Origin: Bacteroidales bacterium
Lineage (GTDB): Bacteria; Bacteroidota; Bacteroidia; Bacteroidales; VadinHA17
Reading direction: 5' to 3'
DNA length: 48,968 bases
Assembly (NCBI GenBank): GCA_021163295.1
Contig: JAGGXD010000037.1
Span: forward strand, 1 to 48,968
Shown here: positions 1-48,968 of the stretch, piece by piece
How positions within the stretch are numbered: position 1 is the first letter of the stretch
Layout of the letters: each line of letters begins with the position of its first letter
Program-made: the position numbers and the translations under genes
Notes under the pieces: model-generated
Databases searched by the model: none
What the model was told of the DNA's origin: nothing
What the model saw: only the letters and a program-made list of their open reading frames with translations

Positions 1-2
1 GG

Positions 3-1208
3 ATGACAGGCACTTCATATAACGGCACTCTGCCTGTTGCAGCAGCAACCACAGGTGTTGAAGGACTGGAGGCAATAATCCCTATCGCACCAAACACATC
101 ATATTATCATTATTATCGCTCAAACGGGTTAATCAGGTCACCCGGAGGATGGTTGGGTGAAGATATTGATGTTCTTTACGACTTTATTCATAGTGGAGAT
201 GAATCGAAGCGGGAATATAGCAACGCCACCATACGAGACAAAGAAATGGCAGATGGTATGGACAGGATAAAAGGTGATTACAATGAATATTGGGCTGGTC
301 GTGATTACTTGAACGATATGGAACCGATGAAGGCAGCATTACTAATGTCTCATGGTTTTAACGATTGGAATGTTGTTCCCGAACACAGTCTCCGGATCTA
401 CGAAGCAGCAAAAGCAAAAGGCATTCCTGTTCAGATATTCTACCACCAGGGTGGACACGGCGGACCACCGCCAATGAAAATGATGAACCGGTGGTTTACA
501 CGTTATCTGCATGGTGTAGAGAACGGAGTTGAGGAAGATCCCAAAGCATGGATTGTGCGCGAAAATGACGAAAGGACTGATCCGACTCCATACGAAGATT
601 ATCCCAATCCTGAAGCATCAGATGTTACATTGTATCTTACTGCAGGCGCCCCTGAAAGTGGGAAATTAAATACTACACTTGTCTCCGGACAGGGAAAAGA
701 AACATTGGTCGATAATTTCTCCTTTTCAGGTGCAACATTAGCAAAAGCTGAAATCACAAATCACCGGCTGATATATCTTACTCCAAAGCTTTCTGAAGAG
801 GTTCACATTTCCGGAAAACCAAAAATTACAATTAAGTTGTCCAGCAACAAACCGGCTGTTAATCTTTCGGTCTGGCTGGTTTCTTTACCATGGACAGAAA
901 GAAAAAATACGAAAATCACCGATAATCTTATTACCCGTGGTTGGGCAGATCCTCAGAATTATCGCTCTTTAACCGAAAGTGAGCCTTTGGAACCCGGCAA
1001 GTTTTATGAACTGTCCTTCGAACTACAACCTGATGATCAGGTGATACCCAAGGGACAACAAATTGGCCTTATGATATTTTCAAGTGATCGGGAATTCACC
1101 CTTAGGCCCTGGCCGGGTACTGAATTAACTGTTGATTTAAATGCAACAAGCATCACCTTACCTGTAGTAGGAGGAACTGAAGCATTTAAAAATGCAATAA
1201 AAGAATGA
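3..1208 (+). CDS. X-Pro dipeptidyl-peptidase (peptidase S15), C-terminal part
   Basis: Partial gene, cut by the window start; the frame is open to base 1 and the first Met is internal. The S15 nucleophile motif GTSYNG is at the very beginning (Ser5 of the visible part). The other members of the triad are visible as Asp121 in HGFNDWNVVP and His152 in GGHGG. The last ~200 residues are the beta-rich C-terminal domain of the PepX/CocE family. The family releases X-Pro dipeptides or hydrolyses related acyl bonds, and Bacteroidota members are usually exported. About 100-130 family residues before the Ser motif plus the signal peptide are missing. The stop overlaps a short ATG frame (ATGA). A matching N-terminal fragment lies at the other end of the window. 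Confidence 0.88.
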   Translation: MTGTSYNGTLPVAAATTGVEGLEAIIPIAPNTSYYHYYRSNGLIRSPGGWLGEDIDVLYDFIHSGDESKREYSNATIRDKEMADGMDRIKGDYNEYWAGRDYLNDMEPMKAALLMSHGFNDWNVVPEHSLRIYEAAKAKGIPVQIFYHQGGHGGPPPMKMMNRWFTRYLHGVENGVEEDPKAWIVRENDERTDPTPYEDYPNPEASDVTLYLTAGAPESGKLNTTLVSGQGKETLVDNFSFSGATLAKAEITNHRLIYLTPKLSEEVHISGKPKITIKLSSNKPAVNLSVWLVSLPWTERKNTKITDNLITRGWADPQNYRSLTESEPLEPGKFYELSFELQPDDQVIPKGQQIGLMIFSSDREFTLRPWPGTELTVDLNATSITLPVVGGTEAFKNAIKE

Positions 1209-1273
1209 AATACGGTATCACAACTTTTGCAATTCTGATTAGTATTGGTAACATCATATACAACTTCGGTTAA
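1205..1273 (+). other. 22-codon frame resembling a signal peptide, possible gene remnant
   Basis: An ATG overlaps the stop of the upstream peptidase (ATGA), the usual arrangement of coupled genes here. It opens a frame starting MKYGITTFAIL that reads like a Sec signal-peptide core and ends at TAA after 22 codons. No downstream continuation in another frame was recognised before the adenosine deaminase start. It may be the stump of a lost gene or chance. Confidence 0.2.
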
Positions 1274-1302
1274 AAAAAATACTATTGGAAATAAGTGTAA
1301 TT

Positions 1303-2307
1303 ATGGATTTTAGCAGCATACCGAAAATTGAAAATCATATACATCTCGAAGGAGCTATTCCATATGAAACTCTTTGGCAATTGATTCAAAAATATGGCGG
1401 AGATAAAGAAGTTGCTAATTTATACCAGCTAAAAGAAAAATTTAAGTTCCGGGACTTTAACCACTTTATCGAAATATGGATTTGGAAAAATCAATTCATA
1501 AAAGAATATGAGGATTTCAAGTTTATTTCTGATGCGGTGTTTAAGGATCTGGTGGACCAAAATGTAAAATATGCTGAGATTTTTATTTCTCCATCTGCAT
1601 TTAAGAAAAATTTAGAAATTCAAAAAATTATTGAAGCAATATCCGGGAGTATTACTGAAAATCAGAATATTAAAATTAGCCTGATTGTTGATCTGGTAAG
1701 AAATTTCGGACAGGAAAACGAAGAAAGAACCCTTGAGAAAATCAACGAAGTTAAAGACCATGGCATAATTGGAATAGGTCTCGGAGGCTCAGAAAATGAT
1801 TTCCCTCCTGAATTATTTGTTGACCTGTTTGAGAAAGCCCGGGATTATGGTTTCAAAACTACTGCCCATGCCGGTGAAGCAGCCGGTGCTGACAGTATCT
1901 GGAAAGCAATTAAACTTTTGAGAGTAGATAGGATTGGACACGGTACACGGGCAATTGAAGATGATAAATTACTCGACTACCTTTCTGTGCATAAAATTCC
2001 AATTGAACTATGCCCGATTTCAAATCTTCGTACAAAAGTTATAAAATCAATGGAGGAGCATCCATTTAAATTATTTCAGGAGAAAAAAATACCAGTTTCT
2101 ATAAATACAGATGACCCGAAAATGTTTAATACTTCTCTTGCAGAAGAGTATCAGGCTTTAAGTGAAGCTTTTAGTTTAAACAAAGAAGAAATGTATACAA
2201 TAATCATTGATTCAATTAACACAACCTGGCTAAAAAATGAAGAGAAAGAAAAACTAATTTATGAATTTGAAAACGAACTGGGAATAACAAAACAAAATAA
2301 GTATTAA
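1303..2307 (+). CDS. add: Adenosine deaminase family protein
   Basis: Zinc-dependent amidohydrolase that deaminates adenosine/deoxyadenosine (or a close aminopurine analogue) to the inosine form. In 334 residues the full ADA signature is visible: HIHLEG at 12-17 (two metal His), HAGE at 189-192 with the catalytic Glu, His213 in GHGTR, and the metal/catalytic DD pair at 270-271. Length fits the family. I chose the ATG at 1303; an upstream TTG at 1285 would add six residues with no homology. It is followed after 18 bp by the acetylesterase gene, so co-transcription is likely. The exact substrate cannot be told from sequence; an aminofutalosine-type deaminase is an alternative. Confidence 0.85.
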   Translation: MDFSSIPKIENHIHLEGAIPYETLWQLIQKYGGDKEVANLYQLKEKFKFRDFNHFIEIWIWKNQFIKEYEDFKFISDAVFKDLVDQNVKYAEIFISPSAFKKNLEIQKIIEAISGSITENQNIKISLIVDLVRNFGQENEERTLEKINEVKDHGIIGIGLGGSENDFPPELFVDLFEKARDYGFKTTAHAGEAAGADSIWKAIKLLRVDRIGHGTRAIEDDKLLDYLSVHKIPIELCPISNLRTKVIKSMEEHPFKLFQEKKIPVSINTDDPKMFNTSLAEEYQALSEAFSLNKEEMYTIIIDSINTTWLKNEEKEKLIYEFENELGITKQNKY

Positions 2308-2325
2308 TCATAAAACACATCAATT

Positions 2326-3780
2326 ATGTATAAACAATCACTCTTTGGTCCTATAGCAATGGTACTATGCCTGCTATTTACATCTTGTCAGGTCGGGCAA
2401 GAAAAAAAAGCATTGAAACTTAATGAACTTTTTACAAATCACATGGTACTCCAACAAAACGAAGAAGTCGCCTTCTGGGGAGTATATACACCGGGAGAAA
2501 AAGTTGCAGTTTCGGGAAGTTGGGGGAAAGAAGAAACAACAACAGTAATTAATAATGGTAATTGGACACTCAACCTGCCTACTCCCAAAGCAGGCGGACC
2601 ATTCACCGTTAATATCGTTACAAAGGATAGCACCATTACCATAAACGATGTAATGATTGGTGAAGTGTGGTTGGCATCAGGTCAATCCAATATGGAAATG
2701 CCTGTAAAAGGCTGGTTACCCAATAACCCTATTGATAATTCAGAAAAAGAGATTGCTGATGCCAATTACCCGGGAATCAGAATGTTTACAGTAATGAAAA
2801 CTTTTTCCTTAGAGCCTTTAGACACACTTTTGGGACAATGGGAAGTCGCTTCTCCCGAAACAGCAGGTGAGTTTAGTGCCACAGCCTGGTTTTTTGCTCA
2901 ACGATTACACCAGGAATTAAATATTCCCATAGGTATCATTCATGCCAGTTGGGGCGGTACGGTAGCCGAAGCCTGGACGAGTAAAGGTCAGTTAAAGAAA
3001 TTGGGTGATTTTGATAAAGCTATAGAAATACTAGAGGATTCAAGTTTTTTAACACGCCCGAATATTCTTAAATTACATCAAAACCTGCCAACTGTACTAT
3101 TTAACGGGATGCTCCATCCCATCATTCCTTTCACCATCAAAGGTGCTATTTGGTATCAGGGGGAGGCAAATGTTGGCAGGGCAGAGCAGTACAAGAAGTT
3201 GTTTCCTGCAATGATAGAAGACTGGAGAGAAAAATGGAATAATGAATTTCCGTTTTACTTTGTTCAGATCGCTCCTTATAAATATAATCAAAGTCCTGAT
3301 GTATCTTCAGATATATCTCAGAAATTAAGGGATGCGCAAAGATATTCCTTAAAAACGAAAAATACAGGAATGGCAGTGACAATGGATATTGGCAATTTTG
3401 AAAATATTCACCCTGCGAATAAGCAAGAGGTAGGTGCCAGATTAGCAGGACTGGCTTTGGCAAATGACTATGGGAAACAATTGGTCGCATCGGGACCATT
3501 ATATAAAAGCTTTGAGCCATCAGGAAATAAATTGATACTTGATTTTGATTGTAAAGGCACAGGGTTAATGGCCAAAGGTTCATTATCCGGATTTGAAATT
3601 GCGGCAGCGGACAAAAAATACGTTTCAGCAGTGGCAAAAATTGTAGATAATAAAGTACAGGTCTTTGCAGCTTCCATAGCACAACCCGAATATGCCCGGT
3701 ATGCCTGGTGGGATAATGGTATTGCAACTCTTTTTAATAAAGAGGGCTTACCGGCTTCCTCTTTTACGACAGAAGAATAA
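2326..3780 (+). CDS. Sialate O-acetylesterase-like SGNH lipoprotein
   Basis: Carbohydrate esterase of the 9-O-acetylesterase (SASA/DUF303) family, predicted to remove acetyl groups from sialic acid or plant-glycan sugars outside the inner membrane. The N-terminus is a lipoprotein signal with lipobox LFTSC (Cys21). The nucleophile is Ser121 in ASGQSNM, WYQGEA at 276-281 is the family glycine/Glu block, and the DxxH-like end is DIGNFENIHP (Asp354, His362). Length 484 is usual. It sits 25 bp before an oxidoreductase gene and 18 bp after the deaminase, forming a probable operon. Long antisense frames across it (for example 3146-3727) are shadows. Family assignment is firm, substrate is not. Confidence 0.85.
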   Translation: MYKQSLFGPIAMVLCLLFTSCQVGQEKKALKLNELFTNHMVLQQNEEVAFWGVYTPGEKVAVSGSWGKEETTTVINNGNWTLNLPTPKAGGPFTVNIVTKDSTITINDVMIGEVWLASGQSNMEMPVKGWLPNNPIDNSEKEIADANYPGIRMFTVMKTFSLEPLDTLLGQWEVASPETAGEFSATAWFFAQRLHQELNIPIGIIHASWGGTVAEAWTSKGQLKKLGDFDKAIEILEDSSFLTRPNILKLHQNLPTVLFNGMLHPIIPFTIKGAIWYQGEANVGRAEQYKKLFPAMIEDWREKWNNEFPFYFVQIAPYKYNQSPDVSSDISQKLRDAQRYSLKTKNTGMAVTMDIGNFENIHPANKQEVGARLAGLALANDYGKQLVASGPLYKSFEPSGNKLILDFDCKGTGLMAKGSLSGFEIAAADKKYVSAVAKIVDNKVQVFAASIAQPEYARYAWWDNGIATLFNKEGLPASSFTTEE

Positions 3781-3805
3781 CTTTTAACCAAAACCAAAAT
3801 TAATT

Positions 3806-5296
3806 ATGGTAAAAAAAAATGTTTCCCGTCGTAATTTTATTAAAAAAGCGACAATAGCAGGTGCGGGTATTTCAATAGTACCAAGTATTACAGTAAGTGG
3901 TCTTGGACATAAAGCACCAAGCGACAAAATGAATATTGTCGGCATTGGAGTTGGGGGCAAAGGTCATCCTAACCTTGTAGGAATGAACACAGAGAATATT
4001 ATCGGTCTTTGTGATATTGACTGGAAATATGCTACAACTTGTTTTGATGATTTTCCTAAGGCAAAAAGATATTGGGATTGGCGAAAGATGTTTGATGAAC
4101 TGGGTGACTCTATCGATGGTGTAATGGTAGCTACTGCCGATCATACTCATGCCCTTATTGCTGCCACCGCCATCACTATGGGTAAGCATGTTTATTGTCA
4201 GAAACCTCTTACCCACTCTGTTTACGAGTCGCGATTACTAACCAAACTAGCCGCTAAATACAGAGTGGCAACCCAGATGGGCAACCAGGGAAATTCCGGC
4301 GATGGTGTGCGTCAGCTTTGTGAATGGATATGGAATGGTGAAATTGGTGAAATCAAAGAGGTTCACGCCTGGACTAACCGCCCCATCTGGCCACAGGGTT
4401 TGGAACGCCCCAATAAAGTAATGACACCTCCGGACACACTTAACTGGGACCTTTTTATTGGTCCGGCACCAGTGCGCCCGTATCATGAGATCTACACACC
4501 ATGGAATTGGCGTGGATGGTGGGATTTTGGAACCGGTGCTTTCGGGGATATGGCCTGCCACATACTCGATCCTGTTTATCAGGCATTAAAACTGGACTAT
4601 CCCGATACCATTTGTGGCAGTTCAACTCTCCTTAATACAGAAAGTGCACCACAGGCTGAAAAAGTGAAATTTGTTTTTCCTGTACGTGAAAATATGGAGA
4701 AATTAGATATGCCGGCTCTAAATGTTCACTGGTATGATGGCGGTCTGCTACCTGACCGGCCAGACCTCATGGCTGATGGAGAAAGTTTCTTAAATGACGG
4801 AATGGGTGGTTGTTTATTTATTGGCGCGAAGGATACACTATTATGTGATACCGGCGGGTTTAATCCCAGATTGCTTTCAGGTCGGATACCAGAGGTTAAG
4901 CCTTATTTACGCAGGATTCCCGGAGTAGTGGGTTATATAGACGGACCTCATGAGCAGGAATGGATAAGGGCATCCAAGGAATCACCGGAAAGCAGGATTG
5001 AATGTACATCCAATTTTGCTTACTCGGGCCCGTTTAACGAAATGGTTTTATTGGGTGTGTTAGCTATCCGTTTGCAAGGCTTGAACAAAACGTTGATATG
5101 GGACGCAAAAAATATGAGATTTACAAATATCTCGGCTGATGAGACATTTAAAGTGGTTACTTCTGATAACTTTAGTGTGGTTGATGGTCATCCTCATTTT
5201 AATACGGAATATACAACATTAAATGCGCTGGAAGCAGCAAGTGGCTATATTAATCATACTTACCGGGAAGGATGGCGTTTGCCCGAAATGCCTTAG
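3806..5296 (+). CDS. Tat-exported Gfo/Idh/MocA family oxidoreductase
   Basis: NAD(P)-dependent sugar or inositol dehydrogenase-like protein of 496 residues. The N-terminus SRRNFIKKA (Arg8-Arg9) followed by a glycine/alanine-rich hydrophobic run is a twin-arginine signal, so the folded, cofactor-loaded enzyme should be periplasmic. The Rossmann motif GVGGKG follows (about 46-51), and the family lysine block appears as QKPLTHS instead of EKP. Exported members of this group are common in Bacteroidota beside glycan-degradation genes; some act as NAD-dependent glycosidases or redox epimerising enzymes. The preceding acetylesterase supports a role in sugar turnover. The tatC gene at 25240 supplies the export route. 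Substrate unknown. Confidence 0.85.
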   Translation: MVKKNVSRRNFIKKATIAGAGISIVPSITVSGLGHKAPSDKMNIVGIGVGGKGHPNLVGMNTENIIGLCDIDWKYATTCFDDFPKAKRYWDWRKMFDELGDSIDGVMVATADHTHALIAATAITMGKHVYCQKPLTHSVYESRLLTKLAAKYRVATQMGNQGNSGDGVRQLCEWIWNGEIGEIKEVHAWTNRPIWPQGLERPNKVMTPPDTLNWDLFIGPAPVRPYHEIYTPWNWRGWWDFGTGAFGDMACHILDPVYQALKLDYPDTICGSSTLLNTESAPQAEKVKFVFPVRENMEKLDMPALNVHWYDGGLLPDRPDLMADGESFLNDGMGGCLFIGAKDTLLCDTGGFNPRLLSGRIPEVKPYLRRIPGVVGYIDGPHEQEWIRASKESPESRIECTSNFAYSGPFNEMVLLGVLAIRLQGLNKTLIWDAKNMRFTNISADETFKVVTSDNFSVVDGHPHFNTEYTTLNALEAASGYINHTYREGWRLPEMP

Positions 5297-5350
5297 TGAT
5301 AATGCAAAAACAGATAGCCTTAAGTTCATATTTTTAAAGTCAGATTCATT

Positions 5351-6157
5351 ATGAAAAAATCATTCTTTTATCTTTCCACACTGACATTTTTGTTTCTTTT
5401 ATTTGCAGTAAGTTCATTTGCCCGGGATCAGGAAACAGATGCATCTGAACAGGAGATTAAAGGTGGAACAGTTAAATACGAACAAATCACCAGGTTTAAC
5501 TGGAATTTTAAGCCCACAGGTAATGCCAGAAAGGATAATTGGTTCGCAAATCTTCCCAGGTCACAAACTAAAGCAAAAGTTTTATATTTCAACTCGCAGT
5601 ATTCGATTTACGAGGAGGATCTGACAGCTGAAAATGTTGCCCTTGATCCCAGACAACAAGGAATGCTTGATCGTATGGCTTTGGGCCAGCCACCGAAACC
5701 GGAACTGAAGAAGATTTTTGTCGATCTTAAAAAGAATAAAAAAACAGAACTGGTAGAACTGATGACCCGTCTTTTTCTTATTGAAAACAAGATTGATAGT
5801 AGGGCATGGAAACCTGGTGGTAATCAAAGAAAAATTCAGGGGTACATCTGCCAGGAGGCAACAATGAAAAGAGGTAAAGAGACAATTACAGCCTGGTTTA
5901 CTTCAAATATTCCAATTTCAATTGGTCCGGATAATTATGGTGGTCTGCCCGGACTCATTCTGGCAATTGACATAAATGGTGAGAACCTGATTTTGGCTAC
6001 TTCTGTAAATCTTACTCTCCCACCAGATGGTTTCATATCCAAACCCAAAGAGGGTAAAAAGATCAGGCAGGAAGTTTTTAACACAATTGTTGCGGAAAAG
6101 GTTGAAGAGTATAACGAGGCACAAAAGAATAAATCCGCGGTAAAAAGGGCGAGATGA
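5351..6157 (+). CDS. GLPGLI family protein
   Basis: 268 residues with an N-terminal Sec signal (MKKSFFYLSTL..., cleavage near SSFA). The family-naming GLPGLI motif is at 198-203, preceded by the conserved ITAWFTSNIPISIGP block. The family is found in Bacteroidota and has no established function; members are exported and often precede a TonB-type outer-membrane barrel. That is the case here: the stop overlaps the start of the barrel gene by 4 bp (ATGA at 6154-6157), implying translational coupling and a joint role. Confidence 0.88.
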   Translation: MKKSFFYLSTLTFLFLLFAVSSFARDQETDASEQEIKGGTVKYEQITRFNWNFKPTGNARKDNWFANLPRSQTKAKVLYFNSQYSIYEEDLTAENVALDPRQQGMLDRMALGQPPKPELKKIFVDLKKNKKTELVELMTRLFLIENKIDSRAWKPGGNQRKIQGYICQEATMKRGKETITAWFTSNIPISIGPDNYGGLPGLILAIDINGENLILATSVNLTLPPDGFISKPKEGKKIRQEVFNTIVAEKVEEYNEAQKNKSAVKRAR

Positions 6158-8796
6158 TAAACAAAATCATACTCACAGGTGCACTGTTTTGTATATCAAT
6201 TAGCGTATTTGCTCAAAATACAATAAAAGGAACGGTTAATAATGAGGAGAACGAATCATTGATAAATGCTACAGTAGTTCTTCTTAATCCGGCAGATTCT
6301 ACAATGAAGTATTTTGGTGTTACCAACAAGAATGGATTTTATAAGATTAAAAACATCAAAGATGGCAACTATATAATGCAATTCTCATTTGTTGGAGCAG
6401 ATATGCTAACAGAAAATATTACTATTCCCGCAGAAAAAGGAGAAGATTTTGGAAAAACAGTGTTGAATCAGAAATCTATTGATGAGGTGAAAATTATTGG
6501 GGAATATGTTCCTATTCGTTTTAGAAGCGATACTGTTGAGTTTAATGCAAAAGCCTTTAATACAAAATCCGATGCTGTGGTTGAAGATCTTTTAAAAAAG
6601 ATACCGGGCATCGAGGTTGATGTATCAGGTAATATAAAAGCCCTGGGAGAAGAGGTTCAGAAAGTGCTTGTTGATGGCAAAGAATTCTTTGGCAGAGACA
6701 AAAAGGTGGCAACCAAAAACCTCCCTGCTGATGCAATTGATAAGGTTGAGGTATACGATAAAAAATCGTATGAAGCTGAATTTACGGGAATTGAAGATGG
6801 TGTACGTGATCGCACTATTAACCTGGAGTTACTGGAGGAGGCGAAAGCAGGAAACCTGGGAAATTTTGAAGCAGGAGCAGGAACAAATGAACGATACACG
6901 GCAAATGGCAAATTATACAGGTTCAAGAAAACTACTCAAATGGCTGTATTGGGCATGTATAATAATATCAATAAGTTTGGATTTTCAGCTCAGAATATGG
7001 GTAAATTTGGCACCCAAATTAAGGGATTAAATACTTCCGGTGCCGGCGGACTTAATATTTCATACAATCCTACCAATTTCAATAAATATTATATAAGTTA
7101 TCTGGGTAGCCTAAGAAATAATGTGCTTGATCAGGTTACAAATGGTGAATATTTTTCAGACCAGGGTTCTTATAACCAATCTGTTATAATGGATGAGGAG
7201 ACCAGAAACAATCCACACTCTTTCGATTTCGGCATCCATCATCGCTTTAACCCTGATAATAATCTGATAATTACCGGAAATTTTGACCTTATAAAAAATG
7301 ATTTAGATAGAATAACCAATACAATCACATATACTGATATTGCTGCCGTAAATGATCTGAACAGTATTAATATTCAACTTTCAGATATACTCTCGGGTTC
7401 TGCCAAAGCATCATATATGACAAAGCTTAATGAGGGCAACACACAGTTTAAAACAGGGTTTAATGTTTCTTTGGATAACCACTTCTCCAGTTCAGACCTG
7501 AACAATACTACTCATATCTATAACCTTGACACTCTGATCAATACAAATCAATTTCTGGACAAGCAAACAGACAGATTTTCTGCCACTTTTAATCCCTCTT
7601 TTGTACAAAAAATTGCTAAACGATGGTTCATTTCTCCTGAAGTCAGATTGGGAATGAATAATGAAAAAATAGATCAGAAACAGGGAAATTTACTTACTGA
7701 CAATATCCCAATTGATTCTCTTAGCCCGGAGTTTATTCGTGAGCATAGATTTCTTGAGACAGGCCTTACCTTCAGAAGAAGTTCCGCCAATTCTCAATTC
7801 TATATAACAGCAAAGACAACATGGAATGAATTTGGGTCAAAATTATGGGATGTAAATAACAACAATGGAACCTGGTTTCATATTCTGCCAACCGTGTTTT
7901 ACGAAAAAAGGATCCGGGCAGGAAGGCGTATAAAAATGAGATATAGTACAAATGTAAATATACCATCTGCCGGCCTGCTTTTACCTGTATTCAACACAAC
8001 CAATCCACTATTGCTTTTTCATGGAAACAAGAATCTTAAGCCGGAGTACTGTCATCATCTCTTTACGGAACTGTCTATCTTCGATCAGTTTTCCTTCACT
8101 TTCCTGCATTTACGTTTTGGGGGGACTTATACAAAAGATAAGATTAGCTGGTCTCAAACAATTAGTGAAGACCTGGTTCAATTGAATTCTCCGTTAAACG
8201 TTCCCTGGGACTATACCGCCTATGGATATTTGAATTTTTCTACTCCGATAAGAAGATTAGGTGTTAAAGTTAATTTGAAATTAAACGAAAGCTGGCACCG
8301 GGGAATGAATATTGTTAATTCTGAGGATAATACCTTAAATTCGCTGTCACATAGTATAGATCTAAATATTGAAAATCGTTTGAAAGAAAAAATTGATGCA
8401 AGAATAGGTAGCTCCATTTCCCTGACAGATACGAAATATTCGATTCAGAATAAACTTGACAATCTCTATTTTAATACCGTTTACTATGGTGATCTTTACT
8501 ACAATCCTAATGATCACTGGAATTTTGGTTTTACTGCAAGGATTACAAATTACAATTCCAAAAGCCTTAACGAATCTTTAAGTTTGCCACTATTAGACGC
8601 CACAATAAGTTATTATTTCATGAAAGGTAACAGGGCTGTTATAACTTTAAGAGGCACTGATCTACTGGACAGGAACAAAGGTTTTGAGCAAATTAGTGAT
8701 ATCAATTACCTGATGCAGATAAACAGTAATACCATTGGTCGGTATATAATGCTTTCATTTAAATACAGGTTAACTGCAATGGGATATGAAAAGTGA
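6154..8796 (+). CDS. Outer-membrane beta-barrel protein with carboxypeptidase-like and plug domains
   Basis: 880 residues. Signal peptide ends near VFAQ (about residue 21). Residues ~22-100 form a carboxypeptidase-regulatory-like domain (INATVVLLNPADST... FYKIKNIKDGNYIMQFSFVG). A TonB-plug-like segment (VEDLLKKIPGIEVDVSG, VLVDGKEFFGRD) covers ~125-215, and the rest is alternating beta-barrel sequence ending in an aromatic-rich strand. This is the OMP_b-brl_3/TonB-dependent-receptor-like architecture common with GLPGLI partners. No TonB box is obvious, so active energised transport is not certain. Substrate unknown. It directly follows the GLPGLI gene and precedes the decayed two-component genes, which may once have regulated it. 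Confidence 0.85.
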   Translation: MINKIILTGALFCISISVFAQNTIKGTVNNEENESLINATVVLLNPADSTMKYFGVTNKNGFYKIKNIKDGNYIMQFSFVGADMLTENITIPAEKGEDFGKTVLNQKSIDEVKIIGEYVPIRFRSDTVEFNAKAFNTKSDAVVEDLLKKIPGIEVDVSGNIKALGEEVQKVLVDGKEFFGRDKKVATKNLPADAIDKVEVYDKKSYEAEFTGIEDGVRDRTINLELLEEAKAGNLGNFEAGAGTNERYTANGKLYRFKKTTQMAVLGMYNNINKFGFSAQNMGKFGTQIKGLNTSGAGGLNISYNPTNFNKYYISYLGSLRNNVLDQVTNGEYFSDQGSYNQSVIMDEETRNNPHSFDFGIHHRFNPDNNLIITGNFDLIKNDLDRITNTITYTDIAAVNDLNSINIQLSDILSGSAKASYMTKLNEGNTQFKTGFNVSLDNHFSSSDLNNTTHIYNLDTLINTNQFLDKQTDRFSATFNPSFVQKIAKRWFISPEVRLGMNNEKIDQKQGNLLTDNIPIDSLSPEFIREHRFLETGLTFRRSSANSQFYITAKTTWNEFGSKLWDVNNNNGTWFHILPTVFYEKRIRAGRRIKMRYSTNVNIPSAGLLLPVFNTTNPLLLFHGNKNLKPEYCHHLFTELSIFDQFSFTFLHLRFGGTYTKDKISWSQTISEDLVQLNSPLNVPWDYTAYGYLNFSTPIRRLGVKVNLKLNESWHRGMNIVNSEDNTLNSLSHSIDLNIENRLKEKIDARIGSSISLTDTKYSIQNKLDNLYFNTVYYGDLYYNPNDHWNFGFTARITNYNSKSLNESLSLPLLDATISYYFMKGNRAVITLRGTDLLDRNKGFEQISDINYLMQINSNTIGRYIMLSFKYRLTAMGYEK

Positions 8797-8797
8797 T

Positions 8798-9379
8798 ATG
8801 ATAAATACAAGATTTCGTTCAATACTTATTATAGTTATTGCAGCATTGCTGGTCTCAATACTGTTCAATATCAGGACTTTTATATCTCTATTTGAAATGC
8901 TTCAAAAAGCTGAAGCAGTTGATCCTGAAAGAGTTAAGAAGATTGAATGCTATAATAAGGAATGAGAAGAAAGATGTTGGACTTGAGTTTATCGGGGAAA
9001 TGTCAAAAACCTACCGGTATACACTTAAAAGTAAGCAGGACCTGGTAACCGTGAAGGAGGAAATTGATTTTCTTCAGTCCTACCTGTTGCTGTTGTGAAC
9101 ATTGCATATTTTTATCTGGAGAATGAAATAGTTTACTGTGTTACATTTGAAAATGAAAAATTCGTAATTGACCAAACGTTAGACAAAATCAGTTCTCAGA
9201 CAGGTCCCGATGATTTTTTCAGAATAAACCGGCAATTTATTGTATCCCGAAAAGCAGTTAAAACAGTGGTTCAGCATTTTAACCGGAAACTTAAACTTCA
9301 CCTGTCCCCATCACCTCAATGTGATGTTTTCATTAGTAAAACAAAGGCTACCATTTTTAAAAAGTGGTTAGAGCAATAA
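8798..9379 (+). pseudogene. Decayed LytS-type histidine kinase / LytTR regulator fusion remnant
   Basis: Three pieces of a two-component system survive in different frames. Bases 8798-8965 encode an N-terminal membrane anchor (MINTRFRSILIIVIAALLV...) that hits TGA at 8963. Around 8930-9098, in another frame, is a HisK_5-like stretch (FIGEMSKTYRYTLKSKQDL, EEIDFLQSYL) ending at TGA 9096. Bases 9101-9379 are the C-terminal two thirds of a LytTR DNA-binding domain (FFRINRQFIVSRKAVKTV ... FKKWLEQ). The phospho-acceptor His box (HFLFN-type), the ATPase domain and the entire receiver domain are absent. It therefore cannot act as a two-component system. The 94-codon LytTR frame (GTG at 9095) could in principle still be translated. 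Confidence 0.75.
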
Positions 9380-9384
9380 AAATA

Positions 9385-10491
9385 TTATTCCTTAACCAAT
9401 TTTGAAAAATAATCCCAGAATTTTCTGTGAAAGTTAGTTTTATCCTTTTTTTCAAGGATATCACAAAACGAAACAGGTTCCGGATCTTCAGGAGTGATCT
9501 TATATTTTTCTTCCAGGTTGTATAAACCTGCTTTTTCAGGGTGGAACTGCACTGCTACAACATTCTTAAACTTTTTATGCGATATTGCTTCAATAATTTT
9601 CCCATCCATTGAAGTAGCCGTTATTTCAAGGTCTTTCCCCAGGTTTTTTACAGCCTGGTGATGGCTGCTGTATATTAAAGGAAAATCATCAGCTTTAAGT
9701 TTCAATTCATTCATAAAAAATTTATTTTCCACAATCCGGATATGATGAAGATGTCCACCTGTAAGGCTATGATCAACAGACAGGTTTCTCCAGTAATTTC
9801 TATGCATCTGATCTGTATCAGAATCCAATATATCCTCAACATTTGTTTGCCCATACACCTCTGAAGGAATATCCTGATAAAGGGTCCCACCGGTTGCTAC
9901 ATTAAGAGTTTGCATACCCAGACAAAATGCAAAAATAATGTAATCAGGTTTTTCTTCAATATAGGGTTTGAATTCAGGGTTTTGCTTCCCTCCTAACAGG
10001 TGAAATATTAACGAAACATCAAAATAGTGACGATCAGGAGTAACTATATTGGTAAGAAGATTTGTTTTTCCACCATACACAACTGGAGGTATATCCCCGC
10101 CTCCCTGGAACAGGATAGCACTGGAATTTTTAAATATTTTGTAAAATTCATCACTACATGCATTTTTCTTATAAAGGTTTCCTGGTTCCAGGTCACCTTC
10201 AACCCTATGCAGGTGAATATATGGGTATTCATTCTCTTCAAGAAATTCTACTGATTTGTTATAATCATAACTCTCATTAGCATGATACAAACCTATTAAT
10301 TCCAGGTTAGGAATATCAATAATTCTATTCTCTATCAGATATATAAAATTTTCAAGACCTCTGACTGTGGGAAATAAAAGTACAACCCTGTTTTTATTTT
10401 CATCAAATGAATCACTTGAAAAATAATCCTGCGAATAGGAGTTACAGGATATAACTACTAATAATATAAACGAGTAAAAAAGTTTTTTCAT
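9385..10491 (-). CDS. Class I glutamine amidotransferase-like (peptidase C26) exported protein
   Basis: 368 residues. The GATase-1/gamma-glutamyl hydrolase fold is shown by QGGGDIPP at 129-136, the nucleophile elbow FAFCLGMQ (Cys190) and VQFHPEK with His317 and Glu319. The family resembles PuuD/folate gamma-glutamyl hydrolases, which cleave gamma-glutamyl bonds. The N-terminus has a signal with VISC at 13-16, a plausible lipobox, so it is likely periplasmic or lipid-anchored; export is unusual for PuuD itself. Its stop lies 5 bp from the end of the convergent LytTR remnant. The short 7-bp repeat at 10518-10540 lies upstream. Substrate is inferred only at family level. Confidence 0.78.
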   Translation of the reverse strand: MKKLFYSFILLVVISCNSYSQDYFSSDSFDENKNRVVLLFPTVRGLENFIYLIENRIIDIPNLELIGLYHANESYDYNKSVEFLEENEYPYIHLHRVEGDLEPGNLYKKNACSDEFYKIFKNSSAILFQGGGDIPPVVYGGKTNLLTNIVTPDRHYFDVSLIFHLLGGKQNPEFKPYIEEKPDYIIFAFCLGMQTLNVATGGTLYQDIPSEVYGQTNVEDILDSDTDQMHRNYWRNLSVDHSLTGGHLHHIRIVENKFFMNELKLKADDFPLIYSSHHQAVKNLGKDLEITATSMDGKIIEAISHKKFKNVVAVQFHPEKAGLYNLEEKYKITPEDPEPVSFCDILEKKDKTNFHRKFWDYFSKLVKE

Positions 10492-10517
10492 AGCTATTCA
10501 AAAATTGTTATACGTTA

Positions 10518-10540
10518 CTGGGTGCTGGGTGCTGGGTGCT
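10518..10540. repeat. Short tandem repeat, 7-bp unit x 3.3
   Basis: Unit CTGGGTG is repeated three times perfectly plus two bases, in the 64-bp gap between two minus-strand genes. It is a slippage-prone microsatellite upstream of the amidotransferase-like gene. Confidence 0.85.
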
Positions 10541-10555
10541 AAATTCATTTTCAAT

Positions 10556-11296
10556 TTATTGTTTTAAAGCGGCTTTTGTGAAAATGTAGGCAGGAATATC
10601 CTGGTTAAACTTTATGGCGGTAATATGAATTTCCGTCCCATCGCCATGCTTAAGCATGTCTTTATACGTCATTTTCATGGGAAACCATCTGCCCTGTACT
10701 TTTTGCATATCGCTTAAGGTGGTCCTTTTCAATAATTGACCACTCTTTGCAAACAGTTCTTCTTTTATTGGCACAAAGCGCAACGCATCAATCCATATTT
10801 TACGTGAATGGTAAGCTACATCTTCTACTTTGGCAATTAATTCCATCACAAAAAAACTTCTCCCTTCAATTTCTTCCTCACCTGTAATAGTGGCTGTATA
10901 GATATCTTTTAGTTTCCTGTCGTCCATCATATCTTCATATGAAAAATCGGAGCCCATTATCGATTGCCTGAGCATATGTCCCGATATTTGAATAGTACGA
11001 TCGGTAGAGGGTGAATAAATCCAAAGTTTATCTTCCAGCTTCAACATTTTAGTTCCCTGCTCGCGTGCCGGTGTTAAATATTCAGTGAATGATTTTTTAT
11101 CACCCATTGTATACGATTTTGAGGTCATGGTACGACTCCTGCGTTTACCATGAATAGTCATTGAAGATTCCAGCACCCTGTTTTCAGCAGACATATTTTT
11201 ATCTACACGGTCTAAAATTTCATCAGCTGTCTGAGCACTAAGGCTAACTGTTAGCGACGCTAATATAATAACTGCTATTTTTTTCATTTTATTCAT
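10556..11296 (-). CDS. LolA-like outer-membrane lipoprotein-sorting protein
   Basis: 246 residues with a Sec signal (cleavage near SLSA-Q). It matches the LolA_like group of COG2834: an amphipathic start (ADEILDRVDKNM), TMTSKSYTMGDKKSF, LEDKLWIYSPSTDRTIQISG, and IWIDALRFVPIKEELF. LolA-fold proteins carry acyl chains across the periplasm, but this subgroup is distinct from housekeeping LolA and is typically encoded with permeases or MMPL pumps. Here it is last in a cassette with two FtsX permeases, an ATPase and a barrel, so it is probably the shuttle between the inner-membrane ABC complex and the outer membrane. An alternative start at the second Met (11287) would suit the signal peptide equally. 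Confidence 0.8.
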   Translation of the reverse strand: MNKMKKIAVIILASLTVSLSAQTADEILDRVDKNMSAENRVLESSMTIHGKRRSRTMTSKSYTMGDKKSFTEYLTPAREQGTKMLKLEDKLWIYSPSTDRTIQISGHMLRQSIMGSDFSYEDMMDDRKLKDIYTATITGEEEIEGRSFFVMELIAKVEDVAYHSRKIWIDALRFVPIKEELFAKSGQLLKRTTLSDMQKVQGRWFPMKMTYKDMLKHGDGTEIHITAIKFNQDIPAYIFTKAALKQ

Positions 11297-11322
11297 TTTT
11301 TTAACTTCAGTTCACTCCAAAC

Positions 11323-11349
11323 TTTATTCCCTTTATTCCCTTTATTCCC
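11323..11349. repeat. Short tandem repeat, 9-bp unit x 3
   Basis: Unit TTTATTCCC is repeated three times perfectly, followed by degenerate CTAATTCC copies, in the 79-bp gap between the second permease gene and the LolA-like gene. Unit-number change would alter the spacer within the operon. Confidence 0.85.
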
Positions 11350-11375
11350 TCTAATTCCTCTAGTCCATTCTTCAA

Positions 11376-12650
11376 TTACACTTCTAATTCTTTAAACAAT
11401 TGTGCCGTTTTACGTTTATATATGGCATATCCTGCCAGGGCATTCCCCAATGTCATAGCTATCAGGCCGGGGAAAAAACCAATATAAAACAGGTCAGGAG
11501 AAACAACTGCACGGTAAACAGGGGGAAACATCATAGTAACATTTTCCATTATAGAACTAAAATCTATACCATTTTCCTGCAAATAATAAGCAGCACCCAA
11601 ACCCAGAGCAGTACCAACAACCGAACCAATAAATCCAATAATAATTGCTTCGTATATAGTGGTTTTAAAAATATGGCCCTTCCTTTCACCCAAAGCTAAT
11701 CGTATGCCAAATTCACTATATCGGCGTAAGCCTCCTAACAATCCCGTGTTCCATAATACTACTGACATTGCAAGAATAAAAATAAAAATCATTATACCAC
11801 TCATACTGTCAGCCAGGGTCATGTATTGATCCAAACCCTCCTGATCACGAAGCTTAAACATTTGTGGTGAAAACTCATCATCAACAGAGCTATACTTTGT
11901 ATTGAATGAAGCTTTTACAGAATCGGCCTTTGCATCAATATAGCTACCCTCATTAAAATAACCCAGGATTTCGCTTGCTCCATCATACATATCAAGTGCT
12001 AACTGAGCATCAGAAATATCTATTATTATTGCCCCACGGTCGAGAAGAGCCGTACCAAAGCTTATAGTACCGCTAACAATAAAGGTTTTAAACATCATGC
12101 TTCCATTCATGGTTGAACCAAATACTGTCACTTGATCTCCAATATTCACACTGAACTTTTCAGCAAAATCATCACTAATAAGAGCTTCACCTTGTTTAGC
12201 AGGTATTGAGCCTTTAACAATAGAATTAACAATATTCATTCTGTCTGCCTCTTTCGAATCAGGTGATAATAAGTCAATGGCCCTACCGACAGCCGGACCC
12301 TGAGCTCTCGTTTCTCCATTTTCATCGGGCACATCCAATAATCCTCCAAAATTTATCCTTTTAACCCATTCCATATCAGGATAATCGGAATTAAGATTGG
12401 TAATGAGTTCTTCAACATCCAGTAAGGCTAAATCGTTGGGTAGTTGATTCTTATTTTCAGCGTAAGCACGGGTCAATATTTTCACATGACCCGTAATGAA
12501 ATTGGCATTCACATCAATCATGTCGCTAAAAACCCCTCCTATCCATCCACTCAATAACACTGTAAGAAATACACCTAATGAAATAACAATTATTGGGAGC
12601 AGGCTCCGGCTTTTGTCTCTTAATATTCCTTTAAATATAAATTTTATCAT
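11376..12650 (-). CDS. FtsX/MacB-type ABC transporter permease (second of pair)
   Basis: 424 residues: an N-terminal membrane helix after MIKFIFKGILRDKSRS, a large periplasmic MacB-PCD-like domain (~45-270), then three helices in the FtsX domain (~280-415) with the SEFGIRLALGERKGHIF coupling segment. This is the LolC/E and MacB fold, in which transmembrane helices plus the periplasmic domain form a mechanotransducer moving lipoproteins or other periplasmic substrates rather than importing solutes. It lies 27 bp downstream of the first permease gene. The two permeases differ and would form a LolC/LolE-like heterodimer. Confidence 0.85.
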   Translation of the reverse strand: MIKFIFKGILRDKSRSLLPIIVISLGVFLTVLLSGWIGGVFSDMIDVNANFITGHVKILTRAYAENKNQLPNDLALLDVEELITNLNSDYPDMEWVKRINFGGLLDVPDENGETRAQGPAVGRAIDLLSPDSKEADRMNIVNSIVKGSIPAKQGEALISDDFAEKFSVNIGDQVTVFGSTMNGSMMFKTFIVSGTISFGTALLDRGAIIIDISDAQLALDMYDGASEILGYFNEGSYIDAKADSVKASFNTKYSSVDDEFSPQMFKLRDQEGLDQYMTLADSMSGIMIFIFILAMSVVLWNTGLLGGLRRYSEFGIRLALGERKGHIFKTTIYEAIIIGFIGSVVGTALGLGAAYYLQENGIDFSSIMENVTMMFPPVYRAVVSPDLFYIGFFPGLIAMTLGNALAGYAIYKRKTAQLFKELEV

Positions 12651-12677
12651 CTCTTTAAAATTTAAATCGTAACTAAA

Positions 12678-13841
12678 TTATTGTAATTTCCCCCTTAATG
12701 CATCAGTTGGTTTCATTTTGGAAATCTTCCGTGCCGGGAAATAACTCACAATTGTTGCTGATAATACAACCAGAATTATTGTAGTGATAATCAGTCCAAG
12801 GCTGTAATAGGGATATATGGTTTCGGCTATTGTGATTCCCATATCAGGTGTGCCAAAAGTAATGCCAATTGAGTTGAGGTACAAGAATAATGGAATTCCG
12901 TATGCTGCCCCTAATAGTGCAGCAAGAATGCTATGTGCCCCACCTTCAACAGTAAATAACCCAACCACCTGTGAACGGGTTAATCCTAAAGCAATATACG
13001 TTCCTATCTCTTTTTGTCTCCTGAAAATGGAAAGCACCTGTGTATCGAATATGGCAAGCAAGGCAATAATAAGCATAAAACCTTCCATAACCATAGCTCC
13101 CCCCTTTTTCGCTTGTATTAGTTTATCAAAGTCTGCCAAAAGAAATGTTAGATCTTTAAATTCCCAATTCTTAATATCACCTCCGGTATAATTCTTGCCA
13201 GCTACAAGCAGTGTGGCTTCGTTCTTCAAGTTCATCATTTCCTGCAAAACATTTAAGGAAATGTACATTTGACCATTGTCAATTGATGGCACATTACACC
13301 TGAAGATGGAGGCTATCTGAATTTTCCGCGCATCAAAAGTTCCATTTTTATCGCGCCAACGAACAAGCACCCTATCCCCTACACTAAGTTTTATAGTTTC
13401 TGCCATTCGCTTGCCAATAATTGCTGAATACTCATCCTGAGCATTATCCAGATCTGAAGCGGGTAGTTTTAATATTTTCTGTTTAGGATCAATTCCTTTT
13501 AAAACAATACCCTGCATTCGTCCCTGTGGATATGCCGTTGCTTGGGTAATAAGAATAGGTGTGAGTTTGTCTTCTTTAATCTGATTGGTAATTTCGTCCG
13601 ATAATTGAGCATGTGCGTCCCTTATGGTATAAGGATCATATCGATCATATTCAGGATGCCAGAACTGTCCTATTCCTGTCTCCCAGTCCTGTGTGTCATT
13701 TCGTCCTTGCCTGTTCCATCCGTCAATCATTCCATTGTAAAAAATGATCAGCACAAATGCAAAAGAGAGCACTGATACATTGAGCCAGGTTCTGAGCCCT
13801 GCTCCAAGTAAATTTTTAAATGCTAATTTTATTGCAATCAT
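12678..13841 (-). CDS. FtsX/MacB-type ABC transporter permease (first of pair)
   Basis: 387 residues with the same layout as its neighbour: N-terminal helix (~15-35), periplasmic domain (~40-250), three C-terminal helices with the coupling segment RQKEIGTYIALGLTRSQVVGLF. The C-terminus YFPARKISKMKPTDALRG is the classic FtsX-family ending. It lies between the ATPase gene (68 bp upstream) and its partner permease, consistent with one transport complex. It is a lipoprotein-release-type permease by fold; substrate is unproven. Confidence 0.85.
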   Translation of the reverse strand: MIAIKLAFKNLLGAGLRTWLNVSVLSFAFVLIIFYNGMIDGWNRQGRNDTQDWETGIGQFWHPEYDRYDPYTIRDAHAQLSDEITNQIKEDKLTPILITQATAYPQGRMQGIVLKGIDPKQKILKLPASDLDNAQDEYSAIIGKRMAETIKLSVGDRVLVRWRDKNGTFDARKIQIASIFRCNVPSIDNGQMYISLNVLQEMMNLKNEATLLVAGKNYTGGDIKNWEFKDLTFLLADFDKLIQAKKGGAMVMEGFMLIIALLAIFDTQVLSIFRRQKEIGTYIALGLTRSQVVGLFTVEGGAHSILAALLGAAYGIPLFLYLNSIGITFGTPDMGITIAETIYPYYSLGLIITTIILVVLSATIVSYFPARKISKMKPTDALRGKLQ

Positions 13842-13909
13842 AATTTTATATTTTATGTCGTAAACTGTAAGCCAGGGAATAACATTTGACTTACTTTTCA
13901 GCTTTTAAA

Positions 13910-14599
13910 TCACGACTTATTTTCCTTATCACTAACAACCTTACCATCCTCTAATGTGATTATTCTGTTGAGATATTTCATTACTTTTTCATCGTGAGTA
14001 GCAAAAATAAAAGTTACATTGAGTTCTTTATTCAACGTTTTCATTGTTTGCAGAATATGATGCGAGTTTTTTGAATCAAGATTAGCTGTAGGTTCATCTG
14101 CCAACACGATTTCAGGTTTCTTAACCATAGATCTTGCAATAGCCACCCGCTGGCTCTCTCCTCCTGAAAGCATATTTGGTTTTGATTTTACCTTATCGGT
14201 AAGGCCCACCCATTCCAGTGCTTCCATTACTGCCTTTTTACGTTCCGATGCTGAAATGTTTTGCAGTAATAATGCGAATTCAACGTTCTCAAAAACCGTA
14301 TACACCGGCAACAAATTGTAGGTTTGAAAAATAAAACCAATGTACATATTACGTAATCTTGCCGCCTGCTTATGCGACAACTCTGAAATAGATTTATCCA
14401 TTACAATGGTACTACCCTCCGATGGTGTGTCGAGCGAGCCAATAATATTTAACAACGTAGTTTTGCCTGAACCACTTGGCCCGACAAAACCTGCAAACTC
14501 ACCTTTCCCAAAACTGAGATTAATTTTGTTGATGGCTGTAAAATGCCCTTTCCCTACCGGGAATCGTTTTACTAAATCATTGATTTTAATTATGTCCAT
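13910..14599 (-). CDS. LolD/MacB-type ABC transporter ATP-binding protein
   Basis: 229 residues with a complete nucleotide-binding domain: Walker A GPSGSGKTT (40-48), Q-loop Gln92, signature LSGGESQ (144-150), Walker B IVLADEP (164-170), H-loop in FATHDEK. Sequence and length fit the LolD/MacB/FtsE class that pairs with FtsX-type permeases, here the two genes immediately downstream. It energises the cassette by ATP hydrolysis at the cytoplasmic face. Confidence 0.9.
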   Translation of the reverse strand: MDIIKINDLVKRFPVGKGHFTAINKINLSFGKGEFAGFVGPSGSGKTTLLNIIGSLDTPSEGSTIVMDKSISELSHKQAARLRNMYIGFIFQTYNLLPVYTVFENVEFALLLQNISASERKKAVMEALEWVGLTDKVKSKPNMLSGGESQRVAIARSMVKKPEIVLADEPTANLDSKNSHHILQTMKTLNKELNVTFIFATHDEKVMKYLNRIITLEDGKVVSDKENKS

Positions 14600-14632
14600 A
14601 GTTTTGAAATTTTAGTCAAATATTTTTAGCGT

Positions 14633-15793
14633 TTAATGATTATACACAAACATAACCTGTACTCCTTTGCCACCATACAGATTTCTGGCAGTACCCATTG
14701 CAGGCATCTGCGGGTTTTCCGGATTCCAATATCCCATAACATATAATGTTGTGTGATCGAATTGCCGGTACCAATTTAGAAAATTGTAAACAGAATTATT
14801 AGTCCAGTCGTAATAAAATATGGCACTAATATTATCAAACATACCAATTGGGTATCTTACCGAAAATCCGGAGAAATTTAATGTATTGGAAAATTGAAAT
14901 GCTTTTTCGTCATTAGTAAAAAGCATATGTTCAAGCACTACATATAATCCACTACCAATACCAAATGTATAATCGACTCCTGCAGTCATTATCTCCTGAT
15001 TCGTATAATCGCCCAGGTTTTTACTCTTGTTCACCCAAACTCCCTCAAACCATAATCCCACAATCATATCCAGTTTTGCATCAATCCCAATCTTATTTTC
15101 CGGAATTTTATTGAATACAGGAACCAGTTCATCCAAATCCCTTGAATCTGCCACTCTATGATTGTATGATATTGCCGCTTCTCCTTTAGGGACAGGCGTT
15201 TGAAACCTACCGCCAAATTCAGGATGGTTCGCATTGGTTTTAATAAATTCTAATCCTTTAGGATTCTTATTACCATACAAACTCCAAAGCCAGATGTTAG
15301 CATTGTTTAAAAAATAATACCTGCCTAAAGCTCCCCAAACACCTTCGGTAAGCCGCAAAGGATCGCGTGGATCTACCTGGTCGAACCATCTTAGTGCCCG
15401 CATCATAATAGCAGGACCAAAATTAATTTTCTGTAAGCCTAAGCGAACTTCGAGCTGTTTGGTTGAGTACCTTCCCCAAACTCTGTATGGATTTATATCT
15501 CCATCAGTATATGCCGAATCAAAAAAATGAATACCTGCATCGCCATATATATTAGCTGAAACCTCAAAATCAAACATCTTTCTTTCCGGTAATTGAATCT
15601 CATAGTTTAACTGTGGAATGTATCTGCCTCCAAGGTACAGAGGATAAGGATTGTCTGGGTTGAAATGTGCCCACGACGAAAGCTGTCCCTTGAATAATAA
15701 AGAATTATGTGATGCGGGAATACTATCCTGACACTCTGACTTAAAAGACCAGAAAAAAAGAACAATTACCGCTATGTAAATTTGTTTATTCAT
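14633..15793 (-). CDS. Putative outer-membrane beta-barrel protein of the ABC/LolA-like cassette
   Basis: 386 residues with an N-terminal export signal (MNKQIYIAVIVLFFWSF). After it come alternating polar/aromatic strands rich in Trp, Tyr and Gly (for example EVRLGLQKINFGPA, ISAIFYYDWTNN, TLYVMGYW), ending VQVMFVYNH. This reads as a porin-like or DUF1302-like barrel; no precise family was recognised. It is the first gene of the minus-strand cassette, 33 bp before the ATPase. By position it is the outer-membrane component of the putative transport machine; this is inference. Confidence 0.6.
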   Translation of the reverse strand: MNKQIYIAVIVLFFWSFKSECQDSIPASHNSLLFKGQLSSWAHFNPDNPYPLYLGGRYIPQLNYEIQLPERKMFDFEVSANIYGDAGIHFFDSAYTDGDINPYRVWGRYSTKQLEVRLGLQKINFGPAIMMRALRWFDQVDPRDPLRLTEGVWGALGRYYFLNNANIWLWSLYGNKNPKGLEFIKTNANHPEFGGRFQTPVPKGEAAISYNHRVADSRDLDELVPVFNKIPENKIGIDAKLDMIVGLWFEGVWVNKSKNLGDYTNQEIMTAGVDYTFGIGSGLYVVLEHMLFTNDEKAFQFSNTLNFSGFSVRYPIGMFDNISAIFYYDWTNNSVYNFLNWYRQFDHTTLYVMGYWNPENPQMPAMGTARNLYGGKGVQVMFVYNH

Positions 15794-15913
15794 TCTTCAA
15801 GTAATAACCCCATAAAAAAGACAGACTCACACCTTTGTTTTTCAATAATATTAATATAGTTTTAAATTCTAATTTAGCAGTATAAATGTCTTTAACATAT
15901 GAATATTATCGGA

Positions 15914-15943
15914 TTGAATATTTATATTCGCATAATACTTTTG
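15914..15943 (+). promoter_or_regulatory. Bacteroidota-type promoter for the M28 peptidase gene
   Basis: TTG at 15914-15916, 19-nt spacer, TACTTTTG at 15936-15943: an exact fit to the -33 TTG / -7 TAnnTTTG consensus. The expected start site is near 15950, about 40 nt before the ATG. Confidence 0.65.
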
Positions 15944-15992
15944 GAAGATATAAAAAATCACTGATAAATACTTCAAATCAAAAACAAATAAA

Positions 15993-17579
15993 ATGAGAAT
16001 AAAAATCACAGTTTTATTATTAACCGGCTTTCTATTGGGAATAAACACTAATGCACAAACAACTTCTGTTGTAGAAAAAATAATAAAAACAGGAAAAACC
16101 GATAATCAAACCATGGACCATCTGGACATATTGTGTAATCGTTTTGGAGGCAGGCTGATCGGATCTGATGCCTATGAAAACGCAGCAATATGGGCTGCAA
16201 GCAAATTTAAAGAATGGGGAATGCAGGTAGAAATGGACGAAGCAGGGGAATTACCGGTTGGTTTTAATCGTGGTCCCTGGTTCGGTAGAATGATTTCTGA
16301 TAATGGTATGTACCTGCATTTTGCTACTCCTTCCTACACTTCGGGAACTAAGGGTGTTCAGCGCGGACATGTACTAATTGAACCAGGAAATCAGGCAGAA
16401 TTCGACCGTATGAAGGGAAGACTGAAGGGTGCCTGGGTACTGATTTCAGGCGAAAATAGAGGATGGCCTATTGATTATTCCGAGGAGGCTAACAGTTTTC
16501 GTGATTCTATTAAAATGGAAAATGCCAAAATAACTTTAGAAAACAATAAGATTAAAAAAGAGAACAGGAGTAATAAAGGCACTGGGAAACCCCCAAAAGA
16601 GCTATTGCCACTAAACGAAGAGCCAGCTCTCTTTTATAAAGAAATGTGCGATGCCGGAATTCTAGGTATAGTTCAGTCTGCCAAAACTCCAATCCGTGTT
16701 TTATACGACAGGAAGAATATTGATAAAATGACATTTGAAACTCTACCAACTGTTCCGGATATAAAGCTTGATGAGCACCAATACAAAATCATCAAACAAA
16801 TGGCAAAAGAACGTCGTTACTTCCAGCTTGAATTTGATATCCGCAACCATTTCAAAATGGGCCCTGTTAAATATCATAGTGTTATCGGTATTATTCCCGG
16901 AACGGAATACCCGGATGAATATGTGATTATGAGTGGGCACCTTGATGCTTATGATGTTGCCACCGGTGGAGTTGATGACGGCTCGGGTGTTTCACCAACA
17001 ATGGAAGCCGCCCGTTTGATTATGAAAGCCGGAGGAAAACCTAAACGGACAATTTTAGCAATTCTTTGGTCTGGTGAAGAATTTGGTCTTTATGGTTCAA
17101 AAAGCTGGATTGAAAGAAACGAAGACAAATTGGACAAAATATCTAATATGGTAAACCGCGATGGTGGACCAACTGTACCAACAGGAATTACCGTACCCAA
17201 TGCTATGAGAAATGATTTTGAAAAAATATGTGAACCGTTAAACGACATTAACCCCGAATTCCCGTTTAAAATATCCAAACGCGAGCCTCGTGAAAAGCCT
17301 GAAAAAGCATGGGGAACTGATAGCGGTCCGTTTGCAGTAAAAGGAGTTCCTACTATCTCATTTCAAACCGGCGACCCCAAAGGGTACAATTTTAATTATG
17401 GTGAGATCTGGCATACAGAAAGAGATTTATATAACAAAAGTATTCCGGAATACCAGGAACATGCAGCTATTGCAACCGCTGTTGTTGTTTATGGTATTGC
17501 CAATTTAAACCATTTGCTTTCGCGAGATGGTTATTATATAGAGAAGATTGACAAACCTGTTAAAAAGAAAAAAAGATAA
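15993..17579 (+). CDS. Exported M28 family metallopeptidase
   Basis: 528 residues; Sec signal ending near NTNAQ. The M28 zinc ligands are all visible: His316 (GHLDA), Asp328/329 (VDDGSG), Glu362-363 (SGEEFG, catalytic Glu plus ligand), Asp390 (NRDGG) and His474 (IWHTERD). An insertion before the catalytic domain (~95-240) corresponds to a protease-associated-like lid. The layout is like carboxypeptidase Q/aminopeptidase members. A basic tail (KKKKR) ends the protein. A good promoter lies upstream and the esterase gene follows after 21 bp, so the two are probably co-transcribed. It probably trims peptides in the periplasm or outside. Confidence 0.87.
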   Translation: MRIKITVLLLTGFLLGINTNAQTTSVVEKIIKTGKTDNQTMDHLDILCNRFGGRLIGSDAYENAAIWAASKFKEWGMQVEMDEAGELPVGFNRGPWFGRMISDNGMYLHFATPSYTSGTKGVQRGHVLIEPGNQAEFDRMKGRLKGAWVLISGENRGWPIDYSEEANSFRDSIKMENAKITLENNKIKKENRSNKGTGKPPKELLPLNEEPALFYKEMCDAGILGIVQSAKTPIRVLYDRKNIDKMTFETLPTVPDIKLDEHQYKIIKQMAKERRYFQLEFDIRNHFKMGPVKYHSVIGIIPGTEYPDEYVIMSGHLDAYDVATGGVDDGSGVSPTMEAARLIMKAGGKPKRTILAILWSGEEFGLYGSKSWIERNEDKLDKISNMVNRDGGPTVPTGITVPNAMRNDFEKICEPLNDINPEFPFKISKREPREKPEKAWGTDSGPFAVKGVPTISFQTGDPKGYNFNYGEIWHTERDLYNKSIPEYQEHAAIATAVVVYGIANLNHLLSRDGYYIEKIDKPVKKKKR

Positions 17580-17600
17580 TAATTTAAAATATCAAACACT

Positions 17601-18464
17601 ATGAAAAATCTAATATTGCTATTAAACCTGGCCCTGTTGGTATCTTTTTCAACTTTCGGACAAAATGGAAAGGTCTATGATAACCTTTCCATGACCAGTA
17701 CCATACTAAAAAGTGAGCGAAAATATGCAGTTTATCTTCCACCTGATTACGAGACTTCACAAAGGAGTTATCCGGTACTTTATTTATTACATGGTGCCGG
17801 GGATGATCAAACCGGATGGGTTCAGTTTGGAGAAATATTGCATATAGCTGATAATACTATCAGGGAGGGGAAGGCAACGCCTATGATAATAATAATGCCT
17901 GATGCTAATACAGGCCAACGTGGCTATTTTAATGATATTAAAGGAGAATGGCGATATGAAGATTTCTTTTTCGAAGAGTTTATGCCCTATGTTGAAAAAA
18001 CTTACCGGATAAAGGGTGAAAAACGCTATCGTGCTGTTGCCGGACTTTCTATGGGTGGGGGCGGAACTTTTATGTATGCCTTGCATCATCCGGAATTGTT
18101 TTCTTCAGCCTGCCCGTTAAGTGCATATATCGGACCGCTTTCTATTGAACAATATAAAAAAAGGTATATAAAAAATAATGAAAGCTATGACGATTCGGTT
18201 ATAAAGAACTATTATGAATACCATAATGCGATTTCATTAATTAACAAAATGCCAAAAAAACAGATTAAAGCTGTTCGTTGGTTTATTGATTGCGGAGATG
18301 ATGATTTCCTGTACGAAGGAAACAGTCTTGTGCACATTGCAATGCGAAAAAAAGAAATTCCTCATGAATTCCGGGTTCGGGATGGTCACCATAGTTGGAC
18401 ATATTGGCGTAAATCTCTTCCAGTTGTTTTGGAATTTGTATCGGATGCATTTCACCAGTATTAA
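17601..18464 (+). CDS. Exported alpha/beta-hydrolase, esterase D/feruloyl-esterase-like
   Basis: 287 residues with a Sec signal (cleavage near STFG-Q). The fold is marked by YLLHGAGDDQTGW with the oxyanion region at 61-73, nucleophile elbow GLSMGG (Ser150), an acidic residue in DCGDDDF (232-236) and the DGHHSW block at 261-266 supplying the His. It resembles the esterase_D/XynZ-type feruloyl or acetyl-xylan esterases secreted by glycan degraders. It follows the M28 gene and precedes a GH3 enzyme. Substrate not determinable. Confidence 0.83.
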   Translation: MKNLILLLNLALLVSFSTFGQNGKVYDNLSMTSTILKSERKYAVYLPPDYETSQRSYPVLYLLHGAGDDQTGWVQFGEILHIADNTIREGKATPMIIIMPDANTGQRGYFNDIKGEWRYEDFFFEEFMPYVEKTYRIKGEKRYRAVAGLSMGGGGTFMYALHHPELFSSACPLSAYIGPLSIEQYKKRYIKNNESYDDSVIKNYYEYHNAISLINKMPKKQIKAVRWFIDCGDDDFLYEGNSLVHIAMRKKEIPHEFRVRDGHHSWTYWRKSLPVVLEFVSDAFHQY

Positions 18465-18478
18465 TATGAGTCATCGGT

Positions 18479-18500
18479 AACCCGCGGTTTCAAACCGGGG
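18479..18500. repeat. Intergenic imperfect palindrome
   Basis: CCCGCGGTTT and CAAACCGGGG (18481-18500) form near-complementary arms (CGGTTT/AAACCG with outer C/G runs), followed by a G-rich run. No T tract follows, so it is not a typical terminator. It lies between the esterase and the GH3 gene. Confidence 0.55.
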
Positions 18501-18549
18501 GGGTGGGTGCAGCCTTAATTATTTCAACCTTCTTAAACATAAATACTCA

Positions 18550-20526
18550 ATGAAAAAAGCACTAAAATTTATTGGGAAAATTGTATTGGGAATTATTGCC
18601 CTGATACTTATCGGCTTTATTATTATTTCAATTCGTTATAACCGGATATCATCCAAAAATATGAAGTTGTCAGGACCGGAAGCTCCTGTTCTGGAAGAAA
18701 ACGGGTTTAGTTACCGTGACCTGAATAAAAACGGTGAATTAGATGTCTATGAAGACAACCGCCAAACAATTGATAAACGGATTGAAGATCTTGTAACACA
18801 AATGACTGTTGAAGAAAAAGCAGGTATGCTTTTTCACCCTCCTATCGCGATGAATAAAGACGGCTCTTTGCTCGAAAAGCCTAATCCGGGTAATATATTC
18901 TCATTTGTTAGTCCTTCCAGTTCTTCTTTTATTCTAAAAAAACTGATGAATCATTTCAATGTTTTCCTGATTGCAGATCCCGGGAATATGGCTGCCTGGT
19001 ATAACCGTGTTCAGAAGCTTGCAGAGAAAACCCGTTTAGGAATACCTGTTACAATCTCGTCCGATCCGCGTCATTCATTTTCATCCGGTGCAGCTAATTT
19101 TGCTTCCGCCCGTTTTTCAAAATGGTGTGAACCAATCGGCTTTGGAGCTATTGGCGATTCAACATTTGTTGCCCGGTTTAGCGACATTGCCAGGCAGGAG
19201 TACCTGGCAGTCGGGATTCGCACTGCACTCCACCCCATGGCTGATCTGGCAACCGAGCCCCGCTGGGGAAGGATCAGTGGCACATTTGGCTCTGATGCCT
19301 TTCTTGCAAAAAAATTGACAGCTGCATATATTTATGGTTTTCAGGGAGATAGCATTGGCCCTGAAAGTATTTCCTGTATGACAAAACATTTTCCCGGTGG
19401 CGGTCCCCAGAAAGATGGATGGGATGCTCATTTCCCATACGGTCAGGATCAGGTTTATCCTGGTAATAATTTTGATTATCACCAGATCCCGTTTGAAGGA
19501 GCATTTGCTGCAAATACCGGTCAGATTATGCCATATTATGGCGTTCCGGTAGGACAAACAAGTGAGGATGTTGGTTTCAGCTACAATAAAGAGGTAATTA
19601 CCGGTTTATTGCGTAACAAATATAATTTCGATGGCGTAGTTTGTACAGACTGGATGATTGTAACCGAGCAGAAATTATTTGGTATAATCAAGATGGAGCC
19701 CAGAAGTTATGGAGTTTTCAACCTCACTGAAAAAGAAAGATTTATTAAAGCACTTGATGCCGGGGTTGACCAGTTTGGTGGAGAGGCAGTACCGGAAATA
19801 ATCACTAAACTGGTGAAGGAGGGTAGAATCGAAGAAAGCCGGCTTGATGTTTCCGTAAGACGCCTGTTAAAGGATAAATTCCGCCTGGGGCTATTTGATA
19901 ATCCTTATGTTAATGCAGAAAAAGCTAACCAAATTGTTGGTAAAAAGGAATTTGTTGAACTTGGAAAATTATCTCAGCGAAAAGCTATTGTCCTTTTAAA
20001 AAACAGCGAATCATCAACCGGGAAATCTCTGCCACTTGATAAAAACACAAAAATTTATGTTGAAAATATTGATATTGAAACAGCCGCCGGGTATGGCACT
20101 GTTACAGATAATCCTGAAGAGGCTGATTTTGCAATTCTCAGACTGACTACTCCATACACCGGAGGATTAGGAAAAGGTTTAATTGAAAAGTTTTTTCACC
20201 AGGGTGACCTTGATTTTAAGGGAGAAGAAAAAGCACATATACTGGATATTGCAGGGAAGGTCCCCACAATTATTGACATTTATCTTGAACGCCCGGCGGT
20301 GATCCCGGAAATAACAAAGCAATGCAAGGCACTAATAGCCAACTTCGGTGCCAGCGATGATGCTGTTCTGGATGTGATCTTTGGAAAGTTTAATCCCAAC
20401 GGAAAATTACCATTTGAATTGCCATCCTCAATGGAAGCTGTAAAAAACCAAAAAGAGGATGTCCCCTATGATTCAAAGGATCCGTTATTCCCATTTGGAT
20501 TTGGACTGACATTTGATGATAAATAA
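18550..20526 (+). CDS. Glycoside hydrolase family 3 protein
   Basis: 658 residues. An uncleaved-looking N-terminal membrane anchor (KIVLGIIALILIGFIIIS) suggests attachment to the inner membrane facing the periplasm. The GH3 TIM barrel covers ~85-430, with SSDPRH, KHFPGGGPQ and nucleophile Asp367 in GVVCTDWM. The alpha/beta C-terminal domain (~470-655) has the KAIVLLKNS and FGFGLTFDD hallmarks. GH3 enzymes are retaining exo-glycosidases, commonly beta-glucosidases, releasing terminal sugars. It lies 85 bp after the esterase. The exact linkage cannot be read from sequence. Confidence 0.88.
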   Translation: MKKALKFIGKIVLGIIALILIGFIIISIRYNRISSKNMKLSGPEAPVLEENGFSYRDLNKNGELDVYEDNRQTIDKRIEDLVTQMTVEEKAGMLFHPPIAMNKDGSLLEKPNPGNIFSFVSPSSSSFILKKLMNHFNVFLIADPGNMAAWYNRVQKLAEKTRLGIPVTISSDPRHSFSSGAANFASARFSKWCEPIGFGAIGDSTFVARFSDIARQEYLAVGIRTALHPMADLATEPRWGRISGTFGSDAFLAKKLTAAYIYGFQGDSIGPESISCMTKHFPGGGPQKDGWDAHFPYGQDQVYPGNNFDYHQIPFEGAFAANTGQIMPYYGVPVGQTSEDVGFSYNKEVITGLLRNKYNFDGVVCTDWMIVTEQKLFGIIKMEPRSYGVFNLTEKERFIKALDAGVDQFGGEAVPEIITKLVKEGRIEESRLDVSVRRLLKDKFRLGLFDNPYVNAEKANQIVGKKEFVELGKLSQRKAIVLLKNSESSTGKSLPLDKNTKIYVENIDIETAAGYGTVTDNPEEADFAILRLTTPYTGGLGKGLIEKFFHQGDLDFKGEEKAHILDIAGKVPTIIDIYLERPAVIPEITKQCKALIANFGASDDAVLDVIFGKFNPNGKLPFELPSSMEAVKNQKEDVPYDSKDPLFPFGFGLTFDDK

Positions 20527-20572
20527 AAGCATGAATTGATCAAGAATAATATTTTAATTTAATTTTATACTA

Positions 20573-20875
20573 ATGAAACGTTTAGACACATTACTTGGCT
20601 GGTCTTTGGTAATATGTATTATCCTGTTGTTCCTGACACTTGGCGATTTTTTAGCATTACATGATATCAGGCAGGATTATGTAAGCACCAATATACTGGC
20701 GGATTTGCAGGTAAAATTATCAAAAGAATTACCTGAATGGACATCAACAAAGGCAGAATGGTTTGTGGCAAATATCAGTTTCTATTTGAAATCTGTTCTT
20801 GCAATTCTTGTAATTTTTACCATTTCAAAATCTATAAGGAAGCTGAAGTCAGTAAATGAAGAACAACCTGACTAA
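20573..20875 (+). CDS. Small membrane protein, unknown
   Basis: 100 residues, not recognised. Two hydrophobic helices (about 8-28 and 68-88) flank a polar loop with a Trp-rich part (LPEWTSTKAEWF). A charged tail follows. It is convergent with the ABC permease gene, with only 8 bp between the stops. Codon use and position (46 bp after the GH3 gene, same strand) suggest a real gene in that transcript. Confidence 0.6.
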   Translation: MKRLDTLLGWSLVICIILLFLTLGDFLALHDIRQDYVSTNILADLQVKLSKELPEWTSTKAEWFVANISFYLKSVLAILVIFTISKSIRKLKSVNEEQPD

Positions 20876-20883
20876 AAATACAA

Positions 20884-21720
20884 TTACAGATCCCTCTTCC
20901 GCATGATCCGGAAAATGAGGAAAACGAACAGTGCGATAAATCCTATAGCAAGTAATAAGGTAACAGACAGGGGTAATTGATGTGGTATTAGTCCGATTGA
21001 CTCAAAATCAAAATTGGTTGTTCCTGCGGAATTTTCCATTGTTTTTTCAGATGCAATGGCTAATACTTCAGGTGGTGGAGTAAGGTGCGAAATGATCTTT
21101 ACCGGAAAAAACTGTCTTACTTCGGGTGAAAAAAATCTTCTGATAATTGGTTCAATAAAAATAAAATATAGAAGAAACATTATAATTGAAAGGGAATTAT
21201 TTCTGAAAATAATGGCAAAAAGCATCCCGATTATCATATATCCTATGGCTTGTATGAAATAAACTGCAAGAAGGTAAGATTTACTAAAGAGATCAGCGAA
21301 TTCAAAATTATGACTAAAAATAATTCCAAACACAGAACCCAAAAGAAAAACCAGTAACAGGCTATAGAGGGCGATAAAAAATATTATAATCCCCTTCCCT
21401 ATTACCAAATCATCAACACTCAATCCATTTATTACTTGTTGACGGAAAGTGCGAAATGAAAATTCGTTTCCCACCAATACTATTACCATAATAGCCAGTA
21501 ATATATTAAACCAGCTTGCAATCCAGGCAAATGTAGCCCACACATCTGGAAACCGGAAAAGGTTTCTCATGCTAAATCCCGGTACGGCAATATCGATTTT
21601 TGAAGCAACAATTATTACCATCAGGAACAAAATAAAATGAAGGGTCATAATTACCTTGAAAGAAGCATAGTTCAGGGTTTTGGTCAGTTCGTTTTTTAAT
21701 AATTTCTTCATCTTTTTCAA
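20884..21720 (-). CDS. ABC-2 type transporter permease
   Basis: 278 residues, about six hydrophobic segments (for example VIMTLHFILFLMVIIVA, IIIFFIALYSLLLVFLLG, and VTLLLAIGFIALFVFLIF near the end). It matches the ABC-2 permease fold, including the conserved N-terminal LLKNELTKTLN cytoplasmic entry helix and VGNEFSFRTFRQQVINGLS coupling segment. It is paired with the ATPase gene upstream; the reading frames overlap by 4 bp (21717-21720). Such pairs export peptides, lantibiotics or other small molecules, or remodel membranes; substrate unknown. Confidence 0.85.
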   Translation of the reverse strand: MKKMKKLLKNELTKTLNYASFKVIMTLHFILFLMVIIVASKIDIAVPGFSMRNLFRFPDVWATFAWIASWFNILLAIMVIVLVGNEFSFRTFRQQVINGLSVDDLVIGKGIIIFFIALYSLLLVFLLGSVFGIIFSHNFEFADLFSKSYLLAVYFIQAIGYMIIGMLFAIIFRNNSLSIIMFLLYFIFIEPIIRRFFSPEVRQFFPVKIISHLTPPPEVLAIASEKTMENSAGTTNFDFESIGLIPHQLPLSVTLLLAIGFIALFVFLIFRIMRKRDL

Positions 21721-22613
21721 TTTTGTTCGCGTACCAGTTCAAGAAATTGTGATTCAAGCGTTGGTTTATTCACCTCAAGACGGGTTAGTGTAATCCCCTT
21801 TTCTATCACATATTTATTTATCTCTCCCGGCTCTGTTTCAGATAAAATGGTTGCTGTAATACAATCAACATCTTCTTTAATATTTTTCACCAATCCCGAT
21901 TTTCTCAGAATTTCTTTAAGTTTTGTATTATCCGGTGCCGACATAGTCAAAATCCTGTCCATTACCAGAAGTTTATCAACCAGGCCACTTGTTATCAATT
22001 TTCCCATTTTTAAGATACCTACATGTGTGCAAACTTTCTCCACTTCATCAAGAATATGACTGGCAATAATAATAGTTTTCCCTTTATCCCTTTCCGACAT
22101 AATTATCCTTCTCACCTCTGCTATCCCCTCAGGATCAAGTCCATTTGCCGGCTCATCAAGCACTAAAACTTCCGGATCCCCAAGTAAAACTGACGCAAAA
22201 GACAAACGTTGTTTCATTCCAAGCGAAAGAGTGTCATATCTCGAATGTTTTCTCCTTAGAAGATCAGTGATTCCCAGCACCCGGTTAATATCCTCTTCCT
22301 GTACATTCTTAATACGGGCATCTATTTGCAAATTCTGGAACAATGTCAGATACGGATAGAAGTTTGGAGTTTCAATCAGTGATCCTATCCTTTTTCGTTC
22401 CCATTTTCCCGGCTTATTACCGAACCACCGGTAACTTCCCTTTGCCGGATGCAAAACACCGGTAATTACTGACAAGGTAGTTGTCTTCCCACTTCCATTC
22501 GGACCAAGAATACCGTATACTGTACCTCTCTCAACTGTGAAAGACAGGTCATCAACAGCTTTTATTCTTCCGTAATTCTTGGACAGATTCTGAATACTTA
22601 ATATCTCATTCAC
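21717..22613 (-). CDS. ABC transporter ATP-binding protein (ABC-2 exporter)
   Basis: 298 residues: Walker A GPNGSGKTT near 37-45, signature LSLGMKQR (a common variant of LSGGQ in this subfamily), Walker B VLVLDEPANGLDPEG, H-loop ASHILDE. After ~225 there is a C-terminal extension typical of BcrA/NatA-type exporter ATPases. It overlaps the permease start by 4 bp, so one transporter is made by coupled translation. Confidence 0.88.
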   Translation of the reverse strand: MNEILSIQNLSKNYGRIKAVDDLSFTVERGTVYGILGPNGSGKTTTLSVITGVLHPAKGSYRWFGNKPGKWERKRIGSLIETPNFYPYLTLFQNLQIDARIKNVQEEDINRVLGITDLLRRKHSRYDTLSLGMKQRLSFASVLLGDPEVLVLDEPANGLDPEGIAEVRRIIMSERDKGKTIIIASHILDEVEKVCTHVGILKMGKLITSGLVDKLLVMDRILTMSAPDNTKLKEILRKSGLVKNIKEDVDCITATILSETEPGEINKYVIEKGITLTRLEVNKPTLESQFLELVREQN

Positions 22614-22721
22614 GATTAATAACTTTTATATATTCTATTTTAAGACGAAATATTTAGATAAATGATACAAAAAAATAGCAGTTTAAAATAAACTGCCAGC
22701 TTCACAAAATAATTTTACCTG

Positions 22722-24917
22722 TCAGTTTCCCATTTCTGACATAAACTTAATTCTCATCAGGCGAATATCTTCCTCAGAATATTCATCCTCTCCCAATTCA
22801 TCAAGGGCAGCATTAATAGATTCCGTTTCAGCCTCATTCCTGAAATAATCAAACACCTCTTCCTGGTGTTCTTCATCCAGGACTTCATTAATATAATAAT
22901 CGAGGTCAAGTTTTGTGCCTGAATTAACAATCGCCTCAATCTCATCTAATAATCCGCTCATTTCCAGCCCCTTAGCATTAGCAATATCCTCAAGTAACCG
23001 TTTTCTATCTATGCTTTGTATAATATATACTTTCAATCCGGATTTATTAATAACAGATTTAACCACCATATCCTGAGGCCTGATAATATCATTTTCATCA
23101 ACATATTTTTTTATCAGATCAACGAATTCTTTACCGTAACGAGTAGCTTTGCCTACACCCACACCTGAAATATTTTGCATTTCTTCAAGTGTTATGGGAT
23201 AATGGATAGCCATATCTTCAAGGGAAGGATCCTGAAAGATTACAAATGGTGGAAGGTTTTTATCCCTGGAAATTTTTTTTCGAAGATTTTTTACAATATG
23301 GAACAACTCATCATCAACTGCCCCTGTCCTTCCACCTGAAGCTGTTACTTCATCTTCTTCAAGAGTATCATAATCATGATCCTCACTCAACATTATAGAA
23401 TAAGGGTTTGTTATGAATTCCTTCCCTGTATCAGTCATTTTCAATAATCCGTAATTTTCAATATCCTTTTCAAGAAATTTGTTTATAAGTGCCTGTCGTA
23501 CAACAGTGCTCCAGAATTTCTCATCTTTCCCTTCACCCGTATTAAACATATCAAGATTATGATGCTTATATGATTTTATTATTGAAGTTTTATTTCCAGC
23601 GATAATATCTGCAATATAATCGACTTTAAATTTCTCATTTACTGCAATAACAGTTTTTAGTACTTTCAAAACATACTCTGAACCCTCAAATTGTACTTTC
23701 GGATACAGGCAGTTATCACAATTTCCACAATTTTCATCAAGGTATGATTCCCCAAAATAATGCAACAACGATTTTCTTCTACAAACAGAAGATTCGGCAT
23801 ATGACACTGTTTCGAGAATAAGCTGCTTACCAATTTCCTGTTCAGCAACTGGTTTACCCTGCATAAACTTTTCCAGTTTCTGAATATCCTTATAACTATA
23901 AAACACCAAACATTGTCCTTCGCCACCATCTCTGCCAGCCCTACCGGTTTCCTGATAATATCCTTCCAGGCTTTTGGGAATATCATGATGAATAACGAAC
24001 CTGACATCAGGTTTGTCAATACCCATACCGAATGCAATTGTTGCAACAATTACATCAATATCTTCCATCAAAAATTTATCCTGAGTTTTACTACGTGTAG
24101 ATGAATCCATTCCTGCATGATATGGCAAGGCTTTTATTCCATTAACCTGAAGTGTTTCAGATAACTGCTCAACCTTTTTCCTGCTCAGACAATAAATAAT
24201 ACCGGATTTCCCGGAGTTATTCTTAATAAACTTAATAATCTCCTTCGTTGGATTAGTTTTTGGTCTTACTTCGTAATAGAGATTTGGCCTGTTAAATGAA
24301 GATTTATAAACTTTGGCATCAAGGATATCCAGGTTTTTTTGAATATCGTTCTGTACTTTTGGTGTGGCTGTAGCAGTAAGAGCAATTATCGGGGCAATTC
24401 CAATCTCTTCCACTATTGGTCTTATACGCCTGTATTCCGGACGAAAATCATGTCCCCACTCCGATATACAATGAGCTTCATCAATAGCATAAAAGGAAAT
24501 ATCTACTTGTTTAAGAAAATCAATATTCTCCTGTTTAGTCAATGATTCCGGGGCAACATACAACAATCTCGTTTTTTTATTCAGCACATCATTCTTAACC
24601 TGCTGAATAGCCATTCTTGTCAGAGAAGAATTCATGAAATGCGCAATACCATCCTCCGAACTATAACTTCTCATAGAATCAACCTGATTTTTCATCAAGG
24701 CTATTAATGGTGAAATAACAATCGCAGTACCTGAAATAATCATAGATGGGAGCTGATAACAAAGTGATTTCCCACCTCCGGTCGGCATTAAAACGAATGT
24801 GTTGTTACCAGCAAGAACATTCCTGATAACAACTTCCTGATTCCCTTTAAACTTACTGAATCCAAAGTACTTCTTCAAATAATCAACCAAAGAAAGGTCA
24901 GCTCCAAAATTCATCAT
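22722..24917 (-). CDS. recQ: ATP-dependent DNA helicase RecQ
   Basis: 731 residues, the long Bacteroidota form. Helicase motifs: Walker A PTGGGKS (45-51), DEAH (146-149) within the RecQ block AIDEAHCISEWGHDFRP, and motif VI YYQETGRAGRDG. The zinc-binding Cys set (SVCRRK, ENCGNCDNC) and winged helix (RQC) follow. An HRDC-like segment follows with the helix-hairpin LEEMQNISGVGVGKATRYG. An acidic C-terminal tail of ~100 residues ends the protein. It unwinds 3'-5' in recombinational repair and fork restart. It stands alone, divergent from tatC. Confidence 0.93.
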   Translation of the reverse strand: MMNFGADLSLVDYLKKYFGFSKFKGNQEVVIRNVLAGNNTFVLMPTGGGKSLCYQLPSMIISGTAIVISPLIALMKNQVDSMRSYSSEDGIAHFMNSSLTRMAIQQVKNDVLNKKTRLLYVAPESLTKQENIDFLKQVDISFYAIDEAHCISEWGHDFRPEYRRIRPIVEEIGIAPIIALTATATPKVQNDIQKNLDILDAKVYKSSFNRPNLYYEVRPKTNPTKEIIKFIKNNSGKSGIIYCLSRKKVEQLSETLQVNGIKALPYHAGMDSSTRSKTQDKFLMEDIDVIVATIAFGMGIDKPDVRFVIHHDIPKSLEGYYQETGRAGRDGGEGQCLVFYSYKDIQKLEKFMQGKPVAEQEIGKQLILETVSYAESSVCRRKSLLHYFGESYLDENCGNCDNCLYPKVQFEGSEYVLKVLKTVIAVNEKFKVDYIADIIAGNKTSIIKSYKHHNLDMFNTGEGKDEKFWSTVVRQALINKFLEKDIENYGLLKMTDTGKEFITNPYSIMLSEDHDYDTLEEDEVTASGGRTGAVDDELFHIVKNLRKKISRDKNLPPFVIFQDPSLEDMAIHYPITLEEMQNISGVGVGKATRYGKEFVDLIKKYVDENDIIRPQDMVVKSVINKSGLKVYIIQSIDRKRLLEDIANAKGLEMSGLLDEIEAIVNSGTKLDLDYYINEVLDEEHQEEVFDYFRNEAETESINAALDELGEDEYSEEDIRLMRIKFMSEMGN

Positions 24918-25239
24918 TTTCTATTTACAAATATTCATATACCATCTTTGCATATTCAATATAATTGATATTTAATTATATATCTCCTGAATTCACTTTG
25001 TAAAAATTATATTTCTCAATATCTCCAAAAAATAAATACATTTGTAAACTAAATATACAATATTTTTTTTTAACTCTAAATTTATTTTGATAAAGTTTTA
25101 TAGCTTTTTTTACTTAAACCTGTTTTTCATTATAATTCTATAAACCTGGGTGCTAAAACCAGGTTTTCAAGTTGTTAAACAAAATATTATATGGTAAATG
25201 AACAAAACATGTTCATGAAGCCAATTTTAAATTCGCAGT
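24918..25239. promoter_or_regulatory. AT-rich divergent intergenic region, recQ/tatC
   Basis: 322 bp without a gene. It contains a possible -7 box TACATTTG at 25037-25044 (+ strand, no good TTG partner). A perfect 8-bp inverted repeat AAACCTGG/CCAGGTTT lies at 25142-25149/25159-25166. A 7-bp inverted repeat ATGAACA/TGTTCAT at 25198-25204/25210-25216 lies 24 bp before the tatC start. The last two would lie in the tatC leader if the -7 box is real. Nothing else was recognised. Confidence 0.4.
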
Positions 25240-26058
25240 ATGTCGAAAAAAAAGAAAAATGAAATGTCGTTCCTTGGTCATCTTGAAGAACTGAGATGGC
25301 ATCTTTTACGGGCATTTCTGTCAATTTTCATTATTGCTATTGCAGCATTTGTTTTTCGTGAAATTATTTTCGACAAAATAATACTGGCTCCAAAGTCTCC
25401 TGATTTTTTAACAAACCGGATGTTTTGTGCATTTAGTAAAATTGTAAATGCCCCGGCCCTTTGTATAAATTCCGACCCATTTGAAATAATTAACATTCGC
25501 ATGGCAGGGCAATTTACCACCCATATTATGGTCTCTATTCTTACAGGTGTGATTCTTGCATTTCCATATATCTTTTTCGAGTTATGGTCATTTGTCAAAC
25601 CCGCATTATATTCAAAAGAAAAGAGTTATACGCGCGGTGCGGTCTTTTTCAGCTCATTACTTTTCCTTCTTGGAGTCTTATTCGGCTTTTATATTATTAC
25701 ACCATTATCTGTAAACTTTCTCGGTTCATATAATGTTAGTGACCAGGTTGAAAATCAAATTAATCTTACTTCATATATTTCAACTGTAGCATCAGTTACT
25801 CTGGCTAGCGGCATTGTTTTTGAACTTCCTATATTAGTATTCTTTTTAACTAAGATTGGTTTAGTTACACCATCTTTTCTAAAAACATACAGGAAACATT
25901 CTATTGTAGCAATCCTGCTTCTTTCTGCAATTATCACACCTCCGGATATTTTCAGCCAGGTTCTTGTCTGTTTTCCTCTATTATTCCTTTATGAAATCGG
26001 AATAGGTATTTCAAAAAGGGTCCTGGCCAAAGAAAAAGCAAAGTTTGAAGAAGGCTAA
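25240..26058 (+). CDS. tatC: Sec-independent translocase subunit TatC
   Basis: 272 residues with the TatC hallmark N-terminus SFLGHLEELRWHLLR (Glu16-Glu17) that binds the twin-arginine signal, six hydrophobic helices, and the first periplasmic loop carrying the PxExF-like region (TNRMFCAFSKI...). It forms the receptor core that moves folded proteins across the inner membrane. No tatA/B is in the window. The Tat-signalled oxidoreductase at 3806 is a likely client. Length is slightly above the usual ~250. Confidence 0.93.
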   Translation: MSKKKKNEMSFLGHLEELRWHLLRAFLSIFIIAIAAFVFREIIFDKIILAPKSPDFLTNRMFCAFSKIVNAPALCINSDPFEIINIRMAGQFTTHIMVSILTGVILAFPYIFFELWSFVKPALYSKEKSYTRGAVFFSSLLFLLGVLFGFYIITPLSVNFLGSYNVSDQVENQINLTSYISTVASVTLASGIVFELPILVFFLTKIGLVTPSFLKTYRKHSIVAILLLSAIITPPDIFSQVLVCFPLLFLYEIGIGISKRVLAKEKAKFEEG

Positions 26059-26063
26059 GGCTC

Positions 26064-26088
26064 CCGCCTACGTTAAAACTTCGGCGGA
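26064..26088. repeat. Dispersed palindrome, copy A
   Basis: Arms CCGCC (26064-26068) and GGCGG (26083-26087), internal-loop triplets TAC/TTC and loop core GTTAAAAC. It begins six bases after the tatC stop. It has the same architecture as the copies at 42424-42449 and 32084-32117, with compensatory stem changes. It may also act as a weak terminator or mRNA end. Confidence 0.75.
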
Positions 26089-26128
26089 CAAGAAGGCAAG
26101 TTAAGAGAAGAAAAGAAAAAAGGATTAT

Positions 26129-26136
26129 TATCTTTG
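26129..26136 (+). promoter_or_regulatory. -7 promoter box upstream of lptB
   Basis: TATCTTTG followed by CAG matches the Bacteroidota -7 TAnnTTTG consensus. The predicted start site is ~26142, 29 nt before the ATG. The -33 TTG is not clear. Confidence 0.5.
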
Positions 26137-26170
26137 CAGTGTGTATAGTAATTAAGCAAGTTTGCAGATC

Positions 26171-26896
26171 ATGAAGCTAAGGACTGAAAATCTGGTTAAA
26201 AAATATCGAAAAAGAACAGTAGTAAAGAAAGTATCCATTGATGTGGAACAGGGTGAAATTGTAGGATTGCTTGGTCCGAATGGTGCCGGCAAGACTACAA
26301 CGTTTTATATGATAGTAGGCTTGATAACCCCAAACCAGGGTAAAATTTTCCTTGAAGATAAAGAAATTACAAAACTTCCGGTATACAAGCGGGCCCAGAA
26401 AGGGATTGGATACCTTTCCCAGGAAGCATCGGTCTTTAGAAAATTAAGTGTAGAGGACAATATTAGGGCGGTTTTAGAAATGTCTGATCTTAGTACTGAG
26501 ATTCAGCGCGACAGACTCGAATCACTGCTTGTGGAATTTGGATTGGAAAAAATCAGAAAAAGTAAAGGCATACAACTATCCGGAGGAGAAAGAAGACGAA
26601 CTGAAATTGCCAGAGCATTAGCCATAAAACCTAATTTCATCCTGCTTGACGAGCCATTTGCAGGGGTTGATCCCATTGCTGTTGAAGATATACAAGAAAT
26701 TGTATCAAGTCTGAAAACTAAAAATATCGGGATACTGATTACTGATCATAACGTGCACGAAACATTGTCAATTACCGACAGGGCCTATTTACTTTTTGAA
26801 GGCAGTATTCTGAAATCCGGCTCCTCTGAAGAGCTTGCAAATGATGAAAAAGTCAGGAAGGTATATCTTGGCAAGAATTTTTCGCTTCATCGTTAA
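26171..26896 (+). CDS. lptB: LPS export ABC transporter ATP-binding protein LptB
   Basis: 241 residues from the ATG at 26171; a TTG nine bases earlier is less likely. Walker A GPNGAGKT (35-42), signature [15 protein letters not shown] with the LptB-typical RRR, and Walker [20 protein letters not shown] are diagnostic. LptB powers extraction of lipopolysaccharide from the inner membrane with LptF/LptG and the LptC-A-D bridge. No other lpt genes are nearby. It lies 112 bp after tatC with its own -7 box. Confidence 0.92.
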
Positions 26897-26934
26897 CTAA
26901 TTACACCCTTTTTTAATTATCCTGAAAATTTAAA

Positions 26935-26942
26935 TATATTTG
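26935..26942 (+). promoter_or_regulatory. -7 promoter box for tRNA-Leu
   Basis: TATATTTG, an exact TAnnTTTG match, ends 14 nt before the first base of the mature tRNA. An AT-rich stretch stands in place of a clear TTG. Confidence 0.55.
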
Positions 26943-26956
26943 CGGTGAATTTCAAG

Positions 26957-27038
26957 GCGGATGTGGCGTAATTGGTAGCCGCGCTAGACTTAGGATCTAG
27001 TGCCTTCGGGCGTGGGGGTTCGAGTCCCTTCATCCGCA
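26957..27038 (+). tRNA. tRNA-Leu (anticodon TAG)
   Basis: 82 nt. Acceptor stem GCGGATG pairs with CATCCGC. The anticodon stem-loop is CTAGA-CTTAGGA-TCTAG, with anticodon TAG reading CUA. A long variable arm (TGCCTTCGGGCG) marks a class II tRNA, and the T arm contains GGTTCGAGTCC. Discriminator A; the CCA tail is not encoded. Confidence 0.95.
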
Positions 27039-27047
27039 CAAAATGTC

Positions 27048-27091
27048 AACCGCTTAACTTTCGAAATTTGACCGGGAGTTAGCGGTTTTTT
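27048..27091 (+). terminator. Rho-independent terminator after tRNA-Leu
   Basis: AACCGCTTAACT and AGTTAGCGGTT form a stem with one bulge, followed by a run of T. It separates the tRNA from the trigger factor gene, though read-through could feed tig, for which no separate promoter is clear. Confidence 0.7.
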
Positions 27092-27116
27092 ACCATGTAA
27101 TTTTTAAAATATCAAT

Positions 27117-28472
27117 ATGAATATCATTAAAGAAAACATTGACGAGTTAAATGCAAAATTAAAAATCACAATTAAAGAAAGTGATTATAAAGAAAAGGTC
27201 GAAACTGTACTGACAGATTATAGAAGAAAAGCGAAAATTGATGGTTTCAGGCCAGGTAAAGTACCTGCCGGTATGATCAGAAAAATGTATGGTACAGCTG
27301 TATTGGTTGATGAGGTAAACAAAATCCTTTCGGAATCTATTTCCAATTACATTGTTAATGAAAAATTGAATATCCTTGGAGAACCTTTACCAGGAGAAAA
27401 AGAACAGAATATAGATTTTGAAAAACAAACTGAATTTGAGTTTTTATTCGACATTGGACTCGCTCCTGAATTTGAAGTAGCTCTGACAAAAAAGGATAAA
27501 TTTCCTTATTACACTATTAAGGTTGATAAAAAACTTATTGACTCATACACTGAAAATTATACCAGAAAATTCGGGCATTTCAAATCAACAGATAACGTAG
27601 AAAAAACAGAGATGCTTAAGGGTGAGATCATTCAGATTGATACTAACGGCAATATAAAAGAGAATGGCTTTTCTAATAATGATGCCACAATATCTCTTGA
27701 ATTACTTAAGGATGATAGTGTAAAAAAGAAATTTACAAACAAAAAAACCGGAGAATCAATTGATTTCGATATTAAAAAAGCTTATCCCAATAACACTGAA
27801 ATTGCTGCTATCCTGGGAACTGAAAAGGAAAAAGTGACTGATATTGATCCTCTTGTGAGATTTACAATAAAAGAAATCTCAAAATTTGAAAATGCGGAGA
27901 TAAACCAGGAATTGTTTGATAAGGCGTTTGGTAAAGATAAAATCAAGTCGGAAGAAGAGTTTTACAACAGGATTAAAGAGGAAATTCAGTCGAACCTGAA
28001 AAAAGAAAGTGATTACCGGTTTGCTTTGGATATTAAAGAAAAAATAATTGATAAATTGGGACTATCACTTCCGGAGAAGTTTCTAAAAAGATGGTTGCTC
28101 AGAAGTAATGAAGGAAAAATAACGCCTGATCAGATTGAAAAAGAATTTGATAAGGTTGCCGAAGACCTGAAATGGCAACTCATTAAAGACAAGATTATTA
28201 AGGGACAGGATTTGAAAGTTACTGAAGATGAGGTTCTTGATTACGCCAAAGTAGTTACCCTTATGCAATTTCAACAATATGGCATGGCCAATATGCCTGA
28301 TGAACAACTGGAGGGCTTCGCCAAAGAGATGTTGAAAAAAGAGGAAGATAAGAGAAGGATGTATGACAAACTATTTGAAGACAAAACTATTGCCTATATT
28401 AAAGAGAACGTGAAAATTGATGAAAAGATGGTTTCAACGGATAATTTTAATAAACTATTTGAGAAAAAATGA
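27117..28472 (+). CDS. tig: Trigger factor
   Basis: 451 residues. The ribosome-binding signature GFRPGKVP is at 43-50 in the N-terminal domain. A divergent FKBP-like region (~150-245) and the helical C-terminal chaperone arms (~250-430) follow. It binds the ribosomal exit tunnel and shields nascent chains. The order tig-clpP-clpX is a widely conserved proteostasis cluster, which supports the call. Confidence 0.9.
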   Translation: MNIIKENIDELNAKLKITIKESDYKEKVETVLTDYRRKAKIDGFRPGKVPAGMIRKMYGTAVLVDEVNKILSESISNYIVNEKLNILGEPLPGEKEQNIDFEKQTEFEFLFDIGLAPEFEVALTKKDKFPYYTIKVDKKLIDSYTENYTRKFGHFKSTDNVEKTEMLKGEIIQIDTNGNIKENGFSNNDATISLELLKDDSVKKKFTNKKTGESIDFDIKKAYPNNTEIAAILGTEKEKVTDIDPLVRFTIKEISKFENAEINQELFDKAFGKDKIKSEEEFYNRIKEEIQSNLKKESDYRFALDIKEKIIDKLGLSLPEKFLKRWLLRSNEGKITPDQIEKEFDKVAEDLKWQLIKDKIIKGQDLKVTEDEVLDYAKVVTLMQFQQYGMANMPDEQLEGFAKEMLKKEEDKRRMYDKLFEDKTIAYIKENVKIDEKMVSTDNFNKLFEKK

Positions 28473-28475
28473 GGA

Positions 28476-28508
28476 TTGACCTACCAATCATGTTTTTTAC
28501 TACTTTTG
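28476..28508 (+). promoter_or_regulatory. Promoter for clpP
   Basis: TTG at 28476-28478, 22-nt spacer, TACTTTTG at 28501-28508, within the 64-bp tig-clpP gap. The -7 fits well; the spacer is one or two bases long. Confidence 0.5.
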
Positions 28509-28536
28509 ATATTAATATAACCAAAATATAAAAGTC

Positions 28537-29217
28537 ATGAATTATCAAGACGATTTCAGAAAATATGCCACCAAACACAGGGGAATTAATAGTATGGTTT
28601 TTGACCAGATTAAATCAATAACTAATGATTATATCTCCCCGACTATTATTGAGGAAAGGCAATTAAATGTAGCTTCCATGGATGTTTTTTCGAGACTTAT
28701 GATGGACAGGATAATATTCCTTGGATTGCCTATTGACGATTATGTTGCAAATATCATTCAGGCCCAGTTATTGTATCTTGAGTCATCCGATCCGTCAAAG
28801 GATATTCAGATCTATTTAAATACTCCCGGAGGAACTGTTCATGCCGGATTGGGTATCTATGATACTATGCAATATATCAGTTCGGATATTGCAACAATAT
28901 GCACAGGAATGGCAGCATCAATGGGAGCAATATTGCTCACTGCAGGCACCAAAGGGAAAAGATCAGCCCTTAAACATTCCAGGGTCATGATACATCAGCC
29001 AATGGGTGGCGTTCAGGGACAAGCAACTGATATTGAGATTACTGCCCGTGAGATTCTTAAAACCAAAAATGAACTTTATATGATAATAGCTAATCATACA
29101 GGCAATAGTTTTAAGAAAGTTGAAAAGGATTCCGACCGTGATTACTGGATGACTTCAGAGGAGGCAAAAAAATACGGAATGATTGACGAAGTATTAGTAA
29201 GAACTAAAGGAAAGTAA
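28537..29217 (+). CDS. clpP: ATP-dependent Clp protease proteolytic subunit
   Basis: 226 residues; catalytic triad Ser128 (GMAASMGA), His153 (IHQPMGG) and Asp202 (SDRDYWM), with the family's spacing. It assembles into a double heptamer that degrades unfolded or tagged proteins delivered by ClpX, encoded 108 bp downstream. An N-terminal extension of ~25 residues is long relative to processed ClpP and is probably removed as a propeptide. Confidence 0.96.
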   Translation: MNYQDDFRKYATKHRGINSMVFDQIKSITNDYISPTIIEERQLNVASMDVFSRLMMDRIIFLGLPIDDYVANIIQAQLLYLESSDPSKDIQIYLNTPGGTVHAGLGIYDTMQYISSDIATICTGMAASMGAILLTAGTKGKRSALKHSRVMIHQPMGGVQGQATDIEITAREILKTKNELYMIIANHTGNSFKKVEKDSDRDYWMTSEEAKKYGMIDEVLVRTKGK

Positions 29218-29281
29218 TACCTGATCCGGTTATTCTTTTTTCCAGAATAATTGATTAATAATACACTTCTATACATTTTTG

Positions 29282-29289
29282 TATATTTG
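29282..29289 (+). promoter_or_regulatory. -7 promoter box for clpX
   Basis: TATATTTG followed by TAG matches TAnnTTTG; the start codon is 36 nt further on. No TTG at the right distance. Confidence 0.45.
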
Positions 29290-29325
29290 TAGCGAATTAA
29301 ATTAGTAAAATGTAACATTCACATT

Positions 29326-30543
29326 ATGGATAAGTGTTCATTTTGCGGAAGAGATAAGAAAGACACGAACTTGCTGATCGCAGGAATTTCGGGTCATATA
29401 TGCGATCATTGTATCGAGCAGGCATATAACATCATTCAGGAAGAGACAAAGGGAAAAAGCAGTTTTGATGTTAGCCAGCTTCAACTTCTCAAACCGCGTG
29501 AAATAAAAAAGTTTCTTGACCTGTATGTGATTGGACAAGAAAAGGCGAAAAAATATCTGTCTGTTGCCGTTTATAATCATTACAAAAGGCTGATTCAAAC
29601 CCATAATGAAGACGACGGTATTGAAATTGAAAAATCAAACATCATTCTTGTAGGTGAGACAGGAACAGGCAAAACCCTGCTTGCCCGTACAATTGCAAGG
29701 ATGTTACATGTTCCTTTTACTATTGTTGACGCTACTGTCCTTACTGAAGCCGGTTATGTTGGTGAAGATATTGAAAGTTTACTTACACGATTATTGCAGG
29801 CTGCTGATTATGATGTAAAAGCTGCTGAAAAGGGAATAATATTTATTGATGAGATTGATAAAATTGCACGGAAAAGCGATAACCCGTCAATTACACGTGA
29901 TGTGTCCGGAGAAGGAGTCCAGCAAGGACTTCTTAAGCTTCTTGAAGGAGCAATTGTTAATGTTCCGCCACAGGGAGGAAGAAAACATCCGGAACAAAAA
30001 ATGATACCGGTAAATACACAAAACATCCTTTTTATTTGTGGCGGTGCTTTTGATGGTATCGAGAAGAAAATTGCCAACAGGATGAATACACAGGTTGTTG
30101 GATATAGTGCCGGAAAGAACAGGGATTATATTGATAAAGAGAACCTCCTGCAATATATCGCACCGCAGGACTTGAAATCTTTCGGGTTGATTCCTGAAAT
30201 AATCGGCAGGCTTCCTATTCTTACTTACCTTGATCCACTAGATAAACCTACTCTTAGAAATATTCTTACGGAGCCGAAAAATTCTATTATCAAACAATAC
30301 ATTAAACTGTTTGGCATTGACAATATTGAACTTTCTTTTGATAATAAAGTACTGGAATATATTGTTGATAAATCTATCGAGTTTAAGCTTGGAGCGCGTG
30401 GTCTTCGTTCAATCTGCGAGACTATTATGATGGATGCTATGTTTGAGCTTCCATCGGGTAATACTACAAAACTTAGAATTACAACCAATTATGCACGGCA
30501 AAAGCTTGAAAAAATAAATATAAAATTGCTTAAAGCATCATAA
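29326..30543 (+). CDS. clpX: ATP-dependent Clp protease ATP-binding subunit ClpX
   Basis: 405 residues. The N-terminal zinc-binding domain has Cys4, Cys7, Cys26 and Cys29. The AAA+ module has Walker A GETGTGKT (110-117), Walker [12 protein letters not shown], and pore loops including GYVGED and the IGF-like region. ClpX unfolds substrates and feeds them to ClpP. Ends 2 bases before a strong terminator. Confidence 0.96.
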
Positions 30544-30544
30544 T

Positions 30545-30570
30545 AAAAGGCGGTTTTAAACCGCCTTTTT
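30545..30570. terminator. Bidirectional rho-independent terminator
   Basis: AAAAGGCGGTTT-TAAACCGCCTTTTT: a GC-rich 8-bp stem flanked by A and T tracts, so it can stop transcription from clpX and from the convergent lipoprotein gene. Confidence 0.92.
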
Positions 30571-30586
30571 CTTTTTCCTGTATATC

Positions 30587-31459
30587 CTACCCATTCCATT
30601 TCCTGTGCCGGTACCTTAACTGAATGGTTTTGGTTTCCCCATTCCTTGAAACTGTTGCCTCATTATCGCATTCACCGTCACCAAAATCAAGAGTTATCGG
30701 GTCATTTTCACCCACAACTATATCAATCGAACCACTTTTAATAAACCTGCATGTTGCCGCCCACTCAAGAGGAGTTACTATTGTTCTTGAATATGCTACG
30801 CCTTTGAAATTTGTTCCGGTTGTCTGACCGGTAATAAAATAAACATCATCCCAAATATTCCACCAGGTATCAGAGCCTCCAACCCATTCGCGTGTTCTCA
30901 ATGATTCACGTGTAATAACAATACTGTCAGGAGTTGTGATCCTGCCACCTGTTAATTCAATGGAATAGCAAATGTTACCTGCATCATTCTTACCATCATT
31001 AGTTACGGTCTTTGTGCCTTCAACATGAATCCCGTTAATGTAATAATTCTCCAAAGCAATTGTTCTGGATGTACCTTCAGCACGATAACGTCCGGTAACC
31101 TGGATGATTATTTTCCCACTGCGTGTTTGTTCATAGAATCCGGTACAGCCATCACCATAATCAATGGTAATTACCTTGGGCCAAAAGGTTGAATCCGGAT
31201 GATCAACTGTAACATTAGGACAACTATCAGAAACTACAGATGACTTTAATGTACCGTTATATATTTGTCCATCAATGAGTTGCTCCGCCGCAAGTGCAAC
31301 ATCAAATATATCATCAAATAAGTTTTCTGCTAGTGCATCATCTTCGGCAATAGCTACTTCATCATCCGTAAGATTAGAGGCTTCTTTCTCACAAGACTGA
31401 AATAGTATTGCTCCGGCAACAATGAGTGAAAAGATATACAAATAATTCTTTGTTTTCAT
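30587..31459 (-). CDS. Putative lipoprotein of unknown function
   Basis: 290 residues; lipoprotein signal with lipobox LFQSC (Cys23) followed by acidic residues. The mature part is beta-rich with several Gly/Asp-containing repeats around YGDGCTGFYEQTRSG, RTIALENYYINGIHVEGTK and LDFGDGECDNEATVSRNG, ending in a basic RYRHRKWNG. Two similar DYGDGC/DFGDGEC segments suggest an internal duplication. No family recognised. It sits alone on the minus strand against clpX. Confidence 0.65.
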   Translation of the reverse strand: MKTKNYLYIFSLIVAGAILFQSCEKEASNLTDDEVAIAEDDALAENLFDDIFDVALAAEQLIDGQIYNGTLKSSVVSDSCPNVTVDHPDSTFWPKVITIDYGDGCTGFYEQTRSGKIIIQVTGRYRAEGTSRTIALENYYINGIHVEGTKTVTNDGKNDAGNICYSIELTGGRITTPDSIVITRESLRTREWVGGSDTWWNIWDDVYFITGQTTGTNFKGVAYSRTIVTPLEWAATCRFIKSGSIDIVVGENDPITLDFGDGECDNEATVSRNGETKTIQLRYRHRKWNG

Positions 31460-31534
31460 GATTAATAGTTTTAATTAATAATCGTTATTTGTGATTTCAT
31501 TCTATTTGACGGAAAAAAATGAAAAAGGTTTAAT

Positions 31535-32068
31535 TTACCTGGATGTTTTTTTGTTACCGGGTGTAAAATGCTGGTTTTTCCTGGTGTAGGTTAGATATGA
31601 AAAATTAAAATCATTTTTCCCATCAGGTTCAGCATCCTCTTTTTTAATTAACTTCCATTCATCTTCGTCAATTTCCGGGAAAAATGTATCAGCATCAAAA
31701 GTTTTATGAACTTTTGTAATATATAGCTTATCTGCAAATGGTAAAAACTGCCGGTACACTGAACCTCCTCCTATTATAAACGATTCCTTATTATCCGGGC
31801 ACTTCTCAATAGCCTGCTCAATAGAATATGCCATTTCACACCCATTTATTAATTCACCCTCGATATCAGATATTACAACATTAGTCCTGTTAGGCAAAGG
31901 TTTTACCGGGAGAGACTCATAGGTTTTTTTTCCCATTACCACATGATATCCGGTAGTTAATCTCTTGAATCTTTTCAGATCCTCCGATATGTGCCATAAT
32001 AATTTGTTTCCTTTTCCAATAGCATTATTCTCAGCTACTGCTACAATGATAGAAATATGCTTATTCAT
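31535..32068 (-). CDS. folA: Dihydrofolate reductase
   Basis: 177 residues with the DHFR signature: VAENNAIGKGNKLLWHISEDL (substrate Asp/Glu region), GYHVVMGKKTYESL (NADPH site), FIIGGGSVYRQFLP (cofactor glycines). It reduces dihydrofolate to tetrahydrofolate, regenerating the folate oxidised by thymidylate synthase, whose gene lies 67 bp upstream on the same strand. The gap between them contains palindrome copy B. Confidence 0.94.
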   Translation of the reverse strand: MNKHISIIVAVAENNAIGKGNKLLWHISEDLKRFKRLTTGYHVVMGKKTYESLPVKPLPNRTNVVISDIEGELINGCEMAYSIEQAIEKCPDNKESFIIGGGSVYRQFLPFADKLYITKVHKTFDADTFFPEIDEDEWKLIKKEDAEPDGKNDFNFSYLTYTRKNQHFTPGNKKTSR

Positions 32069-32083
32069 CTTTTACTTTCTTTG

Positions 32084-32117
32084 TCCACCGTATCCGCCAG
32101 CTGGCGGAGAAGGTGGA
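32084..32117. repeat. Dispersed palindrome, copy B, with a nested palindrome
   Basis: Outer arms TCCACCGTA (32084-32092) and GAAGGTGGA (32109-32117) correspond to the arms of the copies at 26064 and 42424 with a compensatory base change. Instead of the usual 8-nt loop, the centre is the perfect 16-bp palindrome TCCGCCAGCTGGCGGA (32093-32108). It lies between thyA and folA. Confidence 0.8.
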
Positions 32118-32135
32118 TTATTTTCATTACTTACT

Positions 32136-32930
32136 CTACACTGAAATTTTTCCCTTAATATGAGAATGAGCCTGATAGTTAACAAGCTCAAAATCACTAT
32201 ACTTAAAATCAAAAATGTTTTCCCGTTCAGGATTCAGTTTCATTTGTGGTAATGGGAACGGATCACGGGTGAGTTGCAGTTTTACCTGGTCAATATGGTT
32301 AAAATAAATATGTGCATCACCCAGTGTATGAATAAATTCACGCGGCTGCAACCCGGTGGATTGTGCAATCATCATAGTTAATAATGCATAAGAAGCAATA
32401 TTAAAAGGCACACCAAGAAAAATATCCGCACTACGCTGATAAAGCTGGCATGATAACCCGCCCTTGTTTACCCAAAACTGAATAAGGATATGACATGGAG
32501 GAAGGGCCATTTTATCAAGTTCCCCGACATTCCATGCACTAACTATATGTCTTCTCGAATCAGGATTTTCCCTGATCGAATTTATTACATTACTTATCTG
32601 ATCAATAAACTTTCCATCAGTTGTTGGCCACGATCTCCACTGGTATCCGTATATATGGCCGAGATCACCATTCTCATCAGCCCATTCATTCCATATCCTT
32701 ACACCATGATCGTTCAGATATTTGGTATTTGTATCCCCATCCAGAAACCATAATAATTCATGAATTATTGACTTCAGATGTAGATTTTTTGTAGTTAATA
32801 CCGGAAAACCATCCTGCAAATCAAAACGCATCTGGTATCCAAACACACTAAGTGTACCTGTTCCTGTCCTGTCTTGCTTTTCCGCTCCTTTTTTTACTAC
32901 ATGATTTAAGAGATCCAGGTATTGCTTCAT
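32136..32930 (-). CDS. thyA: Thymidylate synthase
   Basis: 264 residues, the E. coli-like length. Active-site Cys146 in [26 protein letters not shown] and [22 protein letters not shown] are the conserved dUMP/folate-binding blocks. It methylates dUMP to dTMP using methylene-tetrahydrofolate. It is paired with folA downstream and lies 5 bp downstream of the GH97 gene. Confidence 0.96.
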
Positions 32931-32935
32931 AACAT

Positions 32936-34918
32936 TTATTTACTTATCCTGGCTACCCATCCCCCGCCGGGTGCCATATTTATATTAATTGCATCTTCTG
33001 AATTAGCTTTGAATTTTTCATATATATAATCAGTAGCATTTCTGTCGGCATTAACACCATCCTTAAAAACCTCTATGCTAAATTCACCTTCACCTATAAA
33101 TGAAATATCCAAAGACAACTCTCTTGCTGTCCAGTCATTCAATCCTCCAATATACCAGGCATCATCTTTCTTTCGCGCAATAACCACAAAATCCCCTACA
33201 CTTCCATGCAAAACATAACATTTGTCCCATACTACAGGTACTTTAGTGATAAAATTTGTGCATTCCTTGTTATTCATGTAAATACTTGGATTATCAGCCA
33301 TCATCTGAAGAGGACTTTCATAAACAACATACATTGCCATCTGGTGTACCCGTGTACCCTGACTCATGGGTTTTGAAAATCTCGGGGTGAAATTGATCTT
33401 GTTCGCATTAACCATAGCACCGGGTGTATAATCCATGGGTCCTGCCACCATTCTGATAAACGGAATAGTTACATCATGTTCCGGGCCAACAACATCGGAC
33501 CATTTACACCATTCAAGTCCCCTTACCCCTTCACGGGTAATAACATTTGGGTATGTCCGTTGCAAGCCAGCCGGTTTATATGCACCGTGGAAATCAACAA
33601 GGAGGTGGCTTTCGGCAGCTTTCCTTGCAATTTTGTAATAATAATTCACCATTAATTGATCGTCACGCTGCATAAAATCCACTTTTATACCGCAAACTCC
33701 CCATTTTTTAAATTGATCAAGGGCCTCATCCAATTGATCATCAAGTGTTTTCCAGATAACCCATAGAATCAGTCCAACATCCTTTTCTTCTGCATAACCG
33801 GATAACTCCGTCATATCAACATCCGGATTGACATCCATCAAATCACCAAGTTTGTACCATCCTTCATCAAGGATAATATACTCAATACCATTAGCTGCAG
33901 CAAAATCAATAAAGTACTTATAGGTTTCTGTATTTACGCCCGATTTAAAATCAACATCATACACATTTAAGTCATTCCACCAATCCCATGCAACCTTCCC
34001 CGGCCTGATCCATGATGGATCGTCTATCCGGTTGGGACTCGCCAACCGGAATACCATATCACTTTCAATAAGTTTTCCTGCCGCATCAGTAATAATCATT
34101 GTACGCCATGGGAAATCCCTGGACCCTTCTGTTTCAGCCAGATAATCAGCCCTTTTGGTAACAGGAACATCTCTGTCGCCCTCTTGATTTATACTAACCG
34201 GATAACCAGGGAAAACCCCTTTCAAGGTATTACCACTTTCCCCCCTGACCCACATACCCGGATAATCTTCAAGAGCCGATTCAGTTAATACAATATTTGT
34301 CCCATTCTCTGTTACTACAAGCAAAGGTAAGCTGGCAAGATTTTCAGCAGTAAGACCGTCCAGGTTTGTGTCGATATATCCCCTTTCGTTATGCGAAAAA
34401 AAACTTTCCTCTTCAGGGAAATACACCTCATAATTCCCATTGAATTTATATAAAGCCTCCTCTGATTCAACTATGATTCTCCCGGTATAAGACGTTATAA
34501 ACCGGTATGCGATGCCATCGTCATATGCCCTGAATTCAATATTATACCGGTTCTTGAATTTCAGAAGTAAAACATTAAAATGGTCTTTAACGATTTTGTT
34601 TTTATGAGGAACAACCGGATTAATAATTCTGTCAACAGTTTCCCTTTCAACTCCGTCAAGTTCAGGATTAACACCCAGTCTTTCTCCTTCTTTTAGCGTG
34701 AGTGATATGGGTGAGCTGGTCAATATCATATTCTGATCATGGGAAACAGAAAACATGACTTCATTCCCAATATTAATCTCAACCCTGATTTTTCCATCCG
34801 GTGATACAACAGTATAACTCTCGGTTTCTGATACTTCAGGTTCAGAACAAGAATTAAATAAAAAAATAATTCCTGATATTATAATAAATGGAAGTATGAG
34901 TTGACCTATTCTTTTCAT
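32936..34918 (-). CDS. Glycoside hydrolase family 97 lipoprotein
   Basis: 660 residues; lipobox FNSC (Cys24), so outer-membrane or periplasmic lipid-anchored. The N-terminal beta-sandwich (~30-290) leads to the (beta/alpha)8 barrel with [24 protein letters not shown] (Asp414) and [10 protein letters not shown] (Glu463, Glu469). A C-terminal beta domain follows. GH97 splits into inverting alpha-glucosidases (SusB type) and retaining alpha-galactosidases. The Asp in KVDF at the nucleophile place points to the retaining type, by inference from known members. The upstream transporter gene ends 25 bp before it. Confidence 0.87.
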
Positions 34919-34943
34919 AATTTACAAATTTTAACCTGTATTA

Positions 34944-36449
34944 TTAACTCAGTATGGTTCCAACTATTGTAGCAGATAATAATGATGCAAGCGTACCCGC
35001 AAGAAGTGCCCGCATACCAAATTTTGATAACAGAACACGTTGGTTTGGGGCCAGTGATCCGATACCCCCAATTTGTATTCCTATTGAAGCAAAATTTGCA
35101 AAGCCGCAAAGCATATAAGTAGCCATTATTATTGATTTAGTTGAAAGGGCACCTACGGCTTTCAAATCTGCCAGGCTGATATACCCTACAAACTCTGTCA
35201 TAATTATCTTTTCACCCAGTAATCTACCCATAAGTATCATGTCGTCACCTGATACTCCTATTAGCCACATTACCGGTGCAAATAAATATCCCAGCACAAA
35301 TTGCAATGATAATTCATTAAACTGTCCATTAGTTTTTGCTGTAATTATATCATTCAGGTTTGTCCAATCTCCGGTCTTCAACATCACAAAATTGAGCAGT
35401 GCAATAAATGCAAGAAACACCAATAACATAGCAGCAACATTCACAGCAAGTTTCAGTCCCTGGGTAGTTCCGTTAGATATTGCATCCAGCACGTTGCTTC
35501 CAACCTTATCTCTTGATACTTCCACATCTTTTTCAATATTTTCAGATTGTGGAACCAGTATTTTCGAAATAATAATTGCTCCCGGGGCTGCCATTACCGA
35601 TGCAGCAAGCAGATGCTTTGCAAATATCAGTCGCTGTACAGGATCATTCCCCCCCAGAAATCCAATGTATGCCGCTAACACTCCTCCCGCGAGTGTTGCC
35701 ATCCCGCCAGTCATTACAAGTAGCATTTCCGAACGGTTCATTTTTGGCAGATATTCTTTTATCATCAGCGGTGACTCAGTTTGTCCAAGGAATATATTCC
35801 CGGCAACCGAAAGGCTTTCAGCACCGGAAAGCTTTAATACTCTGGTCATTACCCAGGCCAGGCCATATACAATTTTCTGAATAATCCCGTAATAAAATAA
35901 TACTGAAGTAATAGCCGAGAAAAATATTATTGTAGGAAGTATTTGAAATGCAAATATCGTCCCATACTTATCCATATCTAAAAACTCACCGAACAGAAAT
36001 TCACTTCCAACCTTGGTGAAATCCAGTATCTTTACGAATATTTTACCAACAAATTCGAAGAGAAAGCGTATTACAGGCACATAAAGAATACTTACAGCGA
36101 GCACAACCTGGATAACAAGTCCCGTAACTACTACCCTCCAGGAAACTGCTTTACGATTAGAACTAAAAACATATGCAATTGCAATAATTACCAATAATCC
36201 AAACATCCCCCTCAATATTGTCAGCAGATTAAATTCAAAAGAAGATTTTACCGGAACTATCTGGTTTGTTTCACTATCAAGCAGATTCGATCCCCCGGAT
36301 GGCTGTGACAAAACAATTTCATCAGCAACAGAATCAGATAATTGCTGATCTTCTGTCTGAACCGTTTTTATTGAATCTTGTGTAGTTGCTAATCCGGAAG
36401 TTGTGGTAATAAAAATAAGAGGCAGGATAACCAATAAGTATTTTCTCAT
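34944..36449 (-). CDS. NupC-type concentrative nucleoside transporter (CNT)
   Basis: 501 residues. The CNT core (~75-501) has the nucleoside-binding GQTESPLMIKEYL loop, GGMATLAGGVLAAYIG and the C-terminal gate segment NFASIGIQIGGIGSLAPNQR. It imports nucleosides with H+ or Na+. Unusually, an N-terminal segment of ~70 residues (signal-like MRKYLLVILPLIFITTT, then a Ser/Gln/Asp-rich polar stretch) precedes the first core helix. Adenosine deaminase at the other end of the window would be a metabolic partner. Confidence 0.88.
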   Translation of the reverse strand: MRKYLLVILPLIFITTTSGLATTQDSIKTVQTEDQQLSDSVADEIVLSQPSGGSNLLDSETNQIVPVKSSFEFNLLTILRGMFGLLVIIAIAYVFSSNRKAVSWRVVVTGLVIQVVLAVSILYVPVIRFLFEFVGKIFVKILDFTKVGSEFLFGEFLDMDKYGTIFAFQILPTIIFFSAITSVLFYYGIIQKIVYGLAWVMTRVLKLSGAESLSVAGNIFLGQTESPLMIKEYLPKMNRSEMLLVMTGGMATLAGGVLAAYIGFLGGNDPVQRLIFAKHLLAASVMAAPGAIIISKILVPQSENIEKDVEVSRDKVGSNVLDAISNGTTQGLKLAVNVAAMLLVFLAFIALLNFVMLKTGDWTNLNDIITAKTNGQFNELSLQFVLGYLFAPVMWLIGVSGDDMILMGRLLGEKIIMTEFVGYISLADLKAVGALSTKSIIMATYMLCGFANFASIGIQIGGIGSLAPNQRVLLSKFGMRALLAGTLASLLSATIVGTILS

Positions 36450-36460
36450 ATAAATAAGTT

Positions 36461-37069
36461 TTATTCTTTTCCCCTTCGTTTTAATTCATCCCTGATAAAT
36501 GAAGCTTTTTCGTAATTTTCTTTTTCTATCGACTTGTTAAGTAATTCTTTTAATTCTTTTACAGAAAGTTTTTCCAGCTCAGGAGATGATTTAGTCTTAT
36601 CCTGAAATTTCTCTTCCTTATAGCTTTTTTTAAAATTTTCTTTTCCAATTTCGCTGTTTACATCTAACACAATACCCGACTTGGTCATAATTTCTTCATT
36701 TGTGTAAATCGGGCATTTAAATCTTAAAGCAAGAGCAATTGCATCAGATGTACGGGCATCTATTGTTATCTCTCTACTACCGTTTCTGCAAATTAATTTA
36801 GCATAGAAAACCCCCTCTTCCAGTCTGTAAATTTCAACTTCACGAAGAGAAATCCCAAATGCACTGGCAAAATTATGAAACAGATCATGTGTTAACGGTC
36901 TCGGAGGTGTAAGTCCTTCCAGTTGAATGGCAATTGCCTGTGCCTCAAACCCCCCAATAATAATGGGTATCCTTCGTTCACCCTCTTCTTCAGTCAGTAC
37001 AAGGGCATAAGCACCCGACTGAGTCTGACTATATGATATTCCTAAAACATTTAATTTTATGCGCTTCAT
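36461..37069 (-). CDS. Bifunctional nuclease family (DUF151) protein with UVR motif
   Basis: 202 residues. The BFN/DUF151 domain fills ~1-135 (IPIIIGGFEAQAIAIQLEG, RPLTHDLFHNF, ARTSDAIALALRFKCPIY). The C-terminus (~165-200) is a UvrB/UvrC-type coiled coil (KELLNKSIEKENYEKASFIRDELKRR). Plant and bacterial members have reported nuclease activity, but the true role is unsettled. It lies 11 bp upstream of the nucleoside transporter gene, so probably the same transcript. Confidence 0.88.
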   Translation of the reverse strand: MKRIKLNVLGISYSQTQSGAYALVLTEEEGERRIPIIIGGFEAQAIAIQLEGLTPPRPLTHDLFHNFASAFGISLREVEIYRLEEGVFYAKLICRNGSREITIDARTSDAIALALRFKCPIYTNEEIMTKSGIVLDVNSEIGKENFKKSYKEEKFQDKTKSSPELEKLSVKELKELLNKSIEKENYEKASFIRDELKRRGKE

Positions 37070-37114
37070 ATCTTCTCTGAAAAACGATGGTCTCTAAAGC
37101 CTTTTGTTTTATTA

Positions 37115-37122
37115 CAAATATA
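37115..37122 (-). promoter_or_regulatory. Possible -7 box for the bifunctional nuclease gene
   Basis: The minus strand reads TATATTTG here, 45 nt before the start codon. No TTG partner at 19-22 nt, so weak. Confidence 0.3.
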
Positions 37123-37255
37123 TAAGTAATTAAGCATAATACGATTTTTAATGATGAAAAATAACATGTCACGTAACCCCTAACACGAAAACCGTAACAA
37201 AGATGACTAAAATGGTAAAGATTCAAAATTCAAAAAATTAATAAACATAAAATAT

Positions 37256-37284
37256 TTGTATCTCAATTAATTTTTATATTTTTG
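37256..37284 (+). promoter_or_regulatory. Promoter for rplU-rpmA
   Basis: TTG at 37256-37258, 18-nt spacer, TATTTTTG at 37277-37284 followed by CAG. The start codon is 42 nt downstream. Confidence 0.6.
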
Positions 37285-37325
37285 CAGTCCAAATTCTTGA
37301 ACACAAACACGTAAAACAGAGAAGA

Positions 37326-37931
37326 ATGTACGCAATCGTAGATGTTGCAGGTCAGCAATTCAAGGTAACAAAAGACCAGAAGATATTTGTCCACCGTCTT
37401 GATGGAGAAAAAGAAGATAAGGTTGAATTTGATAAGGTATTACTTATTGATAATGATGATAAGATAGAGGTAGGTGAACCGGTAATAAAAGGAGCCTTGA
37501 TCAAAGGCAAAATTCTTGAACATCTGAAAGGAGATACAGTTAAAGTATTCAAGAAAAAAAGGAGAAAAGGCTACAAGGTACTTAATGGACATCGCCAATT
37601 CCTTTCACATATACTTATTGAAGAAATAATCGAAAAAGGGGCAACAAAAAGTGTTGTAAAAAAAGAAACAACTAAACCTGCTCTAACACAAAAAACACCA
37701 CCAAAAGCAGAAAAAGCAGCACCAAAAGCTGTAAGCACCAAAAAAACAGTTATTAAAAGCAGCGAGGCTAAAGCAAAAACTGCTACCACCAAGGCTGTAA
37801 AATCAAGACCGGTAACAAAAAAACCGGTTGCAAAAAAAGTAACTGCAGCAGCTAAAAAGGCGCAAACCGAAACAACAGCTAAGAAAAAACCAATAAAGAA
37901 GACAACTTCTTCAAAAAAAACTAAAGAATAA
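37326..37931 (+). CDS. rplU: Ribosomal protein L21 with long basic C-terminal extension
   Basis: 201 residues. Residues 1-~100 are a normal L21 (MYAIVDVAGQQFKVTKDQKIFVHRL, FKKKRRKGYKVLNGHRQ). From ~105 on there is a low-complexity tail of Lys, Ala, Thr and Pro (KKPVAKKVTAAAKK, TTAKKKPIKKTTSSKK) resembling histone H1-like tails. Standard L21 is ~103 residues, so half the protein is extension. L27 follows after 29 bp, the universal rplU-rpmA pair. Confidence 0.94.
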   Translation: MYAIVDVAGQQFKVTKDQKIFVHRLDGEKEDKVEFDKVLLIDNDDKIEVGEPVIKGALIKGKILEHLKGDTVKVFKKKRRKGYKVLNGHRQFLSHILIEEIIEKGATKSVVKKETTKPALTQKTPPKAEKAAPKAVSTKKTVIKSSEAKAKTATTKAVKSRPVTKKPVAKKVTAAAKKAQTETTAKKKPIKKTTSSKKTKE

Positions 37932-37960
37932 TTATCAGATAACTCTTAAAGCATAAAGAT

Positions 37961-38221
37961 ATGGCACACAAGAAAGGAATGGGAAGTTCCCGTAACGGCA
38001 GAGAATCAGAAAGTAAACGTCTGGGGGTAAAACTTTATGGAGGTCAGCTTGCCAAAGCGGGTAATATTATAGTTAGACAAAGAGGAACCAAACACAATCC
38101 GGGAGAAAATGTTGGAATTGGGAAAGATCATACTCTCTTCGCTCTTATTAACGGACATGTTCAATTCAGAAAAAAGAAAGATAATAAATCTTTTGTCTCT
38201 ATTATACCCGAGTCAAAGTAA
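37961..38221 (+). CDS. rpmA: Ribosomal protein L27
   Basis: 86 residues, starting [16 protein letters not shown] with the canonical basic N-terminus that reaches the peptidyl-transferase centre. [21 protein letters not shown] and [20 protein letters not shown] are the family blocks. No cleavable N-terminal leader as in Firmicutes. A strong terminator follows. Confidence 0.96.
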
Positions 38222-38246
38222 GAAACTCAAATATTTCTGTTAAATC

Positions 38247-38293
38247 CTCCTGATCAATTTACGACTTTTGCTGTAAATAATCAGGAGTTTTTT
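38247..38293 (+). terminator. Rho-independent terminator after rpmA
   Basis: CTCCTGAT (38247-38254) pairs with ATCAGGAG (38280-38287), the stem continues with ATTTAC/GTAAAT, and a T-rich tract follows. Confidence 0.88.
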
Positions 38294-38324
38294 ATTTTTA
38301 CACTAAAAAATAAAAATCTGTCAT

Positions 38325-39599
38325 ATGCTTAATCTTAAACGTATTCAAAAAGACTCCGCTGAAATAATAAAACTGTTAAAAATTAAGGGTTTTGATGCAG
38401 GTGAGATCATCGAACAGATAATCAATCATGACAAGAAGCGGAGAGAAATACTGCAGGATACCGAAAAAAAGAAAGCTGAGTTAAATAAACTCTCGAAAAA
38501 TATAGGAGAGCTGTTCAGGGAAAAAAGAATTGATGAAGCAAACCTGTCAAAAGAAAAAACCGGAAAGCTAAAAGAGGATATAAAGAAACTTGATAAAGAA
38601 GTTAATGAAACTGAAAATGAACTTAATAATCTGCTTATCCGTGTACCCAATATTCCTCATGAATCAGTACCATACGGAAACAGTGAGGAAGATAACGAAA
38701 AAATAAGGTCCGGTGGTGAATTCCCGAAACTACCCGGCAATGCATTACCTCATTGGGAACTTGCAACCAAATATGATATTATTGATTTTGAACTTGGTAA
38801 TAAGATCACCGGTGCCGGGTTTCCTGTATATAAAGGAAAGGGTGCCAAATTCCAAAGGGCTTTAATTAATTTCTTCCTTGATGAGGGACAAAAAGCCGGT
38901 TATCTTGAAATTCAGCCACCAATTGTTGTTAATGAAGATTCGGGCTGGTGTACCGGTCAGTTGCCGGATAAAGACAGCCAGATGTATCATGTTCAGGCAG
39001 ATAATCTGTACCTGATACCTACTGCTGAAGTACCGGTAACTAATATCTACAGGGATGTGATACTAGATGTTGATGAATTGCCTGTAAAAAACATTGCTTA
39101 TACGCCTTGTTTCAGAAGAGAGGCAGGTTCGTATGGGAAAGATGTAAGAGGACTTAACCGCCTGCATCAATTTGATAAGGTTGAAATAGTTCAAATACAA
39201 CACCCCGGGAAATCATATGAAACCCTTGAAGAAATGACCGGTCATATTGAAGAACTGATACAAAAACTGGAACTGCCATATCGTATAATGAGACTGTGCG
39301 GAGGAGATCTTTCTTTTACTTCAGCACTTACATACGATTTTGAGGTATTCTCAGCAGCTCAGAAAAAATGGCTCGAGGTTAGCTCAGTTTCCAATTTCGA
39401 ATCTTTCCAGGCAAACCGTCTTAAACTAAGATTTAAAGAAAAGGGGAGTAAAAAAACATATATTGCCCACACGCTCAACGGAAGCGCACTGGCACTACCC
39501 AGAATTTTTGCAGCACTAATCGAAAATAACCAGACACCGGAAGGTATTGTGGTACCCGGAATACTGAGGTCCTATACCGGGTTTGATATTATTGGATGA
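38325..39599 (+). CDS. serS: Seryl-tRNA synthetase
   Basis: 424 residues. The N-terminal antiparallel coiled coil that grips the tRNA-Ser long arm is at ~30-105 (Lys/Glu-rich heptads). The class II catalytic core has motif 2 (NIAYTPCFRREAGSYGKDVRG) and motif 3 (GSALALPRIFAALIENNQ). It charges tRNA-Ser with serine. It follows the rplU-rpmA terminator, so it is transcribed separately. Confidence 0.96.
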   Translation: MLNLKRIQKDSAEIIKLLKIKGFDAGEIIEQIINHDKKRREILQDTEKKKAELNKLSKNIGELFREKRIDEANLSKEKTGKLKEDIKKLDKEVNETENELNNLLIRVPNIPHESVPYGNSEEDNEKIRSGGEFPKLPGNALPHWELATKYDIIDFELGNKITGAGFPVYKGKGAKFQRALINFFLDEGQKAGYLEIQPPIVVNEDSGWCTGQLPDKDSQMYHVQADNLYLIPTAEVPVTNIYRDVILDVDELPVKNIAYTPCFRREAGSYGKDVRGLNRLHQFDKVEIVQIQHPGKSYETLEEMTGHIEELIQKLELPYRIMRLCGGDLSFTSALTYDFEVFSAAQKKWLEVSSVSNFESFQANRLKLRFKEKGSKKTYIAHTLNGSALALPRIFAALIENNQTPEGIVVPGILRSYTGFDIIG

Positions 39600-39612
39600 A
39601 GAAAGAAGGAAA

Positions 39613-39661
39613 AAGTCATTAAGTAGTCATTGAAGAAGAAGAAGTCATTAAGTGTTCATTC
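39613..39661. repeat. Imperfect direct repeat upstream of the EamA gene
   Basis: AAGTCATTAAGT occurs at 39613-39624 and 39642-39653. Each is followed by a GTCATT/GTTCATT variant, with a GAAGAA-rich spacer between. The second copy ends at the start codon. Confidence 0.75.
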
Positions 39662-40582
39662 ATGAAAACCCGGAATAAAGTATTTCTTTATGCAGGATTG
39701 GCCATATTTTTTTGGTCGACAGTTGCCACAGTTTTTAAACTGGCTCTGAGATACCTTAATTTCCTTGAACTCCTGATGTATGCTTCCATCACTTCGTCAA
39801 TTCTTCTTTTCTTTATCCTTATTTTTCAGGGAAAACTTCATTTAATTAAAACCCAGTCATCAAGCGATCTTTTCAGATCATCCGTTATGGGTCTTCTTAA
39901 TCCTTTCCTTTATTATATTGTCCTCTTCAGAGCCTACTCACTACTACCGGCCCAGGTAGCCCAACCACTTAATATGGTATGGCCTATAGTACTCGTATTT
40001 ATGTCCATTCCATTATTAAAACAAAAAGTTTCAACCCGTAGTTTTGTTGCTCTTTTCATCAGTTTTATCGGTGCTTATTTTATCTCTACACAGGGAGATC
40101 TGCTGAAACCCGGGAATTCCAATCCTCTTGGAGTAGGACTGGCACTTGGAAGTTCAGTAATATGGTCACTGTTTTTTATCTATAATGTTCGTGATAAACG
40201 TGATGAAGAAGTCAAACTATTCCTAAGTTTTCTATTCGCCACAGTATTTATTGTACTTACCAATATTATTACCGGCAATATACAGGCGCCACCCATCAAA
40301 GGACTGGCAGCGGCAATTTACACAGGGTGTTTTGAAATGGGCATTACTTTCGTTTTTTGGCTTAAAGCTCTCAGAATAAGTAAATCGGCTAGCCGGATAA
40401 GTATATATGTTTATCTGGCTCCATTTTTATCTCTCGTTTTTATCCATATTTTTGTAGGAGAATATATTTATTTAACAACCATTGCCGGACTTGTTCTGAT
40501 CATTACCGGAATTCTGGTCCAGAAATTGCGGTTGAAAAAAAGAATAACAGCTAACTTGAGAGATGATGAAAAAGAAAATTAA
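39662..40582 (+). CDS. EamA/DMT family transporter
   Basis: 306 residues, ten predicted helices in two EamA repeats (first ~8-135, second ~150-290), with PAQVAQPLNMVWPIVLVFMSIPLL as the conserved end of repeat one. The family exports or imports small metabolites such as amino acids; substrate unknown. Its last 20 bases overlap the start of the S41 peptidase gene in another frame, so the two are coupled. Confidence 0.85.
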   Translation: MKTRNKVFLYAGLAIFFWSTVATVFKLALRYLNFLELLMYASITSSILLFFILIFQGKLHLIKTQSSSDLFRSSVMGLLNPFLYYIVLFRAYSLLPAQVAQPLNMVWPIVLVFMSIPLLKQKVSTRSFVALFISFIGAYFISTQGDLLKPGNSNPLGVGLALGSSVIWSLFFIYNVRDKRDEEVKLFLSFLFATVFIVLTNIITGNIQAPPIKGLAAAIYTGCFEMGITFVFWLKALRISKSASRISIYVYLAPFLSLVFIHIFVGEYIYLTTIAGLVLIITGILVQKLRLKKRITANLRDDEKEN

Positions 40583-41846
40583 TGTAAGGTATATAACCGG
40601 AATATTGATACTCTCAGGTATCTTATTTTTGTTTTTTACAGGATGTGAGAAAGATGATCCTCCCCCGTCTGAGGAGATCATGGCCAGAGATTACCTATAT
40701 AATTTGATGAACGATTGGTACCTCTGGTATGATAAAATGCCCGATGTAGATAAAAGTCAGTATGATACACCTGAAGAATTACTTGAAGCTATGAAGTACC
40801 TGCCAAAAGATATTTATAGCTATATAATGTCAAAACAGGAATTTGACTTAAAGATGATCGAAGGTAAATATATAGGACATGGTTTCAGCTGGGGGATTGA
40901 TGATAATGGAAATGCCCGGATTATTTTTATCTTCAAAGACTCTCCCCTTTATGATGAGGGAGTAAGAAGGGGATGGATCATTAACAATGTAAACGGAACA
41001 GTAATCACAGAAGAAAATTGGTCCTCAATCTTCGGGGATAACACCGTTGGATATGAGAACACTATTGAATTTATTACACCCGCCGATTCCACTGTTTCAA
41101 TTACCACCGCCAAAAAGGAAATACAGAAAAATTCTGTGTTATATTATGATACACTCCATATTAATGGCACTGTAACTGCACATATGGTGTTTGAGGAGTT
41201 CATGCAACCATCAACCGAAGAATTTACAGAGGTCTTTTCCTTCTTTAATTCAACAGGAGCTACAGAAATGATACTTGATCTGCGGTATAATCCCGGGGGA
41301 TTTATGAATATAGCAACATTGCTAGCAAGTTTTATTACCGGTGAAAACACTAATGGAGAGGTGTTTACAAAGCTTATTTACAATGATAAAAAGAGTGATG
41401 AGAATAGTTCTGCACTTTTCGAAAAACAAACCAATTCACTTAATCTAAACAGGATAATAATCCTAACTACCGGAGGAACAGCTTCTGCAAGTGAGGCTTT
41501 GATAAACGGACTTGAACCACATATCGATGTAGTTACAATTGGTGAGACAACCTATGGTAAACCTGTAGGAATGAAAGTATTCCAGTATGAAGATTATGTA
41601 TTTCTGCCAATAACCTTCAGGATTGCCAACTCCAAAAATGAAAGTGATTATTACGATGGAATACAACCGGATGCTTTATGTAATGATGATTTCACCCGGG
41701 CTTTTGATAACCGTGAAGAAGCATGCTTTAAAGAAGCAATTTATTACATTGAAAACGGAAGTTTCTCAGGCACAAAAGGCAGAAAAATAAAAGCACACGA
41801 AGAAAAAGTCTCTTACATTGAGCTACTGGAAAAAAGGGCAATTTAA
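40563..41846 (+). CDS. S41 family peptidase lipoprotein (C-terminal processing protease-like)
   Basis: 427 residues; lipobox FFTGC followed by EKDD. A PDZ-like region (~100-190: GHGFSWGIDDNGNARIIFIFKDSP ... GWIINNVNG) precedes the S41 domain. The Ser/Lys dyad is Ser308 in GGTASASEA and Lys333 in TTYGKPVG, 25 residues apart as in Tsp/CtpA. It probably degrades or processes periplasmic proteins. It starts inside the last codons of the EamA gene. Either ATG (40563 or 40566) is possible. Confidence 0.88.
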   Translation: MMKKKINVRYITGILILSGILFLFFTGCEKDDPPPSEEIMARDYLYNLMNDWYLWYDKMPDVDKSQYDTPEELLEAMKYLPKDIYSYIMSKQEFDLKMIEGKYIGHGFSWGIDDNGNARIIFIFKDSPLYDEGVRRGWIINNVNGTVITEENWSSIFGDNTVGYENTIEFITPADSTVSITTAKKEIQKNSVLYYDTLHINGTVTAHMVFEEFMQPSTEEFTEVFSFFNSTGATEMILDLRYNPGGFMNIATLLASFITGENTNGEVFTKLIYNDKKSDENSSALFEKQTNSLNLNRIIILTTGGTASASEALINGLEPHIDVVTIGETTYGKPVGMKVFQYEDYVFLPITFRIANSKNESDYYDGIQPDALCNDDFTRAFDNREEACFKEAIYYIENGSFSGTKGRKIKAHEEKVSYIELLEKRAI

Positions 41847-41865
41847 TTAAACAACCTCATTTGTT

Positions 41866-42420
41866 TTGATTAAAGAACGTATTATACTAGGCATTGATCC
41901 CGGAACAACAATTACCGGATATGGTATTATTGTTGTAGAAAATAATAAAGCCAGGGTTATTACAATGGGGGTTATTAAGCTTACCGGTCTAGGTGATCAT
42001 TACAGTAAATTAAAAAAGATATTTGAACGTATTCTTTCTATTATTGATGAGTTTCACCCTGACGAAATAGCTATTGAAGCACCTTTTTACGGTAAAAATG
42101 TACAATCAATGCTTAAGCTTGGAAGGGCGCAGGGTGTTGCAATGGCTGCAGCATTATACCGGTCACTCCCAATTTTTGAATATGCCCCTCGAAAAATCAA
42201 AATGGCTATAACCGGAAATGGCAATGCCTCAAAAGAACAGGTTGCCAATCTTCTTGAAAATATTCTGGATTTAAATGAAATGCCTGGCGGGTTGGATGCA
42301 TCCGATGGACTGGCAGCAGCATTATGTCATTCTTTCCAGAAACAAATGTCTGATGGAAATACAGGTAAAAAAAGCTGGAAAAATTTTATCGCGAACAATC
42401 CTGGAAGAGTGAAAGGGTGA
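41866..42420 (+). CDS. ruvC: Holliday junction endodeoxyribonuclease RuvC
   Basis: 184 residues with all four catalytic acids: Asp11 (GIDPGT), Glu71 ([11 protein letters not shown]), Asp144 and Asp147 ([12 protein letters not shown]). It resolves Holliday junctions with RuvAB. The start is a TTG at 41866: the frame has a stop at 41848 and no ATG or GTG before the catalytic Asp, so an alternative start codon is required. It lies 19 bp after the S41 gene. The N-terminus [13 protein letters not shown] has normal RuvC spacing. Confidence 0.94.
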
Positions 42421-42423
42421 AGA

Positions 42424-42449
42424 TCCTCCTTCGCTAAAGCTACGGAGGA
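42424..42449. repeat. Dispersed palindrome, copy C
   Basis: TCCTCC-TTC-GCTAAAGC-TAC-GGAGGA, 26 bp, beginning three bases after the ruvC stop. The arms pair exactly. The triplets TTC and TAC face each other (GAA/GTA on the other strand), as in the copies at 26064 and 32084. Confidence 0.8.
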
Positions 42450-42796
42450 CACAGTGAGAAGAGGTGATATGGTGATACTATGTTATTCTTCAAACCGGAT
42501 GTCTGAAATATACACTTATGTATCCACTTGTAATATCAGCAATTTAATAAGTCCGGGAAATGATTTTGATTGTTAGGATAAATAGTATAAATTTGAAAAT
42601 AAAGCAGCAGACCGAAAGATTGCTAAACCAAACCTGTATTATGTTAAATAGACTGTATCTATCTTATTCTGTTTTGGTTAATAAAAATAAAGGTCTGTTG
42701 ATAAAGGCAATATAACGGTAATAGGGTTGGGTTAGCAAGTAGTTACCAACTATAAAACAGCATTAACAATTAACATCTCACAATTGGACTATTTTT

Positions 42797-42832
42797 TTGC
42801 ATAAGATGTATTAATGGTGTATATTTACACCA
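42797..42832 (+). promoter_or_regulatory. Promoter with overlapping operator for the ParDE pair
   Basis: TTG at 42797-42799, 20-nt spacer, TATATTTA at 42820-42827. The perfect palindrome TGGTGTA-TATT-TACACCA (42815-42832) covers the -7 box, 12 nt before the antitoxin ATG. This is the arrangement expected for autorepression by a ribbon-helix-helix antitoxin. Confidence 0.7.
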
Positions 42833-42844
42833 AAAAGTATTATT

Positions 42845-43084
42845 ATGAATAGACAAAGCATTTCATTCACGGAACCAAATGACAAATGGTTAAGAACTCA
42901 AGTTGATAACAAAGAGTATTCAAGCAAGAGTGAATTAATAAATGATTTAGTACGTCAAGCTAGAAAACAACAACGCCAAATAGATTGGATTAGTTTGAAA
43001 TTGGAAAGTGCAGAAAATAGTGGATTTACCAGTGACAGTAAAGAACAAATATTAATAAAATCTAAGTCTTTACTTAATGACTAA
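42845..43084 (+). CDS. ParD-like antitoxin (ribbon-helix-helix)
   Basis: 79 residues. The N-terminal strand and helices (SISFTEPNDKWLRTQV, SSKSELINDLVRQARKQQ) are a CopG/ParD-type DNA-binding fold. The C-terminal half (WISLKLESAENSGF...) is the toxin-binding tail. It neutralises the toxin encoded downstream, overlapping by 8 bp, and with it should repress the palindromic operator just upstream. Confidence 0.88.
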   Translation: MNRQSISFTEPNDKWLRTQVDNKEYSSKSELINDLVRQARKQQRQIDWISLKLESAENSGFTSDSKEQILIKSKSLLND

Positions 43085-43370
43085 ATATAAATTGAGCAAT
43101 GTAGCTAAGGAGGACTTAATCAGAATTCATCATTACGGCGTTAAGAAATTCGGAGTTAGACAAGCTGACAAATATTTTGATTCATTTTTTAAGTACTTTG
43201 ACATTATAGCTCAACGACCATTTTCATTTGAATCTGTTGATTATATAAAAACAGGATATAGACGCTGTGTATGTGGTTCTGACAGTATTTATTTCAAGGT
43301 AAATAATAATATTGTAGAAATTATGGCTATTGTTGGAAGACAGGATTTGAATAACATTTTTAGTGATTAA
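43077..43370 (+). CDS. ParE/RelE-family toxin
   Basis: 97 residues: YKLSNVAKEDLIRIHHYGVKKFG start, two-helix hairpin, then YRRCVCGSDSIYFKV and VEIMAIVGRQDL, the standard ParE ending. ParE members poison gyrase, RelE members cut mRNA; this one groups with ParE by its ParD partner. It starts 8 bp inside the antitoxin gene, giving coupled translation with antitoxin first. Confidence 0.88.
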   Translation: MTKYKLSNVAKEDLIRIHHYGVKKFGVRQADKYFDSFFKYFDIIAQRPFSFESVDYIKTGYRRCVCGSDSIYFKVNNNIVEIMAIVGRQDLNNIFSD

Positions 43371-43401
43371 ATTACAGTTGGTAACATCGGCTCAAAAACA
43401 A

Positions 43402-43487
43402 GCGGGCGGAAAGTGCTAATATGAAACAGATTACAAGTAATAAACAGCAGTGTAACCTGAAAAAAAAAAGCACAAGGAAATGCCCGC
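43402..43487. repeat. Long imperfect hairpin after the ParE gene
   Basis: Nested complementary blocks: GCGGGC (43402-43407)/GCCCGC (43482-43487), GTGCT (43413-43417)/AGCAC (43469-43473), and GATTACA (near 43429)/TGTAACC (near 43451), with unequal spacers. It lies between the toxin stop and the left end of the IS element. Confidence 0.55.
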
Positions 43488-43512
43488 CAAAATTTATAGC
43501 TAATCGTCAGCC

Positions 43513-45216
43513 TGTGCAAAAACTCCCTTAAATTGTTCATAACCTTTTCGCCTTGCATTTCCCCTTTAATCAAGTATTTACTAACTTGAGTTGTATTCAT
43601 TAATCATAAAACCATGGAACATAAATAAGGATCTGACAGGAATCATATGTTCATGTTTTGTTTGGAGAGTGCCATAGCCAAGGATTCATTTGTTCGGATG
43701 GTAGATACCTTTGTTGATGCTATTGATTTGGAGAGCTTTGGATTTGCTCATGTTGAATGTCAGGAGGAAGGGCGCCCCCCTATCATCCTTCCATCTTGTT
43801 GAAGTTGTACTTGTATGGGTATCGATATGGCATTCGAACAACCCGAAAACTTGAACGGGAGGCCCGGACCAACATGGAAGCTATGTGGCTACTTTCCGGA
43901 CTTCGTCCGAAGTATAGAACCATTGCAGACTTCAGGAAAAATCATTCCAAAGCCTTTCGTGAACTTTTCCGAAGATTTGTTTGTCTTTTAAGAGACTGGG
44001 AATTGATAGATGGCGAGACGGTAGCTATTGATTCATTTAAAATCCGGGGAAACAACTCCTTAAAAAACAATTTCAACGAAAAGAAGCTAAATCATCACCT
44101 TGCTTATATAGATACGCAAATAAGTGAATACGAGGCTTTACTTGATGCTGCAGATAAAAAGGAAGACAAAAAAGAGATTAAGGAAAAAATTCAGGAACGC
44201 AAAGAAAAACAAACCAAATACAAAAAGGTTAAAAAAGACCTTGAAGCCAGCGGTGAAGAACAAATTTCACTGACAGATCCGGATGCCCGTGCAGTGATAT
44301 TGCAAAGGAATATTGTTAATGTTGGTTATAATATACAGGCTTCTTCTGATTCGAAACATAAGTTTCTGGTTGAATACGATACCGGGACTGTAAATGATAC
44401 GAACGCATTAGCAGACATTGCCATAAATACAAAAGAACTCCTGGGGGTTAAGCAGATGAATGCCCTGGCCGATAAAGGTTATCATACCGGGGCAGAAATA
44501 CACAAATGCACAGAACAAGGCATAACCACATATGTTTCTCCCAAAGCTCCATCAACAAAGGATATAGGTTTGTATCCTATATCAAGTTTTACCTATGATC
44601 CGAAAAACGATTTGTATGTGTGTCCACAGGGACATCAAATGCGAACCAACAATACATTGTACCGACATAGTGATAAAAGAAAAGGTAAAAAAGGGTCATT
44701 TAGATTTAAAAGATATACCACCCCGGCATGCAAAACCTGTACAAGCAGACATTTATGTACCAGAAGTAAAACCAATGTAAGATATATTGACCGAAGTGAA
44801 TATGCAGAAGTAGTTGAAGCAAATGCGGAAAGGGTACATAAAAATCCGGAATACTACAGGCAAAGACAACAGGTAACTGAACATATGTTCGGGACCTTGA
44901 AGCGACAACGTGGATTTACTCACACACTCGTTAGGGGAAAGGAGAATGTTTTAGGAGAAGTTGGCTTGATGTTTATCGGGTACAACTTAAGCCGCTGTAT
45001 TTCTGTAGTTGGTATGGAGAAATTTATTAAGGCATTGAAGGAGTGTTGTTTAGTTGTATTTCACATTAAAATACGGCTTATTTTAAGACAATTTAGACGC
45101 TTTTTAGAAAAAAATGTAAAACACCTTCCAGACAAGATGAAATATTTTTATGCCGTTAAACCTTTTCTATTTAATCCTAAGGACTTATATTTATACGTGA
45201 ATTGAGTTTTTGCACA
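43513..45216 (+). mobile_element. IS1182-family insertion sequence
   Basis: 1704 bp bounded by perfect 13-bp terminal inverted repeats TGTGCAAAAACTC (43513-43525) and GAGTTTTTGCACA (45204-45216); identity stops beyond them. It contains one IS1182-type transposase frame, interrupted near its start. No clear target duplication flanks it. It is inserted between the ParDE and HigBA modules. Confidence 0.88.
43614..45205 (+). pseudogene. IS1182-family transposase, stop codon and frameshift near the N-terminus
   Basis: Bases 43757-45205 encode 482 residues with the DUF772-like N-terminal part (LLKLYLYGYRYGIRTTRKLE, KYRTIADFRKNH), a DDE core (VAIDSFKIRGNNS, ALADKGYHTG, EHMFGTLKRQRGFTHT) and a Cys cluster (CKTCTSRHLCTRS). 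The family N-terminus lies upstream in another frame: ATG 43614, in-frame TAA at 43626, then FVRMVDTFVDAIDLESFGF up to a C run at 43785-43790. There, one C fewer than needed shifts the frame (GRPP continues as YHPSILLK in the new frame). Probably inactive unless translation frameshifts or the C run is miscalled. Confidence 0.82.
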
Positions 45217-45282
45217 AACTCTCGTTGTAGCACATTTTAAGAAGCCCCTGAATCAAAACATAATTGTGAGCGAAAAGAAATA

Positions 45283-45320
45283 TCCCAATTTGGGAATCTT
45301 GATTATTTTTCATAGATTTG
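45283..45320 (+). promoter_or_regulatory. Promoter with overlapping palindrome for higBA
   Basis: The palindrome TCCCAATTTGGGA (45283-45295) contains the -33 TTG (45290-45292). After a 20-nt spacer comes TAGATTTG (45313-45320). The toxin ATG is at 45325, so the predicted start site is at or next to the start codon and the mRNA would be leaderless or nearly so. Confidence 0.65.
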
Positions 45321-45324
45321 TATC

Positions 45325-45624
45325 ATGAGAATAATTGCGTTTAGGACATTAAGAGAATTCTGGGAAAAACCTGAATATGCAGATTCTGAAACATCTTTAC
45401 GATCTTGGTATCATGATGCCAAAAAAGCGGACTGGAAAAATTCAAATGAACTTAAACAGCAATATAAGAATGCAAGTATTGTAGGAAAAGGACGAGTTGT
45501 ATTTAATATTAAGGGTAATGCATACCGATTCATAGTTTCTATTGACTATGAGTTTCAAGTTATTTTTATTCGATTTATTGGAACTCATGAACAGTATGAT
45601 AAAATTAATGCAAAAACGATTTAA
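45325..45624 (+). CDS. higB: HigB-type mRNA interferase toxin
   Basis: 99 residues matching the HigB_toxin family: MRIIAFRTLREFWEKPEYADSE, SLRSWYHDAKKADWKNSNEL, VFNIKGNAYRFIVSIDYEFQVIFIRFIGTHEQYDKI. These cut ribosome-bound mRNA. Toxin-first order and a 2-bp gap to the antitoxin gene are typical of higBA. It lies just right of the IS element. Confidence 0.92.
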   Translation: MRIIAFRTLREFWEKPEYADSETSLRSWYHDAKKADWKNSNELKQQYKNASIVGKGRVVFNIKGNAYRFIVSIDYEFQVIFIRFIGTHEQYDKINAKTI

Positions 45625-45626
45625 TC

Positions 45627-45977
45627 ATGGAAATTAAACCAATAAAAACAGAAAAGGATTACAATATGTCAATCAAAAGGATTGAAGAATTGTGGGGAGC
45701 TAAGAGAGATACTCCTGAGGGAGATGAATTAGATTTGCTCTGTACATTAGTTGAATCATATGAAATGAAACATTATCCAATTGCTCCACCTGACCCAATT
45801 GATGCTATAAAGTTCAGAATGGAACAAATGGGAATGACAAAGGCAGATATGGTGAAATACCTTGGTAGTCAAAGCAGGGTAAGTGAAATTCTTAACGGGA
45901 AAAGAAGATTGACACTTAAGATGGTAAAATCTTTATATAAAGGGTTAAAGATACCAGCAGAAATACTATTGGCATGA
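45627..45977 (+). CDS. higA: HigA-type antitoxin with helix-turn-helix
   Basis: 116 residues. The N-terminal toxin-binding part (~1-55, acidic) is followed by an Xre-type helix-turn-helix (MEQMGMTKADMVKYLGSQSRVSEILNGKRRLTLKM). It inhibits HigB and represses the operon, presumably at the palindrome at 45283-45295. Confidence 0.92.
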   Translation: MEIKPIKTEKDYNMSIKRIEELWGAKRDTPEGDELDLLCTLVESYEMKHYPIAPPDPIDAIKFRMEQMGMTKADMVKYLGSQSRVSEILNGKRRLTLKMVKSLYKGLKIPAEILLA

Positions 45978-46016
45978 AATGAATAAAAACGAACGCCCAA
46001 TCGAGTAGACGGCTGA

Positions 46017-46032
46017 TCACGCTGAAGCGTGA
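46017..46032. repeat. Small perfect palindrome in the intron remnant (1)
   Basis: TCACGCTGAAGCGTGA: 7-bp arms around GA. It could be part of the intron's last stem or an inserted palindrome. Confidence 0.7.
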
Positions 46033-46057
46033 CCAGTGCGCCTCTCACACCACTGTA

Positions 46058-46072
46058 TCCCGCTAAGCGGGA
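46058..46072. repeat. Small perfect palindrome in the intron remnant (2)
   Basis: TCCCGCTAAGCGGGA, 7-bp arms, inside the domain V-like hairpin. On the minus strand it is flanked by TACAG on both sides, like a target duplication. Confidence 0.75.
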
Positions 46073-46186
46073 CAGGCTGTACGGTTCTCGTATATTGCGG
46101 TTCGTCAAACAGTGCTACGGCTCTTTTCACTCGCAGCGCCTTGTCCTTCTTTGCAAATCGTTGACTCCTCAGGGATTGGGTCACCC

Positions 46187-46204
46187 TCCCGACATTTGTC
46201 GGGA
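46187..46204. repeat. Small perfect palindrome in the intron remnant (3)
   Basis: TCCCGACATTTGTCGGGA, 8-bp arms around TT. It has the same TCC...GGA(C) ends as the other small palindromes. Confidence 0.75.
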
Positions 46205-46360
46205 CCACTTGCTAATGTTTCCAGGCGTTATCCCAGCGCATAAGGGACTTGCACCCTTTGGACTTTCTTTTATTCAAAGAACTTTACTAAATTTACCATT
46301 CAAGGCACACACAAAAAATAAAATGCATTGAAACGCACCTTATTCAAACCGATGAACCTT

Positions 46361-46392
46361 TTGAATTGCTTAATAATTGAACAGTATTTTTG
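46361..46392 (+). promoter_or_regulatory. Promoter for the small DUF5808-like gene
   Basis: TTG at 46361-46363, 21-nt spacer, TATTTTTG at 46385-46392; the start codon follows 40 nt later. Exact consensus fit. Confidence 0.6.
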
Positions 46393-46431
46393 TACGAAAT
46401 AAGGATACTAATAAACTTAAATATAAAAAAA

Positions 46432-46647
46432 ATGAAAACTAAAATTGACCAGGAAATACTCGATAGGATGAGTAAAAACCCCGGAAATTGGCATGGACCT
46501 TTTTATTTTAACCTAAAAGATCCTCGACTAATAGTGCCAAAATATGATCCAACATTGGGCTGGACATTAAATTTTGCAAGTCCATATGCTTATCTGACAA
46601 TTATTTCAGTAATATTGATTGTAATTGCATCAGGGTATTTCCTTTGA
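46432..46647 (+). CDS. Small membrane protein with DUF5808-like motif
   Basis: 71 residues from the ATG at 46432; a TTG at 46390 would place the start in the promoter. Residues ~14-45 (NWHGPFYFNLKDPRLIVPK, GWTLNF) match the short DUF5808-type motif seen in bacterial membrane proteins. A single C-terminal helix (TIISVILIVIASGYFL) follows. Function unknown. It has its own promoter, right of the intron remnant. Confidence 0.7.
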   Translation: MKTKIDQEILDRMSKNPGNWHGPFYFNLKDPRLIVPKYDPTLGWTLNFASPYAYLTIISVILIVIASGYFL

Positions 46648-46811
46648 TAATATTTTATCTGACAGTCCTGTTTTTGTAGTATGTTAGCCCGCATAATCAA
46701 ATTGATATAAAAAAATCGTGAATGAAAATAATACATGCTTTTACAGAAATTTAATTTTTCATCAAGTAAAAACCTGAAACAAAACTGCATATAAAGTAGT
46801 ATAACATCATG

Positions 46812-46855
46812 CTCAAGTAACTTTACTTTTAAGTAGAAATTTTGAGTTTTTTTTT
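46812..46855 (+). terminator. Possible weak terminator
   Basis: CTCAA near 46812 and TTGAG near 46842 close an AT-rich stem followed by a run of T. The stem is short, so only tentative. Confidence 0.3.
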
Positions 46856-46901
46856 CAAGTAAATACTAAATTGAATTATACATATAACAAAAGGATATAT
46901 T

Positions 46902-48536
46902 ATGAGAATTTCAATCACAACAGGATTAATACTTTTAACAATTAATTTAACCTTACCGGCACAAACAGGTAAAATAATTAATGAATTCAAAACACCGGGG
47001 AATTATCCAACAGGTATTTGTTTTGATGGAAAAAATATCTGGCAAGCAGATAGGGAAACGGATAAACTTTATTGTACCAACGTAGAAACAGGGAAGGTCA
47101 TAAGGCAAATAGAATCTCCGGCCTACTGGCCAATGGGTTTAGCGTGGGATGGACAATATCTTTGGAATGCTGATTATAGGGGAAGAACCGATAAGTCAGA
47201 AGATAGAGATGGAATGATTTTTAAGATTGACCCTAAAGATGGCACTATACTGAAAACTTTAAAGGCTCCTTCCGGAAGTCCGAAAGGATTAACTTATGAC
47301 GGCAAATATCTTTGGCTTGTTGATGACGATACTGATAAAGTTATTCAGTTTAATCCTGATGATGGTACAACCATTAGTTCGTTTAAGTCTCCTGCCAAAG
47401 ACTCCAGGGGAATTACTTATGATGGCAAATATTTGTGGATATCAGATAGAGGAACAGATGAAATTTATATGGTTGACCCAAAAACTGGCTATGTTATAAT
47501 AATTATGGATGCACCCGGAAATTATGTACACGGCATAACAGCCGGTAAAAATAAATTATGGGCAATAGACCACGAAGATGATAAAGTCTACCAATTGAAG
47601 ATTAATGATACGATAAAATTTATTCGGAAAGATAAAGAATTACATAAAATAACTTTTAATCACAGCGTTACCTGTTACGGGCCGGGGAAAATCAAAACCT
47701 TAGATGTGCATATTGCTTTACCTCAAAACAGGGATAATCAAGAGATTATTAATGAAATAAGCTATAATATAAAACCAACGGATATTGTAACGGATCAGTG
47801 GGAACAGAAAACTGCCCTATTCCATTTTATGAACGTAAAACCTGGAGAAAAAACCAAAATACAGGTAACATCAATTGTTCAAACCTATAATGTTAGATAT
47901 TTTATTTATCCTGAATATGTTGGTTCATTAGCAGATATACCACAAAATATTAAAGAAAAATATCTACTGGACGATGAGAAATACCAAATTGATAGTGATA
48001 TCATACAAAATACTATCAAAAACGTTGTTGGAAACGAAAAAAACCCTTATTGGATAATGCGAAAACTTCATCAATTTCTGATTGCCCATTTATACTATAA
48101 TATGGATGGGGAATGGGATACTGCACCAACAGTTCTCACAAATGGTTTTGGTTCTTGTTCTGAATACACATTCGTTTTTATTGCACTTTGCAGGGCTGCC
48201 GGGTTACCAACAAGGTATGTCGGATCAACATGGGATAGAAAAGAGTTGGCATATATGGATGATGTATATCACAGATGGGTTGAAGTATATCTTCCAGGCT
48301 ATGGCTGGATTCCAACTGATCCCACTCATGGAGACAGAGGATTACCCCGTGATCAGGCTTTTCCTATCGGACTTGTACAGAATTCAGCATTGATTACAAC
48401 TCAATCAGGTGGAGGCTCATCTACTATGGAATGGACTTATAATAGCAATGAAACTTACACCACAGAACCAAAAACTAATCTTAATATAACCCATTATGCT
48501 GATTGGGATAAAATAGATAAAGTGTTGAATAAATAA
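46902..48536 (+). CDS. Exported beta-propeller/transglutaminase-like protein
   Basis: 544 residues; signal peptide ending near TLPAQ. Residues ~25-240 hold about five repeats with the core GI/LxxDGKYLWxxDxxxDKxxxxDPxxG (for example GLTYDGKYLWLVDDDTDKV, GITYDGKYLWISDRGTDEI), an NHL/SMP-30-like propeller that may be open or short. Residues ~245-320 are a beta-sandwich linker. The transglutaminase-like domain has Cys419 (GFGSCSEYTF), His457 (YHRWVEVYLPGYGW) and Asp473 (TDPTHGD), an intact Cys-His-Asp triad. It is probably a periplasmic or secreted cysteine peptidase or cross-linking enzyme with a recognition propeller. Confidence 0.8.
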   Translation: MRISITTGLILLTINLTLPAQTGKIINEFKTPGNYPTGICFDGKNIWQADRETDKLYCTNVETGKVIRQIESPAYWPMGLAWDGQYLWNADYRGRTDKSEDRDGMIFKIDPKDGTILKTLKAPSGSPKGLTYDGKYLWLVDDDTDKVIQFNPDDGTTISSFKSPAKDSRGITYDGKYLWISDRGTDEIYMVDPKTGYVIIIMDAPGNYVHGITAGKNKLWAIDHEDDKVYQLKINDTIKFIRKDKELHKITFNHSVTCYGPGKIKTLDVHIALPQNRDNQEIINEISYNIKPTDIVTDQWEQKTALFHFMNVKPGEKTKIQVTSIVQTYNVRYFIYPEYVGSLADIPQNIKEKYLLDDEKYQIDSDIIQNTIKNVVGNEKNPYWIMRKLHQFLIAHLYYNMDGEWDTAPTVLTNGFGSCSEYTFVFIALCRAAGLPTRYVGSTWDRKELAYMDDVYHRWVEVYLPGYGWIPTDPTHGDRGLPRDQAFPIGLVQNSALITTQSGGGSSTMEWTYNSNETYTTEPKTNLNITHYADWDKIDKVLNK

Positions 48537-48664
48537 GTTTTAGACCAGTCAGCAGGCAATATTATATATGGCTTGTAGCGGTTAAAACACTAAATATGAG
48601 TATTATATCGCTTGTTTAATTTCTGTATAAATATTTAATAACCAATTATAATTCAATAACCATA

Positions 48665-48968
48665 ATGAGAAAATTAATCAATTTAGAATGCAGATACGCA
48701 TGGGTATGCTTATCAGCTGCAATTATTGTTATCTTATTTGCTTTTATACCTCCCGCCAGGGCACAGAAAAAGGAAGACAAAAAAAATGACAAGGCAGTAC
48801 CTGTTTTTAAAGATGGTGAAGCGCAAATCGTACCCGCCTTCAATGATCCTGAAAAGTGGATTCGACATGACCTCTGGGTTGAAACAGAATTCGATACTGA
48901 TGGTGATGGGAAACCCGACCGCATGCATGTTGATGTAACAAGGCCATACCAAACCGATAAAGGTCTTA
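48665..48968 (+). CDS. X-Pro dipeptidyl-peptidase (peptidase S15), N-terminal part
   Basis: Partial gene, open at the window end; 101 codons visible from the ATG at 48665. A Sec signal (LSAAIIVILFAFIPPARA) is followed by a Lys/Asp-rich spacer and the conserved S15 N-terminal block FNDPEKWIRHDLWVETEFDTDGDGKPDRMHV. It corresponds to the part missing from the S15 fragment at the window start, so it is either a paralogue or a related copy. It lies 128 bp after the propeller-transglutaminase gene. Confidence 0.85.
   Translation, partial: MRKLINLECRYAWVCLSAAIIVILFAFIPPARAQKKEDKKNDKAVPVFKDGEAQIVPAFNDPEKWIRHDLWVETEFDTDGDGKPDRMHVDVTRPYQTDKGL

Follow-up and report, generated by a model that had tools for sequence, protein, structure and literature searches.

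Three short palindromes lie between genes in this window, by which we mean the whole 48,968-nucleotide stretch analyzed (contig JAGGXD010000037.1, assembly GCA_021163295.1, lineage Bacteroidales; VadinHA17). What is the repeated unit, and does it move? An earlier note, made from the sequence alone, placed copies at 26064-26088, 32084-32117, and 42424-42449 and read them as a REP-like or mobile palindrome family. All three are present at those places (Table 1). The observation is confirmed, with the corrections given below, and the interpretation is supported by copies across the family, an exact empty site, and nested self-insertions.

Table 1. Copies of the element in the window and the flanks of copy A
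Feature	Coordinates	Strand	Sequence	Tail (positions)	Length	Position
Copy A	26063..26092	+	26-base imperfect palindrome CCCGCC-TAC-GTTAAAAC-TTC-GGCGGA	CAAG (26089-26092)	30 bp	After tatC, before lptB
Left flank of A	26050..26062	+	GAAGGCTAAGGCT			End of tatC (stop TAA, 26056-26058) and short hexamer array; the target
Right flank of A	26093..26107	+	AAGGCAAGTTAAGAG			Interrupted target resumes; aligns to the G006 empty site
Copy B	32079..32117	-	TCCACC-TTC-TCCGCCAGCTGGCGGA-TAC-GGTGGA	CAAAG (minus strand, 32083-32079)	39 bp	Between thymidylate synthase and dihydrofolate-reductase-like gene
Copy C	42424..42454	+	TCCTCC-TTC-GCTAAAGC-TAC-GGAGGA	Probably CACAG (42450-42454)	31 bp	After ruvC; exact match to the family pattern

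The dihydrofolate-reductase-like gene next to copy B is named from model matches below the cut-offs. About 200 bp downstream of copy C (42545-42745) recur in other parts of the genome with 87-90% identity, and farther on, at 43757-45205, there is an IS1182-family transposase gene.

The repeat unit and its fold

The unit is a hairpin followed by a tail of 4 or 5 bases. It measures 30 to 31 bp, except in copy B, which has a longer core. From the outside in, the hairpin has a 6-bp outer stem, a 3x3 mismatch loop that reads TWC/TWC on one strand and GWA/GWA on its complement, a 2-bp inner stem, and a loop of about 4 bases. The stem mostly opens with YCC. The tail is usually CARG or CRAAG. The earlier note wrote the unit too short, as a tail present on one strand only follows the hairpin. 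In aligned copies this conserved tail often reads CAAG, CAGG, CGAAG, or CAAAG. CARG was found in 67/122 pan-phylum copies (its C was imposed by the search pattern), and CRAAG is frequent in the window's genus.

The design TCCNCC...GGNGGA holds for copies B and C. The outermost 5' base of copy A (26063) is a C that faces an A, and five of its six outer pairs form. The facing triplets GTA and GAA, said to be constant, are present in all three copies, but copy A has them in the opposite order (GAA first, minus strand). In the family at large most triplets have the form GWA, with GAA/GAA and GTA/GTA among the pairs found. Copy C starts 3 bases past the ruvC stop codon, and copy A starts 4 bases past the tatC stop codon. 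Folded as single-stranded DNA, the GWA strand is the more stable one in all three window copies (-6.0 versus -4.5 kcal/mol for A, -13.5 versus -11.2 for B, and -6.0 versus -4.1 for C).

The variable base N and its partner do change in step, as first described. The free N-N pair was Watson-Crick in 86/122 pan-phylum copies (42.7 expected) and in 17/25 copies from viral contigs (10.0 expected). The signal is weaker when each distinct 26-mer is counted once (26/51; mean 15.0 and maximum 27 in 10,000 shuffles). Other arm positions also covary, as in TACGCC/GGCGTA, TCCCGC/GCGGGA, and GCCTCC/GGAGGC. Arm-to-arm correction of a DNA palindrome also yields covarying arms, so covariation alone does not prove selection for the fold. 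The internal mismatch loop is left uncorrected while the arms are kept paired, which argues for recognition and is a stronger sign of constraint than covariation. On the GWA strand, this loop may form two G-A pairs around the W-W position.

The core varies at the site of copy B. It has 8 bases (GCTTTCTC) in the G003 ortholog, 14 bases in G001 and G002, and 12 bases in G004, where the copy lies within a longer insertion. G005 and G006 have no element there. Such differing cores at one orthologous site, like the covarying arms that template-switch correction yields, would suit quasi-palindromes of local origin with no mobility. That origin is hardly credible when the pattern and tail recur in many phyla, insertions of 30-31 bp behave as units, and the mismatch loop stays uncorrected. 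Stretches of 40 bases that resemble copy B (query 7180-7219) occur elsewhere in all seven searched genomes of the genus. One lineage variant, TCCCGCTACGCTAAAGCTTCGCGGGA, lies between C-rich and G-rich stretches that resemble a longer palindrome (L158, L159, and L160, from G030).

The covariation had also been taken to imply a folded RNA or single-stranded DNA. Orientation to the genes bears on the RNA option. Copies facing a gene by its 3' end were sense and antisense in nearly equal numbers in four sets (15 versus 15, 32 versus 27, 24 versus 26, and 6 versus 6), as judged from mechanical gene calls. Such evenness does not favor the RNA option, and the element would act, if at all, mainly as DNA. 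A structured RNA signal (a terminator, 3' untranslated region stabilizer, or regulator) under selection and without mobility would agree with the covarying arms, with the short distance of copies A and C from the genes that they follow, and with the sense orientation of all three window copies to the preceding gene. It would also agree with the copies within 30 bases of a gene 3' end in two Bacteroidota sets (L001-L051 and L082-L161), where 17 were sense and 4 antisense. The same near-stop count gave 6 sense and 7 antisense copies in the pan-phylum set and 2 and 1 in the viral set. We consider such a signal very improbable, given the even orientation over all distances and, as described below, an exact empty site, the nesting of copies, and copies inside genes. 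No T run follows the stem in any of the three window copies, and neither the T run nor the fixed orientation of an intrinsic terminator is seen. An Rfam search of the window matched only a tRNA.

Unit boundaries and duplication-free insertion

At the end of tatC, copy A splits a hexamer array that is whole, without the insert, in the orthologs from G006 and G004. We removed 20 to 45 bases at 20 starting points and scored the results against both orthologs. A 30-base removal scored best against each, starting at 26063 for G006 and at 26060 for G004; the hexamer array permits this shift. Copy A thus provides the insertion/empty-site pairs that the earlier note had asked for. For copy C, the search yielded no ortholog in which an empty site aligned.

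Copies nested in other copies define the same unit. We deleted the hairpin plus t bases (t = 0-11) from each of 259 copies, a set that excludes those less than 60 bases from a locus start or less than 100 from a locus end, and checked the junction for another copy. The junction rebuilt one in 9/259 cases (seven at t = 4, one at t = 5, and one at t = 11). Seven are true internal insertions, six with t = 4 and one with t = 5; the remaining t = 4 case is an adjacency. The seven inserts are 30 or 31 bp long. Six follow GCT and one follows GCC. Four of the seven carry the tail CAAG, and the other three carry CTCG, CGGG, and TGAAG.

Tandem arrays with units of 6-8 bases give a further measure of the boundaries. 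All scorable arrays (9/9, not all separate, as L184 supplies two and L287 and L293 share one record) were in phase only with a tail of 4 bases (five arrays) or 5 bases (four arrays) when t = 0-10 was tried. No target duplication was found at the junctions of the copy A site, the nested copies, or the tandem arrays. The junctions rebuild their targets without the duplication that marks a MITE of DDE transposons.

CT or CA stood directly before 40/79 CARG-tailed copies, the only copies counted, so that about half do not follow CT or CA; the frequency in the flanks was 11.5% (p about 1e-17). A preference for the tips of other palindromes is real but rare. The flanks form an inverted repeat in 6/259 copies, and mixed flanks gave 0.5 on average and never more than 2. 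Close pairs (less than 200 bases apart) were head-to-tail in 10/15 cases, and a few pairs overlap or abut. That the element is mobile as such is nearly certain.

Three observations were made by eye. L166, outside the set of 259 copies, looks nested. An Acidobacteriia genome with 71 matches has several copies in palindrome tips (e.g., GGACAGGCGA/TCGCCTGTCC), and a Bradyrhizobium copy interrupts another palindrome. Tandem arrays with a period of 7-8 (GGTTACG, GATGCGAT, AAAGTCC, and CAATATT) surround many copies in L082-L121 (G001, G002, and G004), L122-L141 (G033), L184, and L287. In G033, the array units to the left and right of a copy often differ.

In G001-G004 the core type (GCT or GTT) at first seemed to go with the target (GCT or GTTA). 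This link was dropped because copy A, with core GTT and target GCT, contradicts it and because the G001-G004 copies share flanks.

Distribution and the search for a mobilizing enzyme

A genome search finding only the three loci of the window had been named as a refutation of a dispersed family. The window's own genome (a 3.49-Mb draft in 272 contigs) contains 11 places within 3 mismatches of TCCNCCTWCGYTNAARCTWCGGNGGA, and the reversed control gave 0. Matches within 2 mismatches were present in 31/60 genomes (relatives and the window's own; controls, 0). Among other families of the order, each represented by one genome, 1/24 had a match, so within the order the element is largely a feature of the family to which the window belongs.

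Its reach beyond the order is wide. Scanning one genome from each species with the strict pattern gave at least 118 stretches, and the 80 titles listed include at least 13 phylum- or class-rank groups. Among these are Patescibacteria, Omnitrophota, Planctomycetota, Verrucomicrobia, Kiritimatiellota, Lentisphaeria, Acidobacteria, Armatimonadota, Deltaproteobacteria, Nitrospira, Acidimicrobiia, Alphaproteobacteria, and Bacteroidota. The pan-phylum records are mostly MAGs, whose contigs may be misbinned. The carriers also include isolates of Bradyrhizobium, Mesorhizobium, Geomonas, and Sediminibacterium. Strict matches were found in 12/392 sampled Bacteroidota genomes (the window's own included) and in 34/192 sampled Patescibacteria genomes (three of them previously known carriers), with 0 in both controls. 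IMG/VR contained 26 stretches with the element. Two variants were searched against plasmids; one had no match, and the other had two weak matches (27 bases at 89% and 19 identical bases). One variant searched against phages had no match.

Duplication-free insertion after CT or CA, together with a hairpin that keeps its mismatch loop, fits REP/IS200-type transposition. According to the available text of PMC8266576, cleavage in vitro occurs at CT with Escherichia coli TnpAREP and at CT and CA with TnpAMb, and E. coli REPs need their mismatch bulge. We propose that each repeat is a copy of a non-autonomous mobile DNA element, 30-31 bp long, that is moved in trans by a Y1 HUH enzyme, and we give this proposal an even chance of being right. 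A transposase of the TnpAREP/IS200 type would recognize the folded single strand of the element and cut and rejoin it in trans. The target would probably be single stranded during insertion. Recognition would depend on the paired arms with their kept mismatch loop, and the far cut would fall at the tail. Horizontal transfer may be the route between phyla.

The same element could instead be moved by other machinery, either another recombinase or a template switch linked to replication, in which a short single strand is copied. We regard this as quite possible, if somewhat short of an even chance. The search for a linked enzyme bears on it directly. No clear copy lay beside any of the 87 Y1_Tnp matches (87/87) in 30 carrier genomes, where the flanks covered reached about 1.5 kb at most and were shorter near contig ends; L546 has a doubtful hit beside a Y1 match, without the usual core. 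A first set, comprising 30 of the 102 Y1 matches in 40 relatives (carriers and noncarriers), also had no copy nearby, and at L071 an unrelated chance hairpin lay by the Y1 match. A tblastn search with 18 Y1 proteins returned two loci with both a copy and a Y1 gene, L211 (164 bp apart) and L273 (about 3 kb apart). The L211 copy is doubtful, as it sits among hairpins that apparently belong to that Y1 gene.

Y1_Tnp was not detected in 8/30 carrier genomes. One of the carriers, the isolate Sediminibacterium roseum, has 15 copies and no detected Y1_Tnp. In carriers of this kind, either the enzyme was lost, or the copies arrived on transferred DNA, or another enzyme acts. Both these genomes and the missing linkage count against a Y1 HUH enzyme, as does the absence of the GTAG tag of classical REPs. 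On the strand that bears the CT/CA target, the hairpin begins at the 5' end of the unit, so there is no room for an IS608-like 5' guide. Some copies lie in tandem arrays or at the tips of palindromes, places at which a polymerase or nuclease would be expected to act. Other machinery would not so readily account for the preference for CT and CA, which are the known TnpAREP cleavage dinucleotides, for a kept mismatch loop resembling REP recognition features, or for the lack of target duplication, which fits HUH insertion.

Several Y1_Tnp genes of this Bacteroidota family (L073, L078, L057, L058, L071, and L077) are flanked by different perfect hairpins of their own, such as CACAGGGCGTTGCCCTGTG, CAACCCCGGATGGGGTTG, and CAGGCATTGAAATGCCTG. 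These hairpins look like separate REP families.

Known palindromic repeats and copies inside genes

The element shares features with several known systems. It resembles REPs and their TnpAREP (RAYT) enzymes, or REPtrons, in its size, its E. coli-type hairpin with a mismatch bulge, and its dispersed copies, and it may share a cut site at CT or CA, which its insertion sites favor. The irregular-stem hairpin in many dispersed copies is that of a REP, but no clear copy was found within about 1 kb of a cognate tnpAREP. It also differs from REPtrons in having no GT[AG]G foot; on the GWA strand most copies have CYTG or CTTYG there. In addition, no linked Y1 gene was found, the same sequence occurs over many phyla, and close pairs are mostly head-to-tail. 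The element is not a GTAG REP, and it lacks defining traits of CGTC REPs as far as the available text of PMC3733652 and PMC6006769 gives them.

CGTC REPs, which include Neisseria dRS3 and Rickettsia RPE-4 and RPE-6, were described by Di Nocera et al. in 2013 (PMC3733652). In the available text of that paper they resemble the element as short hairpins with copies inside genes and in other palindromes, with no known dedicated transposase and a range of five phyla. They differ in stem and tail sequences, in the 3x3 mismatch loop found here, and in the arrangement of neighbors. The element would be an unusual subfamily of them if the tail CGAAG, which is CTTCGTCC on the other strand, were read as CGTC, and if CAAG or CAGG were read as TGTC, a variant mentioned in the same text (PMC3733652). 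Membership on these grounds seems unlikely to us. A CGTC, TGTC, or CCTC tag is present only when the first stem bases count as tag, and the TC would then be part of the stem. CGTC stems almost always open with AT and most of their tails fit CCA, according to the available text (PMC3733652). Here neither an AT stem start nor such a tail is present, and TGG ahead of the unit, which would give a CCA tail, is missing from the 12 most frequent base triplets. CGTC REPs are also mainly head-to-head in that text (PMC3733652), in contrast to the head-to-tail pairs described above.

Single-strand transposition of the IS200/IS605 type is similar in its hairpin ends, lack of target duplication, and insertion after a short preferred target. 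It differs in that here one hairpin makes up the whole unit, with no transposase gene and no visible 5' guide on the target strand. Quentin et al. (2018; PMC6006769) describe hairpins without GTAG for TnpAY1 subclass 2.6 and class 3. In the available text these atypical hairpins occur in Bacteroidetes (subclass 2.6) and in Planctomycetes, Acidobacteria, and Proteobacteria (class 3, foot CnGA). They flank Y1 genes, unlike the copies here. The element may be identical to a subclass 2.6 or class 3 hairpin, a comparison made by description only (PMC6006769).

The TAACTGA intergenic heptamer arrays of some Bacteroidetes and Cyanobacteria (PMC4679880) recall the seven-base arrays that host many copies here. 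Their unit sequence is different, and the string "palindrom" is absent from the text of that paper. In a partial survey of the literature, limited to article text exclusive of figures and supplements, no paper was recognizable as describing the element.

The range of many known REP families is a single species or species group, and GTAG types often lie beside their own enzyme. What is new is the unit itself, along with its boundaries, its reach across phyla, and the apparent lack of a linked enzyme. An identical-looking unit in at least 13 groups, with clean boundaries and a TnpAREP-like target, offers a compact model for REP movement, which is still unsettled.

Some copies lie within genes. 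A unit of 30 bp is ten codons, so that such copies can keep the frame. Of 174 copies, 95 fall in open frames that are 150 codons or longer, although many of these frames are probably spurious. In-gene insertions were compared with relatives for two genes. The valyl-tRNA synthetase (ValRS) of one Patescibacteria genome (G458) reads EGEA-PSFAKATAGK-WIQDEDTLDTWFSS, with the decapeptide in frame. Among family relatives, 9/10 alignable sequences have no residue at that site and one has a large unrelated domain; an eleventh relative has no alignable ValRS. The threonyl-tRNA synthetase (ThrRS) of another Patescibacteria genome contains PSFAKASEGK. A ten-residue gap is present there in 25/25 alignable relatives of the order, with one further relative lacking sequence at the site and three loci unaligned. 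Protein Data Bank alignments of ValRS, TsaD, alanine racemase, and IspE have gaps of 5-17 residues near the insert. They are compatible with insertion but less exact.

The ValRS and ThrRS copies thus share in-frame presence in protein genes with the Rickettsia palindromic elements (RPEs), which are also palindromic mobile DNA. RPEs are about 150 bp long in the available text of PMC10969869, unlike the 30-31 bp, ten codons, and many phyla of the element. PARCELs are palindromic coding repeats of 25 residues (available text of PMC2996958). In-frame insertion as such is therefore not new, since in-gene REPs, RPEs, and PARCELs are known.

These copies bring us to a broader reading, which we offer tentatively and hold at somewhat less than an even chance. 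The element may be a single 30-bp parasite of single-stranded DNA type that circulates in most environmental bacterial phyla, is moved by some enzyme common to many of them, and repeatedly writes decapeptides such as PSFAKASEGK into loops of essential proteins. It would then be near the smallest unit able to hold a recognition hairpin and a cleavage tail. Essential genes can accept an in-frame insert of ten codons, which bears on annotation and on protein evolution in Patescibacteria.

The ValRS at L430 (G503) has a large domain, hydrolase-like by eye, in frame at the position of the G458 decapeptide.
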